DNA of 64,000 bases from Myxococcales bacterium. GTDB taxonomy: Bacteria; Myxococcota_A; UBA9042; UBA3505. How positions within the stretch are numbered: position 1 is the stretch's first letter; the number at the start of each line of letters is the position of its first letter. The notes under the pieces were generated by a model. The model was not told the DNA's origin. It was given only the letters and a program-made list of their open reading frames with translations, and ran no database searches. Of the stretch, positions 1 to 64,000 are shown one piece after another. The DNA is taken from the NCBI GenBank assembly GCA_002728755.1, contig PBVT01000085.1, forward strand, positions 171,488-235,487. The letters are read 5' to 3'. Position numbers and translations under genes: made by a program.

Positions 1-287
1 GCTGGCGCGAGGGGAAGACTGATTTTATCTCCCACCCCTCCCGTGGAGTGTTTATCTACTACGCGAGCATGGTCTGCGCCCCAGTCGAGTTGATCTCCGG
101 AATTGAGCATGGCGCGCGTCAATTCGACTGTCTCTTCTGGGATCAGCCCGTTAAGGAATATGGCCATCAGCATGGCTCCGACCTGCTCGTCACTGATCGT
201 CTGGTCGGTAACGCCCGCAACGAACTGATGGAGCTCATCGGCGCTCAGACGTTGTCCATTTCGTTTCTTTCGGAGTATTTCACGCAT
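1..287 (-). CDS. deoA: Thymidine/pyrimidine-nucleoside phosphorylase, N-terminal part (continues beyond window start)
   Basis: Absent from the ORF track because it is truncated. Reverse complement from ATG at 287 reads MREILRKKRNGQRLSADELHQFVAGVTDQTISDEQVGAMLMAIFLNGLIPEETVELTRAMLNSGDQLDW...VVDKHSTGGVGDKISLPLAP, containing the family signature DKHSTGGVGDK. Confidence 0.9.
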   Translation of the reverse strand, partial: MREILRKKRNGQRLSADELHQFVAGVTDQTISDEQVGAMLMAIFLNGLIPEETVELTRAMLNSGDQLDWGADHARVVDKHSTGGVGDKISLPLAP

Positions 288-338
288 GAATAGTCGCTCG
301 ACCCGTTTTTGACGACCTGCTGCCGTAACCGCAAGTGG

Positions 339-1514
339 TCAGAGGACTTGCCGCAGGTCATTCAGGAAGGAAGTGCCAGTGGGGACACTGACTCCAAAAT
401 TGGCAGCTACGGTCTGTCCTAGATCGGCAAAGGTCTCACGGGTTCCCAGGTCCACTCCACCTTTGAAAGCACGGCTTCCACATAAAATCGGGACGTATTC
501 CCTGGTATGGTCGGTATGGGCCATATGGGTGGGATCACAACCGTGGTCTGCGCTCAAAAGAAGCAGCCCGTTATCGCCGAGGGCATCGACCAGCTCTGGG
601 ATCGCTGCATCCAATTCTAGCAGAGCTGTCGCGTAGCCAGTGGGATTACGGCGGTGGCCGTACACCATGTCGAAGTCCACCAGATTGCAGAACACAACCC
701 CATGGTCGAGAGATTTAGTCTCGGCAATGGTTTTGGCAATGCCGTCAGTATTTCCTTCTGTATGTACGTTCTGTTCGACACCTTGATGGGCAAAGATGTC
801 TGCTATTTTTCCGATACCGATCAGGGGGATACCAGCCTTGGTGAGCTCGTCACATAGGGTGGGTTGATGGGGCAGCATCGAATAATCGTGGCGATTATAC
901 GTTCGCTGAAAACTACCGGCCTCACCGATAAACGGGCGGGCGATAATGCGTGCGATTTGGTGTTTGTCACAGATGTCTCGGGCAATTTTACACGCCGCGT
1001 AGAGCTCTTCTAGAGGGATGACGTCTTCATGGGCAGCGATTTGAAAAACAGAATCCGCGCTTGTGTAGACGATCCACTTTCCGGTGCGTATATGTTCCGG
1101 GCCGAGCTCCTCAATAATGACCGTTCCGGAAGCTGCATGATTTCCGAGGATCCCGCGTCCAGTAGCCTGTACGAAGGGCTCGATGATCTCTGCCGGAAAG
1201 CCTTCAGAGAAGACAGTGAATGCAGTGAACGTCGGGACACCGGCCATCTCCCAATGACCCGTTATGGTGTCTTTGCCCGCCGACGCTTCATTCATTTTTC
1301 CGTGGGCTCCCCGCACCTCGGTCGCCGGGTCTGTTCCTTTGATGGGCGTCAGATGCCCCAACCCGAGGCGAGCCAGGTTCGGAAGATGAATACCTCCGAC
1401 TGCATCCGCCACATGAGCGATCGTGTTGCTACCTTCGTCTCCGAAGGACGGGGCGTCCGGCATAGCGCCCACGCCCACGGAATCCATAACTAATATACAG
1501 ACTTTATCGAACAA
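339..1514 (-). CDS. deoB: Phosphopentomutase
   Basis: LFDKVCILVMDSVGVGAMPDAPSFGDEGSNT..., GKDTITGHWEMAGV, LLLLSADHGCDPTHMAHTDHTREYVPIL. Likely TTG start at 1514 rather than the ORF-track start at 1553. Confidence 0.93.
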   Translation of the reverse strand: MFDKVCILVMDSVGVGAMPDAPSFGDEGSNTIAHVADAVGGIHLPNLARLGLGHLTPIKGTDPATEVRGAHGKMNEASAGKDTITGHWEMAGVPTFTAFTVFSEGFPAEIIEPFVQATGRGILGNHAASGTVIIEELGPEHIRTGKWIVYTSADSVFQIAAHEDVIPLEELYAACKIARDICDKHQIARIIARPFIGEAGSFQRTYNRHDYSMLPHQPTLCDELTKAGIPLIGIGKIADIFAHQGVEQNVHTEGNTDGIAKTIAETKSLDHGVVFCNLVDFDMVYGHRRNPTGYATALLELDAAIPELVDALGDNGLLLLSADHGCDPTHMAHTDHTREYVPILCGSRAFKGGVDLGTRETFADLGQTVAANFGVSVPTGTSFLNDLRQVL

Positions 1515-1617
1515 TGTTCCGACTCCCCGATTGCATGAATTATAGCCCATCATGCAATCCCGAACGTACCAATCCTACCCAATAGTGTAAACCGATGCGG
1601 TTATAACCTGTAGTCAA

Positions 1618-3165
1618 TTAAAAGGATCCCAACACCCAGAGCAGCCCAATTATGGCCAAAATCATGACCAGAATGCTCAAGATAGCCATCTTTGTAGACC
1701 CCGGGCGCCCTAAAGGATCATTGGCTTCAGCTCTATCCACGATGTCCGCCAAGAGTGTCGGATCCGCCTCTCCCAATTCCCGCATGGTCTTAAGGCGCGT
1801 TTCCCGCTGAAGATGAAGCGCTACCAGGACAATCGCCAGCCAGGTCACAAGAATCCCAGCCATCATCATAAGGAGATTTCGACGACGGTTGGCGAGGTTC
1901 GTGGAGCGCAGCTGATATTCGGTGTCGTATGTGGACGTATCCGCAATAGGGTCCGGCTCCACTGGACTTACAATTCTTCGGAACAAGGTTAACGCCCGGG
2001 CCCGCTCCACCATGGTCTCACTCTCTGCCCAGGCTCCCATGGTAAGGGCAAGCTCCTCGGGAAGATTTGAGCGGGAGACGTCTTTGATGAGTCGCACTGT
2101 CGTCTCTGGTAAGGGACCATCGGGAGATGCCGTCAACCAGCTGGTTACAGAGCTGGAATCGGGCCCAGTAGCGGTCTCCGAGCAGCTGATCGCCGTGGGG
2201 CTATTTGGTGCGAACGAAAGACTGGTGCGTACTTCTACCGGGCTACCATCGGCCGGAAGCTCTATATGGCGAACCCCGATTGCGGCCTGACCGATGAAGA
2301 GGGTGCAATATAATGTCTTCGCTGTGCTTATTGGCGAACCGGGGAGTGGATATCGGTGTACAAGCAGTTCCAGATCTCGGCCATCCAGATGACCATTGAT
2401 TTGGAATGCGTTGGCATCCTGTCGTGTAAAATTAAATGTGTGGGCGTATTTTTCCCCCTCGGATTCGATCAATATTTCGGTGGATCCGGATAGAACTTCA
2501 CTCTTGATCGGTGCGCGATAGAGTCCCAGCGGAGTGGGTTTCAACTCCTGTAGATTTGAATCCCGATCACGAATGAAGACGGCATCCACCGGTATGGTTT
2601 CTACATCGATACCATCTCGATGAATCCAGATGATGAGGTGCGGGTCGGGTGCTCTTGGGTTGTAGGTGCCATGTTCCGGTATGGCGACCACTCGGAAGGG
2701 AAAGAACTCATTCTTGGAAGACTTATGTATATCGCCGGAGGCCACATTCCAGTGCTTATGTTCGCTCGTGATCGGATACGCGGGCTGTGAGTTCAGAGAA
2801 ACAAAATGTCGCCCCCAACCTTTCGCTTCGATACAAATCGAATTGGGTAGGGATCCTTTTGGTGCGGTTAATTCAAGAACCGTGCTCTCAGCAGGAATAT
2901 GTGGGTTCTGCGCTGTAGTCGTTGGTTCACAGCCGGACAACTGTATGGATTCCCCCGTCTTCGTTTGCCAGCCAAGAATACGGACAGGGTGGGTCTGGTC
3001 CGTGATCCGGTGGGGCCATTGCAGAATATGGACTTTGTACGGTGGAGGGCTCAGAGATAGGCCCAGGATGTTTGCGCCGATGAAAAAGGCGATGAGACCC
3101 GTGCATACAAGAAAAATCTTGAAGAACGATATGGAGGCGAAGCGCCTTTGTCGTGGTTCGACCAT
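1618..3165 (-). CDS. Hypothetical protein anchored by N- and C-terminal TM helices
   Basis: 515 aa ORF; hydrophobic segments near the N-terminus (FFKIFLVCTGLIAFFIGANILGL) and C-terminus (MMMAGILVTWLAIVLVALHL; MAILSILVMILAIIGLLWVLG). Confidence 0.7.
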   Translation of the reverse strand: MVEPRQRRFASISFFKIFLVCTGLIAFFIGANILGLSLSPPPYKVHILQWPHRITDQTHPVRILGWQTKTGESIQLSGCEPTTTAQNPHIPAESTVLELTAPKGSLPNSICIEAKGWGRHFVSLNSQPAYPITSEHKHWNVASGDIHKSSKNEFFPFRVVAIPEHGTYNPRAPDPHLIIWIHRDGIDVETIPVDAVFIRDRDSNLQELKPTPLGLYRAPIKSEVLSGSTEILIESEGEKYAHTFNFTRQDANAFQINGHLDGRDLELLVHRYPLPGSPISTAKTLYCTLFIGQAAIGVRHIELPADGSPVEVRTSLSFAPNSPTAISCSETATGPDSSSVTSWLTASPDGPLPETTVRLIKDVSRSNLPEELALTMGAWAESETMVERARALTLFRRIVSPVEPDPIADTSTYDTEYQLRSTNLANRRRNLLMMMAGILVTWLAIVLVALHLQRETRLKTMRELGEADPTLLADIVDRAEANDPLGRPGSTKMAILSILVMILAIIGLLWVLGSF

Positions 3166-3232
3166 ACCCTCAATTTGTCAGGCTATGGGCGACTCACGCA
3201 AGTCGCGGGTTCGGCTTCGTTCTCGGCGGGTT

Positions 3233-4594
3233 CTATAAACTACGATTAACCGGGGTAACAGCGGTAATCTTTTGTAGCTCATCCATTAGCTGGAGGATGG
3301 CCATATCAAACGCGTCTCGATCCTGTTTCGGGACTTGAGCGATCGCGCGGCCGTCGTACTCAAGAGGATTCAGAGTTCGGTTTCCCTTCTTCAGGGCAAA
3401 GTGGAGGTGGGGGCCTGTGGCACGACCCGTTGCTCCTACGAAACCGATGATCTGACCTTGTTTCACCTTTTGGCCCACGCGCAGACGCGAGGCGTATCGG
3501 TGGAGATGCGCGTAGTAGGTTTTGTAACCCGAGGAATGACGGACAACCACAAGGTTTCCGCTCGGTCCTCGACGACGTTTCCAGACGACTTCGCCATCGC
3601 CAACGGTCCAGACGGGTGTTCCAAGGGGTGCAGCATAATCGATAGCAAGATGTTGCTTATATTTGTGAAGCACCGGGTGGTAGCGTCGCTCCTGATAGCC
3701 AGAGCTTACCCGGGTAAACTGGAGTGGGCTACGAAGGAAATCTCGTTGTACCGAGGACCCATCCGCCTTGTAGTAGTTGGAAATATCGTTGCCGGTACCA
3801 TGGTGGAATAATTGCAGAGTGTTGAACTTACCCTGGTATTCCAATGCTTTGATCGGACCATATCGGAAGAAGCGTCCATCTACGAGCTCTTTGGTACCGA
3901 TAAAACGAACGACATCCCCCGTACGGACATCTTCATAGAAGCGCAGGTCGAAGGACAAGAGTTTGATCAGATGAGAAGCCAACTTGGGATCCTCGACACA
4001 ACGAGCCAGCGACTCATAGAGGGTCCCATCGACCAGGCATCCGATGCGCAGAGGTTGCTTTTCGATCGGCACATCGACTTTTTCTGCGAGATAGCGCGTC
4101 CCATCTTTGGATAGCTTCGCTTCGTATAGCTCAATCGGGCTTCGCTTATATTGTAATCGTAGGATCTTGCCTTCCTGGTTCAGGTCGACGCGGTACGTGT
4201 CACCAATAAGACTGCGTCGAAAATCAACCAGAGGATCGAGGGCCGCAATCACGGGTCGATACTGTTCCGGGATAATCTTCGCGTCGGCCAGTTTACGTCC
4301 AAGAATCTCCCCACTCTGGATAGAACCCTTCAGAACGCGGGCGGCAATGCGGTCGAGTTTCTTACGTTGGGGGGATTCTTCTTCTGGTTGCGTGGTTGGC
4401 GTAGTTGGTTGGTTCTCTAATGGGCTGAGGCTGCGTTCGGGTACATATTCCACAACCTCTGGTGCGGAGTCGTATACAAAGACCCAATAATTCGTTGCCA
4501 GGATTGCTCCGATGAACAACGGCATCAGAATTTTTTGACCGATCCCTTTTCTGCGGGACTTTCGGCTATTCAAATAGGAATTGCGGTACGCCAC
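3233..4594 (-). CDS. M23 family metallopeptidase (LytM/murein endopeptidase type)
   Basis: HLAIDYAAPLGTPVWTVGDGEVVWKRR...YKTYYAHLHRY...GQIIGFVGATGRATGPHLHFALKKG; N-terminal TM. Confidence 0.92.
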   Translation of the reverse strand: MAYRNSYLNSRKSRRKGIGQKILMPLFIGAILATNYWVFVYDSAPEVVEYVPERSLSPLENQPTTPTTQPEEESPQRKKLDRIAARVLKGSIQSGEILGRKLADAKIIPEQYRPVIAALDPLVDFRRSLIGDTYRVDLNQEGKILRLQYKRSPIELYEAKLSKDGTRYLAEKVDVPIEKQPLRIGCLVDGTLYESLARCVEDPKLASHLIKLLSFDLRFYEDVRTGDVVRFIGTKELVDGRFFRYGPIKALEYQGKFNTLQLFHHGTGNDISNYYKADGSSVQRDFLRSPLQFTRVSSGYQERRYHPVLHKYKQHLAIDYAAPLGTPVWTVGDGEVVWKRRRGPSGNLVVVRHSSGYKTYYAHLHRYASRLRVGQKVKQGQIIGFVGATGRATGPHLHFALKKGNRTLNPLEYDGRAIAQVPKQDRDAFDMAILQLMDELQKITAVTPVNRSL

Positions 4595-4919
4595 GGAGCC
4601 ACCTCGTATTTGTTTCCCCCGGTCTTATCTCGCGCCATTGCACGAAGATCGCCACGACCAGGGCGAATCCTGTACCACGCGTGTAGTTACCTGGTCAACG
4701 TGATGCACCAGTATCCTTCTATTTTTAAGGCGGAATCCTAATTCTGAGCTTCGAGGTTTGGCCAGATCGGCTGGTCAAAAAGGAGGCTTTGTAAAATTGT
4801 AATCCCAACCCGAAGACCCATGGGAATCATGCATTTGTTGCAACGATACGCTGGCTCTTGGTAAGTGAACCATTCCAGATCCATGGTGCGCTGGAGAAGT
4901 GTGCCTTGCAGGGGTCCGA

Positions 4920-7430
4920 ATGAGCGAAGCGATAGTCCAAGAAAACCTGATGCCGGAGACGCAACCGATTCCTATTATGAATCGTGGTCTCCTGGAAGGC
5001 CCAGAAGTGTCGAAGCGAAAGCAGGCACCCTGGCTATATGTCCTGGTCGCTCTACTTGGTTTTGGAATATTTTTTCCGTCACTGGGCTCCTTTGGTCTCT
5101 GGGATCCATGGGAAACCCATTATGGGGAAGTGACACGAAATATTGTTGAGACCCGTGATTGGATCGCACTGAAGTGGGGTTATACAGCGACGAGGAACAC
5201 CAAGACAGACCCACATGTGAAGTGGGCACACCATAATGAAACCTGGAAGTTTATGAGTAAACCGATACTCATCTTCTGGTCGCAGGCGTTGAGTGTGAAG
5301 CTGTTCGGGTATTCGGAATGGTCCTTCCGGTTCCCTATGGCGCTCCTGGCCTGGCTGGTGATGATCACCGGCTTTCATGTGCTCCGAACCGTGACCCAGG
5401 ATAACCGTCTTGCGTTCCTGGGGTCGGTCGTCGTTGCAACCTGCCCGCAATTTTATTTTATATCGCGCCAGGCACAGACAGATATGCCCTTTGTCGGGAC
5501 GATGTCTCTGGGGATGTTTATGTTCCTATTGGCCCTGTTCAGACCCAGGGAGCGTATATCCGATCGAAGATTTGTTTGGCGGGCCATTACAACGGTTCTA
5601 CTACTCAGTCTTATGATTTTCCCGCAGGTCGCGGTGCTGGTGTCGGATGTTCCGAATGGCGGGGCTACGACCGCCTTTATTGTTGGCCTGATGGGTGGGG
5701 GCGTGATCTTGAGCATTGTGGCTCCCATCCTTACCCATTCCAAGATTCACGGTCGCTTCGAGGATAACTTCAAGGACCGATGGTATCGACAGCTCAACCT
5801 CTATCTCTTCTACGCCTTTATCGGCTTGGCGACCCTGGCGAAAGGTCTGTTGGGTTTCGCGCTCCCGGGAGCCATTATCTTTACGTTCATTCTGATTACG
5901 TGGAATTGGCGCTTGCTTATGAACGTCGCGCTCATTCGCGGTACGTTGATCTTCCTCGCCGTCGCCTCGCCCTGGTACGCAGGCATGTTCCTGGTCTACG
6001 GCAACGACTTCTTCAAACGCTTTATTATTCACGACCACATCAACCGCTTCTCGAGCGGAGTGCACCAGGTTGATACCGGACTTTTCGAGCATTTCATCAA
6101 ATGGCTCGGAATCGGCATGTTCCCCTGGTCGATCTTTATCCCGGTTGTTCTGATATCGCTGTTCACGTTGCGCCGTATCCCCAAGGACGCCGAAGGTCAG
6201 TTCAAGTTATTCCTCTTTATTTGGACCTTTGTGGCGTACATCTTGTTCACGAAGGCGAGTACGAAGTTTCACCATTATATCTTCCCGGCCCTCGTTCCCC
6301 TGGCGTTATTGGTGGGGCTATGGCTTCGAGACGTACCGAATATGTCATCCCGCGCGGTACGCCTTGCGGCGATCGTTGGTCTTGGGTTTACCGTTTCAAT
6401 GGGGTGGACCATCTATGAGGACAAGCAGGTCTTGCGAAACCTTATGACCTACAAATACGATCGCAAGCTGCCCAACAGTCTACCGGTGGATCCGGATGCG
6501 CCGGTGACATGTAAGAAGTGGGCACCAAAAGATAAAGACGGGCATACCTTCTGTCAGGACACGGATACAGCAAAAGTTACGTGGAAAGAGAGTCTCTTCT
6601 TCCACAAAACACCCCCCTTGACCCGAACCTTATTGACCACCCATTGGGGTCATTATCCGAATGTGGTCCTACGGGTTGTTATTGGGGTTTTGGCCGGGCT
6701 GTTGTTGTGGCTCATTATCGCAAATAGTGGAGTTTTGACTCTGGGCATTCGTTGGTTGGGTATAGGGCTAGTTGCGATCTCAGCTCTGCATCTGACCGTA
6801 TGGTCCCTCAATGTCTATATGCCGATGTTGTCACCATCCTGGTCGCAACGAGATATTTTCGAATCCTATTTCAAAAGTTGTGATTTGAAGGAAAACCCAC
6901 CGGGGCTCAACAACGAGTACGAACCGTTTGTTTGCAAAATAGGCTTATGCTCCATCGCGGATTGGACTGGGGCCCGGCAAAAGAGAGAGTGTACGGAAGA
7001 CATCGTGGCCTGGTTGTTTACGTGGCGAGGGGAGACCTTCTATGGAAACAACACGGCAATACCGGTTCTCAAGAAGAAGGACACCAAGACCTATCTGGCA
7101 GAAATGAATGACGGTTGTACCTTCTATGCGATTCTGGAAGACCACCAGAAGAGCGCTTTCGGACAACATCTCAAGCGGTATAGCCGGGAGTTGGGGCGTG
7201 AAGGAAAGGCACCCTTTGATAGAATTGAAGACTGGAACATTACCCTGGAGCATGGGGAGAGCCCCTTCTTTGTTTTGATGCGGGCCGAGCCTGTTCCGAA
7301 GACGCTTCGTGTACCCCTGCCTGTCGCACAGGTATTTCCAGGGACTTATTATCTACCGATGAAGTCGCCTTTTGAGATCTGTGGAGCCCGTTCAGACACC
7401 AATTCCTGTGACGCAATGGCCAAACGATGA
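4920..7430 (+). CDS. ArnT/PMT-like membrane glycosyltransferase (GT39/GT83 type)
   Basis: Multi-TM; FGLWDPWETHYGEVTRNIVETRDWIALKWGY near N-terminus, typical of ArnT-like enzymes. ATG at 4920 preferred over the upstream start. Confidence 0.8.
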   Translation: MSEAIVQENLMPETQPIPIMNRGLLEGPEVSKRKQAPWLYVLVALLGFGIFFPSLGSFGLWDPWETHYGEVTRNIVETRDWIALKWGYTATRNTKTDPHVKWAHHNETWKFMSKPILIFWSQALSVKLFGYSEWSFRFPMALLAWLVMITGFHVLRTVTQDNRLAFLGSVVVATCPQFYFISRQAQTDMPFVGTMSLGMFMFLLALFRPRERISDRRFVWRAITTVLLLSLMIFPQVAVLVSDVPNGGATTAFIVGLMGGGVILSIVAPILTHSKIHGRFEDNFKDRWYRQLNLYLFYAFIGLATLAKGLLGFALPGAIIFTFILITWNWRLLMNVALIRGTLIFLAVASPWYAGMFLVYGNDFFKRFIIHDHINRFSSGVHQVDTGLFEHFIKWLGIGMFPWSIFIPVVLISLFTLRRIPKDAEGQFKLFLFIWTFVAYILFTKASTKFHHYIFPALVPLALLVGLWLRDVPNMSSRAVRLAAIVGLGFTVSMGWTIYEDKQVLRNLMTYKYDRKLPNSLPVDPDAPVTCKKWAPKDKDGHTFCQDTDTAKVTWKESLFFHKTPPLTRTLLTTHWGHYPNVVLRVVIGVLAGLLLWLIIANSGVLTLGIRWLGIGLVAISALHLTVWSLNVYMPMLSPSWSQRDIFESYFKSCDLKENPPGLNNEYEPFVCKIGLCSIADWTGARQKRECTEDIVAWLFTWRGETFYGNNTAIPVLKKKDTKTYLAEMNDGCTFYAILEDHQKSAFGQHLKRYSRELGREGKAPFDRIEDWNITLEHGESPFFVLMRAEPVPKTLRVPLPVAQVFPGTYYLPMKSPFEICGARSDTNSCDAMAKR

Positions 7431-7801
7431 TGTTACGGCGTTGCAACAAGCGGTCCCATACCCGGGTTATTGGTATATGTTTCGGACTCGTGTTGATGCT
7501 TGCCGGTGGCTGCGGAGTGATTCGTTCACAGACGGTGATCAATAGGGCGGCTCTCCAGGAACAGGAGCTTATAGAGTCGAAGGTTCGCAACTACGCCGCC
7601 TATGAGTTTGCCCTCGGTTCAGCGTATCTGAAACGAGCTCGACTGGCGGTTGGCCATTCGGACCATGTTGGAGCTCGGCAGTTGGCACGGTTGGCCAGTG
7701 AGGCATTTAAGAAGGCGAAGGCTGTAGCGGCCGAACATAAAGCCCGCCTCAATTTCCAACCCTATCGGGTCGACTGGGATAAGCCGGTGGGGCAGAAATG
7801 A
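7427..7801 (+). CDS. Small lipoprotein, DUF4398-like helical repeat
   Basis: Lipobox LMLAGGCG then YAAYEFALGSAYLKRARLAVGHSDHVGARQLARLASEAFKKAKAVAAEHK. Confidence 0.6.
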   Translation: MMLRRCNKRSHTRVIGICFGLVLMLAGGCGVIRSQTVINRAALQEQELIESKVRNYAAYEFALGSAYLKRARLAVGHSDHVGARQLARLASEAFKKAKAVAAEHKARLNFQPYRVDWDKPVGQK

Positions 7802-8730
7802 CGGCTTATACGCGTATAGGGGCCCTGATTCTGGCGTTCGGGATACTGATTGGATGTGCGTCCTCTGGCGAATTAGAGCGTCTGGAGCGAGGGGTTCGGG
7901 TACGCCTCACGCGAGTGGAATCTCGAGCCTACTTTTGCGCTCCCCGTGCTTTAGCAGAAGGGCGTGCGGAGTTGGCCTATGCTTTGCGCCTGCGCGATTG
8001 GGGAGATAAGGGCGAGTCCGAACGTCGGCTGGTTCGTGCAAAACAGCTCCTGGATATCGCATGGGAACGCTCCACGGCGGAAGCGTGTGAGGGCGATCGT
8101 GACGACGATGGAATCGTCGACAGTATGGATATGTGTCCGGATCAAGCGGAGTCTTTCAACGAGATCAATGATACGGATGGTTGCCCGGAAACCGATAGCG
8201 ACGGGGATGGCGTCGATGATGCTATAGACCGCTGTCCGGGCATATGGGGGGCCCCTTCCAGTGGAGGCTGTCCTGCAGGTGATAGAGACGCGGATGGTGT
8301 TCCCGATGGTAGCGATGAATGTCCCGAGACAGCTGGACCCAAAGCGTACGATGGTTGCCCGTATCGTTATGTTCTGCAGGAAGATGGGCGTCTCATTACT
8401 CGACGTAAGATCCAGTTCCATCGACGGCGGGTGAAGGTGGCTCAAAAATCCTATCGGGTACTCAATGATATCGTCTCCTACCTCCGAACCCATTCCGATA
8501 TTCAGTTACGAATTGAAAGCCATACGGACAGCAATGGGGCAGCGAGCCGAAACCGCAGGTTGTCAGAACGCCGAGCGCAGGCGGTTCGCGGGTATCTGGT
8601 GCGGAAAGGGATCGCCCCCGACCGATTGCGTGCGGTTGGTTTTGGGGAGAGCCAACCCCTATACGATAATTCCACGGCATCGGGTCGTAAGAAGAATAAC
8701 AGGCTCGAGTTCGTCATATTGACGGACTGA
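7798..8730 (+). CDS. OmpA family lipoprotein with thrombospondin type-3 repeats
   Basis: Lipobox ILIGCASS; DRDDDGIVDSMDMCPDQAE.., DSDGDGVDDAIDRCPG.., DRDADGVPDGSDECPE; C-terminal OmpA domain (LRIESHTDSNGAASRNRRLSERRAQAVRGYLV..GFGESQPL). Confidence 0.92.
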   Translation: MTAYTRIGALILAFGILIGCASSGELERLERGVRVRLTRVESRAYFCAPRALAEGRAELAYALRLRDWGDKGESERRLVRAKQLLDIAWERSTAEACEGDRDDDGIVDSMDMCPDQAESFNEINDTDGCPETDSDGDGVDDAIDRCPGIWGAPSSGGCPAGDRDADGVPDGSDECPETAGPKAYDGCPYRYVLQEDGRLITRRKIQFHRRRVKVAQKSYRVLNDIVSYLRTHSDIQLRIESHTDSNGAASRNRRLSERRAQAVRGYLVRKGIAPDRLRAVGFGESQPLYDNSTASGRKKNNRLEFVILTD

Positions 8731-8757
8731 CGGTATTCGGAAGGACGACGGCAGATC

Positions 8758-9564
8758 ATGATCTGGGTTTGGATTTGTATTGCAGCGGTAATCCAGGGCA
8801 TTACCGAATTCCTTCCGGTCTCCAGTAGCGGACACCTCCGTATTGTCAGCGAGTTGTTTTCCCCGGTCTCTCCCGACACGGGGACGGATGTAATGTTGCA
8901 TCTGGCCACCTTATTATCTGTTGTATGGGTGTTCCGAATTCAGCTGAAGAAAACCCTGACCGTACCGTCCGAGCAGGACACGGACCGGGTTCCGCCAACA
9001 CGTTTTCTTGGTTGGGTGATCCTGGCGACTGTTCCTGTTGGGGTGGTGGGAATGGTCTTTGGAGACCGTCTAGAGGCTGCCAGCACAGGTCTAGGTTTTC
9101 TCGCCGCAACCTATCTGGGTAATGCCCTCATTTTGTGGCTGGCTCATCGTGCAAGCCGACGTGAAAACCGCCTCACTCTGAAGGATTTCACCTGGTTGTT
9201 TGCGCTGTTGATCGGATTGGCACAGGCTGTCGCCGTAACCCGGGGCATAAGCCGGTCGGGCTCTACGATTACAATGGCACTTATTCTCGGATTCGAGATC
9301 GAGGCGGCAGCGTTCTTTTCATTTATGATCGCCATTCCAGCGATCCTCGGTGCTGTTGCCGTAAAGATCGGTCCTGTTGTGATGGGTTCCGAATCGCTTT
9401 CCGTAGCATTGGGCCCCATGGCTCTTGGATTTGGTTTGGCATTCATCGTTGGTGTGGGGGCATTGAAAGTGCTTCTTGCCTCTGCTAGAAGGGCAATCTG
9501 GTGGCCCTACGTTCTCTATTCCCTGGGGCTCTCAATCCTGTGTCTGGGATTGCGAGTGGGGTAA
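8758..9564 (+). CDS. uppP: Undecaprenyl-diphosphatase
   Basis: AAVIQGITEFLPVSSSGHLRIV and AVTRGISRSGSTITMAL are UppP/BacA signatures. Confidence 0.95.
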   Translation: MIWVWICIAAVIQGITEFLPVSSSGHLRIVSELFSPVSPDTGTDVMLHLATLLSVVWVFRIQLKKTLTVPSEQDTDRVPPTRFLGWVILATVPVGVVGMVFGDRLEAASTGLGFLAATYLGNALILWLAHRASRRENRLTLKDFTWLFALLIGLAQAVAVTRGISRSGSTITMALILGFEIEAAAFFSFMIAIPAILGAVAVKIGPVVMGSESLSVALGPMALGFGLAFIVGVGALKVLLASARRAIWWPYVLYSLGLSILCLGLRVG

Positions 9565-9604
9565 TGAGAATCGAACGACCAGGCCAATTTCGGAGTGTTC
9601 GACA

Positions 9605-10687
9605 ATGAAGATTGTAGCGGTTGTCATGGCGGGTGGACAGGGCACGCGGTTTTGGCCGTTGAGTCGGAAACATCAGCCCAAACAGCTTCTTCACCTCCTG
9701 GGTGAAGAGTCGATGCTGGCTCGTACGATTCGTCGTCTGAAGCCATTGATGCCCGTTGAGAATATTCTTGTGGTCACCGGTCGTGGCATCCTTGATGCCG
9801 TGCGAGAAGAGCTTCCAGACCTACCCGTTGAGAATATTCTGGCGGAACCGCAGGGGAGAAATACAGCGCCATGCGTGGCCTGGGCGTCGGCCGTTGTTCG
9901 TGACCGTTGGGGTGCAGATACGGTGATTGCGACGCTACCGGCCGACCACTATATCGGTGATGAGGATGGCTTCCGAGCGGTCTGTGAGAGCGCATGTGCC
10001 TATGCCGAACGTGGAGATATCGTGACCCTTGGGATTACGCCAAGTCATCCCGAGACTGGATACGGCTATCTGCAATTCGGAGAGGACTGTACACCGATTG
10101 ACGGCGTCTCTCATCGGGCACGAAAATTGGAAGCGTTCGTTGAAAAACCATCCCTGGATGTCGCCACCTCGTATCTTCAGGCGGGTAATTACCTCTGGAA
10201 TAGCGGGATGTTCTTCTTTCGAGCCGATGTGATTCTCGACGAGTTTCGGGCTCATCTTCCGGATGTTCTCGATCAGATTGAGCGAGTTTCTGCGGCCGCC
10301 CCTGAACACGCGGAGGCGGTGCTGGAAGATGCCTACCAGCAGTGCACGTCGATCTCTATAGATCATGGGATCATGGAGCATAGCAGTCGTTTGGCCACGA
10401 TCCCGGCCTCCTTCGGCTGGAGCGATGTGGGCAACTGGAGGGCCTTATTGGATCTTCGGGAGGAAGGAAACGATAGCTTTGAGCTGGGGAGTGTTGTATC
10501 AGAGGATACCAGCGAGAGCGTCCTGGTGGCCGATGAAGGGGTAACCCTGGTTGCTTTGGGGCTGAGAGGTATGACTGTGGTCGCTTGTGGAGATGTCACT
10601 CTTGCCCTTCCAACAGATCGGGCTCAGGAAGTTCGTCAGTTGGTAGAACTCTTGGATAAAAGTGGTCGCAGTGACCTTATAGATTGA
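9605..10687 (+). CDS. manC: Mannose-1-phosphate guanylyltransferase
   Basis: MKIVAVVMAGGQGTRFWPLSRKHQPKQLLHLLGEESML; NILAEPQGRNTAPCVAWA; SIDHGIMEHS; FGWSDVGNWRAL. Start at 9605 preferred over 9476. Confidence 0.93.
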   Translation: MKIVAVVMAGGQGTRFWPLSRKHQPKQLLHLLGEESMLARTIRRLKPLMPVENILVVTGRGILDAVREELPDLPVENILAEPQGRNTAPCVAWASAVVRDRWGADTVIATLPADHYIGDEDGFRAVCESACAYAERGDIVTLGITPSHPETGYGYLQFGEDCTPIDGVSHRARKLEAFVEKPSLDVATSYLQAGNYLWNSGMFFFRADVILDEFRAHLPDVLDQIERVSAAAPEHAEAVLEDAYQQCTSISIDHGIMEHSSRLATIPASFGWSDVGNWRALLDLREEGNDSFELGSVVSEDTSESVLVADEGVTLVALGLRGMTVVACGDVTLALPTDRAQEVRQLVELLDKSGRSDLID

Positions 10688-12828
10688 TGGACGGAAACCG
10701 CATATATCGCTTCGGACGCCTCTTTATGGCTGGTCTTCTAGGGACCCTGATTCTGGGTTTGGCCTGGTCCATTGTTGATTTCTGGGTTGCGTTCCCGTCT
10801 ATGACCAATGAATTGGCGCATACGGGTTCGCCCCGGTCTGCCTTGATTCTATTATGGGCCACCGCCGCGAAAGGAGCACTGATCGCGAGCCTCTGGATGT
10901 TTATTCCCGCGTTGCTGGCCTTTATGGTTCTCGACCACCCGAGGTTCGGGCGGGCGTGCTATGAAAAGTTGGTACGGGATGAGAGCTCCGCTGCAACGGT
11001 TGTTGGAACGATCGTGGGTCTTTTGCTGTTGAGCCTACTCCTCTTCGTTCTGGTGATTGAGCTAAACGATCGCTTCAATTCTCCCTACGTGCGAGCCCTC
11101 GGCCTGGCAGTTGTTGGCCCCGTCCTCGCCTGGTCTGTTCCTGTACTTTCCATCCGGGGAGTGAAGCTGAGCGGACTGTTACGAACCCAGTCTGAATCCT
11201 ATTTTATGCGCTCTATCCTTCTCTGTGGTGGGGCTCTTCTTTTCTGGCTGGGGGGCATCTTTGTTCTGGCCTACGATGTATTCGACGTGCTGGGCGTTGG
11301 TTGGATCCTGGCATGCCTTTCGATCTTTTGTGGGGGACTCGCTGGATTCTGGCTGGTACCCCGCTATCGAGTGGTGCGTAGGGTGGGTGTCGTTTTCACA
11401 GTAGTGTTGGTGGCCCTGGCGACAACCGGATTTGTTGTGGAGCCCACGAATAGTATCCGGATCTCAGTCCAGGTACGCGGTAACACCGTGATGGTGCATG
11501 TCCCCCTTCGCTGGATTGAGCGAGCGCCCGTGCGAAATCTGGAGGAGCGGATGGCCAATGTTCGTATTGGTTCATGCGATCCGGAAATCATGCCGGCGGA
11601 TCCTCGTGAGGTGGGCGGCATAGCGGCGGACGCACCCGATATTGTCCTCGTCACGGTGGATGCCTTCCGCTGGGATCGAACAACGATGGGAAAATACCGT
11701 CGGAAGACCACTCCGAAGTTGAATAAGTGGGCGAAGAAGGCCACTGTTTTTGAGCGGGCCTATACGCCGGCTGCATCAACGCGGCAGAGTATGCGTGCGA
11801 TATTTACCGGCCTGATCCCCTCCCTGGTGGAGTCACCGAAAGGCCCCCGGTGGGGACTCACCTTTACCCCCGAACAAGCGACCCTCGCGGAGTACTTGCA
11901 TGCGGCCGGGTACAAGACCATTGCGCTTATCTCGGACAAGTCGGCCTTCCCGGAGCAATACGGGGCTCTGGACGGCTTTGAGGTGATAGATTACTCGCCA
12001 GTAAAGATCCATAAGAAGTCGAAGTATTCTGCCGATTTCAAGATCGACAGGATCCTGGCCCATCTACGGAAGGGGGGCCAAAAAGGAGTGCCCCGATTTA
12101 TATGGGTTCATCTGCGGGAGTTACACCGTCCCTATGTTACCGGCACAGTCGGTAGGGTGTATGGCAAGAAACCATCGGACCGTTACGACGCAGGTATGCG
12201 TTTTGTGGACAACCAACTCGATCGGTTATTGCAATATGTCACCGGAGAAGAGGTGTCTCGGCCAACGGTCTTGATGATAGCTTCTGATCACGGAGAGGGC
12301 TTCAAGGAACATGGTCATCGATTCCATGGTAGCGCTCTATATGAAGAGTTTATCCGTGTTCCATGGATGGTATGGGGCCCTGGTATCAAGGGGCAGGCTA
12401 TCGATGTTCCCGTATCGTTGATTGATATTACGCCGAGTCTCCTGGGGCACCTGGGACTCGATGTGCCAAAGGCTCTCTGTGGTCGCGATCAAAGCCGTGT
12501 ATTTGCGGGTGAAGCGAAGGTCGAACCCGAGCCCGTCTACGTGGAGGTGTTGCCCGACAAGGCGCGGAACTATTTTGTGGTCGCCTACATTGACGGCATG
12601 TCGAAATATATTCGCTACCCATCGAGCAATGCGGAAGAGCTCTTTGACCTTGCGTCCGATCCCGGCGAAGAAAAAAACCTGGCCCTGAGCAACGAAGACA
12701 AAGTGCAAGAGTTTCGGGAGCGTCTTGCGAAGATGTATCTATCCCACGGCCTGGCCCCCATGGATTTTGGTTTGAAACCAGTCGAGGTATCCAAAGACAT
12801 GAAGATCCAAAACACCACGCGCAGGTAA
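10684..12828 (+). CDS. Membrane-anchored sulfatase-fold (alkaline phosphatase superfamily) protein
   Basis: N-terminal TM helices then DIVLVTVDAFRWDRTTMGKY...TPAASTRQSMRAIFTGLIPS...MIASDHGEGFKEHGHRFHGSALYEEFIRVP. Confidence 0.87.
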   Translation: MMDGNRIYRFGRLFMAGLLGTLILGLAWSIVDFWVAFPSMTNELAHTGSPRSALILLWATAAKGALIASLWMFIPALLAFMVLDHPRFGRACYEKLVRDESSAATVVGTIVGLLLLSLLLFVLVIELNDRFNSPYVRALGLAVVGPVLAWSVPVLSIRGVKLSGLLRTQSESYFMRSILLCGGALLFWLGGIFVLAYDVFDVLGVGWILACLSIFCGGLAGFWLVPRYRVVRRVGVVFTVVLVALATTGFVVEPTNSIRISVQVRGNTVMVHVPLRWIERAPVRNLEERMANVRIGSCDPEIMPADPREVGGIAADAPDIVLVTVDAFRWDRTTMGKYRRKTTPKLNKWAKKATVFERAYTPAASTRQSMRAIFTGLIPSLVESPKGPRWGLTFTPEQATLAEYLHAAGYKTIALISDKSAFPEQYGALDGFEVIDYSPVKIHKKSKYSADFKIDRILAHLRKGGQKGVPRFIWVHLRELHRPYVTGTVGRVYGKKPSDRYDAGMRFVDNQLDRLLQYVTGEEVSRPTVLMIASDHGEGFKEHGHRFHGSALYEEFIRVPWMVWGPGIKGQAIDVPVSLIDITPSLLGHLGLDVPKALCGRDQSRVFAGEAKVEPEPVYVEVLPDKARNYFVVAYIDGMSKYIRYPSSNAEELFDLASDPGEEKNLALSNEDKVQEFRERLAKMYLSHGLAPMDFGLKPVEVSKDMKIQNTTRR

Positions 12829-14222
12829 TGGGCATGTCTGCCACACTTAATCCGAATATATTTCGGGCCTATGACATTCGTGGGGTTGCCGAGCGTGACC
12901 TTACAACCGAGTCGGTAGTCCCGATTGCTAATTCCTTTGCCGCGATGCTGGTAGACGCGGGCAGTCGAGACGTCGCGCTGGGCCGTGACGTTCGCGCATC
13001 TTCGCCTCGAATTGCGGAGGTCTTTCGGCAGGCGCTCTCTTCGGCAGGACTCCAGGTATACGATCTGGGGATCGTATCTACGCCGATGTTGTATTACGGA
13101 GTCAGCCGCTTCCAGCGAGGTGGTGGTGTAATGATTACCGCCAGCCATAACCCCTCGCCAGATAATGGCCTGAAGCTTCTCATCAACGATGTCGCGATCT
13201 CTGGTGATCGTATTCAAGAGATCTACCAGGGGGCGCAGGCAGGGCGAAAAATCGTTGCCGATGGGGGAGCTGTACATACCACGGACATTCTCGACACCTA
13301 CGTGACAGAACTGACGGAGCAAGCATGCATCGGTCCTCGTGCACTGAAGATTGCAGTGGACGGTGGTAACGGCATGTCCGGGCCTTCTATCACGCGGCTC
13401 CTGGACCGGCTTGGCATTGAACATATCGATCTATATTGCGATCCGGATGGCGATTTTCCGAACCACCACCCAGACCCGACCCAGATCGATACGTTGGTGG
13501 ACCTTCAACGGACCGTATTGGAGCACGGTTGCGATCTAGGCCTCGCCTTCGATGGAGACGGAGACCGAATCGGTGTGGTGGATGAAGAGGGGCGGGTTAT
13601 CCATGGGGATCGCCTCGTGATCATCTATGCCCGCGAGATATTGAAAGAGGTCCCCGGTGCACGCATTGTGGGTGAAGTAAAGTGTAGTGACACCCTGTTT
13701 TCGATGATCGAGAAATGGGGAGGTGACCCCATTATGAGCCGTGTGGGCCATTCCTTTATTAAGGCGACGCTGCGGGAAAACGGTGCGTTATTGGCCGGAG
13801 AGATGAGCGGCCATATGTTCTTCAAGCACCGGTATTATGGTTTCGACGATGCGGTCTATGCTGCGATGCGCCTTCTTGAGATCGCGTCGAATGTACCAGA
13901 GGATGCTCCATTTTCGACCCTATTGGCCGATGTGCCCGATACGGTGACGACGCCGGAGATCAGGGTCGATTGCCCCGACATATCGAAGTTTGGTGTTGTG
14001 GACTCGGTCGTCTCGCATTTCCGTGCGCTACGACCCGTAGAGGATATCGATGGTGCCCGGATTCGTTTTGAAAACGGCTGGGGACTTGTTCGAGCCAGCA
14101 ATACGCAGCCTGTGCTGGTGTTGCGGTTCGAGGCCACAACCGATGCGGAGCTGAACGCCTATCAATCCGAGATCATGGAGGTCGTCACGGCGGCGATCTC
14201 GGCTTGCGATGATTCTGTCTGA
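12828..14222 (+). CDS. manB: Phosphomannomutase/phosphoglucomutase
   Basis: NIFRAYDIRGVAERDL; GVMITASHNPSPDNGLK (active-site Ser loop); LAFDGDGDRIGVVDEEG. Confidence 0.93.
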   Translation: MGMSATLNPNIFRAYDIRGVAERDLTTESVVPIANSFAAMLVDAGSRDVALGRDVRASSPRIAEVFRQALSSAGLQVYDLGIVSTPMLYYGVSRFQRGGGVMITASHNPSPDNGLKLLINDVAISGDRIQEIYQGAQAGRKIVADGGAVHTTDILDTYVTELTEQACIGPRALKIAVDGGNGMSGPSITRLLDRLGIEHIDLYCDPDGDFPNHHPDPTQIDTLVDLQRTVLEHGCDLGLAFDGDGDRIGVVDEEGRVIHGDRLVIIYAREILKEVPGARIVGEVKCSDTLFSMIEKWGGDPIMSRVGHSFIKATLRENGALLAGEMSGHMFFKHRYYGFDDAVYAAMRLLEIASNVPEDAPFSTLLADVPDTVTTPEIRVDCPDISKFGVVDSVVSHFRALRPVEDIDGARIRFENGWGLVRASNTQPVLVLRFEATTDAELNAYQSEIMEVVTAAISACDDSV

Positions 14223-15305
14223 ATGGAGTGTGTCGTGGCGAACCCGGTTGAAGCGATAGTATGGCAGCCCTACCAGATGGAATTGCTGGACCAGAGGCGT
14301 TTGCCCCTGGAGACGGTGAGTTGCTCTTTGACGGACGCTCAATCCACCGCCCAGGCGATTACGGATATGGTGGTTCGAGGGGCGCCAGCTATCGGAATCA
14401 CAGCGGCCTATGGCATGGTACTGGCCGCACATCAGGCGACCTGTTCGGGCTCTGATCTTCGTCCGGCCTTGGAGACAGCCCGGCAACAGCTTGCCGCGAG
14501 TCGTCCCACGGCTGTGAATCTATTCTGGGCTCTTGAGAAGATGATGGAGGAAGCCGACCGCCTGATGGCGAGCTCGGCTTCGAGTGTGGAGATCACAGAA
14601 GGGCTGGAGCGTCTAGCTTGCGCGATCCATGAGGATGACATCGCCCGAAACCGCGCGTTGGGAGACTTTGGTGCGGGACTATTGGCGTCGGATGCCCACG
14701 TATTGACCCACTGCAACGCCGGCGCTCTCGCGACCGGAGGTCATGGGACCGCGTTGGGTGTGATTCGCTCGGCGGTCGAACAGGGGAAGGACATCAAGGT
14801 TTGGGTCGATGAAACACGGCCCTATCTGCAGGGCGCTCGATTGACTATGTACGAGCTGATGACGGAGGGGATCTCCTGTCAGCTGATCAGCGATAATATG
14901 TCCGGCTTTGTGATGGCACAGGGGCGGGTAGACGCGGTGATTGTGGGAACGGATCGGACGGTCGCCAATGGAGATGTGGCGAATAAGATCGGGACCTATA
15001 CTCTGGCTGTCCTTTGTGCCCGCCATAACATCCCGTTCTATGTTGCCTGCCCCCTGAGCACTCTGGATTTAAGCATCGAAACGGGCGCGGATATACCCAT
15101 TGAGGAGCGGAGCGCAGATGAGCTGCTGCAGATGGGAGGTACCTCCATCGCCCCCATGGGCGCGCAGGGGTATCACCCGGCTTTTGATGTAACACCGGCG
15201 GAGCTGGTAACGGCGATTATTACGGAAGCGGGGGTCGCTCGTGCACCCTACGCTGAGAGCCTGGCCAACCTCCGCTACGAGCAAAAGAGCGGAGACGAGG
15301 AGTGA
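14223..15305 (+). CDS. mtnA: S-methyl-5-thioribose-1-phosphate isomerase
   Basis: AQAITDMVVRGAPAIGITAAYGMVLAA; LTHCNAGALATGGHGTALGVI; VWVDETRPYLQGARLTMYEL; VIVGTDRTVANGDVANKIGTY. Confidence 0.92.
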   Translation: MECVVANPVEAIVWQPYQMELLDQRRLPLETVSCSLTDAQSTAQAITDMVVRGAPAIGITAAYGMVLAAHQATCSGSDLRPALETARQQLAASRPTAVNLFWALEKMMEEADRLMASSASSVEITEGLERLACAIHEDDIARNRALGDFGAGLLASDAHVLTHCNAGALATGGHGTALGVIRSAVEQGKDIKVWVDETRPYLQGARLTMYELMTEGISCQLISDNMSGFVMAQGRVDAVIVGTDRTVANGDVANKIGTYTLAVLCARHNIPFYVACPLSTLDLSIETGADIPIEERSADELLQMGGTSIAPMGAQGYHPAFDVTPAELVTAIITEAGVARAPYAESLANLRYEQKSGDEE

Positions 15306-16453
15306 GCCAACCACCTCAGATCGGTCTATTGATGACCACTGGGATGAGCCTGAAAGCGTGGGCTAATGTGGGCTTCCTCGATCGTGAGCTGGCCATCTAT
15401 CGGCGTCTGGCCGAACGGATGAATGTTCGAATTGTTTTCATCAGCTATGGCGGGGCGGATGAGATCGAGTACCTTCGTGGAGAGGAGTGTTTTGGGGTGG
15501 TACCCAAGGCTTCTCCGCGACTGTCCGATCTGGCGTATAGCTTTACGATGGGGACTACTCTACGGGGGATATGGCGCCAACTATCCCTGTTAAAAACGAA
15601 CCAGATGCGAGGGGCTTGGGCCGGGATCCCTGCCCGACGGTTCTGGAAGGTACCCTTTGTCGTTCGATGCGGTTTTGAGTGGTTACAATACGCTTCCTAT
15701 CGACAAGAAGAGTCCTTTGGGCGCAAGCGACCGGTCTATTTCAAGATGGTGGCTGGGGCGGAACGCCGGGTCTATAAACGAGCCGACGCGATAATGTTAC
15801 CAGGACAGGCGGCCTACGATTTTGTTCGAGAGCGATTCCGGATCCCCGAGGACAAGATGCATATCTTCTTGAACTCGATCGATCTTGAACGCTTTGCACC
15901 CCGCCCAGAGCTTCGGCCGATTGAGGGACGGGTGATATTTGTCGGGCGATTGAATCGCGTGAAACGGCTCGACCTCTTGATCCGAGCGATGGCCGATATC
16001 GACGGGACGGACCTGCAAGTCGTGGGGGAAGGGGAAGACCGAGAGGACCTGGAGGCTCTGGCTGGGGAGCTGGATGTTCCCACTCTATTTCACGGCCGAG
16101 TCCCCAACCAGGTGCTACCGGAGACCCTCGCCTATGGACAGGTTTTCGTCTTACCGAGCGTCAAAGAGGGGAACCCAAAGGCCCTGATGGAGGCGATGGC
16201 TTGTGGGCGACCATGTATTGCGACCGCCGCGCCTGGGAACACCGATCTCATCCGGCATGAAGAAACGGGCCTTCTGGTGTCGGACGATCCGGAGGCCATA
16301 TCGCAAGCAATACGGCGCGTGTTGGATAACCCGGACTGGGCGGCCGAGATGGGAAAACGGGCCCGCTCGTTCGCGGAACAACACTTCGACATCAACGTAA
16401 ATCTAGATCGAGAAGCCGCCCTCTTGGGTGGTTTGATGCGCAAGCTCGATTAG
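15302..16453 (+). CDS. Glycosyltransferase family 4
   Basis: GRVIFVGRLNRVKRLDLLIRAM...FVLPSVKEGNPKALMEAMACGRPCIATAAPGNTDLI. Confidence 0.88.
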   Translation: MSQPPQIGLLMTTGMSLKAWANVGFLDRELAIYRRLAERMNVRIVFISYGGADEIEYLRGEECFGVVPKASPRLSDLAYSFTMGTTLRGIWRQLSLLKTNQMRGAWAGIPARRFWKVPFVVRCGFEWLQYASYRQEESFGRKRPVYFKMVAGAERRVYKRADAIMLPGQAAYDFVRERFRIPEDKMHIFLNSIDLERFAPRPELRPIEGRVIFVGRLNRVKRLDLLIRAMADIDGTDLQVVGEGEDREDLEALAGELDVPTLFHGRVPNQVLPETLAYGQVFVLPSVKEGNPKALMEAMACGRPCIATAAPGNTDLIRHEETGLLVSDDPEAISQAIRRVLDNPDWAAEMGKRARSFAEQHFDINVNLDREAALLGGLMRKLD

Positions 16454-17250
16454 CGACGGAAACGAGCCACCAGGGAGTTCCAGGTTCCCGGTGGCAGGAT
16501 ATAGCCCCGAAGTTGCCAGTAGAAGAGATGCATCGGCGCTTTGCATAGCACGCGCCCCCTACGATGTTTCTTTTTCGCTTGTAGGGCGGCGCTGACCTGC
16601 GCGCGCGCTTTCTTTCGACTGATACGGTTGGGTCCCTGGTATAAATCGACCAGTGGCTGATCCAGGTTGGCCGCTTCACCCTGTTCCATCAAGGCTAACC
16701 ACAGCTCGTAGTCTTGTGCTTGTCGAAACGCTGGATCGTAGCCTCCGACCTTCTCGACAGCGTCGCGTCGAAACATTGTGGACGAATGAAAGAAGCGATT
16801 TCGTTTCCACATCGCGCGGACGATCTCGGCATCCGTGCAGGGGACCGAGACGGTACGGTAGGGACGATATTCTCCATCCAATAGTCGCACGCCGGTACCC
16901 AGCAATACGACCCCGGGGTTGGAAGACAGGAACGACACCTGTTGCTCCAGACGATCGGGATGACTGACATCATCGGCATCCTGCCGGGCGATCAACGAAG
17001 CCTGGCAATGCTCCAGTCCAACGTTGAGTGCGCGGGTCAGCCCCGTGTTCTCCTGGTGAATGACCACGATTCGACCATCGGATTCTGCGTAGCGGTCGAG
17101 GATGGCGGCGGTCTCATCGGTTGAGCCATCGTTGACCACAACACATTCAAAGTTCGAGAAGGTCTGGTTGAGGATACTGTCCAGGGAACGGGAGAGATCG
17201 GCTGCACCATTGTACACCGACATCAACACCGACACTTCGGGGGATGTCAT
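16450..17250 (-). CDS. Glycosyltransferase family 2
   Basis: EVSVLMSVYNGAADLSRSLDSILNQTFSNFECVVVNDGSTDETAAIL; RQDADDVSHPDRLEQQ. Confidence 0.9.
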   Translation of the reverse strand: MTSPEVSVLMSVYNGAADLSRSLDSILNQTFSNFECVVVNDGSTDETAAILDRYAESDGRIVVIHQENTGLTRALNVGLEHCQASLIARQDADDVSHPDRLEQQVSFLSSNPGVVLLGTGVRLLDGEYRPYRTVSVPCTDAEIVRAMWKRNRFFHSSTMFRRDAVEKVGGYDPAFRQAQDYELWLALMEQGEAANLDQPLVDLYQGPNRISRKKARAQVSAALQAKKKHRRGRVLCKAPMHLFYWQLRGYILPPGTWNSLVARFRR

Positions 17251-18440
17251 GAGTCCGTGCCCCGTGCTTGTTCTTCCGCTTCTCTATCCGGAGTCCAGCT
17301 ACTCAACCGTGTACCGTGTAACCAACGCCAGAATCCCACCATAAAGGCCGCATTTGTCGCTGTGAAAAGCACAATAGGACCGGACCCACGTAGCTTGATG
17401 CCTCGTGATTCTGCCAGGACACATACTCCCGCAAGTAGGTAGAGGCCGATATGAAGAAGAAAGAGCGGTAGGAAGATTCCACCCTCCAAAAGGGCCAGGC
17501 CAAGATGTGCGGCAAAGGCCAGCAGAAGAAGATGCGGAGAGAACCAGCGAAGCACTTTATGAAAGAAGAGCTGTGCGGCGTAACGCTCGTCCTGGAGCTG
17601 ATCGCGCTCCGTCCAGAGCCACTCAAGAAAGCTATAGGCACGAACCGAGATACGAGTGCGGGCTTTGAATTCGTCTTGTACTCGGAGCCGTGTGATCTCT
17701 TGGCTGGTGGCATCCGGTTCGTAACCAGTCCTGCGATTATGCATCGCCATCATTGAGGGGACCACCATATCGTAGGATAGATGGGACGGAGCCTTTCGGA
17801 AGTACTTTCGCCAGACCGCGTGGATGCTCCCAGAGACGCTGGTGGCGGTGTGGATATTAGGGTCGGCCTTACGTTGTGCCACAACCCAACGTTGGTAGAA
17901 TTTGAACCCCTGTGCCGTTGTGCTCTGGTCGTAGTTATAGACCACACGGCCCGCGACGGCCCCGAGCTGGGCATCGTTCATCAGCCCCCGCACCAGCAAT
18001 CGAACCGACTCGGTGTTGTAGAGGCCGGTGGCGTCACTAAAGACGAGGATATCACCGTTGGCTGCCTCGACCGCCTGGTTGGTTGTCGCTGTTTTCCCCC
18101 CCTGCTTTTCATTTCGGACCAGTCGTACTCTTGGGTCCTCGTGACTACGTACAATCTCGTCGGTGGCGTCTGTGGATCCATCCGAGGCGACGAGGACTTC
18201 AAAGCGATCGGCTGGATAATCAATCTCCAGGGTGTTCTGGATCTTCGACGCGATCGAAGCCTCTTCGTTATACGCCGCGATGATGAACGACACGCTGGGG
18301 AGAGCGTCGTCGTCGACCTCTTCTGGGGGAGGATCGGGCTTCAGCCAGGCGCCCACGATCACCATGATGGGATAGGCGGCGTAGGTCGCGACCAGGCCAA
18401 AGACGGCCAGACAAAACACGGAAAAGAAAAAGACGCTCAT
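17247..18440 (-). CDS. Membrane glycosyltransferase family 2
   Basis: SVSFIIAAYNEEASIASKIQNTLEIDYPADRFEVLVASDGSTDATDEIV...KQGGKTATTNQAV; C-terminal TM helices. Confidence 0.9.
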   Translation of the reverse strand: MSVFFFSVFCLAVFGLVATYAAYPIMVIVGAWLKPDPPPEEVDDDALPSVSFIIAAYNEEASIASKIQNTLEIDYPADRFEVLVASDGSTDATDEIVRSHEDPRVRLVRNEKQGGKTATTNQAVEAANGDILVFSDATGLYNTESVRLLVRGLMNDAQLGAVAGRVVYNYDQSTTAQGFKFYQRWVVAQRKADPNIHTATSVSGSIHAVWRKYFRKAPSHLSYDMVVPSMMAMHNRRTGYEPDATSQEITRLRVQDEFKARTRISVRAYSFLEWLWTERDQLQDERYAAQLFFHKVLRWFSPHLLLLAFAAHLGLALLEGGIFLPLFLLHIGLYLLAGVCVLAESRGIKLRGSGPIVLFTATNAAFMVGFWRWLHGTRLSSWTPDREAEEQARGTDS

Positions 18441-18441
18441 A

Positions 18442-19635
18442 TCAATAGAGGTGGGACATCATTTCTTGTACCTGGCGCTCCAGGGTGATGGGGGCAGCAT
18501 AGGCTCGAGCTTCTTCGCCCATCTTGGACAGCCCCTCCGGGTCTGCAAGTAGACTGGTCAGGGTCTTTGCCAGGGTTCCAGGATCATTGACCGGTACAAT
18601 TTGTCCCCGTTGACGGGATCGCCCGATGAGATCGGGAAGACCTCCCACGGCCGTACCGACAACCGGTGTGCCAAAGGCCATGGCTTCACAGGCGGTTTTA
18701 GGTACGCCCTCGGTTCGAGAGGGCATCACGAGAAGCTTTGCGCTGGTATATCGTTGAAAGAGCTCCGGACCGAAATCAACATGACCATCCATGATGACCC
18801 TCTCGTCGAGCCCCAGAGATGTAATCTGCTCTCGAAGTTCTTCCTCTTGTGGGCCCGATCCAACCACTCGTAGGGTCGGCTCTCCTTCCGGGGTTTCGAT
18901 ACTGGACATCGCCTTTAACAGGATATCCAGGCCCTTTTCTGGAGTCAGGCGGCCCACAAAGAGTAGGTCGGCCGCCAGATCTTCCGCATACGCTGGTGGT
19001 GGGTCGATATCCTGAGCATGTAGAAGACTGTCCATAAATGGATAGACTCGTAGCCCGCCTTGATCGAGTCGCTGTACGAGCTCTTGCCCATAGGCGAAAC
19101 AGGGGATCCGTCGGTTGGCCGCCATTCTTGAAAAGCGCGCCAGGTTGTTTCGCATGACCTTTTCGGCGACCCAGCCAACCATCGGAGGACCACCACTTCG
19201 AATACGAGCGTCTCGCTCATAGGCCCCTCGCATAACACCAAAACAACGCAGGCGTGGGATCTTATCACTCAGCTTTAGCGCTTTGAGGCTGACAGGGTGA
19301 CCAAAGTTGAGCCAAAGAGCATCCAAATCTGGCAAGGTCTGTTTCAGGACACGCTCAATACCCGGCATATAGCGCATACGATGGGTATATAAATGTACGA
19401 TCCGTGGGTAGGGCGGCAGGCGCACAACGCGAACCTTTTCATCGGGAAGTCGATAGAGTGGGGTTGGCTCTTCCGGCACGTCAAAGACACGACTCAGCAG
19501 CACGACTTCGTCGAAATGTTCGGCGAACCCAAGAAGAAATCGAATAAACGGAGTCTCCGCGTACATGCCATCGCTGGCGCGGAAAAGCCGTTGATCGTTC
19601 AAAAACCCAATTCGCGAGGTCACGGTTCTTCTCAT
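18442..19635 (-). CDS. Glycosyltransferase family 4
   Basis: DLLFVGRLTPEKGLDILLKAMSSI...LLVMPSRTEGVPKTACEAMAFGTPVVGTAVGGLPDLI. Confidence 0.88.
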   Translation of the reverse strand: MRRTVTSRIGFLNDQRLFRASDGMYAETPFIRFLLGFAEHFDEVVLLSRVFDVPEEPTPLYRLPDEKVRVVRLPPYPRIVHLYTHRMRYMPGIERVLKQTLPDLDALWLNFGHPVSLKALKLSDKIPRLRCFGVMRGAYERDARIRSGGPPMVGWVAEKVMRNNLARFSRMAANRRIPCFAYGQELVQRLDQGGLRVYPFMDSLLHAQDIDPPPAYAEDLAADLLFVGRLTPEKGLDILLKAMSSIETPEGEPTLRVVGSGPQEEELREQITSLGLDERVIMDGHVDFGPELFQRYTSAKLLVMPSRTEGVPKTACEAMAFGTPVVGTAVGGLPDLIGRSRQRGQIVPVNDPGTLAKTLTSLLADPEGLSKMGEEARAYAAPITLERQVQEMMSHLY

Positions 19636-19741
19636 CCCTGTCTAGATAATAGCGTGGGTTGAACCTGCACAAATGTCAACGTTCCTGGTGGTGATTTGCT
19701 CGACGTATGGCTTCCAGAGGGAAATTTCTTGCATTTAATAT

Positions 19742-19779
19742 ATCAATTGATTAATTAATAACTTATCGATTGATTAATT
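19742..19779. promoter_or_regulatory. AT-rich direct repeat upstream of tetR-like gene, candidate operator
   Basis: ATCAATTGATTAATT (19742-19756) and ATCGATTGATTAATT (19765-19779): 15 bp with one mismatch, 23 bp start-to-start, immediately upstream of ATG 19794. Confidence 0.5.
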
Positions 19780-19793
19780 CTTTAGAGAGCACT

Positions 19794-20414
19794 ATGGCCC
19801 GACCGGTAAATGCAAACGCTGAGCTCACGAGATCACGTGTTCTGAACGCCGCCCTGAACTTGTTTTCTGATCGAGGGGTCGACGGTACGTCTATACGTGA
19901 TATCGGGCGAGAGGCCGATGTGAGTTTAGCCACCGTGCACCATTATTTCGGCTCGAAAGAGGACCTGGTGGACCACTGTCTGGACTCGGTTTACCTCGCG
20001 ATGGCCGAATTACAGCCGCGTCTCCTCCCTGTTCTCACCGCTGCGTCCTCCCACGATGAGCTGGTAGAAAAGCTGGTACGGACCTACTTTCGATTTGCTC
20101 GAGAGCACCAGGCCAATGTTCGTCTGTTGATGCGGACCGTTATCGACCAGGGAGAGCTGGATGAGAAGCGTCGTCGGATCTACCAGATGCCATTCCTGGC
20201 CGTTGGGGCCGAGCGTTTAGCGGAGGTTTTGCAGGTTCCTCCGGCCTCTCTTCGTCTCCGTTTGCAGAGCATCGTACATATGACCGTGCGATACGCTTTG
20301 AGTACCGAACGGGAGATACGTGAGATCGCCGGTATCAAAGGAACAGACTCCGAGGTTCTGCTCCATATTGAGGATCATCTTGTCGATCTGGCCAAACGAA
20401 TTTTGTTGAATTGA
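19794..20414 (+). CDS. TetR/AcrR family transcriptional regulator
   Basis: RSRVLNAALNLFSDRGVDGTSIRDIGREADVSLATVHHYFGSKEDLVDHCL, a TetR HTH. The ORF-track start at 19770 is a TTG inside the repeat; ATG 19794 preferred. Confidence 0.92.
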   Translation: MARPVNANAELTRSRVLNAALNLFSDRGVDGTSIRDIGREADVSLATVHHYFGSKEDLVDHCLDSVYLAMAELQPRLLPVLTAASSHDELVEKLVRTYFRFAREHQANVRLLMRTVIDQGELDEKRRRIYQMPFLAVGAERLAEVLQVPPASLRLRLQSIVHMTVRYALSTEREIREIAGIKGTDSEVLLHIEDHLVDLAKRILLN

Positions 20415-20420
20415 AGGAGT

Positions 20421-21356
20421 ATGTTGATGATGTCTGCGAATGCGAAGAAAAGTACCGTTCTCACGGAAGAAAGTAGCATTATGAAGTCCGATCTGCCGCC
20501 CCTTGGTACGATATTTACCCTGGGCGATACGATCACTGAGGAACAACGAGCCTTTCTGAACATCTGGGGCTACCTTCATTTTCGTGGCGTTGTGAAGCCC
20601 GACGAGGTGACTCGCGTTCTGTCGGAGCTGGTACGTATTGAAGAGCTTTGGCTGTCCGAGGGGCGTACCAAAATCAATGGTGTACCCATCTTTTGGGGGC
20701 GTGATGTCGATGGATCGCGCTTCATCCAACGCTTTCCATTTACCTCGGAATTTTCGGAAGACATTCGCACTCTGGTGCGCTCGGAGCGGTTTGAACCCAT
20801 TCGGCAGATGATCGGGGATGACATCCGGGTAGGCGATGCGGAAAAGGATGGTGTGGTCATCAACCGCTATAAGAATGTTCCTGGTAGCGTATATCCACGA
20901 TTGGGCTGGCATACCGACGGTCTGCGCGATTTGTTTTACGGTCGAATGCCGCAGCCGATGTTGAATGTCGGGGTCCATTTTAATGAGGTCAGTCGAGCCG
21001 ATGGTGGGCTTCGTTTAATTCCCGGATCCCAGAATCAGGACTTCTGGCGGATGGCATTTGCGAAGCCCTACTTCGTCTGGCACCGGGAGGATCCCCGTGA
21101 GATCTGTGTCGAAACCCAGCCAGGGGATGTGACCATTCATGATGGTCGCCTATGGCATCGGGTGGCGCGATCCCAGAATCTGGGAAACGCCAGTCTTCGA
21201 CACTCCATGTATGTGCCCTATCTGAAAGGCCCCTACGAGCCGAAGACGGATTGGACCCCTACTCCAGGCTATCATCACCTTGGTCGCGTTCTACGCGCTG
21301 TACGCATGGCGAACCCACGCGTATGGCCGGCCCATATACGAAGCCTTCGCCGCTGA
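20421..21356 (+). CDS. Phytanoyl-CoA dioxygenase (PhyH)-like Fe(II)/2OG oxygenase
   Basis: RLGWHTDGLRD (HxD), ADGGLRLIPGSQNQ, GDVTIHDGRLWHRVARS (distal His). Confidence 0.8.
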   Translation: MLMMSANAKKSTVLTEESSIMKSDLPPLGTIFTLGDTITEEQRAFLNIWGYLHFRGVVKPDEVTRVLSELVRIEELWLSEGRTKINGVPIFWGRDVDGSRFIQRFPFTSEFSEDIRTLVRSERFEPIRQMIGDDIRVGDAEKDGVVINRYKNVPGSVYPRLGWHTDGLRDLFYGRMPQPMLNVGVHFNEVSRADGGLRLIPGSQNQDFWRMAFAKPYFVWHREDPREICVETQPGDVTIHDGRLWHRVARSQNLGNASLRHSMYVPYLKGPYEPKTDWTPTPGYHHLGRVLRAVRMANPRVWPAHIRSLRR

Positions 21357-21360
21357 GTGC

Positions 21361-22401
21361 TCAGGGACAGATCCCGATCGAGGGAAAGCCATCGGGTGGT
21401 GAGCATTGACTGGGGACGGCACCACATAGATCGCCACAGACGGACGGTGCACCTTCGGGCACTAGATCGGGGTCGATATAGATGGCAGAGAAGGTGGTAT
21501 TACCCGCCTCGTAATCGTGCGTTGTGGAGTTCGTAGAGAGATTAATGCCGGTATAGGACAGCGTGCCTTCAATACCGTCTTTGTCCGTGTCGTCATTGGT
21601 TACGACGATTCCTGTCAGGCGAACCCCTTTCAAGGTGACTATGATCGGGCCAAGCCGGATCACTACCTCGACCGGATCCGTCTCGAAAAAGCGGCCTTCT
21701 GGCTCCAGGCTGATCTTGGCGGTCATATGTAAAACGAAGCCTTGATCTGTGGTGTCGATGAACAACTCGGTCGGGTCCATTGTGGTCTTGGCTGCGCCTT
21801 CGATCTCGTCGGCCTCTCCGGCGGCCACGGCGGTCTTACCGTCTGAGCGTACCTGAATATCGGTGATCAAGGTCAGCGTGGCGGGCAGGGGCGAAGTGGT
21901 CTGTGCCATGACGACATAATGACCGCTGTCGAAGGTGATATCGACATCTGGTGGAAGTTCGTCGTCGATAGGTTTGAACTGGATATCAAACCAACTGGAT
22001 GTTCCCGTGGACGCAGCCGAACCGCTCTCGAGACCGGCCTGAACTTCGATACTCAACGGGACGTCTGGTTTTCCCAGTGTCGTCGGATCAAATTCCAGGA
22101 TGGCCCGTTTCCGATCGTCAGTCAGTTGTATGGCAAGCCCAGAGCACGGGGAATCGATTTGGCAATCGGAGCGATGGGGCTCGACGTCTGTTGGGATCTC
22201 CCCTTCCAGATCGCGCTCCCCAGGCCAGATACTGATCGCCAGACTTTCCGCTATGACCGGATTATCGAACTCCAACTCGACCGGGTCTTCCACAAAGAAG
22301 CTACCCGTCTCGGGCTGAACCAATTTCACATGGGTGGGTGGTGTATAGGTACAACCCACAAGCAGAATGGCGACAAGAAACGGTGGTAATCGGTGAATCA
22401 T
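21361..22401 (-). CDS. Hypothetical lipoprotein
   Basis: MIHRLPPFLVAILLVGCTYTPP: signal peptide with lipobox. Confidence 0.7.
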   Translation of the reverse strand: MIHRLPPFLVAILLVGCTYTPPTHVKLVQPETGSFFVEDPVELEFDNPVIAESLAISIWPGERDLEGEIPTDVEPHRSDCQIDSPCSGLAIQLTDDRKRAILEFDPTTLGKPDVPLSIEVQAGLESGSAASTGTSSWFDIQFKPIDDELPPDVDITFDSGHYVVMAQTTSPLPATLTLITDIQVRSDGKTAVAAGEADEIEGAAKTTMDPTELFIDTTDQGFVLHMTAKISLEPEGRFFETDPVEVVIRLGPIIVTLKGVRLTGIVVTNDDTDKDGIEGTLSYTGINLSTNSTTHDYEAGNTTFSAIYIDPDLVPEGAPSVCGDLCGAVPSQCSPPDGFPSIGICP

Positions 22402-22405
22402 GACT

Positions 22406-24100
22406 CTAATAACGATAAAGGAATCGGCTCTCGATTAAAAAGGACGTCACACCATGTCCATGTTCGTCCTTAAGAGAACTGCCGGGTAGAAGAACGGCAC
22501 CTTCGAGGGTCCAAAGAAAGTACTCGTGATAGGTCCACTGCATCTGAAGGTCGATTTCGGTGCCGTAATAATCGCCGGGTTTACCCCCATGGAAGTTTAC
22601 AGCGTCGTCTGAGATATCGTTTCCGTCTTCGGCCAGGATCGTCGCAATCGGATCAACCACCCCACCGTCTGCGGCTGGCCAGGCGAAGAGAGCCCCGAGC
22701 CGTGTATGGAATTTATGGGTTGGCCCATCGACCCAGTCAATACGGAGCTGTGGGAACAAGGCGAACGCGTTGGTAAACCGACCTTCTGTGCTGATCTCCG
22801 TAAGAGGAAAGCTCGGTGCATCAAGGCTGTTCAGATTTTCCATACCCACGGCGGCGGCCCGGGCGGACTCAAACGCCATGATATGTTCGAACAGTAGCAG
22901 ACCAACATTGGAGTCTCGGGCGAATGTGAATGATGTGATCGGTGTATCGGGACGTGGATCGTCGTCACCGGATGCATAATCTACTTCAAAGGTAAGGGTG
23001 ACCGGACCCGCCTTATAATCGAGGATGGCCTGCATTCCCGAGGCATGGAGGTCCTGCACATGGGGCTCACCATTGGAGAGCACCGCAAAACCTTCGGAGA
23101 CCTCCCGTGTGGAACCCGTATGAAGGGTATATTGGACCTGCAGCCAGAAGGGTCCCAGGCCGGCCTGTGCCTGCAATGGGAAGCTATAGATGTCGGTGTC
23201 GAAGCTGTCATTTTGAACGGAGACAACATTCGCGGAGAGGAGAATGTCCCGCCAACACAAGCCGAAGGTCTTCAGTTCGGGTTGTTTCCATTGGAGCGCA
23301 AACCCCATCTTTCCCAAGTCATCTGAAAACTGGTCGAGGGTTCCCTGCGACATCCAATCATAGAAGACGGCGAGGAAGATGCCTTCGTCCATGGACGCGT
23401 TAAAGACATGGGATTTACCCTTTGCCAAACGTTGGAAGACCTGGTCGAGCTTCGTGGCGAAGAGGACCCGATCCGCGATGTCCGAGTAGGAGCTAACACC
23501 CCAGCGATTGCTTCGGCTGCCGTCGTGTACCGTTATGCCGGGTCCATACTTCATCGGTTGTCGCCCGATACGAAGTAGACCCAATGGGAGCACAGCGTCA
23601 CCATAGATATGGTTGAGTTGAATCGCACGTCTCGGTTCGAGAACGGGGATGTAGCTGTCCGCATCCAAAGGATCCGCCCCCGGTCTGAGGCCGATTCCCC
23701 AACCCACTTCATTGGGGCGTTTGGAGGCGATGGTTAGACCGGCGTTTGGTGCGGGGACTTGTCCGAAGGTTCCATTGTCACCAAAGAGTACACCGTCCAG
23801 GGCATCGAGTTGAAGAGTCAGTGATACCTTTTGATTTCGATGTAAACGAAGATTGGATCGCAACCGTTGCTCAACCCAGTATCCATCACGAACGGCGGTA
23901 CCGCTCAGCTCGAATGGGTTTATATATAGGCCACGCGTTCGATATTCGAGGTTTGCGTCGACGCCCATAGCATTCGTATCGGCGGCCTGCCCCGTGGCGG
24001 GAACCAGGAGAAATAGGAGAGCCAATATCGGTGCTAGTCTAAAATTTCCCAACAGGAACTTCATACCTTCTGCCCATGAACTAAGAAGATCGTGTTCCAA
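22406..24100 (-). CDS. Outer-membrane beta-barrel/porin-like protein (alginate-export-like)
   Basis: Signal peptide (LAPILALLFLLVPATGQAA); alternating amphipathic strands; GLLRIGRQPMKYGPGITVHDG; terminal aromatic strand SFLIESRFLYRY. Confidence 0.6.
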   Translation of the reverse strand: MEHDLLSSWAEGMKFLLGNFRLAPILALLFLLVPATGQAADTNAMGVDANLEYRTRGLYINPFELSGTAVRDGYWVEQRLRSNLRLHRNQKVSLTLQLDALDGVLFGDNGTFGQVPAPNAGLTIASKRPNEVGWGIGLRPGADPLDADSYIPVLEPRRAIQLNHIYGDAVLPLGLLRIGRQPMKYGPGITVHDGSRSNRWGVSSYSDIADRVLFATKLDQVFQRLAKGKSHVFNASMDEGIFLAVFYDWMSQGTLDQFSDDLGKMGFALQWKQPELKTFGLCWRDILLSANVVSVQNDSFDTDIYSFPLQAQAGLGPFWLQVQYTLHTGSTREVSEGFAVLSNGEPHVQDLHASGMQAILDYKAGPVTLTFEVDYASGDDDPRPDTPITSFTFARDSNVGLLLFEHIMAFESARAAAVGMENLNSLDAPSFPLTEISTEGRFTNAFALFPQLRIDWVDGPTHKFHTRLGALFAWPAADGGVVDPIATILAEDGNDISDDAVNFHGGKPGDYYGTEIDLQMQWTYHEYFLWTLEGAVLLPGSSLKDEHGHGVTSFLIESRFLYRY

Positions 24101-24224
24101 TGGTTGTAAACGTGATTCGCATTCGACGCAACGCCCGAATATGCACTAGGCGAGTCTAGCGGACCGTGTTAGAAGACGATCGTCCCTTGAATGACATAGT
24201 AGTATTTTTCGGTAGAGGTAGAGT

Positions 24225-25619
24225 ATGAGCCATCGCATTGAAACGGATAGTATGGGTGAGATTCGGGTACCGTCGGAACGTCTCTGGGGGGCGCAGACGC
24301 AGCGGTCGTACGAGAACTTCCGGATTGGAACACAGATAGTACCCGCCTCGTTGATCCAGGCGTATGCAATCGTGAAACAGGCGGCAGCCGATGTGAACTG
24401 CCAATTAGGAGAGATCTCCGAAGAGGTTGCGGCCGCCATCGACCAGGCGGCTCAGGAGGTTATCGACGGAGACTGGGTAGAGGAATTCCCCTTGAAGGTA
24501 TGGCAGACCGGTAGCGGCACCCAGACGAATATGAACGTGAACGAGGTGTTGGCGAATCGTGCGAGTGAAATCATGGGAGGTGAGCGAGGTCAGAAAAAGC
24601 CCGTACACCCCAATGATCATGTAAATCGTGCCCAATCCACCAACGACTCTTTCCCGACCGCAATGCATGTCGCTGCGGTTCTCGAAGTAAAGCGCTCTCT
24701 AATTCCGGAATTGGATAATCTGAGTCGGGTGTTGGATGAGAAGGCTCGCTCCTTCACGGATCTTGTAAAGATTGGCCGGACCCATCTTCAGGACGCCACC
24801 CCTCTTACTCTCGGCCAGGAGATCAGTGGTTGGGTGGCACAGCTTGAGCAGGGGCGCAATGCCATCGTGGCCTCTCTTCAACCGGTATACGAGTTGGCTC
24901 TGGGCGGTACGGCTGTCGGGACTGGCCTTAACACCCATCCGGACTATGCCGTGCAGGTTGCCGACGCTATTGCGAATCGAACGGGGGAACCCTTTGTAAC
25001 GGCGTCGAATAAGTTTGCTGCCCTTGGCAGTCATGATGCCGTGGTTGGTCTTTCGAGCTCGTTGAAACAGCTCGCTTGCGCTCTGATGAAGATCGCCAAC
25101 GATGTGCGTTGGTTGGCGAGTGGACCCCGTTGTGGGATTGGCGAGATTACGATTCCTGCGAATGAGCCGGGTAGCTCTATCATGCCGGGTAAGGTGAACC
25201 CCACACAAAGCGAAGCCTTAACGATGTTATGTTGTCAGGTTATGGGCAATGATATGGCCGTGGCCATTGCTGGATCGCAGGGTAATTTTGAGCTGAATGT
25301 CTACAAGCCCGTCATGATTCATAATGTGCTCGATTCGATTCAGCTACTGGCGGACGGGATGCGTTCGTTCAACGTAAACTGTGCCGCAGGAATCGAGCCC
25401 GATCGGGAACGAATCGGTGAGCTTCTTCATAAGTCTCTTATGTTGGTTACGGCTTTGAATCCGCATATTGGCTACGATAACGCAGCCAAGATCGCCAAGA
25501 CCGCCTATGCTCAGGGTAAGACTCTTAAGCAGGTTGCTGTAGAAATGGAGCTGCTTACAGAAGCGGAATTCGATGAAAAGGTTCGTCCGGAACAAATGGT
25601 TGGGCCCAATCGGGGTTGA
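24225..25619 (+). CDS. fumC: Class II fumarate hydratase
   Basis: [70 protein letters not shown]. Confidence 0.96.
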
Positions 25620-25630
25620 GGACAGCAAAG

Positions 25631-26230
25631 CCCATGAAGCAATTACACCGCACAGACCTCTATTCCTGGTCAGAGTTCAATGAAGAAAAGGCCATGGACT
25701 TCAATAGTGTTGTCTGGGTTCGTGAAGAGGGGAATGTTGTCATCGACCCAGTCCCCATGGAGGCCGAAGACCAGGATCATCTGATGGCTTTGGGTGGAGC
25801 GGCGTGGATTGTTATCACCAATTCCGATCATATTCGCGCGAGTCGAAGCCTCTCGGCCTTTACTGGTGCGATGATTGCGGGGCCGTCGGGAGAGCGCGGC
25901 TCGTTCATTTTCCCATGTGATCGGTGGCTTGAAGACGGTGAAGAGGTCGTTCCTGGACTGGAAGTAATCGAAATCCATGGGTCCAAGACATCGGGAGAAT
26001 TGGCTCTTCTTCTGGAAGAGACCACCCTGATTACCGGTGATCTCATTCGAGGGATCCGCATGGGGGAGCTTCATCTTCTTGGTGACGAGAAGTTGCACGA
26101 CAAAGACCAGGTTCTGGCATTTCTGGAGTATCTTGCTTCTTTAACGCAGATCGAAACCGTTCTCGTTGGTGATGGCTGGTCTCTTTTAGAGAATGGTCAT
26201 GAGCATCTGTGTCGGCTACTCCCCTATTGA
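25631..26230 (+). CDS. MBL-fold-like hydrolase with reduced metal motif
   Basis: WIVITNSDHIRASRSLSAFTGAMIAG...EVIEIHGSKTSGELALLLEETTLITGDLIRG resembles the MBL-fold topology without a full HxHxDH. Confidence 0.55.
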   Translation, partial: PMKQLHRTDLYSWSEFNEEKAMDFNSVVWVREEGNVVIDPVPMEAEDQDHLMALGGAAWIVITNSDHIRASRSLSAFTGAMIAGPSGERGSFIFPCDRWLEDGEEVVPGLEVIEIHGSKTSGELALLLEETTLITGDLIRGIRMGELHLLGDEKLHDKDQVLAFLEYLASLTQIETVLVGDGWSLLENGHEHLCRLLPY

Positions 26231-26973
26231 GTACAGTCCACAGACGCCCCTTATCGGTTCTGGCTGAAGAGCTCGTTCTTCTATACGAGGACGACCATAT
26301 CCTTGTGGTAAATAAACCATCCGGCCTTCTTGTGCATCGGGGATGGGGTAACGATTCGATCACGGCGGTTCGTCTTGTTCGGGAGCGTACGAATAAGAAG
26401 GTGAATCCCGTTCATCGCCTGGATCGACCCACAAGTGGAACCTTACTATTTGCCTGTAGCGAATCCGCCAATAAGGCTCTGAATACAGCCTTTCGAGACG
26501 GTCAGATTGTGAAGCGATACCTCGCCCTTGTTCGTGGGCTTACTCCCGACCAGGGGGAAATCGACAACCCTGTACCGTCGAAACCGAAAGGTCCCAGGGT
26601 TGCCGCACAAAGCATCTATTGGCGACGCGGTACCTTTGAGCGGTATTCCCTTGTAGAGGTAGCCCCACAAACGGGACGCCTGCACCAGATACGTCGACAT
26701 CTGAAACATATTACGCATCCAATTATTGGAGACGTGAATTATGGCAAGGGTGATCTGAACCGACATTTCCGGGACGAATACGATCTGCAGCGGTTGGCAC
26801 TCCATGCCGGACTTCTTTCCTTTCAACATCCGATTACATCCGAGCCGTTGACGTTTTTCGCGCCATTGCCAGACGACCTGAAGAGACCACTCGAGCGAAT
26901 GGGGCTCTCCGAATCGAGTTGGGATATGCAGGATTCCCTGGTTGTAAGACCGTTGGTGCGTCCCGAATCTTGA
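26209..26973 (+). CDS. RluA-family pseudouridine synthase, TruC-like
   Basis: LLYEDDHILVVNKPSGLLVHRG...NPVHRLDRPTSGTLLFA (HRLDRxTSG) and PQTGRLHQIRRHLKHITHPIIGD. Confidence 0.9.
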   Translation: MSATPLLSTVHRRPLSVLAEELVLLYEDDHILVVNKPSGLLVHRGWGNDSITAVRLVRERTNKKVNPVHRLDRPTSGTLLFACSESANKALNTAFRDGQIVKRYLALVRGLTPDQGEIDNPVPSKPKGPRVAAQSIYWRRGTFERYSLVEVAPQTGRLHQIRRHLKHITHPIIGDVNYGKGDLNRHFRDEYDLQRLALHAGLLSFQHPITSEPLTFFAPLPDDLKRPLERMGLSESSWDMQDSLVVRPLVRPES

Positions 26974-27027
26974 AGCTGGCCCAGGTTCATCTACAATATT
27001 GCTTCCAGGCGAATGGAGGCCGATAGG

Positions 27028-27774
27028 ATGACGAGGAATCTAGGAATATTTATTTTGGCTCTCAGCCTGATGATTGGCTGTGGGAGTAGTTCTACTACCG
27101 ATCCTGGGAATGATCAGGGCGGCGAGGACACGACGGTTAGCGATACAGGAAGTGATCAAGGTGGCGAAGACACGCCGCCGGTCGACACAGGAAATGATGA
27201 AGGTGGCGAAGACACGCCGCCGGTCGACACAGGAAATGATGAAGGTGGTGAAGACACGCCGCCGGTCGACACAGGAAGTGATCAAGGTGGTGAAGATACG
27301 CCGCCTGGAGACCAGGGGAGCGACACGGTTGATTCTGATGTCGACGAGTTGCCTGAAGGCGCCTGTACCGCGGAGACGCCCTGTGAGGATCAACAGGAGA
27401 GTTGTGTAGGCCCGGAAACCCAACTCTGCGGAGTATGTTACCAGCCAGACGAGACGTGCCAGAGTGATGGGGACTGCACAACGCCGGGTACGGTCTGTAG
27501 TACTTCGCCTGTGGTATGTGCCTGTGAGGGCAACACATACGAATGTGTCGAAGCGTGTACTACGGATGAGCATTGTGGTGGAGATATGGTCTGTGATGCA
27601 GGCGGTCATTGTGTACCACCACCGTGTTCCGACTCATCGGAATGTGAGCCCAACTTCGTATGTGATGGGAGTTGTGTGCGCCAATCGTGCCAGAGCAGCT
27701 CTGAATGTGCGGGCTATTGTGTAACCGGGATTTGCTCGGCGGATCCGGGGTATTGTTCTCCGCCCGTTCCCTGA
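27028..27774 (+). CDS. Lipoprotein with Asp/Glu/Gly-rich tandem repeats and Cys-rich C-terminal region
   Basis: MTRNLGIFILALSLMIGCGSSS lipobox; (DTGNDEGGEDTPPV)n; then CxxxxxC-type Cys-rich region (about 30 Cys). Confidence 0.82.
   Translation: MTRNLGIFILALSLMIGCGSSSTTDPGNDQGGEDTTVSDTGSDQGGEDTPPVDTGNDEGGEDTPPVDTGNDEGGEDTPPVDTGSDQGGEDTPPGDQGSDTVDSDVDELPEGACTAETPCEDQQESCVGPETQLCGVCYQPDETCQSDGDCTTPGTVCSTSPVVCACEGNTYECVEACTTDEHCGGDMVCDAGGHCVPPPCSDSSECEPNFVCDGSCVRQSCQSSSECAGYCVTGICSADPGYCSPPVP
27139..27306 (+). repeat. Four tandem 42-bp units encoding a 14-aa acidic repeat
   Basis: Unit gtcgacacaggaaatgatgaaggtggcgaagacacgccgccg at 27139, 27181, 27223, 27265; edge units degenerate. Confidence 0.9.
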
Positions 27775-27831
27775 TGGGGGCATGTCTGGTTTTCTTGGAC
27801 AATTAGGCCACCACTCGCGTAGAGGTGGGCC

Positions 27832-28482
27832 ATGCCATTAAAGGGAACAGCATTAATTCTGGGCATCAGTGGAGGCACCGGTTCGGGTAAGACCACGATA
27901 GCGCAGGCGATTGTAGACCGTTTACCACCTGGTGCGGTCTCCATGATTCAGCATGATGCCTACTACCGCGATTTGACCAAGCTGACGGATGAACAGCGTT
28001 CGCGAATCAACTTTGATCATCCGGACAGCCTGGACAACGATCTTCTGGTGGAACACCTACAGATGCTGCGGAATGGCGAAGCGGTACCCCGGCCCAATTA
28101 CGACTACGTCACACATAAACGGCAGCAAGAGACCACAGCCATCGAGCCGGCCCCGGTGTTGGTACTCGAAGGGATTTTGCTGTTTACGGATCAGCGGCTC
28201 GTTGATCAATGTGACGTGAAACTATTTGTAGATACGCCGGCTGATATACGCATATTACGACGTATCCGAAGAGATACCGAGAGTCGCGGACGGACCTTTG
28301 AAGAGGTCCGAAGTCAGTATTACGAGACGGTTCGCCCGATGCATTTATCCTTCGTGGAACCCACGCGACGAATCGCTGATCTGATTATCCCCGAGGGCGG
28401 CAATAAAGCCGTAGCCATTGATGTGATCATCGAGCGGATACGCCGCCAACTACGGGAAGTAGCCTGGCCGGTCGAGGACTAG
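27832..28482 (+). CDS. udk: Uridine kinase
   Basis: ILGISGGTGSGKTTIAQAI (P-loop); QHDAYYRD; NFDHPDSLDNDLLVEHL; NYDYVTHKR; FVDTPADIRILRRIRRD. Confidence 0.94.
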   Translation: MPLKGTALILGISGGTGSGKTTIAQAIVDRLPPGAVSMIQHDAYYRDLTKLTDEQRSRINFDHPDSLDNDLLVEHLQMLRNGEAVPRPNYDYVTHKRQQETTAIEPAPVLVLEGILLFTDQRLVDQCDVKLFVDTPADIRILRRIRRDTESRGRTFEEVRSQYYETVRPMHLSFVEPTRRIADLIIPEGGNKAVAIDVIIERIRRQLREVAWPVED

Positions 28483-29600
28483 TTGCTCGTCTCAAATAGG
28501 GCTTTCGCGTAGGCCCTAAGGGCAGTGACAGTGTCGCTATCGCCGATTCGAAGAGCCATTTCGTGATTGGTCTCAAAACCGCCATAGGTCCAGTTTCCCG
28601 TGGCAACAACCGCTTCATCGTCGGCGACGAGGAGCTTGGAATGTGTGATCCGATCGATCTCTTCAAAGCGTACGGTTACGCCCATACTCTGAAGGAGGTC
28701 CCGAGTCTGGTGGTTGAGACTATTGACCACATCATCATAGTCGCTCTTTTCCATGACGATCTGAACCTGAACTCCTCGCGCGGCCGCATCACCCAGCGCG
28801 TTTAGAAAGTTCATGACCGGTCCATCCGGGAATTGGGGGGATGGGTTGGCTGTGTAGATGACAGCATCAATCCGTTCGGTGGCGTTTTGGACCGCCCCGA
28901 GGAAGGCCTCGTCGATTCGTCCGTCACCATAGAGTCGATTGGTCCCAGTAGACGGCTCGATCATGTCACGCCATTCGGTCGGGTTGGCGTGTCGCAAGGT
29001 ACAATAATTATGTAGTGCTCCGACAAGAGTAGGGTCTCGCACGATGATATTGGCCTCACGGTTTTTCTTCAGAGAGCTATAGGAGAGGTTGGTCGAACCC
29101 ATGAAACCAATCGATTGGTCAACAACCAGCATCTTGCTATGGGCTGTTCCCGAGGTGTCCATGCGTGCGTCGGCTCCTCCATCGTTGAGGGCCATCACAA
29201 AGGACGTAACATCGTCACTCTCATCGTCAGTAAGAACTTTTACCGACACACCGCGTTCCGCCGCATAGATGAGGCTGTACTTCACAGATTCTGTAACACT
29301 GCTCTTTGTATAGACGAACTCGAGCATACATACGTCTTCTTTTGCCGTGTTCAAAAGGTAGAGCATGACAGGGAATACGTCCTGGTCGAGGAGAGGTGCT
29401 ATCGCCCGATCTCCTTCCAACACGGCAGTCACCATATCGGAGACACTGCTCGGAAGAGCTGGTTGGCTTGTATAGTCCTGGCTGGTTCCTGGATCCGGAT
29501 TGGTCGACAGATCATCTGTACTACCCTGCGTGGCGCCAGCGCAGGCCGTCAGGCACCAGAGTAGGAACAGGATAGAGATTCGATACAGGGCAGTCCTCAT
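28479..29600 (-). CDS. Phospholipase D-like lipoprotein with two HKD motifs
   Basis: MRTALYRISILFLLWCLTACAG lipobox; GTAHSKMLVVDQSIGFMGSTNLS and RITHSKLLVADDEAVVATGNWT. Confidence 0.88.
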   Translation of the reverse strand: MRTALYRISILFLLWCLTACAGATQGSTDDLSTNPDPGTSQDYTSQPALPSSVSDMVTAVLEGDRAIAPLLDQDVFPVMLYLLNTAKEDVCMLEFVYTKSSVTESVKYSLIYAAERGVSVKVLTDDESDDVTSFVMALNDGGADARMDTSGTAHSKMLVVDQSIGFMGSTNLSYSSLKKNREANIIVRDPTLVGALHNYCTLRHANPTEWRDMIEPSTGTNRLYGDGRIDEAFLGAVQNATERIDAVIYTANPSPQFPDGPVMNFLNALGDAAARGVQVQIVMEKSDYDDVVNSLNHQTRDLLQSMGVTVRFEEIDRITHSKLLVADDEAVVATGNWTYGGFETNHEMALRIGDSDTVTALRAYAKALFETSN

Positions 29601-29652
29601 AGAGGGGACTATGCTTATCTCGCGGTCGATTCGCAAGTTCCAGTCACGCAAA

Positions 29653-29683
29653 AGCCCGACCCACCGGTATGGTGGGTCGGGCT
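29653..29683 (-). terminator. Rho-independent terminator of the VIT-VWA gene
   Basis: Perfect 13-bp stem AGCCCGACCCACC / GGTGGGTCGGGCT, 5-nt loop, followed on the minus strand by TTTT; lies just past the stop at 29705. Confidence 0.85.
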
Positions 29684-29704
29684 ATAAGGGGCCGTCCAGG
29701 TGGA

Positions 29705-32251
29705 TCAGGTGGAGCAGTATTCCATGTCCGTCTCGTTGGACCAGGCGCAACCGGTCCAACCATAGAACCACTCGGCATCCTGACTTCGGCTACGGGCGGA
29801 CCCAAGCGCTGCGGTCTGGGGCGCAACAGGGGTTGTTGGAGGTGTCGTTTCACAACCTTCCTCGGTAATGGCCAGGATGACTTCATGATCCTGCTCGTGA
29901 CGGTTGCGGGCTCGGTCACGGACCACGATGCGGATGGTGAGACTCTCCAGCTCGTACTCTTCTGGAAGCTCCAGCTCGCCGCTGTAAAGGCCCGTCTCTG
30001 TATCGAGGGTCAGCCGGATAGAGTGCCGGGGATCTTCGATGACATAGGCTTCTACCGTTCGAACCTGCTCGAGGGGATCGACTTCGATGGTGATACGTTG
30101 GCCGGGTTCTACGTATTCCGGAAGTATGGCCTCGAATTCCGGCTCGGTTCCGTCGATGGTGTATTCGATGGATTTCCACTCCATCCGACCGTTGCTATGA
30201 ACGATTTGTACGCGGATATTGTAGACGCCATCGGTGACCCAACGGGGAACCAGGAAGCGTACAGACCAACGGTTACGGATGTCGTCGTACTGAAGCCGTT
30301 TGACCAGCCCGAAGGGGAAATAGGCTACAACTTTACGTGCATCTTCCGGTGCCACAACCGTGAGGACGGGGTCGCCTGGGGGGATGTTCGCCTGGGACAG
30401 ACGGATTCCCTTCATGGTGTCGATAAGCTTCTTGTCGAAGCCCTGTCGGCCGCGTCGAATCGCCTCTTTGATCTCGTCGGTCTTCAGAGACTCGGGCACA
30501 GCGAGGAAGGTGGTGTAGGGGGTAACCAGGTTATAGACGATTCCCAGTCGGGTGATCTCGGACACCAGCTCGGTGGCTCCGCGAGCCTGGTGAAGCTCCT
30601 TTAGATGGTCGATACGATCGTTCGCCCATAACTTCTCGATATGTGCATAGTCATCGGAATGGTCGGGCAGCGTGACGTCCATATTCAGTTCTTTGGATTC
30701 TCCTTTTACGAGACCTCGTACGCGTATCTTCGCGGTTCCAGGGTTGGTGTAGCGCCCGAATACGATGACTTCGCCGTCACGATAGAGATCAGGCAGGCGT
30801 TTGGGGTAGATGGAATGAACCTGTGCGCCCTCGATGTCGAGCTCGAGATCAACCATGAGGGGCATGGAAATACGGTCGTATAATCGTGCCATCTCTCGTT
30901 CGATCTGGTTGTCATTGGCGATAAAGGTGGCGATTCCACGGTTGTCGCGTGCCAATCGCTCAAGAAACTGGCGGTTGATGCCACGACCGGCGCCGAAACT
31001 GTAGATTCGTACGGATCGGGTCTTCTTGCGTACTTCGGACAGAACCACCTCGGCCGGATTATTACCCTGGCCATCGGTTAGAAAGATGACGGCTTTGGGG
31101 CGTTCGGGGTTGGGAGATTTCTCAAGGATGTTCAGCGCGGTCAGCAATGCATCTTTGATATTCGTTCCCCCTCGTGTTTTGAGAGCCGCAATTCGAGTAT
31201 TGGCGTTGGCGCGGTTTTCGTCAGACGCCGGTAGAAGATTTGCGTAGAAGGGTACGGCTTCGTCGTCGAACGCGATTACGTTGAAGTGGTCTTCGGGTTG
31301 GAGCTTTTCGAGGATAGAAGAGAGCCCCAGTTTACTCTGCGCAAGGGCTTGGCCAGTCATGCTACCGGAGATGTCAGTCACGAAGACAATATCTCTACCG
31401 ATGACTTCGTCCTGGGTCACATGGTCTTTGGGAGAGACCAGCAGCATGAAGGAGCCGTCACCATCTGTATCTCGATACGATACAAATCGAAGGGCGTGGT
31501 CGTCGGCTTTGAGGCTATAATTGATTTGGAGATCTGTGCTTAGTTCTGAGCTCTTACCCTCGAATACAATCTTCTTATGGCGCGGCCCAAGAGAGCGAAC
31601 CGTTCCGTTGAAACCGTTCGTTTCGACGTTCTCGATTGGCAGATCGTCGGTGATGTCGAAGCTAAGAGAAAGAAGAACGTCGCCTGTGGGCAGATTTTCA
31701 TGAGGAATCCGGTAGCTGATCTTACCTTCGGCGCGTTGCAGAACCTCGGTAGTGCGAACCTCGATCGGTTTGGTTTCACCCGGTTTTACGGGGTAGACAC
31801 TGAAACGGAACGTACTCCCCGTTTGTTCCAGGATGCCGGGGTCTCGTTGCATGCCCGTCAGCTCTTGGTACACCGTAGTGGCGGCCGCCTTCTCCAGGAC
31901 CTCACCAACGATACGCTCATCACCATTCCAGTAGCTGAAACCGTCCACCAGCGCATCTGAGGACATGGCCAGTCGACACTGGACCTCGACGTCTTCAGAG
32001 AGAGTGTTCTGGAACTGAAAGGTCGTCTGGGTAGCTGCCACCTGATTATGAATGGCTCCTTCCAAACGCTGATAGGTTTGAACCAGACTTCCAGATTCTA
32101 CGGCTCCCTGCACCGTACGTGCGGAAAAGGGAATGGCATAGGCCTGTTGCAGATAAAACAGAAATAGAAAACAGGACGTGAGAATGGCCGCGATATGAAG
32201 CAGCCCGCCACGCACATAATGAAATCCTTGGGTCTCCATAAATTCAAACAT
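29705..32251 (-). CDS. VIT and VWA domain protein (inter-alpha-trypsin-inhibitor heavy chain-like), exported
   Basis: Signal/TM LLHIAAILTSCFLFLFYLQQAYA; VIT region; VWA MIDAS DIVFVTDISGSMTGQALAQSKLGL. ATG 32251 with SD GGAG preferred; the track start 32338 lies upstream of a promoter. Confidence 0.88.
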   Translation of the reverse strand: MFEFMETQGFHYVRGGLLHIAAILTSCFLFLFYLQQAYAIPFSARTVQGAVESGSLVQTYQRLEGAIHNQVAATQTTFQFQNTLSEDVEVQCRLAMSSDALVDGFSYWNGDERIVGEVLEKAAATTVYQELTGMQRDPGILEQTGSTFRFSVYPVKPGETKPIEVRTTEVLQRAEGKISYRIPHENLPTGDVLLSLSFDITDDLPIENVETNGFNGTVRSLGPRHKKIVFEGKSSELSTDLQINYSLKADDHALRFVSYRDTDGDGSFMLLVSPKDHVTQDEVIGRDIVFVTDISGSMTGQALAQSKLGLSSILEKLQPEDHFNVIAFDDEAVPFYANLLPASDENRANANTRIAALKTRGGTNIKDALLTALNILEKSPNPERPKAVIFLTDGQGNNPAEVVLSEVRKKTRSVRIYSFGAGRGINRQFLERLARDNRGIATFIANDNQIEREMARLYDRISMPLMVDLELDIEGAQVHSIYPKRLPDLYRDGEVIVFGRYTNPGTAKIRVRGLVKGESKELNMDVTLPDHSDDYAHIEKLWANDRIDHLKELHQARGATELVSEITRLGIVYNLVTPYTTFLAVPESLKTDEIKEAIRRGRQGFDKKLIDTMKGIRLSQANIPPGDPVLTVVAPEDARKVVAYFPFGLVKRLQYDDIRNRWSVRFLVPRWVTDGVYNIRVQIVHSNGRMEWKSIEYTIDGTEPEFEAILPEYVEPGQRITIEVDPLEQVRTVEAYVIEDPRHSIRLTLDTETGLYSGELELPEEYELESLTIRIVVRDRARNRHEQDHEVILAITEEGCETTPPTTPVAPQTAALGSARSRSQDAEWFYGWTGCAWSNETDMEYCST

Positions 32252-32287
32252 GATCGTCTCCGGGGTTGAAGGTTCAGCCCCGTATAG

Positions 32288-32303
32288 AGCAGAGATCGTG
32301 CCA
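32288..32303 (-). promoter_or_regulatory. Candidate sigma54 (-24/-12) promoter for VIT-VWA gene
   Basis: Minus strand TGGCACGATCTCTGCT against consensus TGGCACGNNNNTTGCW; GG/GC spacing exact; ATG 32251 lies 37 bp past the element. Confidence 0.7.
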
Positions 32304-32315
32304 GATCGGCCGAAA

Positions 32316-32357
32316 ACCATAAAGGCCAATAAAACCATAAGGTTATGGCTTTATGGT
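32316..32357. promoter_or_regulatory. Nested inverted repeats, candidate activator binding sites
   Basis: ACCATAAAG (32316-32324) with CTTTATGGT (32349-32357), enclosing CCATAA-GG-TTATGG (32335-32348). Confidence 0.55.
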
Positions 32358-32375
32358 CTGCGAGCGCACCCGGTT

Positions 32376-32420
32376 TAAGTATTGTAATAAAAGATTAGTA
32401 GTCTATAAATACAATACTTA
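32376..32420. repeat. Perfect 11-bp inverted repeat with 23-bp spacer
   Basis: TAAGTATTGTA (32376-32386) / TACAATACTTA (32410-32420). Confidence 0.75.
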
Positions 32421-32894
32421 TCTGGCTATGTGGCTCGTTGTATCTTCGATGCGTTCCCGGATCTCGGCTGGGGTGACTGCGTCGGGTACCCATTGGAGCG
32501 TAGGGAATCGTCGTGCCAGATGTTCGTAGCGCTGTGGTTCCCGTGAAAAATCATAGGCTACGATTACGGGAAGGGAGTCGAATCCATGCTCTTTCAGATC
32601 TGCCAGGATGTATAAGCCCTGGTTGTTCTGAATATATTTGAGGCCGCGGTTTTCATCGCCATTATGGATTCGTGTGGCGTGTTCGAGGTCACCAATAAGG
32701 TCCTCGATGGGGATGCGATCGAAGCGCATATCCAGGTAGATGACGTCTACGGTTTCGGAGGCCAGGATCTGCCGGGCTTCCAGCCCAGTATGAGCCTGTA
32801 GATAGGTATAGCCCCGAACAAACCGCGATAGATTCTCCAGATATTCGTTACCGTCTTCAATGATCAGAACAGTGATTTCGCGCTCTGTATTCAC
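32418..32894 (-). CDS. Atypical stand-alone response-regulator receiver
   Basis: ITVLIIEDGNEYLENLSRFV...DVIYLDMRFD; long insertion after the Asp; LPVIVAYDFS. Confidence 0.72.
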   Translation of the reverse strand: MNTEREITVLIIEDGNEYLENLSRFVRGYTYLQAHTGLEARQILASETVDVIYLDMRFDRIPIEDLIGDLEHATRIHNGDENRGLKYIQNNQGLYILADLKEHGFDSLPVIVAYDFSREPQRYEHLARRFPTLQWVPDAVTPAEIRERIEDTTSHIAR

Positions 32895-35713
32895 GACTCG
32901 TCCTCTGTGTTGGGATAGGTTCTAGGTAACTCCAGCACAACGGCTTTGCACCAATCCGAGCTCTCGTCTCGTACATCGAGAGTCCCCTCATAACGCGTTG
33001 CCAGGCTAGCGGCCAGTCCCAACCCTTCTTCGACGGTTCGATTACGAATCTGTTCGACGGTGAGTTTCTTCGGTGAGCGGTCGCGAACCTCGATGCATAC
33101 CCGCTCAATCGCGGTGATAGGATCGATGGTGCAATTCACGCCTATACCCACCTGAATGACGGTGTGCTTTTGTCGAATCGACGACTCGATGGCGTTGCGT
33201 ATGAGGTTCGTCATGATCACCCCAAAACTATGTCGTGGGATCAAGCACCAGCAAGGCAATGTAATCTGGATGTCCATATCGATGGGGCTGAAATTGACTT
33301 CGGAGAAGGCAGGCTCCCGGATGGTCAGACTATAGAGGGATTCCAGGTAATCCGAATCGATCTTGAGGACACGAATTTCATCCAAAAGGCTGCGTACGGC
33401 CTCATAGCCTTCGGTGTTGAGCAGGCGTGTCGCTTCTTCGAGGGAGCGCTTCAGCCGCTTACGGTTGGATGTTGATTCGAGCATTTTCGGTTCGAAGAGT
33501 GGCTGCACATGTTTCAGAGTATTCATGCCACGAACCAACGCCGAGATTGCTGGGTCATTATGCAATAGGTTTAATCGCATTCCATGGGAGCGACCGATCT
33601 GTTGGAGCTGCTCTACGTAGGCGTTGAGTTTATCGCTCACACCGTCATCCCTGCCCGTTCCAAAGAGAGCCAGGCGCGTATTTGATATGGACTCGAAGGA
33701 GTCGTCGTTTTGTTCGAGTACTGTCACCAGCCCCGTAAGCATCATGGTGTTATGTTTGAGCACTTCATGACGAATTGCAGCGAGTATCTGTTGTACTTCT
33801 GGGCCTGTTTCGGGGTGTTGTTCGATCAGGTCTCGTAGGGTTCCCCCGCCGAATCTACGACGGTAAAGGGTCAAGATAAGGAGAAGTAGAAGAAGAACAG
33901 CCAACACACCGAATACCATTAGATTGCGAAGACGAAGTCCCGCGGAGGTGTGAAACGATTGGGCTTTCTCGCGCCACCGTTCGTGTTTGGACCAGTCCAC
34001 GGCGCTATTCAGGAAGGCGCTGCTATGGTCGCGGCATCGGTTCAGTTGTGCGATGCGACCCAGATCAGAGAATACCTCCAGGAGGCCGGTAGCTTTCTGA
34101 TTGAGGGGCAGACAACTCAGGATCATATCCAGCCGGCGAATATGAAATATACCCAGTGGATGGGTGGCGTCGTGGGCGGCCCGGAAGGTTTTACGGGCTT
34201 TGGCCATCTGGCCAGACTGTTCATAAATAAGGGCCAGGCGATGTAGGGCTTGTCCACTGATATCCCCTTGTTTCAGGGCCAGCTCATACTGTTGCATGGC
34301 ATCTTTCAGGTTTCCTTCGGATGCATACAGTTCACCGAGGGTCGTGTGGACGGACTGGTGGTCGGTAGAGAGGGATAGCAGGGTTCGAATCGCCTGATTG
34401 GTTCGGCCGATATCATGCAGGGCTCGCGCGCGAGTCAGAGCATTGGCTACCTCGGGTGTAAGCCCATCTGGTTGGAATGTGGGATCGGTGCGACTGTCCT
34501 TTTGGGCGATGGTTCGCGTGAGGGTTTCTCGAAGTTCCAACGCTTCATTGTGTTTTTTCGATGTGTCTGGAAGGGCCAGGAACTTCTCCACATGGAATAA
34601 TGCCAATTCGGGTTTACCTACGGCGGGATAATTACGGGCGAGTCGGAGATGAACCCCATGCCAGTCGGGGCGTAGGGTTAATGCACGTTCCAGGTGCCGG
34701 AGCGCCTCATCAAGCCGGGGCTGGTTGGGCCAGGTTCTATATAGGTTGGCGATTCGCACATGAACGATAGGGTTGTCCGATTGCAGAGATAGGCTGCGAA
34801 GATACGCCAGCTCGGCGTCCGTATGTCGTCCCATCTCATGGAGAACCTGACCCAGCTGACCGTAGATCTGTGGTGCTCCACCGGAGCTCCGCAGTGCATC
34901 TGTTAGGGCCACCTCTGCGGCCTCTAATTGGCCTTCGTTTCTAGACTGACGAGCCCGCTCGAGGAGGTCGAGACTGTCTCCTGTGAGCGCCGGGTTTTGT
35001 AGTACGGTATTGCAGTAGTTGTTACGGTGTTGCTCTATGTTCTGGATACGAGCCTGGACCTCCAACCGAATGGTGGGATCCTCGTATACCGTGCGGTACC
35101 AGTTCAGGGCCTCGACAAGCTCACCCATCCCTTCGAAGAATCGACCGATTTCAAAGCGGACTTCATCATCCAGGGCGTCTAATTGTTCGAGACGGAGGTA
35201 GAGGGTGCGCGCTTTCTCTACCTTTCCAACGAGTGCTTGGACACGGGCTTCCATCAAGACAAGGTCCGGATGTTCTCCTCGGACGCTACGAGAGATCTGG
35301 ATATGCCGTTCTGCTCTCTTCAATCGCTTCAGACTGGAACCGGGCCGGGTCAACAATTCCGCCAGATTTTCATGGGCATCTACATTGCGGGCGTTGAGTT
35401 CTACGGTTTCTCCAAAGAACCGCTCGGCCTCTGCTTCGTTACCCAGATGCAGATGTGCTTTACCAAGTTTATATGTGATGCGGTGGTTTTCGGGGGCGTG
35501 TTGGTAGGCTTTCTTGTAATGCTTTAGAGCCGTTACGTACTTCTTTTTCTTATATGCACGGTCCCCTTCGGCTTTGAAATGTACCCCAATCATATTGTCG
35601 AAGGGGTTCTTCAGAATCAGGTCGCTCGGCGCATCTGCGGCCCAGACACTCCCGGATAAAACCAGCAGATAGATGAACAGCACAGGCATGCTTATGTTGG
35701 ATGTACGGCTCAC
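32891..35713 (-). CDS. Sensor histidine kinase with periplasmic TPR region
   Basis: Signal peptide; many TPR-like repeats; TM LMVFGVLAVLLLLLLILTLYRRR; IRHEVLKHNTMMLTGL (H-box-like); IMTNLIRNAIES (N box); EGLGLAASLATRYEGTLDV. Confidence 0.82.
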   Translation of the reverse strand: MSRTSNISMPVLFIYLLVLSGSVWAADAPSDLILKNPFDNMIGVHFKAEGDRAYKKKKYVTALKHYKKAYQHAPENHRITYKLGKAHLHLGNEAEAERFFGETVELNARNVDAHENLAELLTRPGSSLKRLKRAERHIQISRSVRGEHPDLVLMEARVQALVGKVEKARTLYLRLEQLDALDDEVRFEIGRFFEGMGELVEALNWYRTVYEDPTIRLEVQARIQNIEQHRNNYCNTVLQNPALTGDSLDLLERARQSRNEGQLEAAEVALTDALRSSGGAPQIYGQLGQVLHEMGRHTDAELAYLRSLSLQSDNPIVHVRIANLYRTWPNQPRLDEALRHLERALTLRPDWHGVHLRLARNYPAVGKPELALFHVEKFLALPDTSKKHNEALELRETLTRTIAQKDSRTDPTFQPDGLTPEVANALTRARALHDIGRTNQAIRTLLSLSTDHQSVHTTLGELYASEGNLKDAMQQYELALKQGDISGQALHRLALIYEQSGQMAKARKTFRAAHDATHPLGIFHIRRLDMILSCLPLNQKATGLLEVFSDLGRIAQLNRCRDHSSAFLNSAVDWSKHERWREKAQSFHTSAGLRLRNLMVFGVLAVLLLLLLILTLYRRRFGGGTLRDLIEQHPETGPEVQQILAAIRHEVLKHNTMMLTGLVTVLEQNDDSFESISNTRLALFGTGRDDGVSDKLNAYVEQLQQIGRSHGMRLNLLHNDPAISALVRGMNTLKHVQPLFEPKMLESTSNRKRLKRSLEEATRLLNTEGYEAVRSLLDEIRVLKIDSDYLESLYSLTIREPAFSEVNFSPIDMDIQITLPCWCLIPRHSFGVIMTNLIRNAIESSIRQKHTVIQVGIGVNCTIDPITAIERVCIEVRDRSPKKLTVEQIRNRTVEEGLGLAASLATRYEGTLDVRDESSDWCKAVVLELPRTYPNTEDES

Positions 35714-37344
35714 GAGCGAAGCTCCCGGACCTTGAGGCCAAGTTGATTGAAACGAAGCCGTATAGCTCGACTTCGTGCCGTATCTCCGAGGAGTAGGTTG
35801 GCCATTGCTTCAAAGTCTCCTTCTGTTCTTTGAAACAAAGAAAGGAAGTATTGTCGTTCCACATTTTTTGCGACCGCGTTCAGGCTCTCGTCGGCTTCCA
35901 GTTGGACCATGCATTGATCGAAGTCCTCTTCTACAGTGCGGTCGTCTGCTCCCAGCCCTTTCGAGCTCGCGAGTAGCTCGGAGACCAATACGGGATCCAC
36001 CTGAAACCGGACCGACTCCAGATGTAAGCCGGAATGGACCGCGTCGACGGCTCCTACCAGTGTAAAGCTGACGATATTATGGATCACCATGGAGAGCTCT
36101 CTGAGATTTCCCGGCCAGCTATGGCCGATCAATCGCTTCCAGGTGGGTTTGGCAAAAATGAGTTCGATGTGATCGCCGCTGGAACGATTGCGGTGTCCAA
36201 CAGTCAGACCCAGCTCTGTGTTGGCCTTAAGCCCCAGGGCTTCCACCAGCTCACCATGCAGTACCTGGATTTCGGGATGCTCTAATGAGGACGCAACGAA
36301 ACGTTTAATCAGGAATTGAATATCTTCCGGCCGGTCTCTGAGCGGCGGTAGAACCGTTCGAGTAGCAGGAGAGAGGCGCATGTATAGATCGCGTCGAAAA
36401 CGACCTTCGCGCACAGCGTCTACTAATGGGGTGTTGCTCGCTACCACCACCTTTACATCGACCTCGATCTCTCGATTCGACCCCAGAGGACGGACTCGCC
36501 GTTCCTGGAGAACATGGAGTAGCTGCCGCTGGTTTTCGGGAGACACATTCTGTATTTCATCGAGAAATAATGTGCCGCGGTGTGCGAGCTGAAATACGCC
36601 ACGGCGGTCTTCGACGGAGCCGGTATAGGCTCCACGTACCGAGCCGAATAGCGTGCTAGAGACAAGATCATCCGGGATGGTGGATAGATCCACAGCCACG
36701 AATTGGCCAGTTCGCCCGCTATTTCGATGGATGAACCGCTCGGCTAGAAATGATTTGCCAGTTCCAGTCTCTCCCTCGAGTACCACTGGTAATGGGCCTC
36801 GAGATACCACCGCGAGTCGTCGTCGAAGACTGCGCATATGTGAGTCTGCTCCCCATAGGATACCTTCTTCCTCCAGCTCGAGCCGAGCTTCAGCCAGGGC
36901 CGAATTGATATGAATTCGCAGAGCGTCGAGATCTTCGGTACCAAAAAAGTAGGTCATCGACTCACCGGCAACTTCGGTGGCCAGATCAACCAGGGAGAGG
37001 TCTTCAACCGAGGTGAGAAGTACAACCGGTAGGTGGGAGTATTTCTGACGAAGCTCTCGAAGAATGGCGACCCCCTGGAATCGCCTTGTCTGTCGTTCTG
37101 TAAAGTTTGGGCCTAGAGGTAGGAGGCGCTCTGGTTCAATGTCGAACTGTACGTCGAGCAGGATCAGATCGACCGCGTCGGCATTCTGCTCCAGAAATGT
37201 GAGAGCGGTTGGACCATCGGGTACACGCGGCAATCCGGCGTCACCATCGATCGCGATGAGTTCAATCTCCGGCATCCGTTCTCCGAGGAGCCGTGCGAAT
37301 AGATCCCCGTCATCGATCAGTAGAACTCTGGGTTTCTCCGTCAC
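35710..37344 (-). CDS. Sigma54-dependent transcriptional activator (NtrC-type) with atypical receiver
   Basis: GETGTGKSFLAERFIHRNSGRTGQFVAVDLSTIPDDLVSSTLFGSVRGAYTGSVEDRRGVFQLAHRGTLFLDEIQNV; C-terminal Fis-like helices. Confidence 0.9.
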   Translation of the reverse strand: MTEKPRVLLIDDGDLFARLLGERMPEIELIAIDGDAGLPRVPDGPTALTFLEQNADAVDLILLDVQFDIEPERLLPLGPNFTERQTRRFQGVAILRELRQKYSHLPVVLLTSVEDLSLVDLATEVAGESMTYFFGTEDLDALRIHINSALAEARLELEEEGILWGADSHMRSLRRRLAVVSRGPLPVVLEGETGTGKSFLAERFIHRNSGRTGQFVAVDLSTIPDDLVSSTLFGSVRGAYTGSVEDRRGVFQLAHRGTLFLDEIQNVSPENQRQLLHVLQERRVRPLGSNREIEVDVKVVVASNTPLVDAVREGRFRRDLYMRLSPATRTVLPPLRDRPEDIQFLIKRFVASSLEHPEIQVLHGELVEALGLKANTELGLTVGHRNRSSGDHIELIFAKPTWKRLIGHSWPGNLRELSMVIHNIVSFTLVGAVDAVHSGLHLESVRFQVDPVLVSELLASSKGLGADDRTVEEDFDQCMVQLEADESLNAVAKNVERQYFLSLFQRTEGDFEAMANLLLGDTARSRAIRLRFNQLGLKVRELRS

Positions 37345-37726
37345 CTTGCATCTCCCTGATGATAGTTGTGATTACCTGCGCGACCGCGCGGAAATCCTGT
37401 AATACTGCCGTTCGTTGGATTGGCTTGTTGTCGTTGATTTGACCTTCCCACGCCAGGGCTTGTTCCACCGCCTGTTGTATTCGATCGAACACAGCATGAG
37501 CCTTGGCTTCTGTGCTGTGCGTTGTCACAAAAGACGACCAGATCTCTTGTGCCGAGCGGTTCCCACTGGGTCCTGTTCGAGTTTCCTGTAATGCTTTGAG
37601 TACGGCTTGGCGCAGTTCCGACTCGGGGCAATCCTCGGGTAACCAGGCGATAGGTAGCGTCAGGTATTTTCCGAGGTCATGTTGGAGATCCAACAAGGCG
37701 TCGAGGAGAGGTTCTAATGACTTCAT
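37310..37726 (-). CDS. Small helical protein of unknown function inside the signalling operon
   Basis: MKSLEPLLDALLDLQHDLGKYLTLPIAWLPED...; overlaps the 5' end of the activator gene; start at 37726 avoids most of the overlap with the upstream gene. Confidence 0.6.
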   Translation of the reverse strand: MKSLEPLLDALLDLQHDLGKYLTLPIAWLPEDCPESELRQAVLKALQETRTGPSGNRSAQEIWSSFVTTHSTEAKAHAVFDRIQQAVEQALAWEGQINDNKPIQRTAVLQDFRAVAQVITTIIREMQGDGETQSSTDR

Positions 37727-37736
37727 TACCAAGGGT

Positions 37737-39434
37737 TTACTCTCCAGCCTGGTTCGGGTTGGAATCAACCACGCTCAAACCACCATTGGTTGCAACATAG
37801 ATGAGTCCTTTGTAGGGCACTGTGGCATGCACTTCATTGCCTGCCAAGCCGTCCGTGGTTGAGATGTTGGTTACCGTCTCGCCGCGCAAAATACTCAGCC
37901 CGCTGAGGCTGCCAATCCAGATATCGTTTCCAATTTGCTGTACGGAGAGAGTGTAGTCATCCAGGAGCCCATCCTGAGTGGTTAATGTGGTCCATTGTCC
38001 GTCCTTCATGACACTGATCCCCCGGGTACATGTTGCGACCCAGAGGTTGCCCTGCTGGTCGAAACTCAGATCCATAACCCAGTTATCCGCGAGCCCAGAC
38101 TGATCGCTAATGGCCGTGAATTTTCCACCTCGTTTTCGAATGAGGATTCCCTGGTCGGAAGTACCAACCGCAACCGTATGACGAAACGCGGCGATTCGAG
38201 TGATCTTGTTGGAGCGGATACCAGCCTGTCGATAATAGCGCTTCCAGCGGCGACGGTTCATACGGTGAACCGCCCCCGTATCTGCCATCCAGGCAACACC
38301 GGAGACGGGATCAACGGTCACTCCGTTAACGGCCGTATGCCAAGGGCATTTCTGACTTGTGTCTTCGACACAGTCATCGCGGCGATAGATCTGAAACCTT
38401 CCCTTGGAATCAACAATGGTCAATCCGCGATTGGTGGCCACATAGAGCTTTTTCCCGTCGGAACTCAGGTCATTGATCATGTCGGAAGCCAGATATCGGG
38501 GGCCATGGAAACGAGTCCATGTCTGCCCGTCAAACCGACAAAGTCCCCGGTCGAAACTTCCGACCCATAGATGCCCGGCGAATTCTGTCAGGGATGCCAC
38601 GCGATCTCCGCAGGGCATACCGGCGATCTCCAGCTGTTTCCAGCCTTCTGGTGATTGAAGATGAACACCTTCATCCGTCGCCAGAACGAATTGTTTCTTC
38701 CATATAGCGGCATCGTGAGCCTGTAGATGTGCGTATTGGTCGGCTTGGACTGGCGTACCCGTATCTGTCAACGCGAGCGCTTTTCCAATCGTAGCGTTGG
38801 TCTCCAGGACGTGATTCCGACGGATATAACCACCCGCCGCTGTCCGGATATGAAGCTCATTCCCAACGAACGCGATATCTCGTACCGGTGTTGGCAAGGT
38901 CTGTACAATCTTATGCCCTTTCAACCAGATGGAGCCGTCGAGGCTCCCCGCGGCCCACATACCATCTGGATGTAGCGTTAGAGCGTAGGGGGAGATCTCT
39001 GTTTTGGTCTCTAGAACCGTGCCATCTGGTAGATGTTCAAATACGAACCCATCATCGCGACCGGCGATAACTCCTGTGGGCCCAGCCGCGAGACTCAAAT
39101 AGCGCCCTTTGGCGATGATCTCGAATCGCTTCGTGTTCTGTTTCAGCCGAGCTAATCCCGTCTCGGTTGCAACCCAGATTTCACTCCCGAAGGCAACGCA
39201 ATCCAATACGGTATTACCAGGGAGCCCGTCGAGAGCACCCCAGCTCGTATTCGTATCGGTACCAATCCGAACCAGCCCCGCACCTCGCGTTCCAATCCAG
39301 AGATGGTCTTGTTGTGGCGCCAAACAGGTTGCGTCAGAAGGGTCGCCCAGGTTGGATACCACACGAGGGGTCCCAAATGCCGTTCCCCAGCACAACAGAC
39401 TTAGTACCAACCCGATCATCATTATATTCTTCAT
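37737..39434 (-). CDS. Exported beta-propeller protein (two-component regulator propeller repeats)
   Basis: Signal peptide MKNIMMIGLVLSLLCWGTAFG; repeats such as DHLWIGTRGAGLVRI, SEIWVATETGLARL, KLYVATNRGLTIV, GNLWVATCTRGISVM, DIWIGSLSGLSIL, LIYVATNGGLSVV. Confidence 0.87.
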   Translation of the reverse strand: MKNIMMIGLVLSLLCWGTAFGTPRVVSNLGDPSDATCLAPQQDHLWIGTRGAGLVRIGTDTNTSWGALDGLPGNTVLDCVAFGSEIWVATETGLARLKQNTKRFEIIAKGRYLSLAAGPTGVIAGRDDGFVFEHLPDGTVLETKTEISPYALTLHPDGMWAAGSLDGSIWLKGHKIVQTLPTPVRDIAFVGNELHIRTAAGGYIRRNHVLETNATIGKALALTDTGTPVQADQYAHLQAHDAAIWKKQFVLATDEGVHLQSPEGWKQLEIAGMPCGDRVASLTEFAGHLWVGSFDRGLCRFDGQTWTRFHGPRYLASDMINDLSSDGKKLYVATNRGLTIVDSKGRFQIYRRDDCVEDTSQKCPWHTAVNGVTVDPVSGVAWMADTGAVHRMNRRRWKRYYRQAGIRSNKITRIAAFRHTVAVGTSDQGILIRKRGGKFTAISDQSGLADNWVMDLSFDQQGNLWVATCTRGISVMKDGQWTTLTTQDGLLDDYTLSVQQIGNDIWIGSLSGLSILRGETVTNISTTDGLAGNEVHATVPYKGLIYVATNGGLSVVDSNPNQAGE

Positions 39435-39467
39435 GACATACTCCCTTCTTGGAATATGTCGATCAGA

Positions 39468-39483
39468 AGCAATCTGTAGGCCA
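39468..39483 (-). promoter_or_regulatory. Candidate sigma54 (-24/-12) promoter for propeller-led operon
   Basis: Minus strand TGGCCTACAGATTGCT: TGGC plus exact GG/GC spacing plus TTGCT; ATG 39434 lies 34 bp past the element. Confidence 0.62.
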
Positions 39484-39520
39484 GTTTTGCTTTCTGCCGA
39501 AACGAAGTGTTATTATCCAG

Positions 39521-39538
39521 TAAAACCAACGTGTTATG
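39521..39538. promoter_or_regulatory. Candidate upstream activator site TAAAACCA-N4-GTTATG
   Basis: Same element occurs at 32330-32347 upstream of the other sigma54-like promoter. Confidence 0.5.
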
Positions 39539-39601
39539 AGATGCTTGGGGCGTCCATGAAACTGCTCCCTATGCTCTCATATGTTCGCAATAACAGCAAG
39601 T

Positions 39602-39620
39602 AATCTATAGATAATAGATT
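39602..39620. repeat. Perfect 7-bp inverted repeat
   Basis: AATCTAT-AGATA-ATAGATT in the intergenic region between the J-domain gene and the propeller operon. Confidence 0.5.
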
Positions 39621-39637
39621 GTGTCTGGCGTGCTGTC

Positions 39638-42607
39638 TTAGCGTTGGCAGAAGACCCGGGTGTCGGCGAATTGGGAGATCTTCTGGAAGGTGGTGAGTTG
39701 GCTCGTGCAGTCCGCGCCCGAGATGCCTGTGTTACGGCCGGAGTATCGCTTGCAGGCGGGGGAGTCTGCACCACAGACTTCGCAAACAAACGAGCCGAGC
39801 GCGAGACAGGCCGACGCGGAATCGGCTCCTTTTGCTGACGGAGTGCGTCGTTTCGTGCGAGAGGCCTGGTGGTCACGCTTTCTGGGGGTGAGCAGAGTTT
39901 TCAGTGCACTTTCCATATGTTTTTGTCGAGGAAGTATCTTTGTCATTTGAAGTTCGTTCAGGGCTTTCCATAGGGAATAGGCATCGGTTGGAAGATCTGC
40001 GACGAGGTGCAGGGTGTTTCGATCGTGTCCGAGGATGATGCCGACGGAGTCCATGAGTCCAAGTTCTGCAATCAATCGACAATGACCGGGGTTCAAGTTG
40101 CAGAGGGTCTCCTGAAGAGGCCCCAGAGCTTTGGTCACTTTCTCGAAATCGGCCCAGAACATAAGAAGAATATTTCGTGGTGCCAGGCTGAGCATGCGGT
40201 CGATTTCCGGATGTTTGGCTCGGGTGCTTCGAGCGGATAGCCAGGTCGCAGACTTGGCTTCCGAGCCAGCACTCAACACAAATCGAGAACCGGTATTCCC
40301 AGAGACAAGTCCCAGGAATTGTCCAAAACCCGCACGGAATGCTTTGACGTTCTTGTTGGCTTCACGCTTAAAGCCCGCGTCTCCGAGTCGAAAAACGAGA
40401 CCGTTGAGCGGTGGATCTACCACCCGGTCGCCTCGCAGATACCCATATCGGGCGGACATAGCGAGAACATCGTGGACTTCTGCCCAGCTATTCGTTCGCC
40501 GAGGGATGGTTGTGTTGAGATAGCTGCCGAGCTTCGATAGGAGGCGTGCGCGAACATAATGCCATAGGTCTAGCCCGCGAGTTTCCATGTATTGACCGGA
40601 GATCATGGCGTTCAATTGAACAGCGTGCCGTTTCGCCCCGAAGAAAGCCCCCGAGATGGTGAAGTCATCGATGGTGGTAAACCAGTCATGTAGACCTAAT
40701 TCAACCTCTCTACGCAGGGTGCGCGACTTTCCGACCAACCATTTTGCAATGGGTCGCAGATAGGGGTCGATGTAGACAAAGTCCCGAATATGACGGTCGA
40801 GGGTGAAGAAACTGTACCCTTCAGGGGGAACCGCAATCAGTGAGGTGGGAGCTGGAGCCAGAATGCGATGGGTCTTCTCGTTGAGCTCGTGGTCTTTGGG
40901 AAGTCGACCATCGGCTTCAACCCGTAATCCACGGGACGTGGGGAAGGCTCGTAATCGTATATATTCAAGGTTCTGGCTCCGCACCATACCCTTGGTTCTT
41001 TCGAGGAGAAGAAAGTTTGAGAGAGTAGAAATCCCCTCGATAGGAAGTCCGACAGACAGAAACTGCTCCTTTACGGCCAAAAGCGTCGATGCGGCTTCCT
41101 GTGCGATTCCTGGTTTCACACGTCCTGGCCAGAATTCCAGTGTGACCCGCGCTCGATCTTGCAGGTTATTCTGTAGTTGTGTGCAGGTGTCTTCTGGAAA
41201 ACGAAGATATTGCGGCTCATCGGAGATACGGACATGGGTACGTAGATCTTCGACATATAGAGTGCCTTTCTCTGTTTTGAGTTTTACATAGGGCACGTCA
41301 TCTTGAACTTCTCCGCTACGTGCGAGGAGCTCGTCGAGGCCGGCACGGTCCGTAACTGGCAGGAACCATGTCGTCGAGAGATGTTGGTTTTTGAGCCAGA
41401 TAACGATATGAGCCGCTTGATCTGTCGCCAGCCCCATGTCTTCCCAGACGGTCTCGGGGTGATGCTCTGCGGTTTGAGTTTCTGGCATTGCTCCGATGCG
41501 ATTGAGCACCCAGGACAGCGCGGGTTGGCCGGCATAACTTAAAACAGCGATAGGATGGTCTTCGATGACGAGAAGCTGGTCTTCGCGGTCTCGAGGTGTT
41601 GCGGTCTTCTTCGTGGACCCCGCTGTGGCCGTGCTGTCTTCACTATCGTCGGTATCCGCGGTTTCTTCGACATCGGACGTTTCGACGATTTCGGTCGCTA
41701 AAATCGCCGCTAGATCTGGCACTGCATCCGAATCGACATCTTCCCCTCCGGAGGTCGTCGCCTGTTGACTACCGGACCGTCCGGGTAGTGGTAGTCCTCG
41801 TCCCGACTGGACCCAGAGCCCAACAAGAAGCCCCAGGTATACCAAGAGCATTGTCGAGCGAAGAAAGACCGTGCGTCCCGGGGCCAGCGGTTTGGGAAAG
41901 GATCCCTCCGCGGATTCTGGGCGCGCTGGAGGCACCAGAGCCATGAGCTTTCGTCGTGCACGTATATTTCCAAAGATGCCCTGTAGATTCGAGACAACCG
42001 GTAAGGGGCTGAGCCAACCAAAGAGTAAGCTGGAATTGGTCAGCTCTCGGAACTGGTTGAGGCCACAGTCACGACAAAATGGTCCTGTAGCGACCGTCGG
42101 CTCCTTAAAGATCTGCTTTGGGTAGACTCCATACAGAGAAGCAGGGACGGCTGGTACCGAGGCGCAGAGGCTACAGCCCTCCCATTTCTGTTCTTCCGGT
42201 TCGGTTTCTTTGAGTCTGTCTTTGAGCTTTTTGGGTTTCCGAGCAGCGACTGGCTGTTCGTAGGGTGACCACACTGGATCCCCAGGATCACTCAGAGGTG
42301 GTGGCTGCAGAGGATCGCCAAAATCGAGTTCTTCCCCGTCGTCGATCTCCGCTTCTGCGGGTTCCGCCTCACCTGTGAGATCCAGAGTAAGCGTAAGATC
42401 GTACAGTTGCCGACTCTGTGGGTCCGATAGGATCTCGTAGGCGAGGGCGATTTCCTTGAAGTGGAATTCTGCCTTCTCGCGATCGTCCGGATGTCGGTCT
42501 GGATGCCATTCCTGCGCGAGCTTGCGATACGCCTTCCGAATGACGTCATCCGGGGCGTCTGGTGCCACGTTTAAGATGGCGTAGAAGTTTTGGTCGTTAG
42601 AATCCAG
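39638..42607 (-). CDS. Membrane J-domain (DnaJ-like) protein with Cys pairs and a large C-terminal domain
   Basis: Extended N-term DSNDQNFYAILNVAPDAPDDVIRKAYRKLAQEWHPDRHPDDREKAEFHFKEIALAYEILSDPQSRQLYDL; CSLC...CRDC; TM TMLLVYLGLLVGLWV. Confidence 0.8.
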   Translation of the reverse strand: MDSNDQNFYAILNVAPDAPDDVIRKAYRKLAQEWHPDRHPDDREKAEFHFKEIALAYEILSDPQSRQLYDLTLTLDLTGEAEPAEAEIDDGEELDFGDPLQPPPLSDPGDPVWSPYEQPVAARKPKKLKDRLKETEPEEQKWEGCSLCASVPAVPASLYGVYPKQIFKEPTVATGPFCRDCGLNQFRELTNSSLLFGWLSPLPVVSNLQGIFGNIRARRKLMALVPPARPESAEGSFPKPLAPGRTVFLRSTMLLVYLGLLVGLWVQSGRGLPLPGRSGSQQATTSGGEDVDSDAVPDLAAILATEIVETSDVEETADTDDSEDSTATAGSTKKTATPRDREDQLLVIEDHPIAVLSYAGQPALSWVLNRIGAMPETQTAEHHPETVWEDMGLATDQAAHIVIWLKNQHLSTTWFLPVTDRAGLDELLARSGEVQDDVPYVKLKTEKGTLYVEDLRTHVRISDEPQYLRFPEDTCTQLQNNLQDRARVTLEFWPGRVKPGIAQEAASTLLAVKEQFLSVGLPIEGISTLSNFLLLERTKGMVRSQNLEYIRLRAFPTSRGLRVEADGRLPKDHELNEKTHRILAPAPTSLIAVPPEGYSFFTLDRHIRDFVYIDPYLRPIAKWLVGKSRTLRREVELGLHDWFTTIDDFTISGAFFGAKRHAVQLNAMISGQYMETRGLDLWHYVRARLLSKLGSYLNTTIPRRTNSWAEVHDVLAMSARYGYLRGDRVVDPPLNGLVFRLGDAGFKREANKNVKAFRAGFGQFLGLVSGNTGSRFVLSAGSEAKSATWLSARSTRAKHPEIDRMLSLAPRNILLMFWADFEKVTKALGPLQETLCNLNPGHCRLIAELGLMDSVGIILGHDRNTLHLVADLPTDAYSLWKALNELQMTKILPRQKHMESALKTLLTPRKRDHQASRTKRRTPSAKGADSASACLALGSFVCEVCGADSPACKRYSGRNTGISGADCTSQLTTFQKISQFADTRVFCQR

Positions 42608-42721
42608 GACTCATCACCCGCAAACACGTGATCAATAATCTGACCACGATTCAAGAGCATGTCAATGTTCCCCTGGTTTCGTAGGAGGTTTCAGATAGGG
42701 CTTTGACCCTGGAAAAATCGA

Positions 42722-43549
42722 CTATCGTACATATCCCGGACCGGGTAGCGCCTGCTTGATCTGAAGACTATCGACAATTTTCTTTGCCTGTACGCCGGGT
42801 ATCCCCTCGCTCCATAGGACAACGAGATAGGACTCATCATTGTAGTGCAGTGGCATGGCGCGGAGTACGAGCTCCCCGCGGCGAGACGATGGTATCTCAA
42901 CTCGTGCTTCTGGTTGTCCCGGCCCCCATTGGACAGTTCGGGCCCTGGGATTGGACCCCGTACTCGCGACGAAGTTGCTTACAAATCGTTCGAGAGCTGC
43001 CTCTTGATAGGGAAAGGCGCGTAGAATGGCTAGAAACAGATGTTGGGTCCCGTTGGAATTGGAATAGACCCATACGGCGGTATCCGTTCTTCCTCCCATC
43101 GCGCGGTATCGTTCTTCTGCGAGCTTTTCATTGGGTACCAAGCCAGGCGCCACATCTTGTATGGAGAAGCCCAGGGAATGTTCCAGTCTTGCTTCGGATT
43201 CATTGATGACAAGGAATGGACTAGCGCGAAGTTCCTGTGGGATTTCGGGAATGGCTTTGATCTTGGAATCCGTGACGAGGAATAGGATGGAAAAGGTCAA
43301 AAGCGCGGATACGGCGGCGATTCCCCAACCAAGAGGAGCGCGTCCTGTTTGTAGGAAGTAGGAGACCAGAAAGGTAATCGTTGTCATTACCAGCACGCCA
43401 ACCACAACGGTTACCCACAGGAGACGCTCTTCCACACCCCCGCTGATCGATAGACCCACCGCCGCGAGCACCAGCACTGTGCTCGGGAGCATCGCGTGGG
43501 TGAGGGCTCGAGACCAGGACATCTTTGGCTTTTTGGGTTTGCCGAACAT
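42722..43549 (-). CDS. Hypothetical membrane protein
   Basis: TM helices STVLVLAAVGLSISGG, LLWVTVVVGVLVMTTITFLVSYFLQ, IAAVSALLTFSILFLV followed by a soluble domain. Start at MFGKPKKPK (43549) preferred; track start is 43714. Confidence 0.65.
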   Translation of the reverse strand: MFGKPKKPKMSWSRALTHAMLPSTVLVLAAVGLSISGGVEERLLWVTVVVGVLVMTTITFLVSYFLQTGRAPLGWGIAAVSALLTFSILFLVTDSKIKAIPEIPQELRASPFLVINESEARLEHSLGFSIQDVAPGLVPNEKLAEERYRAMGGRTDTAVWVYSNSNGTQHLFLAILRAFPYQEAALERFVSNFVASTGSNPRARTVQWGPGQPEARVEIPSSRRGELVLRAMPLHYNDESYLVVLWSEGIPGVQAKKIVDSLQIKQALPGPGYVR

Positions 43550-43740
43550 GGCAACTATGTACTCGTCTAGATTTGGGAAGCGACTACCTATAACCGAGTC
43601 GAGTGGGTTGATCCATTGAGATCGTCCCTGTCCTTGATTTAAAGCTTTCGAAATCAAGAGATTTGTGCCCAAAAGGCATTGACCCGGCCGTAAAACGCAC
43701 GTAGTTTGTCCCACTCATTACGCGACCCAGGAGCCCAGAT

Positions 43741-45522
43741 ATGGCTGTAGACAGCATTCCAGCACGGTTGATCGAACAAGCAACACAACGTCCCTACGCG
43801 GATGCATACGCGGTACGTACAGCATCAGGGTGGGTGAAAACCACGTGGACTGAATATGTAGATCAGGTGAAGGAAGCGGCCCGGGCTTTGATGGCATTGG
43901 GGGTTGATAATGGGGGCACCGTATGCATTCTCGGCTTCAATCGGCCGGAATGGGTTATTACCGATCTTGCTGCGATGATGGCGGGTGGAGTACCGGCCGG
44001 TATCTACACCACATGTTCACCTCCTGAGGTGGCGTACATCATTCAACACTCGGCGGCCGAGGTCGTCCTGGTGGAAAACACCATGCAGTGGGAGAAGGTC
44101 AAAGAAGAGAGAGGGAACCTTCCGAATCTCAAGCATGTAGTACTTATGAAGGGAGCGGATACCGTCGACGATTCGATGGTTCTGAGTTGGGAAGAGTTCC
44201 TGGCGAAGAGTGATGGCGTGACCGAAGATCAGCTCATTGAACGGCTGGATTCCATCAAGGCGGATCAGCTGGCTACCCTCATCTATACGTCGGGCACAAC
44301 GGGTCCACCCAAGGCCGTTATGCTTTCTCATCAGAATCTATCCTGGACAGCCGAAGCGGCTGCCGAGATCGCGGACTTTACGGATCAGGACACGTGTCTG
44401 TCCTATCTCCCTCTTTCCCATATCGCGGAGCAGATGTTCTCGATTCACGGCCCGGTAAGTCATGGGATCACCGTATATTACGCCGAATCCCTCGAGAAAC
44501 TCCCCGACAACCTCAAAGAGATCCAGCCCTCCATTGTCTTTGGCGTTCCGCGCGTATGGGAGAAGTTCCACGCTGGCGTGTCGAGTAAACTGGAAAAGGC
44601 CACAGGCCTGAAGGCCAAGCTGGTTAGCTGGGCCCGTAGTGTTGGGGAACGCGTTACGGATCTGCGTAACCGTGGTGGCGAACCGACGGGCTTTCTTGCC
44701 GTCCAATACAAGCTCGCCAATAAGCTTATCTATTCCAAGGTTAAGCCCCTGCTCGGTCTCAAGAATGCACGTATGTGCGTAAGTGGTGCTGCTCCGATTG
44801 CACCGGAGATCCTTCAGTTCTTCGCAGGGCTCGATCTTACGATTCATGAGGTCTATGGGCAGTCAGAAGACTGTGGCCCGACCTCCTTCAACATCCCAGG
44901 ACAGACAAAATTTGGGTCTGTCGGACCGGCTGTTCCCGGGGTTGAAGTGCGGATCGCAGAAGATGGTGAGGTGCTCGTAAAGGGCCCGAATGTCTTCATG
45001 GGCTACTATAAAGATCCTGCGGCTACGTCGGACACCTTGATCGACGGATGGCTTCATTCGGGCGATCTGGGCTCTTTCGATGACGACGGCTTCTTGTTCA
45101 TTACCGGGCGTAAGAAAGAGATCATCATTACGGCTGGTGGTAAGAACATCGCACCGAAGAATATCGAGGCGGCCCTTAAGAACCAGGATCTTATCGCTGA
45201 GGCGGTGGTGATTGGTGATCGCCGTAAGTTCCTCACAGCGCTTTTGACCCTCGACGAAGAGGCCGTAGCAGAATTTGCGTCGGCTAATAATCTGTCCAAG
45301 GACAATGTCATCGCGGACGCCAAGCTTCGTGCGCATATTCAGTCCGGCGTCGATGCTGTAAACGAGCTGTTCGCTCGGGTAGAACATGTCCGAAAGTTTG
45401 CGGTATTACCTCGCAACTTCTCCATTGAGGAGGGTGAGCTTACGCCGACACAGAAGATCAAACGTCGGGTCATCAATGAGAAGTACTCGGAGGAGATCGA
45501 GGCGATGTACGCCGAGGCGTAA
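43741..45522 (+). CDS. Long-chain acyl-CoA synthetase (AMP-dependent ligase)
   Basis: LATLIYTSGTTGPPKAVMLSHQNL; EVYGQSEDCGPTSFN; GWLHSGDLGSFDDDGFLFITGRKKEIIITAGGKNIAP. Confidence 0.95.
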   Translation: MAVDSIPARLIEQATQRPYADAYAVRTASGWVKTTWTEYVDQVKEAARALMALGVDNGGTVCILGFNRPEWVITDLAAMMAGGVPAGIYTTCSPPEVAYIIQHSAAEVVLVENTMQWEKVKEERGNLPNLKHVVLMKGADTVDDSMVLSWEEFLAKSDGVTEDQLIERLDSIKADQLATLIYTSGTTGPPKAVMLSHQNLSWTAEAAAEIADFTDQDTCLSYLPLSHIAEQMFSIHGPVSHGITVYYAESLEKLPDNLKEIQPSIVFGVPRVWEKFHAGVSSKLEKATGLKAKLVSWARSVGERVTDLRNRGGEPTGFLAVQYKLANKLIYSKVKPLLGLKNARMCVSGAAPIAPEILQFFAGLDLTIHEVYGQSEDCGPTSFNIPGQTKFGSVGPAVPGVEVRIAEDGEVLVKGPNVFMGYYKDPAATSDTLIDGWLHSGDLGSFDDDGFLFITGRKKEIIITAGGKNIAPKNIEAALKNQDLIAEAVVIGDRRKFLTALLTLDEEAVAEFASANNLSKDNVIADAKLRAHIQSGVDAVNELFARVEHVRKFAVLPRNFSIEEGELTPTQKIKRRVINEKYSEEIEAMYAEA

Positions 45523-45539
45523 TCGTCAACGATCGTACG

Positions 45540-46400
45540 ATGAGTAGGGTACTCATAGCCGGTTGTGGGTATGTGGGCCGAGCACTCGCGAAGACGCTTT
45601 GTGCGTCTGGTGATGATGTGTGGGGCCTTAGCCGTACTCCCACAGGGCTTTCTGAAGGGGTCGTTCCCCTCGCGGCGGATCTACGCGATCCTTCCAGCCT
45701 ATCGGCTCTGCCTGCCGATCTGCAGACTGTGGTCTTTGCGGCAGCTCCGGGTGGGTTTACGGAAGATACCTATCGGGCGACATATCTGGATGGCCTGAAA
45801 AACCTTCTTGATGCGCTTTCCGACCAGCATAGTTCCTTGCGAAGGTTCGTTATGATTTCGACGACAAGCGTCTATGGTCAAGACGATGGCGACTGGGTTG
45901 ATGAGGCGTCTCCTACCGAGCCACAGAGTTTTGCAGGGCAGACGGTCCTCGCTGCGGAAAACCATCTACGGTCTCGCGGTTTACCCCATACGGTTGTTCG
46001 GCTGGGTGGTATCTACGGCCCGGGTCGAGATCGCCTTCTTCGTATGGTCCGCTCTAAGACCGCCATCTGTTATGACGGGCCCGCGCGGCATATTAATCGG
46101 AACCATCGTGATGATTGTGCCGGCATCTTACATCACGTCATCAAGATGGAGGAGCCGGCGGATCTGTATCTTGGAGTGGATAGTGAGCCGGCGGATGAGC
46201 GAGAGGTCTTCCGATGGCTTGCCCAGCAGCTCGGACTCCCAGAGCCGGAGCAACGGTCGAGTGAAGAGCGACCTCCACGCCGGAGACCGGGTAATAAGCG
46301 GTGTAGAAATACACGGATCCTACAGGCGGGCTATTCCTTTCAGCACCCCACGTACAGGGAAGGGTTTTCGGCTCTGCTTCAGGACTCCGAATCGAATTGA
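45540..46400 (+). CDS. NAD(P)-dependent epimerase/SDR, YeeZ-like
   Basis: RVLIAGCGYVGRALAKTLCASGDDVWGLSR; RFVMISTTSVYGQDDGDWVDE. Confidence 0.83.
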   Translation: MSRVLIAGCGYVGRALAKTLCASGDDVWGLSRTPTGLSEGVVPLAADLRDPSSLSALPADLQTVVFAAAPGGFTEDTYRATYLDGLKNLLDALSDQHSSLRRFVMISTTSVYGQDDGDWVDEASPTEPQSFAGQTVLAAENHLRSRGLPHTVVRLGGIYGPGRDRLLRMVRSKTAICYDGPARHINRNHRDDCAGILHHVIKMEEPADLYLGVDSEPADEREVFRWLAQQLGLPEPEQRSSEERPPRRRPGNKRCRNTRILQAGYSFQHPTYREGFSALLQDSESN

Positions 46401-47590
46401 ATCCATTCGACGCCGAGCACATCTCCACAGCTGGCGCGTATGGAAACCAGGACCTCCTGGCCGGGAGGGCGATTTAGAGTAATCGCTGCGGTCGCAGCAC
46501 CCGTATTGTCGAAGACCGTATTATGCATCTCTTTCACGCTTAGATCGGCGCGTTTTACGACATCGAGTACGCTGGCGAGTACCCCGACCTTATCCAGGTG
46601 TCGAACCAGGAGTTGACCACAGCCGGGTTGCCGGTTGGTCCGGTTCACGCAGTTGAATACGTCACCGGTGCTCATCCAGTGTTCAACAATACGAACGATC
46701 TCTTCTCCAATCGCTTGTTGCGCCTGAATCGTCGACGCGCCCACATGGTGGGTGCCATAGAAGCCGTCCACATCCTGGAACGGTCCGTTGTATTCCGCTT
46801 TCCCACCCTTGGGTTCTTCTTCATAGACATCGCTGGCTGCACGAATATGACCCGAAGAGACCGCTTCGCGCAGGGCTTTATCATCAACAACCCCTCCGCG
46901 CGCCATATGAATGATGGTACTTCCGGGCTTCATCGCGGCGATTTCCTTGGTCCCGATAAGGTGGTGCGTCTGGTCGGAGTACGCAACATGGACGGTGATA
47001 ACATCGGCCTGGCGGCAGAGATCATGGACCGATTCGCAATATTCAATACCCAGCTCTCGAGCTCGCTCCGGTGTGAGCGAGCGGCTCCAACCGATGCAGT
47101 TCATTCCAAATGCCTTGCCGCGTTGGAGCACCTCCTGCCCGATACGCCCAAGACCGATGATACCCAGGGTCTGACCAAGCAGTCCGCGACCTTTGCCGAA
47201 GCGACTCTTCTCCCAAGAGCCATTACGCAGGCTGATGACGTTGTCGGGGATAAAGCGGTCCAGCGATAGAATGAGTCCCAATGTCAGCTCGGCGACCGCG
47301 ACGGCGTTTTTTCCAGGGCAGTTCGCCACATGTATGGCGTTCTTTGCGGCGTGGTCACAGTCGATTGTGTTGGTACCGGCCCCTCCACGAATAATCATTT
47401 GAAGATGTTCGGCGGCGTCAATGGTTTCTGCGGTGACACGTGTGGAACGAACCACCAGAACCTGGGCCTCGCCCACAGCAGAGGGAAGATCATCGGCCCC
47501 CAGTGTGGGCTGAAACGAGATATCAAGCCCCAGGGCCTGAAGGGCTTCCAGGCAATCGTCCGGTACCTTATCAGCGATGAGAATCTTCAT
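46379..47590 (-). CDS. serA: D-3-phosphoglycerate dehydrogenase-like with C-terminal ACT-like region
   Basis: LGQTLGIIGLGRIGQEVLQRGKAFGMNCIGWSRS; IHMARGGVVDDKALREAV; GTHHVGASTIQAQ; C-terminal VLASVLDVVKRADLSVKEMHNTVF. Confidence 0.85.
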   Translation of the reverse strand: MKILIADKVPDDCLEALQALGLDISFQPTLGADDLPSAVGEAQVLVVRSTRVTAETIDAAEHLQMIIRGGAGTNTIDCDHAAKNAIHVANCPGKNAVAVAELTLGLILSLDRFIPDNVISLRNGSWEKSRFGKGRGLLGQTLGIIGLGRIGQEVLQRGKAFGMNCIGWSRSLTPERARELGIEYCESVHDLCRQADVITVHVAYSDQTHHLIGTKEIAAMKPGSTIIHMARGGVVDDKALREAVSSGHIRAASDVYEEEPKGGKAEYNGPFQDVDGFYGTHHVGASTIQAQQAIGEEIVRIVEHWMSTGDVFNCVNRTNRQPGCGQLLVRHLDKVGVLASVLDVVKRADLSVKEMHNTVFDNTGAATAAITLNRPPGQEVLVSIRASCGDVLGVEWIQFDSES

Positions 47591-47656
47591 GGCGGGATCC
47601 TTTCTAAGAGGCAGGATTATATCACCGCTTGTATGGTGATGAACAGCGCGGGACGG

Positions 47657-48469
47657 TCAGGTTCGGGTATAGGCCCGTACGGTTCGTACGAGCTCTTTGG
47701 CGCGCGCCAGGTCTACGGGATTATCTACGGTACCGTTTTGCTTGGTCCAGGTACCGGCGATGATGCCGTGGATATACGGTGCCAGCTGCTGAATATTGTC
47801 GGGAGTTACCCCACTCCCAGCGATAATCGGGCATCCTTCAAGACGCTCGTGCATGGACCGAAGCAACTTTGTATCGGTCGGTGTTCCAGTTCGATCACCG
47901 GTCAGGATCACACCATCGGCGCAACCGCGCTCTACCAGATCACTGGCTTCGTCCAGGGCGGGGCGTCCTGCCAGAGGTACGGCGTGTTTTACTCGAACGT
48001 CGGCCAGGATCCGACAGCCCGGATGGATGGTCTCACGATAGCGAACCGTCTCATGTGCTTTGCCTTGAATGATTCCCTGGTCTGTGAGCATCGCGCCAAC
48101 ATGTACGTTTACCCGAATAAAGTCGGCACCGACCGCAGCCGCGATACCAAGAGCGGCCGCAGCGTCGTTACGAAGCACATTGATGCCCAGAAATACGTCG
48201 GAATCAGCCCGTTCGTTCAAAGCCTGGCGTACGCTATGAGCGATACGGGTCATGCCCGCGACACAGTGGGGAGGGACATGATCTGGGTAAAAGGGGCGAT
48301 CCGAGAAGTTTTCGATCAGAACCGCGTCGAAACCAGCCTCTGCGAGGGTTAAGGCGTCGGTGATGGCCGCTTGCTCTACCAGGTCAATGACCGTGTCGGG
48401 TCGTAAGATTGGCCCCAGGTGGACCATTCCGATCAGAGTACAGCCTCGCGGTTTGAATAGTTCTTTCAC
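47657..48469 (-). CDS. BtpA/SgcQ family protein
   Basis: GMVHLGPILRPDTVIDLVEQAAITDALTLAEAGFDAVLIENFSDRPF; FLGINVLRNDAAAALGIAAAVGADFIRVNVHVGAM. Confidence 0.87.
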   Translation of the reverse strand: MKELFKPRGCTLIGMVHLGPILRPDTVIDLVEQAAITDALTLAEAGFDAVLIENFSDRPFYPDHVPPHCVAGMTRIAHSVRQALNERADSDVFLGINVLRNDAAAALGIAAAVGADFIRVNVHVGAMLTDQGIIQGKAHETVRYRETIHPGCRILADVRVKHAVPLAGRPALDEASDLVERGCADGVILTGDRTGTPTDTKLLRSMHERLEGCPIIAGSGVTPDNIQQLAPYIHGIIAGTWTKQNGTVDNPVDLARAKELVRTVRAYTRT

Positions 48470-48945
48470 GGCTCGATTGCCCCCGTTCGGACAGGTGTTA
48501 AACGACCGTCCTTTCGATATCGCATATAGTCGTCACGGATCAACGCGTGGTCAAAGACGAGGGTCTCAGGCATCTGGTCGGGCTCATAAATGTGCGCGGT
48601 CTTCGCGTCGTCACCCGCTTTGAGAATGCCCGTTCCTTCGGCGATATATACAGCCGAAACCGTGTGGCCGCGAGCGTCACGTTGGGGGTCTGAATATAGA
48701 CCCAACAGACACGTTAGTTCGATCGTCAGTCCGGTTTCTTCCAGAGCCTCGCGAATGGCTGCGGCTTCCACTCGTTCGCCTACATCGACGAAACCACCAG
48801 GGAACGCGGCTCCAAAGGGTGGGCTCCCTCGTTCGATCAAAACGATGGGTCTTCCTGGTCGATCGACCAGCTCGATGATGATGTCGACTGTAAGCCTGGG
48901 CGTGATCGGTGCCGCCATGAAACCCTCTCGAGGGATCTGTAACAC
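48466..48945 (-). CDS. NUDIX hydrolase
   Basis: GGFVDVGERVEAAAIREALEETGL (Nudix box). Confidence 0.92.
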   Translation of the reverse strand: MLQIPREGFMAAPITPRLTVDIIIELVDRPGRPIVLIERGSPPFGAAFPGGFVDVGERVEAAAIREALEETGLTIELTCLLGLYSDPQRDARGHTVSAVYIAEGTGILKAGDDAKTAHIYEPDQMPETLVFDHALIRDDYMRYRKDGRLTPVRTGAIEP

Positions 48946-49053
48946 AGAGCCGAAAAGGCGTACATCAGGATTTGTAATAAATGGCGGTATGACCGTATGA
49001 TGCGTTTGAGGACTTCATCTGCAGCAGAGACGCTGAGGAAAGGGATGGCACAT

Positions 49054-50547
49054 ATGATGCGGACTTATATTGGAATCGGAATCGTTCTTTTCTTATTGGC
49101 CTGTGGAAGTAGCACGACGGGACCAGGACAAGATCTGGGACCGGGATCGGATGGCTCCACGGATAGTCAGGAAGATACATCCGTAGGCGAAACATCCGAT
49201 AGCGTGGCCACAGACGAAGGGACCGATGAAGGGACCGATTCCGGCGGCGAGACAGATGTCGGCTCCGAAACGTCGTCGTCGGATTCCGGCGAGGATGTAG
49301 CGCAAGATGTAGCCGAAGACGTGGCCACGGATGCACCAGCTGCAGACGCCGGCGCGGATACGAGTGATCCGCCCGAAGATGTTGCGGTGGACGAGGGAGC
49401 ACCTCCCGGACCGTTTACCGGCTTCCCAATCGATGTACCCGAGGGTAACGAGAACAACTATTTCTTTCTCTGGTTCTACGGCATGGCTGTGGATGCAGAG
49501 GGGCGAGTCAGCATCTTGTGGCAGGGAACATCCGGAACAGAATCCCATTTTCTGTTGAGCCGTACCAACACCGACGTTAGCGCCTTCGAGCCCGCCGATG
49601 TGGTGGATACCGGGTTTACGGGTGAGATCGGGGCCGATGTTCTTACGGATGGCACCGACCAGCTTATCGTATGGCGGCGCGACAACGATGTCGGTGGCGA
49701 TGACATCATCTTTCGTCGAGGGACAATGCCTGGTGTGATCGGAGATGACGTCGTGGTCTTCTCGGACAACTTTGGCGTGGACAACCACCGTCCGCATATG
49801 GCCCGCGATCCTGCGACGGGAGCGATCGTTGTGCTATGGCAGCGTGAGCAGGATGTGGTGATCTCGCGGAGCACCGATGACGGACTGACCTTCTCCAACC
49901 CACCCAATATGGTCACTCCTACCAACCTCCAGGGGTTCATCTCCGCGGTCGCCTTTAACTCAAGCGGTACATTGGTGGTCACATTCCATGGTTCGCCTGG
50001 GGGCGGAACGACGGCAAATTCCGTATATGGACTGGCGAGTAATGACCTGGGTCTGACCTTTACAGAAGCGGTCGACCTCGGGGAAATGGCCGGGGGCGAT
50101 GGACCCCATTTGCGGCCCTCAATGGCACCTGGAACCGACGGAAAAGTACATGCCGTTTGGCATCGAAGTGGTTCGGGACCGGATAAAGAGGCCTTTAAGT
50201 CTAGCACCTACGACGGTGTTACCTGGGATCCGCCCACATCATTGGAACATATCAAATACGAACCCTATATTCGGGCCGGTCGTGGTGATTTGATTCACCT
50301 CTCGGGCCTGGACAATCCTCCCATCGTCGATAGAAGTGCGGGGCAGGAGCCGGGGGTTCCGGTCTATGTGAGCAGCCCGAATGATGGGCTAAGCTTTGGT
50401 AACCCTGCGGTGATCCCATCGACAGAGGCGTTTACGATCGTCTGGACTGACATGGCTGCCAACCTGGATACAGGCTTCCTCCACGTGGCCTGGTGGGAAT
50501 ACAAAGGGAACCAGAATAAGATTCGATTGATTACGGTGGATCCGTAG
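49054..50547 (+). CDS. Lipoprotein with acidic low-complexity linker and sialidase/BNR-like repeats
   Basis: MMRTYIGIGIVLFLLACGSSTTG; SDG/EDT-rich linker; VSRSTDDGLTFSNP and SNDLGLTFTEAV resemble Asp-box repeats. Confidence 0.75.
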   Translation: MMRTYIGIGIVLFLLACGSSTTGPGQDLGPGSDGSTDSQEDTSVGETSDSVATDEGTDEGTDSGGETDVGSETSSSDSGEDVAQDVAEDVATDAPAADAGADTSDPPEDVAVDEGAPPGPFTGFPIDVPEGNENNYFFLWFYGMAVDAEGRVSILWQGTSGTESHFLLSRTNTDVSAFEPADVVDTGFTGEIGADVLTDGTDQLIVWRRDNDVGGDDIIFRRGTMPGVIGDDVVVFSDNFGVDNHRPHMARDPATGAIVVLWQREQDVVISRSTDDGLTFSNPPNMVTPTNLQGFISAVAFNSSGTLVVTFHGSPGGGTTANSVYGLASNDLGLTFTEAVDLGEMAGGDGPHLRPSMAPGTDGKVHAVWHRSGSGPDKEAFKSSTYDGVTWDPPTSLEHIKYEPYIRAGRGDLIHLSGLDNPPIVDRSAGQEPGVPVYVSSPNDGLSFGNPAVIPSTEAFTIVWTDMAANLDTGFLHVAWWEYKGNQNKIRLITVDP

Positions 50548-53422
50548 ACTCGACCGCAGGACTGGACATCCAGGAGCAACTACTATCCTCCAGGCAGAGG
50601 TCGTCCATAATCTCGGCCCCGCCCGTCAGCAGATAATAGACCATCTGGTTGCGAGAATAGTTGCCCCAATCAAACTCGCCATCGTCGGCCGTCGTTATGA
50701 TGTATTCATGATCTTCGATGGCTGGATAGCGTACAGCACTTTGGCCGCTGCTCGTTTCAATGACGGGCATCGGGCCCTTCCCGTCGGACTCTCCCAGCAG
50801 GTTGTCTGTGTCCCAGTACGGTGGTTCTCCGGTGAATGCGTCATGGGCGAGAAAGTCCAGGGTAATATCGATGGCATCCTGTTCATCGAAGCCGAGTAAA
50901 CCGATGGCTCGATCCAGGGTGACCATCGAAGAAAATGGCACAGTTCGGTCCCCAATATCTGCGAGATGGAGGATGTTACGGGGCTCCATATTATCCAGGG
51001 GTTCACGGATCAGATGACGCGCGAAGGAGAGAGGATCCGTACGATCCATGGCGATCTGGGCCTGTTGTACGGAACGACGTAGACGTGCTGTGTTTCGAAT
51101 ATGCCCATAACCTGAGAACGGTGCAGAGAGCGTGTGTTCGACGACCGGGTTTCCATCCTGGTCGTAGACCGTAAGCTCCAGCTCATCTTCTTTGTCGGCC
51201 GAAACGGCGACCTGGAACCCTCCGTCGTCGAAGATGGGGTTTACGTACAGGGCTCGTTCCATATAGGCGTCTCCACCTTCCTCATGTATGCGGCGGTTAT
51301 AGAGCTCTACGGTCCCGTTGGGGAACGCCGGGATTCGATCGAATTCTCCGGCCTCGATGGAGACGGCATTGCCACAGTTGGACGAATGGTTATTCCAACT
51401 CAGAGAAATTTCTGGGTTCCCATCTTCATCTTCGACAGGGCAGCCGATCAGTAGAGGACCGATGGCTTCGGAGAGGACATTGTCCACGGCACTTGCGAGG
51501 TTAGAGCGGATCATTACATCTGTTAATCCACCACTCGATACGATGGGAACCCCGGTCTTCAGGTCGGGGTCGAGGGCTAGTAAAACAGTTGCGTGAAAGC
51601 CTCCGAGGGATACGCCAGTGGCAAAGTACTCGTTGTCGAGTCCGCCTAGATCCAGCCGCCCATCCGCGTTGAAATCCCCTGCTAGAAGATAGGGCATCAG
51701 CTCTTCAACGGAGGCGTCTCGAGGGGTGTCCAGGCCGGGCCCAGGGACCTGATCCTGGCGCAGATTTTTCAACCATCGAAGCACAAATAAGTTGTCCATG
51801 ACGGTTTGCATGGCCGCGGAGCTTAGCTCGAATGGGTTGGGAACAAAGTAGGAATCTCCGGATTGCAACATCCCATCTTTGTCATGATCTTCCGCTCGGC
51901 CTTCTACAAAAAGAGTTCTCCAGAGACCGATGCCCTCCAGGGCTTCTAAGCCCTCAAAGAGATCCATATCGCCCGTTATAATGGTTTCGCCGGTCAATAA
52001 GGCGCCAACGTACGAGAGCAGAAACATGGCCAGATCGTCTGGAATGTCGTCTCCCTGGCGTTCGAGTAATGCGTGTAGGTCGCCTCCGATAGGTCCATGC
52101 CCAGCGGCATCGACACCGATCATTGCAAAGCCATATTGGGCCATCTGATCGGCGATTACACTAAGTTCCAGTCGCGATGTCCGGGATGCGTGACAATGAA
52201 TGATGACCGGGAAGGGAGGCTTATATTCTTCCGTCTCTTTGGGGATAGATATCGCAAAGGTCACGGGTTTGGCGGCATGGTCGACTGTACCATGGGTCAG
52301 ATCGACCCAGACCGCGTTGTCGTCAGGGGAGCGGAAGTCCGGTGCGGCAAAGGTACCAAAAACGAGATAATCGATGCTGTTGAAGTTGGTCAGATTCACG
52401 CCCTGGGTCAGATCTCCAATCTGCGCAAAGATCTTAGCCAGGAACTGGGGCTTCAGAGTAAAGCGGTGATCTGTTGAGCTGAAGGGAACCCCTTCATCGG
52501 CGTAGGTTCCGTCTCCATCGACGGTTACGTCGAGATCGGTGACTGTGCCCAACTGGGCCGGATAGAGCTCGTCCAGGTAGGCAAAATCCCCCTCCCCATC
52601 GAGCCCTTTACGCAGAGCGATGAGGTCTTCTCCTATACTCTGGGTCGTGAACGTCCACGCAAAGGCGATGTCTTCCACGGCGATCCCGGTTTCATCGATC
52701 ACTCGTTGTATGACAGGGGTCTGGTCTGCCGTATTGATCGCCTCGAACGGGGAGTGAATCGGGTTGCCCTGCTCTCCTTTTATGTCTCGAGTAAGTAGGA
52801 CGGCATAGGTGGTCTTGGCTCGAAGTGGGAAGTAGGGGCGTATGAATAAGGTATTGGTTTCTCGCTCATAAAATGTGATGTGCTCACCGTCGTGGACGTT
52901 CTCTTCACTGAATATCAGATCGGGCAGATGCTCCCATGGATCATAGGGAAACAGTGACCGTGGCTTAATGTTGATGGGATACGCTGCGCTGGTTCTATCC
53001 AGAGGGACGGCTTCACCAAAGGATGGGGAGCCGGGCGTCGCGTCGATGACGAATATACTGTCCTCTTGCACCGTGGACAGATCGAGTGGTGCGTCAAAGG
53101 ACACGGAGATGGGGGCGTTGATACTGAAACCATCCAGCCGGTTCATCTGCTTTTTGAGATGGCGGTCATGAAATAGTGGAGAGGATGTAAAGAAGTTCAA
53201 CTGTCGCCCAGTGGTCGCATTATCCACCAGACGTGTCGCGATATCATTGGGGAAGGGAACCATAGGATCGGGACGAGCCAGTGGGTCATAGATGACCTGC
53301 GGACCGTCTCGTTCATCGTCCAGGCTGCTTCGCAACCCTTCGGGTCGGATATCGTTACACGCCATAGTAGCGAGAACGAAAAGACCTACGAGGGCCGAAA
53401 ACGTGCGATAGGAGTCAATCAT
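50531..53422 (-). CDS. Large lipoprotein with alpha/beta-hydrolase-like region
   Basis: MIDSYRTFSALVGLFVLATMACNDI lipobox; VIIHCHASRTSRLELSVIADQMAQYGFAMIGVDAAGHGP; FATGVSLGGFHATVLLALDPDL (GxSxG). Confidence 0.75.
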   Translation of the reverse strand: MIDSYRTFSALVGLFVLATMACNDIRPEGLRSSLDDERDGPQVIYDPLARPDPMVPFPNDIATRLVDNATTGRQLNFFTSSPLFHDRHLKKQMNRLDGFSINAPISVSFDAPLDLSTVQEDSIFVIDATPGSPSFGEAVPLDRTSAAYPINIKPRSLFPYDPWEHLPDLIFSEENVHDGEHITFYERETNTLFIRPYFPLRAKTTYAVLLTRDIKGEQGNPIHSPFEAINTADQTPVIQRVIDETGIAVEDIAFAWTFTTQSIGEDLIALRKGLDGEGDFAYLDELYPAQLGTVTDLDVTVDGDGTYADEGVPFSSTDHRFTLKPQFLAKIFAQIGDLTQGVNLTNFNSIDYLVFGTFAAPDFRSPDDNAVWVDLTHGTVDHAAKPVTFAISIPKETEEYKPPFPVIIHCHASRTSRLELSVIADQMAQYGFAMIGVDAAGHGPIGGDLHALLERQGDDIPDDLAMFLLSYVGALLTGETIITGDMDLFEGLEALEGIGLWRTLFVEGRAEDHDKDGMLQSGDSYFVPNPFELSSAAMQTVMDNLFVLRWLKNLRQDQVPGPGLDTPRDASVEELMPYLLAGDFNADGRLDLGGLDNEYFATGVSLGGFHATVLLALDPDLKTGVPIVSSGGLTDVMIRSNLASAVDNVLSEAIGPLLIGCPVEDEDGNPEISLSWNNHSSNCGNAVSIEAGEFDRIPAFPNGTVELYNRRIHEEGGDAYMERALYVNPIFDDGGFQVAVSADKEDELELTVYDQDGNPVVEHTLSAPFSGYGHIRNTARLRRSVQQAQIAMDRTDPLSFARHLIREPLDNMEPRNILHLADIGDRTVPFSSMVTLDRAIGLLGFDEQDAIDITLDFLAHDAFTGEPPYWDTDNLLGESDGKGPMPVIETSSGQSAVRYPAIEDHEYIITTADDGEFDWGNYSRNQMVYYLLTGGAEIMDDLCLEDSSCSWMSSPAVESTDPP

Positions 53423-53573
53423 GGTTGATAAATCAGGGGTTTCGAATGGCAATGTTCGTACACCATAACCGAAGCAGCCATCGGACGGAAGGCGTTTACG
53501 TCATTCATGTTTCTCTTGCGATTTCGTGGGTGGGCAAATACAAAAAGAGCGCCCTGACCCGATGGAGGCTTTG

Positions 53574-54734
53574 ATGAGCGACCAGCCATTGACAGTTTTG
53601 AGTGAAGAAGAAGGTATGTTTCGTGACGCAGTGCGGTCTTTTGCCAAAGAGCAAATCGCACCGTATGCGGGCGAAATGGATAAGGCGATGAAGATTCGAC
53701 CCGAGATTCTGGACGGATGTTTTGAGCTAGGACTTATGGGGATCGAGATTCCGGAGCGTTTCGGTGGCTCTGACAGCACTTTCTTCAATTCCATACTCGC
53801 GATTGAAGCCCTGGCCGAAGCCGATGCGAGCGTATCGGTTATGGTTGATGTACAGAATACGCTGGTTATCAACGCGCTTTTGAACTGGGGAAATGAAGCC
53901 CAGCAGGAGCGTTATCTGACACGTCTGGCCAAAGACTGGGTCGGAGCCTATGCGTTGAGTGAGCCGAGCAGTGGTTCGGACGCGTTCGCGTTGAAGACTC
54001 GTGCCGAGGATAAGGGCGACCACTTTGTGCTGAACGGTACCAAATTATGGATTACCAACGGCATGGAGGCGAGCGTATTTGTGCTTATGGCTACGGTGGA
54101 TCCGAGTCTTGGTTATCGGGGCATCACCAGTTTTCTGGTAGAGAAGGATTTCGAGGGATTTGGCATCGGTGCCAAGGAAGACAAGCTGGGTATTCGTGCC
54201 AGTAGTACGACCGAGCTGATCCTCGAAGACTGCATTGTTCCCAAGGAAAATGTGCTGGGTGAAGTAGGTAAGGGCTATAAGGTTGCCATTGAAACCCTGA
54301 ATGAAGGTCGTATCGGAATCGGCGCGCAGATGATCGGTGTCGCGCAGGGAGCGTTCGATCATGCGATGGCCTACCTGCGGGAGCGTAAGCAGTTTAATAC
54401 GCGTCTATGTGATTTCCAGGGCGTTCAGTTCCAGTTCGCAGATCTTGCGACACAGATCGAGGCGGCTCGTCTCCTGGTCTACAACGCCGCTCGTCTGCGA
54501 CAGGCAAATAGACCCTTCCTGAAAGAGGCGGCTATGGCCAAGCTCTTCTCTTCCATCATGGCCGAACGCGTTACTTCCCAATGCGTCGAGTTCCTGGGTG
54601 GCGTGGGATATAGCAAAGAGTTCCCGGTGGAGAAGTACTACCGCGACGCGAAGATCGGTCAGATCTATGAAGGGACAAGCAATCTACAGCGACTTACCAT
54701 CGCTAAGCAGTTGTTGAAGCACTACGGTGACTAA
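53574..54734 (+). CDS. Acyl-CoA dehydrogenase
   Basis: WVGAYALSEPSSGSDAFALKT; LNGTKLWITNG; GRIGIGAQMIGVAQGAFDHAMAYLRERKQF; YSKEFPVEKYYRDAKIGQIYEGTSNLQRLTIAKQLL. Confidence 0.96.
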   Translation: MSDQPLTVLSEEEGMFRDAVRSFAKEQIAPYAGEMDKAMKIRPEILDGCFELGLMGIEIPERFGGSDSTFFNSILAIEALAEADASVSVMVDVQNTLVINALLNWGNEAQQERYLTRLAKDWVGAYALSEPSSGSDAFALKTRAEDKGDHFVLNGTKLWITNGMEASVFVLMATVDPSLGYRGITSFLVEKDFEGFGIGAKEDKLGIRASSTTELILEDCIVPKENVLGEVGKGYKVAIETLNEGRIGIGAQMIGVAQGAFDHAMAYLRERKQFNTRLCDFQGVQFQFADLATQIEAARLLVYNAARLRQANRPFLKEAAMAKLFSSIMAERVTSQCVEFLGGVGYSKEFPVEKYYRDAKIGQIYEGTSNLQRLTIAKQLLKHYGD

Positions 54735-55278
54735 TTCTTCTACGCGATTTGAGTTGTCGATAGAACATCGTTGGGATGGGCAGATACTGCCTGAGAGCGA
54801 TCAAGTGCGTCTTGGGTTTGAGGTTCGGGCCGATGGAGTTCACGTCTGGGTTGACGCTCCCTATCATAAGGATCCTGCTCCCATCGATTCCCCCGGACCC
54901 ACGATGGGCCTATGGCTCTATGAGGTCGTGGAGATCTTTATCGCGGGGGACGAAGAACGCTACCTTGAGTTGGAGATGGGTCCCCATGGGCATTATCTGA
55001 TGTTGGTTCTCGATGGGGTTCGACAGGTGGTGGGGCAACCCGTGGTGCAGGACTATACGGCGCAAATAGTGGATGGACGATGGACGGGACAAGCGCGATT
55101 CGCTGTGGGATATCTTCCGTCAGAGCCCTGGACCTTGAACGCCTATTCGATCCATGGGGTTGGCGAGCAGCGTGTTCATCAGGCGATGATACCCGTTCCT
55201 GGGGATCAACCCGACTTTCATCGGTTGGATGTGTTTGCTAGAGCCGAGGACTACCGGCAGGGTAGTTCCTCCGAATAG
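54727..55278 (+). CDS. UPF0462 (C4orf33-like) family protein
   Basis: MGLWLYEVVEIFIAGDEERYLELEMGPHGHYLMLVLDGVRQVV matches the WDYEVVEAFF...[21 protein letters not shown] pattern recalled for human C4orf33. Confidence 0.75.
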   Translation: MTNSSTRFELSIEHRWDGQILPESDQVRLGFEVRADGVHVWVDAPYHKDPAPIDSPGPTMGLWLYEVVEIFIAGDEERYLELEMGPHGHYLMLVLDGVRQVVGQPVVQDYTAQIVDGRWTGQARFAVGYLPSEPWTLNAYSIHGVGEQRVHQAMIPVPGDQPDFHRLDVFARAEDYRQGSSSE

Positions 55279-55308
55279 GGCGAAACCGTAGGAATAGGAG
55301 ATAGGGAG

Positions 55309-57072
55309 ATGCCACGAGAACTGGAGATCGCAATGATCGGGATCGGGGTCGCTGTATCTCTGATCCTCTTGATCGGGATAGTCCGCACTCTGATCCGGCG
55401 CTACCGCCGCAAACGGTTGCCTGGCTCGGTTCTACTCGAGCTGAATCTCAGCGACGCGTTGCCCGAAATCGCGGATGAGCGCATACAAACCATGGTGTTT
55501 GGAAAACAAAAGAGCACGGTGCTTGATGTGGTCTCAGGGCTGCGTCGGGCGGCATTGAACCCTCGTGTAAAGGGCTTATGGTTACGAATCGGGACCCCTT
55601 CTTTGGGCATGGCGCGTCTTCAAGAGGTGCGGGATGCCATCTCGCTCTTTCGAGAAGCGGGGAAGCCCACTATCGCATTCGCTGAGACCTTTGGGGAGGG
55701 TCGGGGTGGAAATGGGGCCTATTACCTGGCCACCGCCTGTGACGAGATCTATATCCAGCCGTCAGGCGATGTGGAGCTTACGGGGCTGGTCGCTGAAGCT
55801 CCCTTTGTAAAGAAGGCCCTAGAAAAGCTTGGAGTAAAGCCACGTCTGGAAAACCGGTCGGAGTATAAGAACGCGATCAATATGTTTACGGAGACTGGCT
55901 ATAACGACCCACATCGGGAAGCCACCGAGAGATATCTGCATTCTCTGCAAGAACAGATTGCGCACGGTATTCTTGCCTCTCGAACCATCGATCCCGCCGC
56001 CCTCGAGGCCTATATGAACGACGGCGTATACGACGGGGCAGAAGCGCTGCGCTTAGGATTGGTCGATGACCTCCTCTACTTTGATGAGGTGGAGAAACGC
56101 TTGAAAGAGAAGTTCGGCGCCAAGACCAGGCGATTAAGTCTGACGGGCTTCATGGCTCGCCTTCGAGTTCGAGATAAGAAGCCAAAGACCGTTGCGTTGA
56201 TCTATGGAGTAGGCAACGTCATGCGTGGCCCCAGTCGAAGTGGTGGGCTGATGCGGTCACAGACCATGGGCTCTGATACGGTCACCCATGCGTTCCGCAA
56301 AGCAATCGCCGACAAAAAGGTAAAGGCGATCCTCTTTCGGGTCGACAGCCGGGGCGGTTCCTATGTCGCCTCGGATACGATCTGGCGGGCGGTGCGAGAG
56401 GCTCGAGAGAAGAATAAGCCCGTCGTGGCCACCATGGGAGATATCGCCGGCTCGGGAGGTTACTTTGTGGCTATGGGTGCTGATAAGGTCGTGGCCCATC
56501 CGGGGACTCTTACGGGGTCCATTGGCGTGATTACTGGTAAGTTCGTGACCCGCGAGCTCTGGAATCGTCTGGGGGTGGATTGGGACGACGTCCGAACCCA
56601 TGAAAATGCAGCTCTCTTCAGCATGCAGCAGGACTTTACGGAAACCCAGTGGGCGCAATTACAAGCCACATTGGACCGGATCTACGAGGCGTTTAAACAA
56701 CGGGTCGCGGAATCGCGGGGGCTGGAACCAGCGCAGGTCGAAGAGGTGGCTCGAGGTCGAGTATGGTCGGGCACAGACGCGATGAAAGCGGGCCTTGTGG
56801 ATCGCCTTGGTGGCTACCAGGTCGCCTTTGATGAGCTACGTGAGCTGCTGGGGGTGTCGTCTACGACCCCGCTCCGGTTGAAACGGTTCCCTGCTCGAAA
56901 GAGTCTTTGGAGCCGCTTGAAGGGTCGGGATGCATCGGATGAACCACGCCCTCTCGCACCAGAAGCAGCGGCCCTCTTAGGCCCCATCGGAGAGCTCGGT
57001 GAACAGTTGGGCTTATCCGCACCTTCTGGTGTCTTAACGGTGCCGGATCCCCCGATGCCGCCCGTCCTATGA
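55309..57072 (+). CDS. sppA: Signal peptide peptidase SppA, 67K type
   Basis: TIAFAETFGEGRGGNGAYYLATACDEIYIQPSGDVELTGL; MGDIAGSGGYFVAMGADKVVAHPGTLTGSIGVITGKF. Confidence 0.93.
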   Translation: MPRELEIAMIGIGVAVSLILLIGIVRTLIRRYRRKRLPGSVLLELNLSDALPEIADERIQTMVFGKQKSTVLDVVSGLRRAALNPRVKGLWLRIGTPSLGMARLQEVRDAISLFREAGKPTIAFAETFGEGRGGNGAYYLATACDEIYIQPSGDVELTGLVAEAPFVKKALEKLGVKPRLENRSEYKNAINMFTETGYNDPHREATERYLHSLQEQIAHGILASRTIDPAALEAYMNDGVYDGAEALRLGLVDDLLYFDEVEKRLKEKFGAKTRRLSLTGFMARLRVRDKKPKTVALIYGVGNVMRGPSRSGGLMRSQTMGSDTVTHAFRKAIADKKVKAILFRVDSRGGSYVASDTIWRAVREAREKNKPVVATMGDIAGSGGYFVAMGADKVVAHPGTLTGSIGVITGKFVTRELWNRLGVDWDDVRTHENAALFSMQQDFTETQWAQLQATLDRIYEAFKQRVAESRGLEPAQVEEVARGRVWSGTDAMKAGLVDRLGGYQVAFDELRELLGVSSTTPLRLKRFPARKSLWSRLKGRDASDEPRPLAPEAAALLGPIGELGEQLGLSAPSGVLTVPDPPMPPVL

Positions 57073-57076
57073 CCGC

Positions 57077-57964
57077 TCAGGAGTCGGAATCAGGTCGCAG
57101 CATCTCGGGCAGATCGGCCTTTAAGTGAAAGCCGTCCCAAGGGGTCATTCGATCGTGTCGGATATAGGGGAACATTGGCTCCTTCTGTAGGGAGCTGGCT
57201 CCGTCGACACGAATCGTAGTGCCACTGATATAGGCACTAGCGGGTGATAGTAGAAAGACAACCGATGCAGACACCTCACTCTCTGTACCGAGTCGAGAGC
57301 TGGGGTTTTTCCAGAGATTGTCTTTCAGCATCTTCTGCACCGAGGCGGGATAGTTATTCATTCCGCTCGACAGGATGACTCCTGGAGCGACCGCGTTGAC
57401 GCGAACGCCCGCAGAAGCCCATTCGATCGATAGGGTTTTCGTCAGGTTGACCACGCCGGCGCGTGCGGCTCCCGTATGCGCCATCCCCGGAAAACCGTTC
57501 CACATATCGGCGACAATGTTTACGATCGTACCGCCATGACTGGCCATAGAGCTTTGGAAGATGGCCTGGCTTACGAAGAAGGTGCCGTTGAGGTTGGTGT
57601 CGATGACCGCCCTCCAGCCTTTCGCCTTGATCATGGCTGCCGGGCTCAGGAATTGCCCACCCGCATTGTTTACGAGTCCATGAATCGGACCGTGGTCACG
57701 GACCAATTGACCGACGGTCTCGTTTACCTCGTCCTGTTCCCGTATATTCATTGCACAGGGATGGGCGACTCCACCCGCCTCTCGGATCTCTTCGGCGGTC
57801 TGTTCCAGAGGTTCAGTACGGCGCCCAGAGAGGATCACTTCTGCTCCCAATGCGGCGAGCTCATGGCCAATACAACGACCGATACCTGTCCCTCCACCAG
57901 TCACCAGGATGGTCTTTCCGGCGAATAGATCAGACCGGAACACACTGTTGAATCTATTATCCAC
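57077..57964 (-). CDS. SDR family oxidoreductase
   Basis: KTILVTGGGTGIGRCIGHELAALGAEVILSGRR; LVNNAGGQF; SAYISGTTIRVDGA. Confidence 0.92.
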   Translation of the reverse strand: MDNRFNSVFRSDLFAGKTILVTGGGTGIGRCIGHELAALGAEVILSGRRTEPLEQTAEEIREAGGVAHPCAMNIREQDEVNETVGQLVRDHGPIHGLVNNAGGQFLSPAAMIKAKGWRAVIDTNLNGTFFVSQAIFQSSMASHGGTIVNIVADMWNGFPGMAHTGAARAGVVNLTKTLSIEWASAGVRVNAVAPGVILSSGMNNYPASVQKMLKDNLWKNPSSRLGTESEVSASVVFLLSPASAYISGTTIRVDGASSLQKEPMFPYIRHDRMTPWDGFHLKADLPEMLRPDSDS

Positions 57965-57967
57965 GTT

Positions 57968-58804
57968 CTACTCCGTTTCAGCTGCCTGCTGACCAATTTC
58001 AACGCCGCGCGCTAAGGCACGAGCGACGGCTTTTTCCACCAGACCCGACAGGTCATTTTCATCAAAACTGCCAAGGGCTGCCTCTGTTGTACCACCAGGA
58101 CTGGTTACCTGGCGTCGTAACTCCTCTGGGCTGCGCCCAGACTCTTCCAGGAGGCGTGCCGCACCGACGAAGGTCTCGCACGCGAGCTGTTGTGCTAGTT
58201 CGGGGTCGAGGCCGATGGAGATAGCGGCCTGCGCAAGGGCTTCCGTGAACCGAAAATAATAGGCGGGCCCCGATCCGGATATGGCAGTGATAGCATCCAT
58301 CCACTCTTCCTCTACGGTAAGGCATGTGCCGGTTGCACCCAGGAGCTGTGATGCCACTTCCAGATGTTCGGCTTTGGCGTAGCGTCCGCCACAAATAGCG
58401 GTTACTCCCGCACCAACAAGGGCGGGCGTGTTGGGCATGGCACGAACGACAGGGATCTCTCCCTCGACAGCCTCTTCGATCGCTGTGGTCGGAATACCTG
58501 CAGCAACACTGATGAGAATCGTCTCTGGTGCAAGGGCCGTGAGGGCGCTGGTGACGTCCAGCAGCTGGTAGGGTTTCACCCCGAGTAGAACGACGGAACA
58601 CTCTTGGGCAACGACGTTGTTGTCGGGGGTAGTGCGGATACCGAGCTCGGCAGCCTGTCGGCGTAATTCGTCGGTGTTACGGCGGGTTGCGAGGATGTCG
58701 GTCGGACGCATGGTGCCGGCGGCGATCACACCTTGTACGATGGCCTCGGTCATTCTTCCCAGGCCGATAATTCCGAGAGATAGCTGTGGTGCACCGTTAT
58801 TCAT
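57968..58804 (-). CDS. proC: Pyrroline-5-carboxylate reductase
   Basis: LGIIGLGRMTEAIVQGVIAAGT; VRAMPNTPALVGAGVTAI; DAITAISGSGPAYYFRFTEAL; VTSPGGTTEAAL. Confidence 0.95.
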   Translation of the reverse strand: MNNGAPQLSLGIIGLGRMTEAIVQGVIAAGTMRPTDILATRRNTDELRRQAAELGIRTTPDNNVVAQECSVVLLGVKPYQLLDVTSALTALAPETILISVAAGIPTTAIEEAVEGEIPVVRAMPNTPALVGAGVTAICGGRYAKAEHLEVASQLLGATGTCLTVEEEWMDAITAISGSGPAYYFRFTEALAQAAISIGLDPELAQQLACETFVGAARLLEESGRSPEELRRQVTSPGGTTEAALGSFDENDLSGLVEKAVARALARGVEIGQQAAETE

Positions 58805-58855
58805 GACACGGTCATAACCGGCTGAAACGAATTCGTCGAGTACCAGGTCGATCGA

Positions 58856-59296
58856 TTAACGGATTCGCCAGACCGCACTGTCGAGGTGGGCGTTGTCATC
58901 CACGTGGGAACCATTTCGGTCGATGACCATGGTTTCGCCAACATCCTCGCAGATCTTACGGATCACGGACCGTGTATCTGCGTTTAGCTTGAGCTCGACG
59001 CCCATCAGAAAACGGTTTTCGGCGAAGGCGGATTCGAGAACATTTTCATAGGTTCGAATCACCGTACCTTCCAGCTCAAGGAAGTCTTCATCCATGGCGA
59101 AGCCTACCGGCATGATCGTGACCTTTGTGCCGATGGGCAATTGGGTTCCACAGGTGATCAGAACCGAATCCCCTGAGAAGCGAAGAGTAGAGGCTTCAAT
59201 CAATTGTTCTTGATTGTCGCAGAGTACTTTGATCCGCGTAATCCGTTTGGGCTCTTCCGCCCCTTTTACGTTCCGGCGCTTTACTACCGATGCCAT
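58856..59296 (-). CDS. PilZ-like domain protein
   Basis: MASVVKRRNVKGAEEPKRITRIKVLCDNQEQLIEASTLRFSGDSVLITCGTQLPIGTKVTIMP...; ATG 59296 preferred over 59791. Confidence 0.5.
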   Translation of the reverse strand: MASVVKRRNVKGAEEPKRITRIKVLCDNQEQLIEASTLRFSGDSVLITCGTQLPIGTKVTIMPVGFAMDEDFLELEGTVIRTYENVLESAFAENRFLMGVELKLNADTRSVIRKICEDVGETMVIDRNGSHVDDNAHLDSAVWRIR

Positions 59297-59363
59297 GCTA
59301 TTCCCCAATCTACCAGCTCTCAGTGTGGCGCATTGGAGTGATCTGTCAAAAAAAACAGGGTCT

Positions 59364-60455
59364 TCAGAGGCTGGTTGTTTGCACTTCTGTCCGAACCTGG
59401 GCCGACTCGAGCTGGCGTAGAAACTCTTCCGGATCAAAAGCCATCGCAGTGGAGACGACACCCGTACGTCTGGTGCCTTGCTCTCGTAACATGCGGGCTC
59501 CTTGGACTGCGATAGTTGCGGTGATCCCGTAGGGATCGTGTCCTGTAACCAGGCATTCTGCGCGTCGGTTTCCTCGTTGTCCCCGAACGAGAATACGGAA
59601 TTTGTTGGTAGAGCGCTGTTCCGAGTTGGGCCCTTCCGGTCTTTTATCGATCCACGCATCGGTAGCTCTCTGAAAGGCTGACCAGCGTAGGAGGCCGATG
59701 GCAGGGCGCCCCAGTCGAATTCTTCGTACCGAGGCACGCGGGACCACCATATAGGTGCGAAGAAGTCCGACCTCAGCCCGTCTTGGGACATGGATTATCT
59801 CACCGCCGGTAAAGCCAAGAGCGGTGAAATTCGTATCCTTTCGAGGGAATCGGATCGTTTCGACAGCGCGGCCAATCGGCTCTTGATGCAAGCGCCCCTC
59901 CGCCCAGTATTGCACGGGTTGATGGGCCATACGCAGGATGGACTTCAAGGTTCCCCTGGAGGTAGGAACGGAATCCACCTGATAGAACACTTCGAGGCTA
60001 TCTGCGGATCCCCCAAGCGCATTGAGGGCCAACGAGCAGGCACAATCTCCCAGGGCGTATTCAAAGGCCTGGGCGCATATGATGGCGATGGATTTCTCAC
60101 GAGCCTGCTGATCGTATGTTTCGAGGACGGCGTCCATATAGGAGGCTTCGCCGGTGGTGTCGACGTAGTGCACACCTTGTTCGACAGCTGCCTTCACCAT
60201 GGGTAGGCCCAGGTCTGTAAACGGGCCGATGGTGTTGATTACGACGTCCGAACCCTCAAAAAGACCATCCAGGCTTTGGGGATCGGCCGGAGATGCCAGT
60301 CGATGCACTGTGGAGTCAGGTAGGATCTTTAAGAGCCAGGCCAGCTTCTCCGAGTTGCGTGCGGATACGGCTAACGGTAGACCAACTCTATTGACTTCCT
60401 GGGCGACCAGGGTTCCTGTGAAGCCTGTGGCGCCGGCGACCATAATTGTAGCCAT
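59364..60455 (-). CDS. Saccharopine dehydrogenase-like NAD(P)-binding protein
   Basis: MATIMVAGATGFTGTLVAQEVNRVGLPLAVSARN; VVINTIGPFTDLGLPMVKAAVEQGVHYVDTTGE. Confidence 0.85.
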   Translation of the reverse strand: MATIMVAGATGFTGTLVAQEVNRVGLPLAVSARNSEKLAWLLKILPDSTVHRLASPADPQSLDGLFEGSDVVINTIGPFTDLGLPMVKAAVEQGVHYVDTTGEASYMDAVLETYDQQAREKSIAIICAQAFEYALGDCACSLALNALGGSADSLEVFYQVDSVPTSRGTLKSILRMAHQPVQYWAEGRLHQEPIGRAVETIRFPRKDTNFTALGFTGGEIIHVPRRAEVGLLRTYMVVPRASVRRIRLGRPAIGLLRWSAFQRATDAWIDKRPEGPNSEQRSTNKFRILVRGQRGNRRAECLVTGHDPYGITATIAVQGARMLREQGTRRTGVVSTAMAFDPEEFLRQLESAQVRTEVQTTSL

Positions 60456-60493
60456 GAATGGACCTGTCTGAAGAATGAAGCGTTGAGGGTGTC

Positions 60494-60889
60494 ATGATGG
60501 GCAATGGAGAACAAATAGAACCCGGTGGAATATTTGTCTACGGATCTCTGAAGGAAGGCAAACACTACTTCTACATGGCGGAGCGAGCGGGCTGGACCGG
60601 GTCTTGCGCGGCAACGCTACGTGGCTATCGTATCTATGCTCTGCCGGTTGGCTATCCGGCGGTGGTGCCCGGAGAGGGATTGGTCTACGGCGAGTTTCAG
60701 ACGTACGAGGATCTGAACAAGGCTTTGGATGTATTGGATCCGTTTGAACGCGAAGGCGAGGAGTACGATCGGGTACGCTGTGAAGTCGAGACCGAGGCCG
60801 GTAATTATTCTGCCTGGGTGTATTGTTTTTCGAGTGAAGCGATGGTTTTCGAACGTGGGGGCGAACCGATTCCATCCGGCCGATATTGA
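60494..60889 (+). CDS. Gamma-glutamylcyclotransferase/AIG2-like protein
   Basis: IFVYGSLKEGKHYFYM...ALPVGYPAVVPGEGLVYGEFQTYEDLNKALDVLDPFEREGEEYDRV. Confidence 0.85.
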   Translation: MMGNGEQIEPGGIFVYGSLKEGKHYFYMAERAGWTGSCAATLRGYRIYALPVGYPAVVPGEGLVYGEFQTYEDLNKALDVLDPFEREGEEYDRVRCEVETEAGNYSAWVYCFSSEAMVFERGGEPIPSGRY

Positions 60890-60943
60890 GTTCTGCGCCA
60901 TTGGGCCGTACCGTAGAGGCAGAGATTTTCTTCAGGTTGGGTT

Positions 60944-62230
60944 GTGTCCGCGTCTGAAACCACAGAATCTGTACTGGGCGAACTAACGCTTTCGAGTGGT
61001 GGGACCAGGGCAATCCGCCTTTTGATGAAGCGCCATGTGCGGAATACCGTGCAGCTTATGCAGGAGCTGGGCCCGACGGATGAGCCCGATGTGGATGATG
61101 GGTTGGCAAGTATCCAGGGGCGGGTGAGCGCTCTGGCAGATGATGCCAAGATGCGCACAAAGCTGTACCGACTCTTCCATCGGGTTACGGTCTCGGGCCT
61201 GGTGTATGCTGCAATGGACTCCTTCCGCAACGAACGGGCGGACGAATATGTGCAACGATTGCGGATTCTGATTTCTGTGGTGGCCTGGGAGATGGCCGCG
61301 GACAGTCTGCTCGAAGATTCGGTCCCCATTGGTTTCAAACCATGGGATGTTGCGGTCCCCTGGCCGGCTGCGGCGATATCTATTGCCGCCGACCCAGGAA
61401 TCGATCGTATTGAACTCAGCAATTCCAGGGTTGCGACTCGCTCCAGCCCGGACGGATCGTTCGTGGTAGCCGCGTTGGATAGGGCGGAATTAGAAGCAAA
61501 GGCGGAGTCCTTGGGCTTTGTCATTACGACCATGTCTACTCCCATCGACGACACCGTCCAGCTGTCTTTCTATGATGCTCTACCGATCCATGATGAGGGC
61601 GCGCATCCCGAGATGGAAGGCCATTCGGTGACCTTGGGCGACCGGCCGGCTTCGGAATGGGCCGAGGCGATGGCAAGCGCGTTGGAGCAGATCGGGCAAT
61701 GGCTTCCGGAGATACGTGCGGAGATGGCGATTCTGATGCAGCAATGGCTTCCTATTGGTTATCTGCCGGAAGAGCACCATTCTCTGTCGATTCAGGCGGC
61801 TGTTGGCAGCTCCTATCTTTCCCTACACCCAATGCAGCGTATGTTATGCGAAGCCATGATCCATGAGTTTCAACACAATAAGCTGCATATGTTGATGAAC
61901 CTGGACCCCATTCTCGTCGGGCCTCGTGACGCCAGGTACCAATCTCCTGTTCGTCCCGATCCTCGCCCCCTTATGGGGGTTTTATTAGCGGTACATGCGT
62001 TTGTGCCCGTAGTGGAGTTTTTCCACCGTAGGCGTCACCATGACGATCCAGAGATGTCCCACCCGTACATAAAGGATCATGTACGAGCTCTTGTAGAAAA
62101 CAACCGCGCAGGGATGGACGTATTGCGGGAGCATGGCAGGTTTACAACGACGGGCAAGGCGTTCGTGGCCGTGTTGGATCGACTGGAGAGAAAACAGTTT
62201 GCACGTGAAATAGAAATGGAATCGAGCTAG
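60944..62230 (+). CDS. HExxH-motif putative peptide beta-hydroxylase (RiPP-type modification enzyme family)
   Basis: GTG start; MIHEFQHNKLHMLMNLDPILV...YQSPVRPDPRPLMGVLLAVHAFVPVVEFFHRR with C-terminal LREHGRFTTTGKAFVAVLDRLER. Confidence 0.75.
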   Translation: MSASETTESVLGELTLSSGGTRAIRLLMKRHVRNTVQLMQELGPTDEPDVDDGLASIQGRVSALADDAKMRTKLYRLFHRVTVSGLVYAAMDSFRNERADEYVQRLRILISVVAWEMAADSLLEDSVPIGFKPWDVAVPWPAAAISIAADPGIDRIELSNSRVATRSSPDGSFVVAALDRAELEAKAESLGFVITTMSTPIDDTVQLSFYDALPIHDEGAHPEMEGHSVTLGDRPASEWAEAMASALEQIGQWLPEIRAEMAILMQQWLPIGYLPEEHHSLSIQAAVGSSYLSLHPMQRMLCEAMIHEFQHNKLHMLMNLDPILVGPRDARYQSPVRPDPRPLMGVLLAVHAFVPVVEFFHRRRHHDDPEMSHPYIKDHVRALVENNRAGMDVLREHGRFTTTGKAFVAVLDRLERKQFAREIEMESS

Positions 62231-62241
62231 ATTCGATAGCA

Positions 62242-63330
62242 ATGGATACCATCACCCATAGCCTGGCCGGAGCCGCTCTTGCTCACACTGGATTTCAGGA
62301 ACCTCTTGGAGCAAAGCGTGCGACCTGGACCGCTGTTCTGGCCTCCAATGCGGCCGATCTGGATATCATTCAGGTCGCCTTTGACGGCTACGACGCCTAT
62401 GTCTTTGACCATCGAGGAATCACGCACTCCTTGATCGGCTGGGCAGCGGCGACAGTCATACTCACGGCTGTATTCCGGCTGATCTGGAAAGACGTTCGTA
62501 TATTGCCATTAGCCTTATTAATCTTTCTGGCCTACGGCGGACACCTCTTTATGGACGTTCCCACATCGTGGGGCACGATGTTGTGGTTACCCTTTGACGA
62601 CGCTCGCGTCGCCCTGGACTGGGTCTTCATAATAGACCTGGTGATCTGGACGATACTTATTCTCCCATGGTTCTTTCGAAAGAGACTTGGTGAAAAGCTG
62701 GTATTTCGAGCCGCCTTCGTTGTTCTGGGGCTCTATTATGTCTTCTGTGGAGTCGCACACGGGGTTGCTGAAGCCTCGTTGGAGCTTACCCTGGACCACC
62801 AACAGATTCCGGCACGTATCTCTTGCTTGAATTCGAGCCAATGCCCAGGGGGCGCAGCCTGCCTACCCGATCGCTCGGACCCGAAAACGGGAAAACGTTA
62901 TGAGCGTTGTGATCCAGCCGAAGACGTTTGTGCCTGCGTGATTCATGCTCGCCAGCGGGTTATCCCCGCGCCGTTTGCGCCGTTCTTCTGGACGGCGGTG
63001 GCCCACGACGACACCAACGCGTATGTCATGAACCTGACCCTGCCATTGGTAGGGGTGAACTTCGACAAGGTGTTCGCCCATAATCTGCACCACCCAGCCG
63101 TAGCAGCTTTCAAACGGACAAAGAAAGGGCAGCGCCTGTTCTGGTGGCTCCGAGCCCCGCAGATTGATCTGATCCCCGTCGATGAAAACCGTCTGCGCCT
63201 ACATATTCATGACCTTGCCTACTACAACAAGTTCGTGGAGAAGCGGAGTCTGGCGCATTTCCGCTACAAGGTGCTGATGGAAAAACGCGACGGCCGCTGG
63301 GTTGTACTCAAGAACGAGGGCTTCCGCTAA
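62242..63330 (+). CDS. Membrane metal-dependent hydrolase (YdjM/DUF457-like) with Cys-rich insertion
   Basis: MDTITHSLAGAALAHTGF; ASNAADLDII; DHRGITHSLIGW; FLAYGGHLFMDVPTSWGTM; multiple TM helices. Confidence 0.87.
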   Translation: MDTITHSLAGAALAHTGFQEPLGAKRATWTAVLASNAADLDIIQVAFDGYDAYVFDHRGITHSLIGWAAATVILTAVFRLIWKDVRILPLALLIFLAYGGHLFMDVPTSWGTMLWLPFDDARVALDWVFIIDLVIWTILILPWFFRKRLGEKLVFRAAFVVLGLYYVFCGVAHGVAEASLELTLDHQQIPARISCLNSSQCPGGAACLPDRSDPKTGKRYERCDPAEDVCACVIHARQRVIPAPFAPFFWTAVAHDDTNAYVMNLTLPLVGVNFDKVFAHNLHHPAVAAFKRTKKGQRLFWWLRAPQIDLIPVDENRLRLHIHDLAYYNKFVEKRSLAHFRYKVLMEKRDGRWVVLKNEGFR

Positions 63331-64000
63331 TCGGATAGATGAGCCGTCTGCATCACTGCGAGGCGAGACAGGTGATCCTGGGTACGGTCATCGGCCAATC
63401 GTTCTAGCCATCGAACAAAGAGATCGCGCTTTGTTTCGACAGAGTGTTTCAAATCGGGTTGATGCTTCACTACTGTGGCATCCACTCCAGGGTCATCGGG
63501 GCCTACGAGATCAATTCCGTGGAACTCGATATTCAACCATTTCTGACGGGCAACCATGGGGGCAAAGACTTTGTATCCACGTTGTCCGTACAGGGTGAAG
63601 AAGGTTCCGATCGCGGGCAACCGTAGAACGGGAACGACACTCATCGGAAGTTCCAGAAGCTCGTTCTTGTGGCGGTAGGGAGACGCCGACCGCAGGGGGG
63701 CAAACTTTTCGCCGACAATCGAGCCCGATTTACGACCACGTAGGGCCGCGCCCGCCATAGCCATCCATTTGGCCGCGAAGTATGGGGGCGAAGGAAACCG
63801 ACTCGAAGAATAGGTGGCCCCACTTTGCTTGATGGCGTCGATAAACGATGGGCTGAGGTTATAACCAGGGGCCCGAAAGCCAACGACGGGGATCTCGGTG
63901 ATCGCTTCAAGCACGGACCGGGCACGACATAGATCCTGCACCTGATCCTCGGTCGACCAGGAGGATATGCGGTAATCGTGACTGAACGAATGGGATGCCA
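63327..64000 (-). CDS. Polysaccharide deacetylase family protein (runs off the window end)
   Basis: Frame stays open upstream of the track start: ASHSFSHDYRISSWSTEDQVQDLCRARSVLEAITEIPVVGFRAPGYNLS; SHSFSH and GFRAPGY are NodB-type motifs. Confidence 0.85.
   Translation of the reverse strand, partial: ASHSFSHDYRISSWSTEDQVQDLCRARSVLEAITEIPVVGFRAPGYNLSPSFIDAIKQSGATYSSSRFPSPPYFAAKWMAMAGAALRGRKSGSIVGEKFAPLRSASPYRHKNELLELPMSVVPVLRLPAIGTFFTLYGQRGYKVFAPMVARQKWLNIEFHGIDLVGPDDPGVDATVVKHQPDLKHSVETKRDLFVRWLERLADDRTQDHLSRLAVMQTAHLSD

Follow-up and report, generated by a model that had tools for sequence, protein, structure and literature searches.

Two sigma54-type promoters share a possible IHF-type bend site and a distal candidate enhancer

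Two sigma54-type promoters in the 64,000-nucleotide stretch of Myxococcales DNA analysed here (the window), one in front of a gene for a secreted VIT-VWA protein (promoter A) and the other in front of an operon that begins with a gene for a secreted propeller protein (promoter B), share a proximal element and, further upstream, a second element, TATNTATAGAYTACT, which a previous sequence-only reading of the window had overlooked. We propose, with a probability of roughly 0.48, that the co-regulation of the two promoters is real, that the proximal element serves as a bend site of the IHF type and that the activator encoded in the operon acts from the distal element. The likeness between two sites would thereby be turned into a testable promoter anatomy, consisting of enhancer, bend site and -24/-12 element, for an unstudied surface-protein operon.

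The presence of a common proximal element at the two promoters was confirmed. As the sequence-only reading had reported, TAAAACCA-N4-GTTATG occurs exactly at 32330-32347 (site A) and 39521-39538 (site B) in identical orientation, the minus-strand form of both sites being CATAAC-N4-TGGTTTTA; the identity between them reaches 17 of 22 bases (CATAACN4TGGTTTTAYTGG). The distances from the element to the T of TGGC, previously given as 27 and 38 bp, were 26 bp (A) and 37 bp (B) on recounting, which leaves the reported offset of 11 bp correct. For the VIT-VWA gene, position 32251, after GGAGACGATC, is the most likely start; it was preferred over that of a longer alternative frame from 32338, which would put part of the element inside the gene. 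The features concerned, all on the minus strand, are as follows.

29705..32251, minus strand: gene for the VIT-VWA secreted protein, 848 aa (PF08487, PF00092)
32288..32303, minus strand: sigma54-type -24/-12 promoter of the VIT-VWA gene, TGGCACGATCTCTGCT
32326..32347, minus strand: proximal element A, CATAACCTTATGGTTTTATTGG, the site first reported plus 4 bp; 7 of the 9 informative positions of WATCAANNNNTTR
32386..32426, minus strand: distal element A, candidate enhancer found by local alignment with B, core TATAGACTACT at 32397-32407
39468..39483, minus strand: sigma54-type -24/-12 promoter of the propeller operon, TGGCCTACAGATTGCT
39517..39538, minus strand: proximal element B, CATAACACGTTGGTTTTACTGG; 8 of the 9 informative positions of WATCAANNNNTTR
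39589..39629, minus strand: distal element B, candidate enhancer, core TATAGATTACT at 39599-39609 inside the dyad AATCTAT-N5-ATAGATT

Both promoters contain GG-N10-GC in the TGGC/TGC context, both have strong -24/-12 elements, and the genome encodes a single RpoN (PF04552, E = 1.2e-60). The orthologue of the VIT-VWA gene in genome G016 (55% identical) and that of the propeller gene in genome G007 (37% identical), both genomes being of the sister family f8, carry TGGCACGGCCCTTGCT and TGGCACGAGGATTGCT, respectively, just upstream of the start codon. These near-perfect -24/-12 elements strongly support sigma54 control of the VIT-VWA and propeller genes, as had been suggested from the window.

When the 160 bp upstream of A and B were aligned, the distal match extended over about 41 columns around TATNTATAGAYTACT (p = 0.005, 20-bp block shuffles) and was separate from the proximal one. 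The distal cores lie about 93-94 bp (A) and about 115-116 bp (B) from -24, a shift of 22 bp between promoters, compared with 11 bp for the proximal element; these shifts are close to two helical turns and one, respectively, indicating that helical phase is kept between the promoters. The co-regulation that had been proposed for the two promoters is supported by the common distal element and the kept spacing. No other copy of the exact 11-base distal core was present in ~0.6 Mb of the genome's DNA (overlaps counted). Distal element A overlaps the response-regulator gene, whose 3' end supplies its first 9 bases. Just past the stop codon of that gene, a perfect 10-bp inverted repeat, AAGTATTGTA / TACAATACTT (window 32377-32419), overlaps distal element A and represents a candidate terminator or operator.

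The element also appeared elsewhere in the genome. Three more strong sigma54 promoters carry its core, AACN4TGGTT, at a distance of 63-75 bp from -24.

C22: gene for a fused MXAN_2561/MXAN_2562-type surface protein (MYXO-CTERM/beta-barrel)
C3: gspC followed by gspD (type II secretion)
C112: lipoprotein gene, with two copies of the element

Enhancer-like palindromes were found further out at each of them, namely TGTCAGTTTGGCA at -188 (gspC), TGACACTTTGTCT at -201 (C22) and TGTCCCGGGACA at about -108 (C112), and the element therefore lies between a candidate enhancer and -24 at these three promoters; the same holds for A and B provided that the distal element acts as their enhancer. Strict helical phasing of all five sites was rejected, since the gaps from GGTT to -24 are 29, 40, 63, 65 and 75 bp, and a spacing of one turn separates A and B alone.

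We considered whether the likeness arose by chance from AT-rich upstream DNA, aided by the comparison of many regions, and judge this very unlikely. Of 800 pairs of 70-bp stretches drawn at random from upstream of the genome's other sigma54-like sites, 0.6% matched as well as A and B over the 18-mer and 0.1% over the 22-mer, and a block shuffle of the two proximal 65-bp stretches gave p = 0.003 for the proximal match. A genome-wide scan, which had been suggested as a check, returned 21 matches with at most two mismatches compared with 13 for the reversed control; these counts, not far above control, favour chance and make motif frequency alone weakly informative, the enrichment being one of position and not of frequency. 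Also on the side of chance, 4 of the 16 exact AACN4TGGTTTT sites lie at strong sigma54 promoters, and the others are mostly within long open frames. Upstream of 95 sigma54-like sites, selected by -24/-12 alone with the motif ignored, AACN4TGGTT was present at 4 in the A/B orientation (about 0.15 expected) and at 0 in the opposite one, as against 0 and 1 downstream of the same sites in the two orientations, although one of the four is site A, two were already known from the originally reported motif, and the test is partly non-blind because the core was narrowed after C22 and C112 had been seen. With at least 11 matches to the 14 bases of the reported motif, 4 of the 95 upstream stretches were recovered, and none in downstream or far-upstream controls. 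AACN4TGGTT followed by TGGCN8TGCT occurred 6 times in this genome (once in coding DNA) and 18 times in 126 related genomes, which also argues against chance; a search for the TGCA-ended variant of this gapped pattern found nothing. The sixth match, C120, was set aside, as it lies inside a 504-codon open frame.

The proximal element would be a putative IHF-type bend site, an assignment that we hold at about even odds. Aligned in one register, the six sites at the five promoters agree with the IHF consensus WATCAANNNNTTR at 45 of 54 positions (column permutation, p = 0.0004), IHF having been chosen as the reading after the sites were seen; with A and B left out, the fit of the remaining four gave p = 0.0006. 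Each site agrees with WATCAANNNNTTR at 7-8 of 9 positions and none is exact, the T of WATCAA being replaced by C in five of the six sites and by A in the sixth. The genome encodes IHF-alpha (NF001401, 127.6 bits, above the cut-off of 111). IHF sites lie between enhancer and promoter at orp of Desulfovibrio vulgaris (PMC3897727), and an IHF site is found at the sigma54 promoter of the Vibrio fluvialis T6SS2 (PMC5963220); site A, TAACCTTATGGTT, resembles the latter, TAACTTATTGATT. The promoters described here are similar to these IHF-assisted ones in that an AT-rich YAANNNNTTGATW-like site stands between a distal enhancer, here a candidate, and -24/-12, and in that the gene for IHF-alpha is present, but differ in that their sites read YAAN4(T)GGTT with G for A in five of six. 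Counting against IHF, exact WATCAANNNNTTR was found at the genome's other sigma54-like sites once upstream and once downstream, with no enrichment, and the five main sites all point the same way, a constraint that IHF binding would not impose. The distinct palindromes of C22, C112 and C3 point to an element that goes with promoters of different enhancers and that is placed between enhancer and promoter, as IHF sites are.

The propeller operon encodes the activator that would complete this anatomy; its genes, again all on the minus strand, are listed below.

37737..39434, minus strand: secreted propeller protein (Reg_prop), first gene of the operon, with an orthologue in G007
37310..37768, minus strand: small conserved operon protein (open frame as listed; the probable start is slightly further in)
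35710..37344, minus strand: enhancer-binding protein with receiver, sigma54-interaction AAA+ domain (GAYTGS for GAFTGA) and Fis-type helix-turn-helix
32891..35713, minus strand: TPR and histidine-kinase-like protein (Pfam recognises the TPR repeats only; the kinase part is inferred from sequence)
32418..32894, minus strand: stand-alone receiver protein, last gene of the operon

We infer that A and B form a co-regulated sigma54 pair in which the operon-encoded activator would probably bind the distal TATNTATAGAYTACT, IHF or a close HU/IHF relative would dock at the proximal element and bend the DNA, and the -24/-12 element would hold the sigma54 RNA polymerase, to which the bend would bring the distally bound activator. 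Since the activator gene sits in the propeller operon, it is plausible from the gene order that this operon activates itself, and the VIT-VWA gene would be switched on together with it.

The local activator resembles the enhancer-binding proteins of the NtrC family in having a receiver, an AAA+ sigma54-interaction domain and a Fis-type helix-turn-helix, but differs from them in carrying GAYTGS instead of GAFTGA and in belonging to a conserved four-gene module with the small protein, the TPR kinase and a second receiver protein. This core module was found in more than a dozen further genomes, among which neither propeller nor VIT-VWA neighbours were detected outside family f8. Motif conservation upstream of the activator operon in further genomes of this class and phylum was tried and rejected, as the module is present there and the motif and a convincing -24/-12 are absent. 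Members of the activator family (35710-37344 in the window and orthologues L052-L074) mostly carry GAYTGS, GSYTGS or GAYTGA in place of GAFTGA and have a very conserved C-terminal helix (RLRFNQLGL), the four-gene module being spread over the phylum. In the PrsK-PrsR-PrsT/RpoN system, which controls PEP-CTERM surface proteins (PMC1569441, PMC9850573), a kinase, an NtrC-type regulator and a TPR protein are likewise combined with a repeated upstream motif and -24/-12 at surface-protein genes, but the TPR and kinase parts are joined in one protein here, no PEP-CTERM gene was seen in the DNA examined, and the local activator scored 163.4 bits against the PrsR model TIGR02915, below its cut-off of 502.6.

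The sequence-only reading had favoured the 35710-37344 activator as the protein that binds the proximal element itself; on this view the activator would drive both its own operon and the VIT-VWA gene, and perhaps the three other promoters as well. In favour of it, the operon of the activator is flanked by two of the five promoters, the AAC-N6-GTT core forms an imperfect dyad of a kind that would suit a Fis-type dimer, the orientation is constant, and the targets are secretion or surface genes. However, the sites lie 26-75 bp from -24, which is near for an enhancer, the other three promoters bear enhancer palindromes of their own, and the element fits both the consensus and the position of IHF. 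Moreover, the recognition helix of the activator is nearly unchanged in the sister family and -24/-12 is kept, yet neither the proximal nor the distal element was visible at the two readable sister-family promoters (G016 and G007), and no significant common element was found when A and B were aligned with them. The earlier assignment was therefore not supported, and we consider it unlikely; the activator remains the obvious candidate by position only, given that the genome encodes 13 sigma54-activator-type proteins. For the same reason of conservation, the activator's site is a candidate only. The distal element, at a usual enhancer distance, appears to be a better candidate enhancer of the local activator than the proximal one. 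A broader version, in which the element is a new enhancer through which a surface-sensing NtrC-type activator drives its own operon, the VIT-VWA gene, the type II secretion operon and the MYXO-CTERM/beta-barrel protein in parallel to other activators at the same promoters, strikes us as distinctly doubtful. It is similarly improbable that some other common regulator of surface and secretion sigma54 promoters, either a repressor or another of the 13 activators, binds the element; the same association and the abundance of activator genes would agree with this, but no other activator gene was seen adjoining the element and the fit to the IHF register would be a coincidence. To return to the bend-site reading, the proximal element would be a commonplace part of a promoter met in an interesting context, and judging from the palindromes it accompanies sigma54 promoters with at least two other putative enhancers.

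Nearly all genomes of the class that could be read have a near-consensus -24/-12 in front of gspC (L303-L332; G000:C3:3981-4200), and the palindrome TGNCAN3TGNCA was found 64-150 bp upstream of -24/-12 in 26 relatives and at -188 in the present genome; in several relatives, gspC adjoins a gene orthologous to that of the C37a activator of this genome, in most cases with an identical recognition helix. Type II secretion may therefore be under sigma54 control throughout the class, and such control with a conserved enhancer palindrome may be more widely useful than the original finding. The element was absent from the gspC promoters of the relatives, which counts against the bend-site reading. A rewiring of gspC from the class-wide enhancer to the element was rejected, because TGTCAGTTTGGCA was found just beyond the stretch searched first. 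The C22 palindrome has 7 of the 8 fixed bases of the gspC type, and at C22 the MXAN_2561-like and MXAN_2562-like parts are fused in one 665-aa frame behind a strong sigma54-type promoter (L254, G000:C22 from about 91506).

The repeat TGTCCCGGGACA is common to C112 and three other promoters, at least two of those three being for lipoprotein genes. It stands 84-96 bp upstream of four exact-consensus sigma54 promoters (L019, L085, L094 and L096; G000 C112, C111, C9 and C50), at least three of which belong to lipoprotein genes and one of which adjoins an FHA-type activator gene. In two genera, pilin-like genes (L281 and L283; G007 and G016) carry GTGTGCAAAG-TTGCGTAG upstream of a perfect -24/-12, representing a further candidate enhancer.
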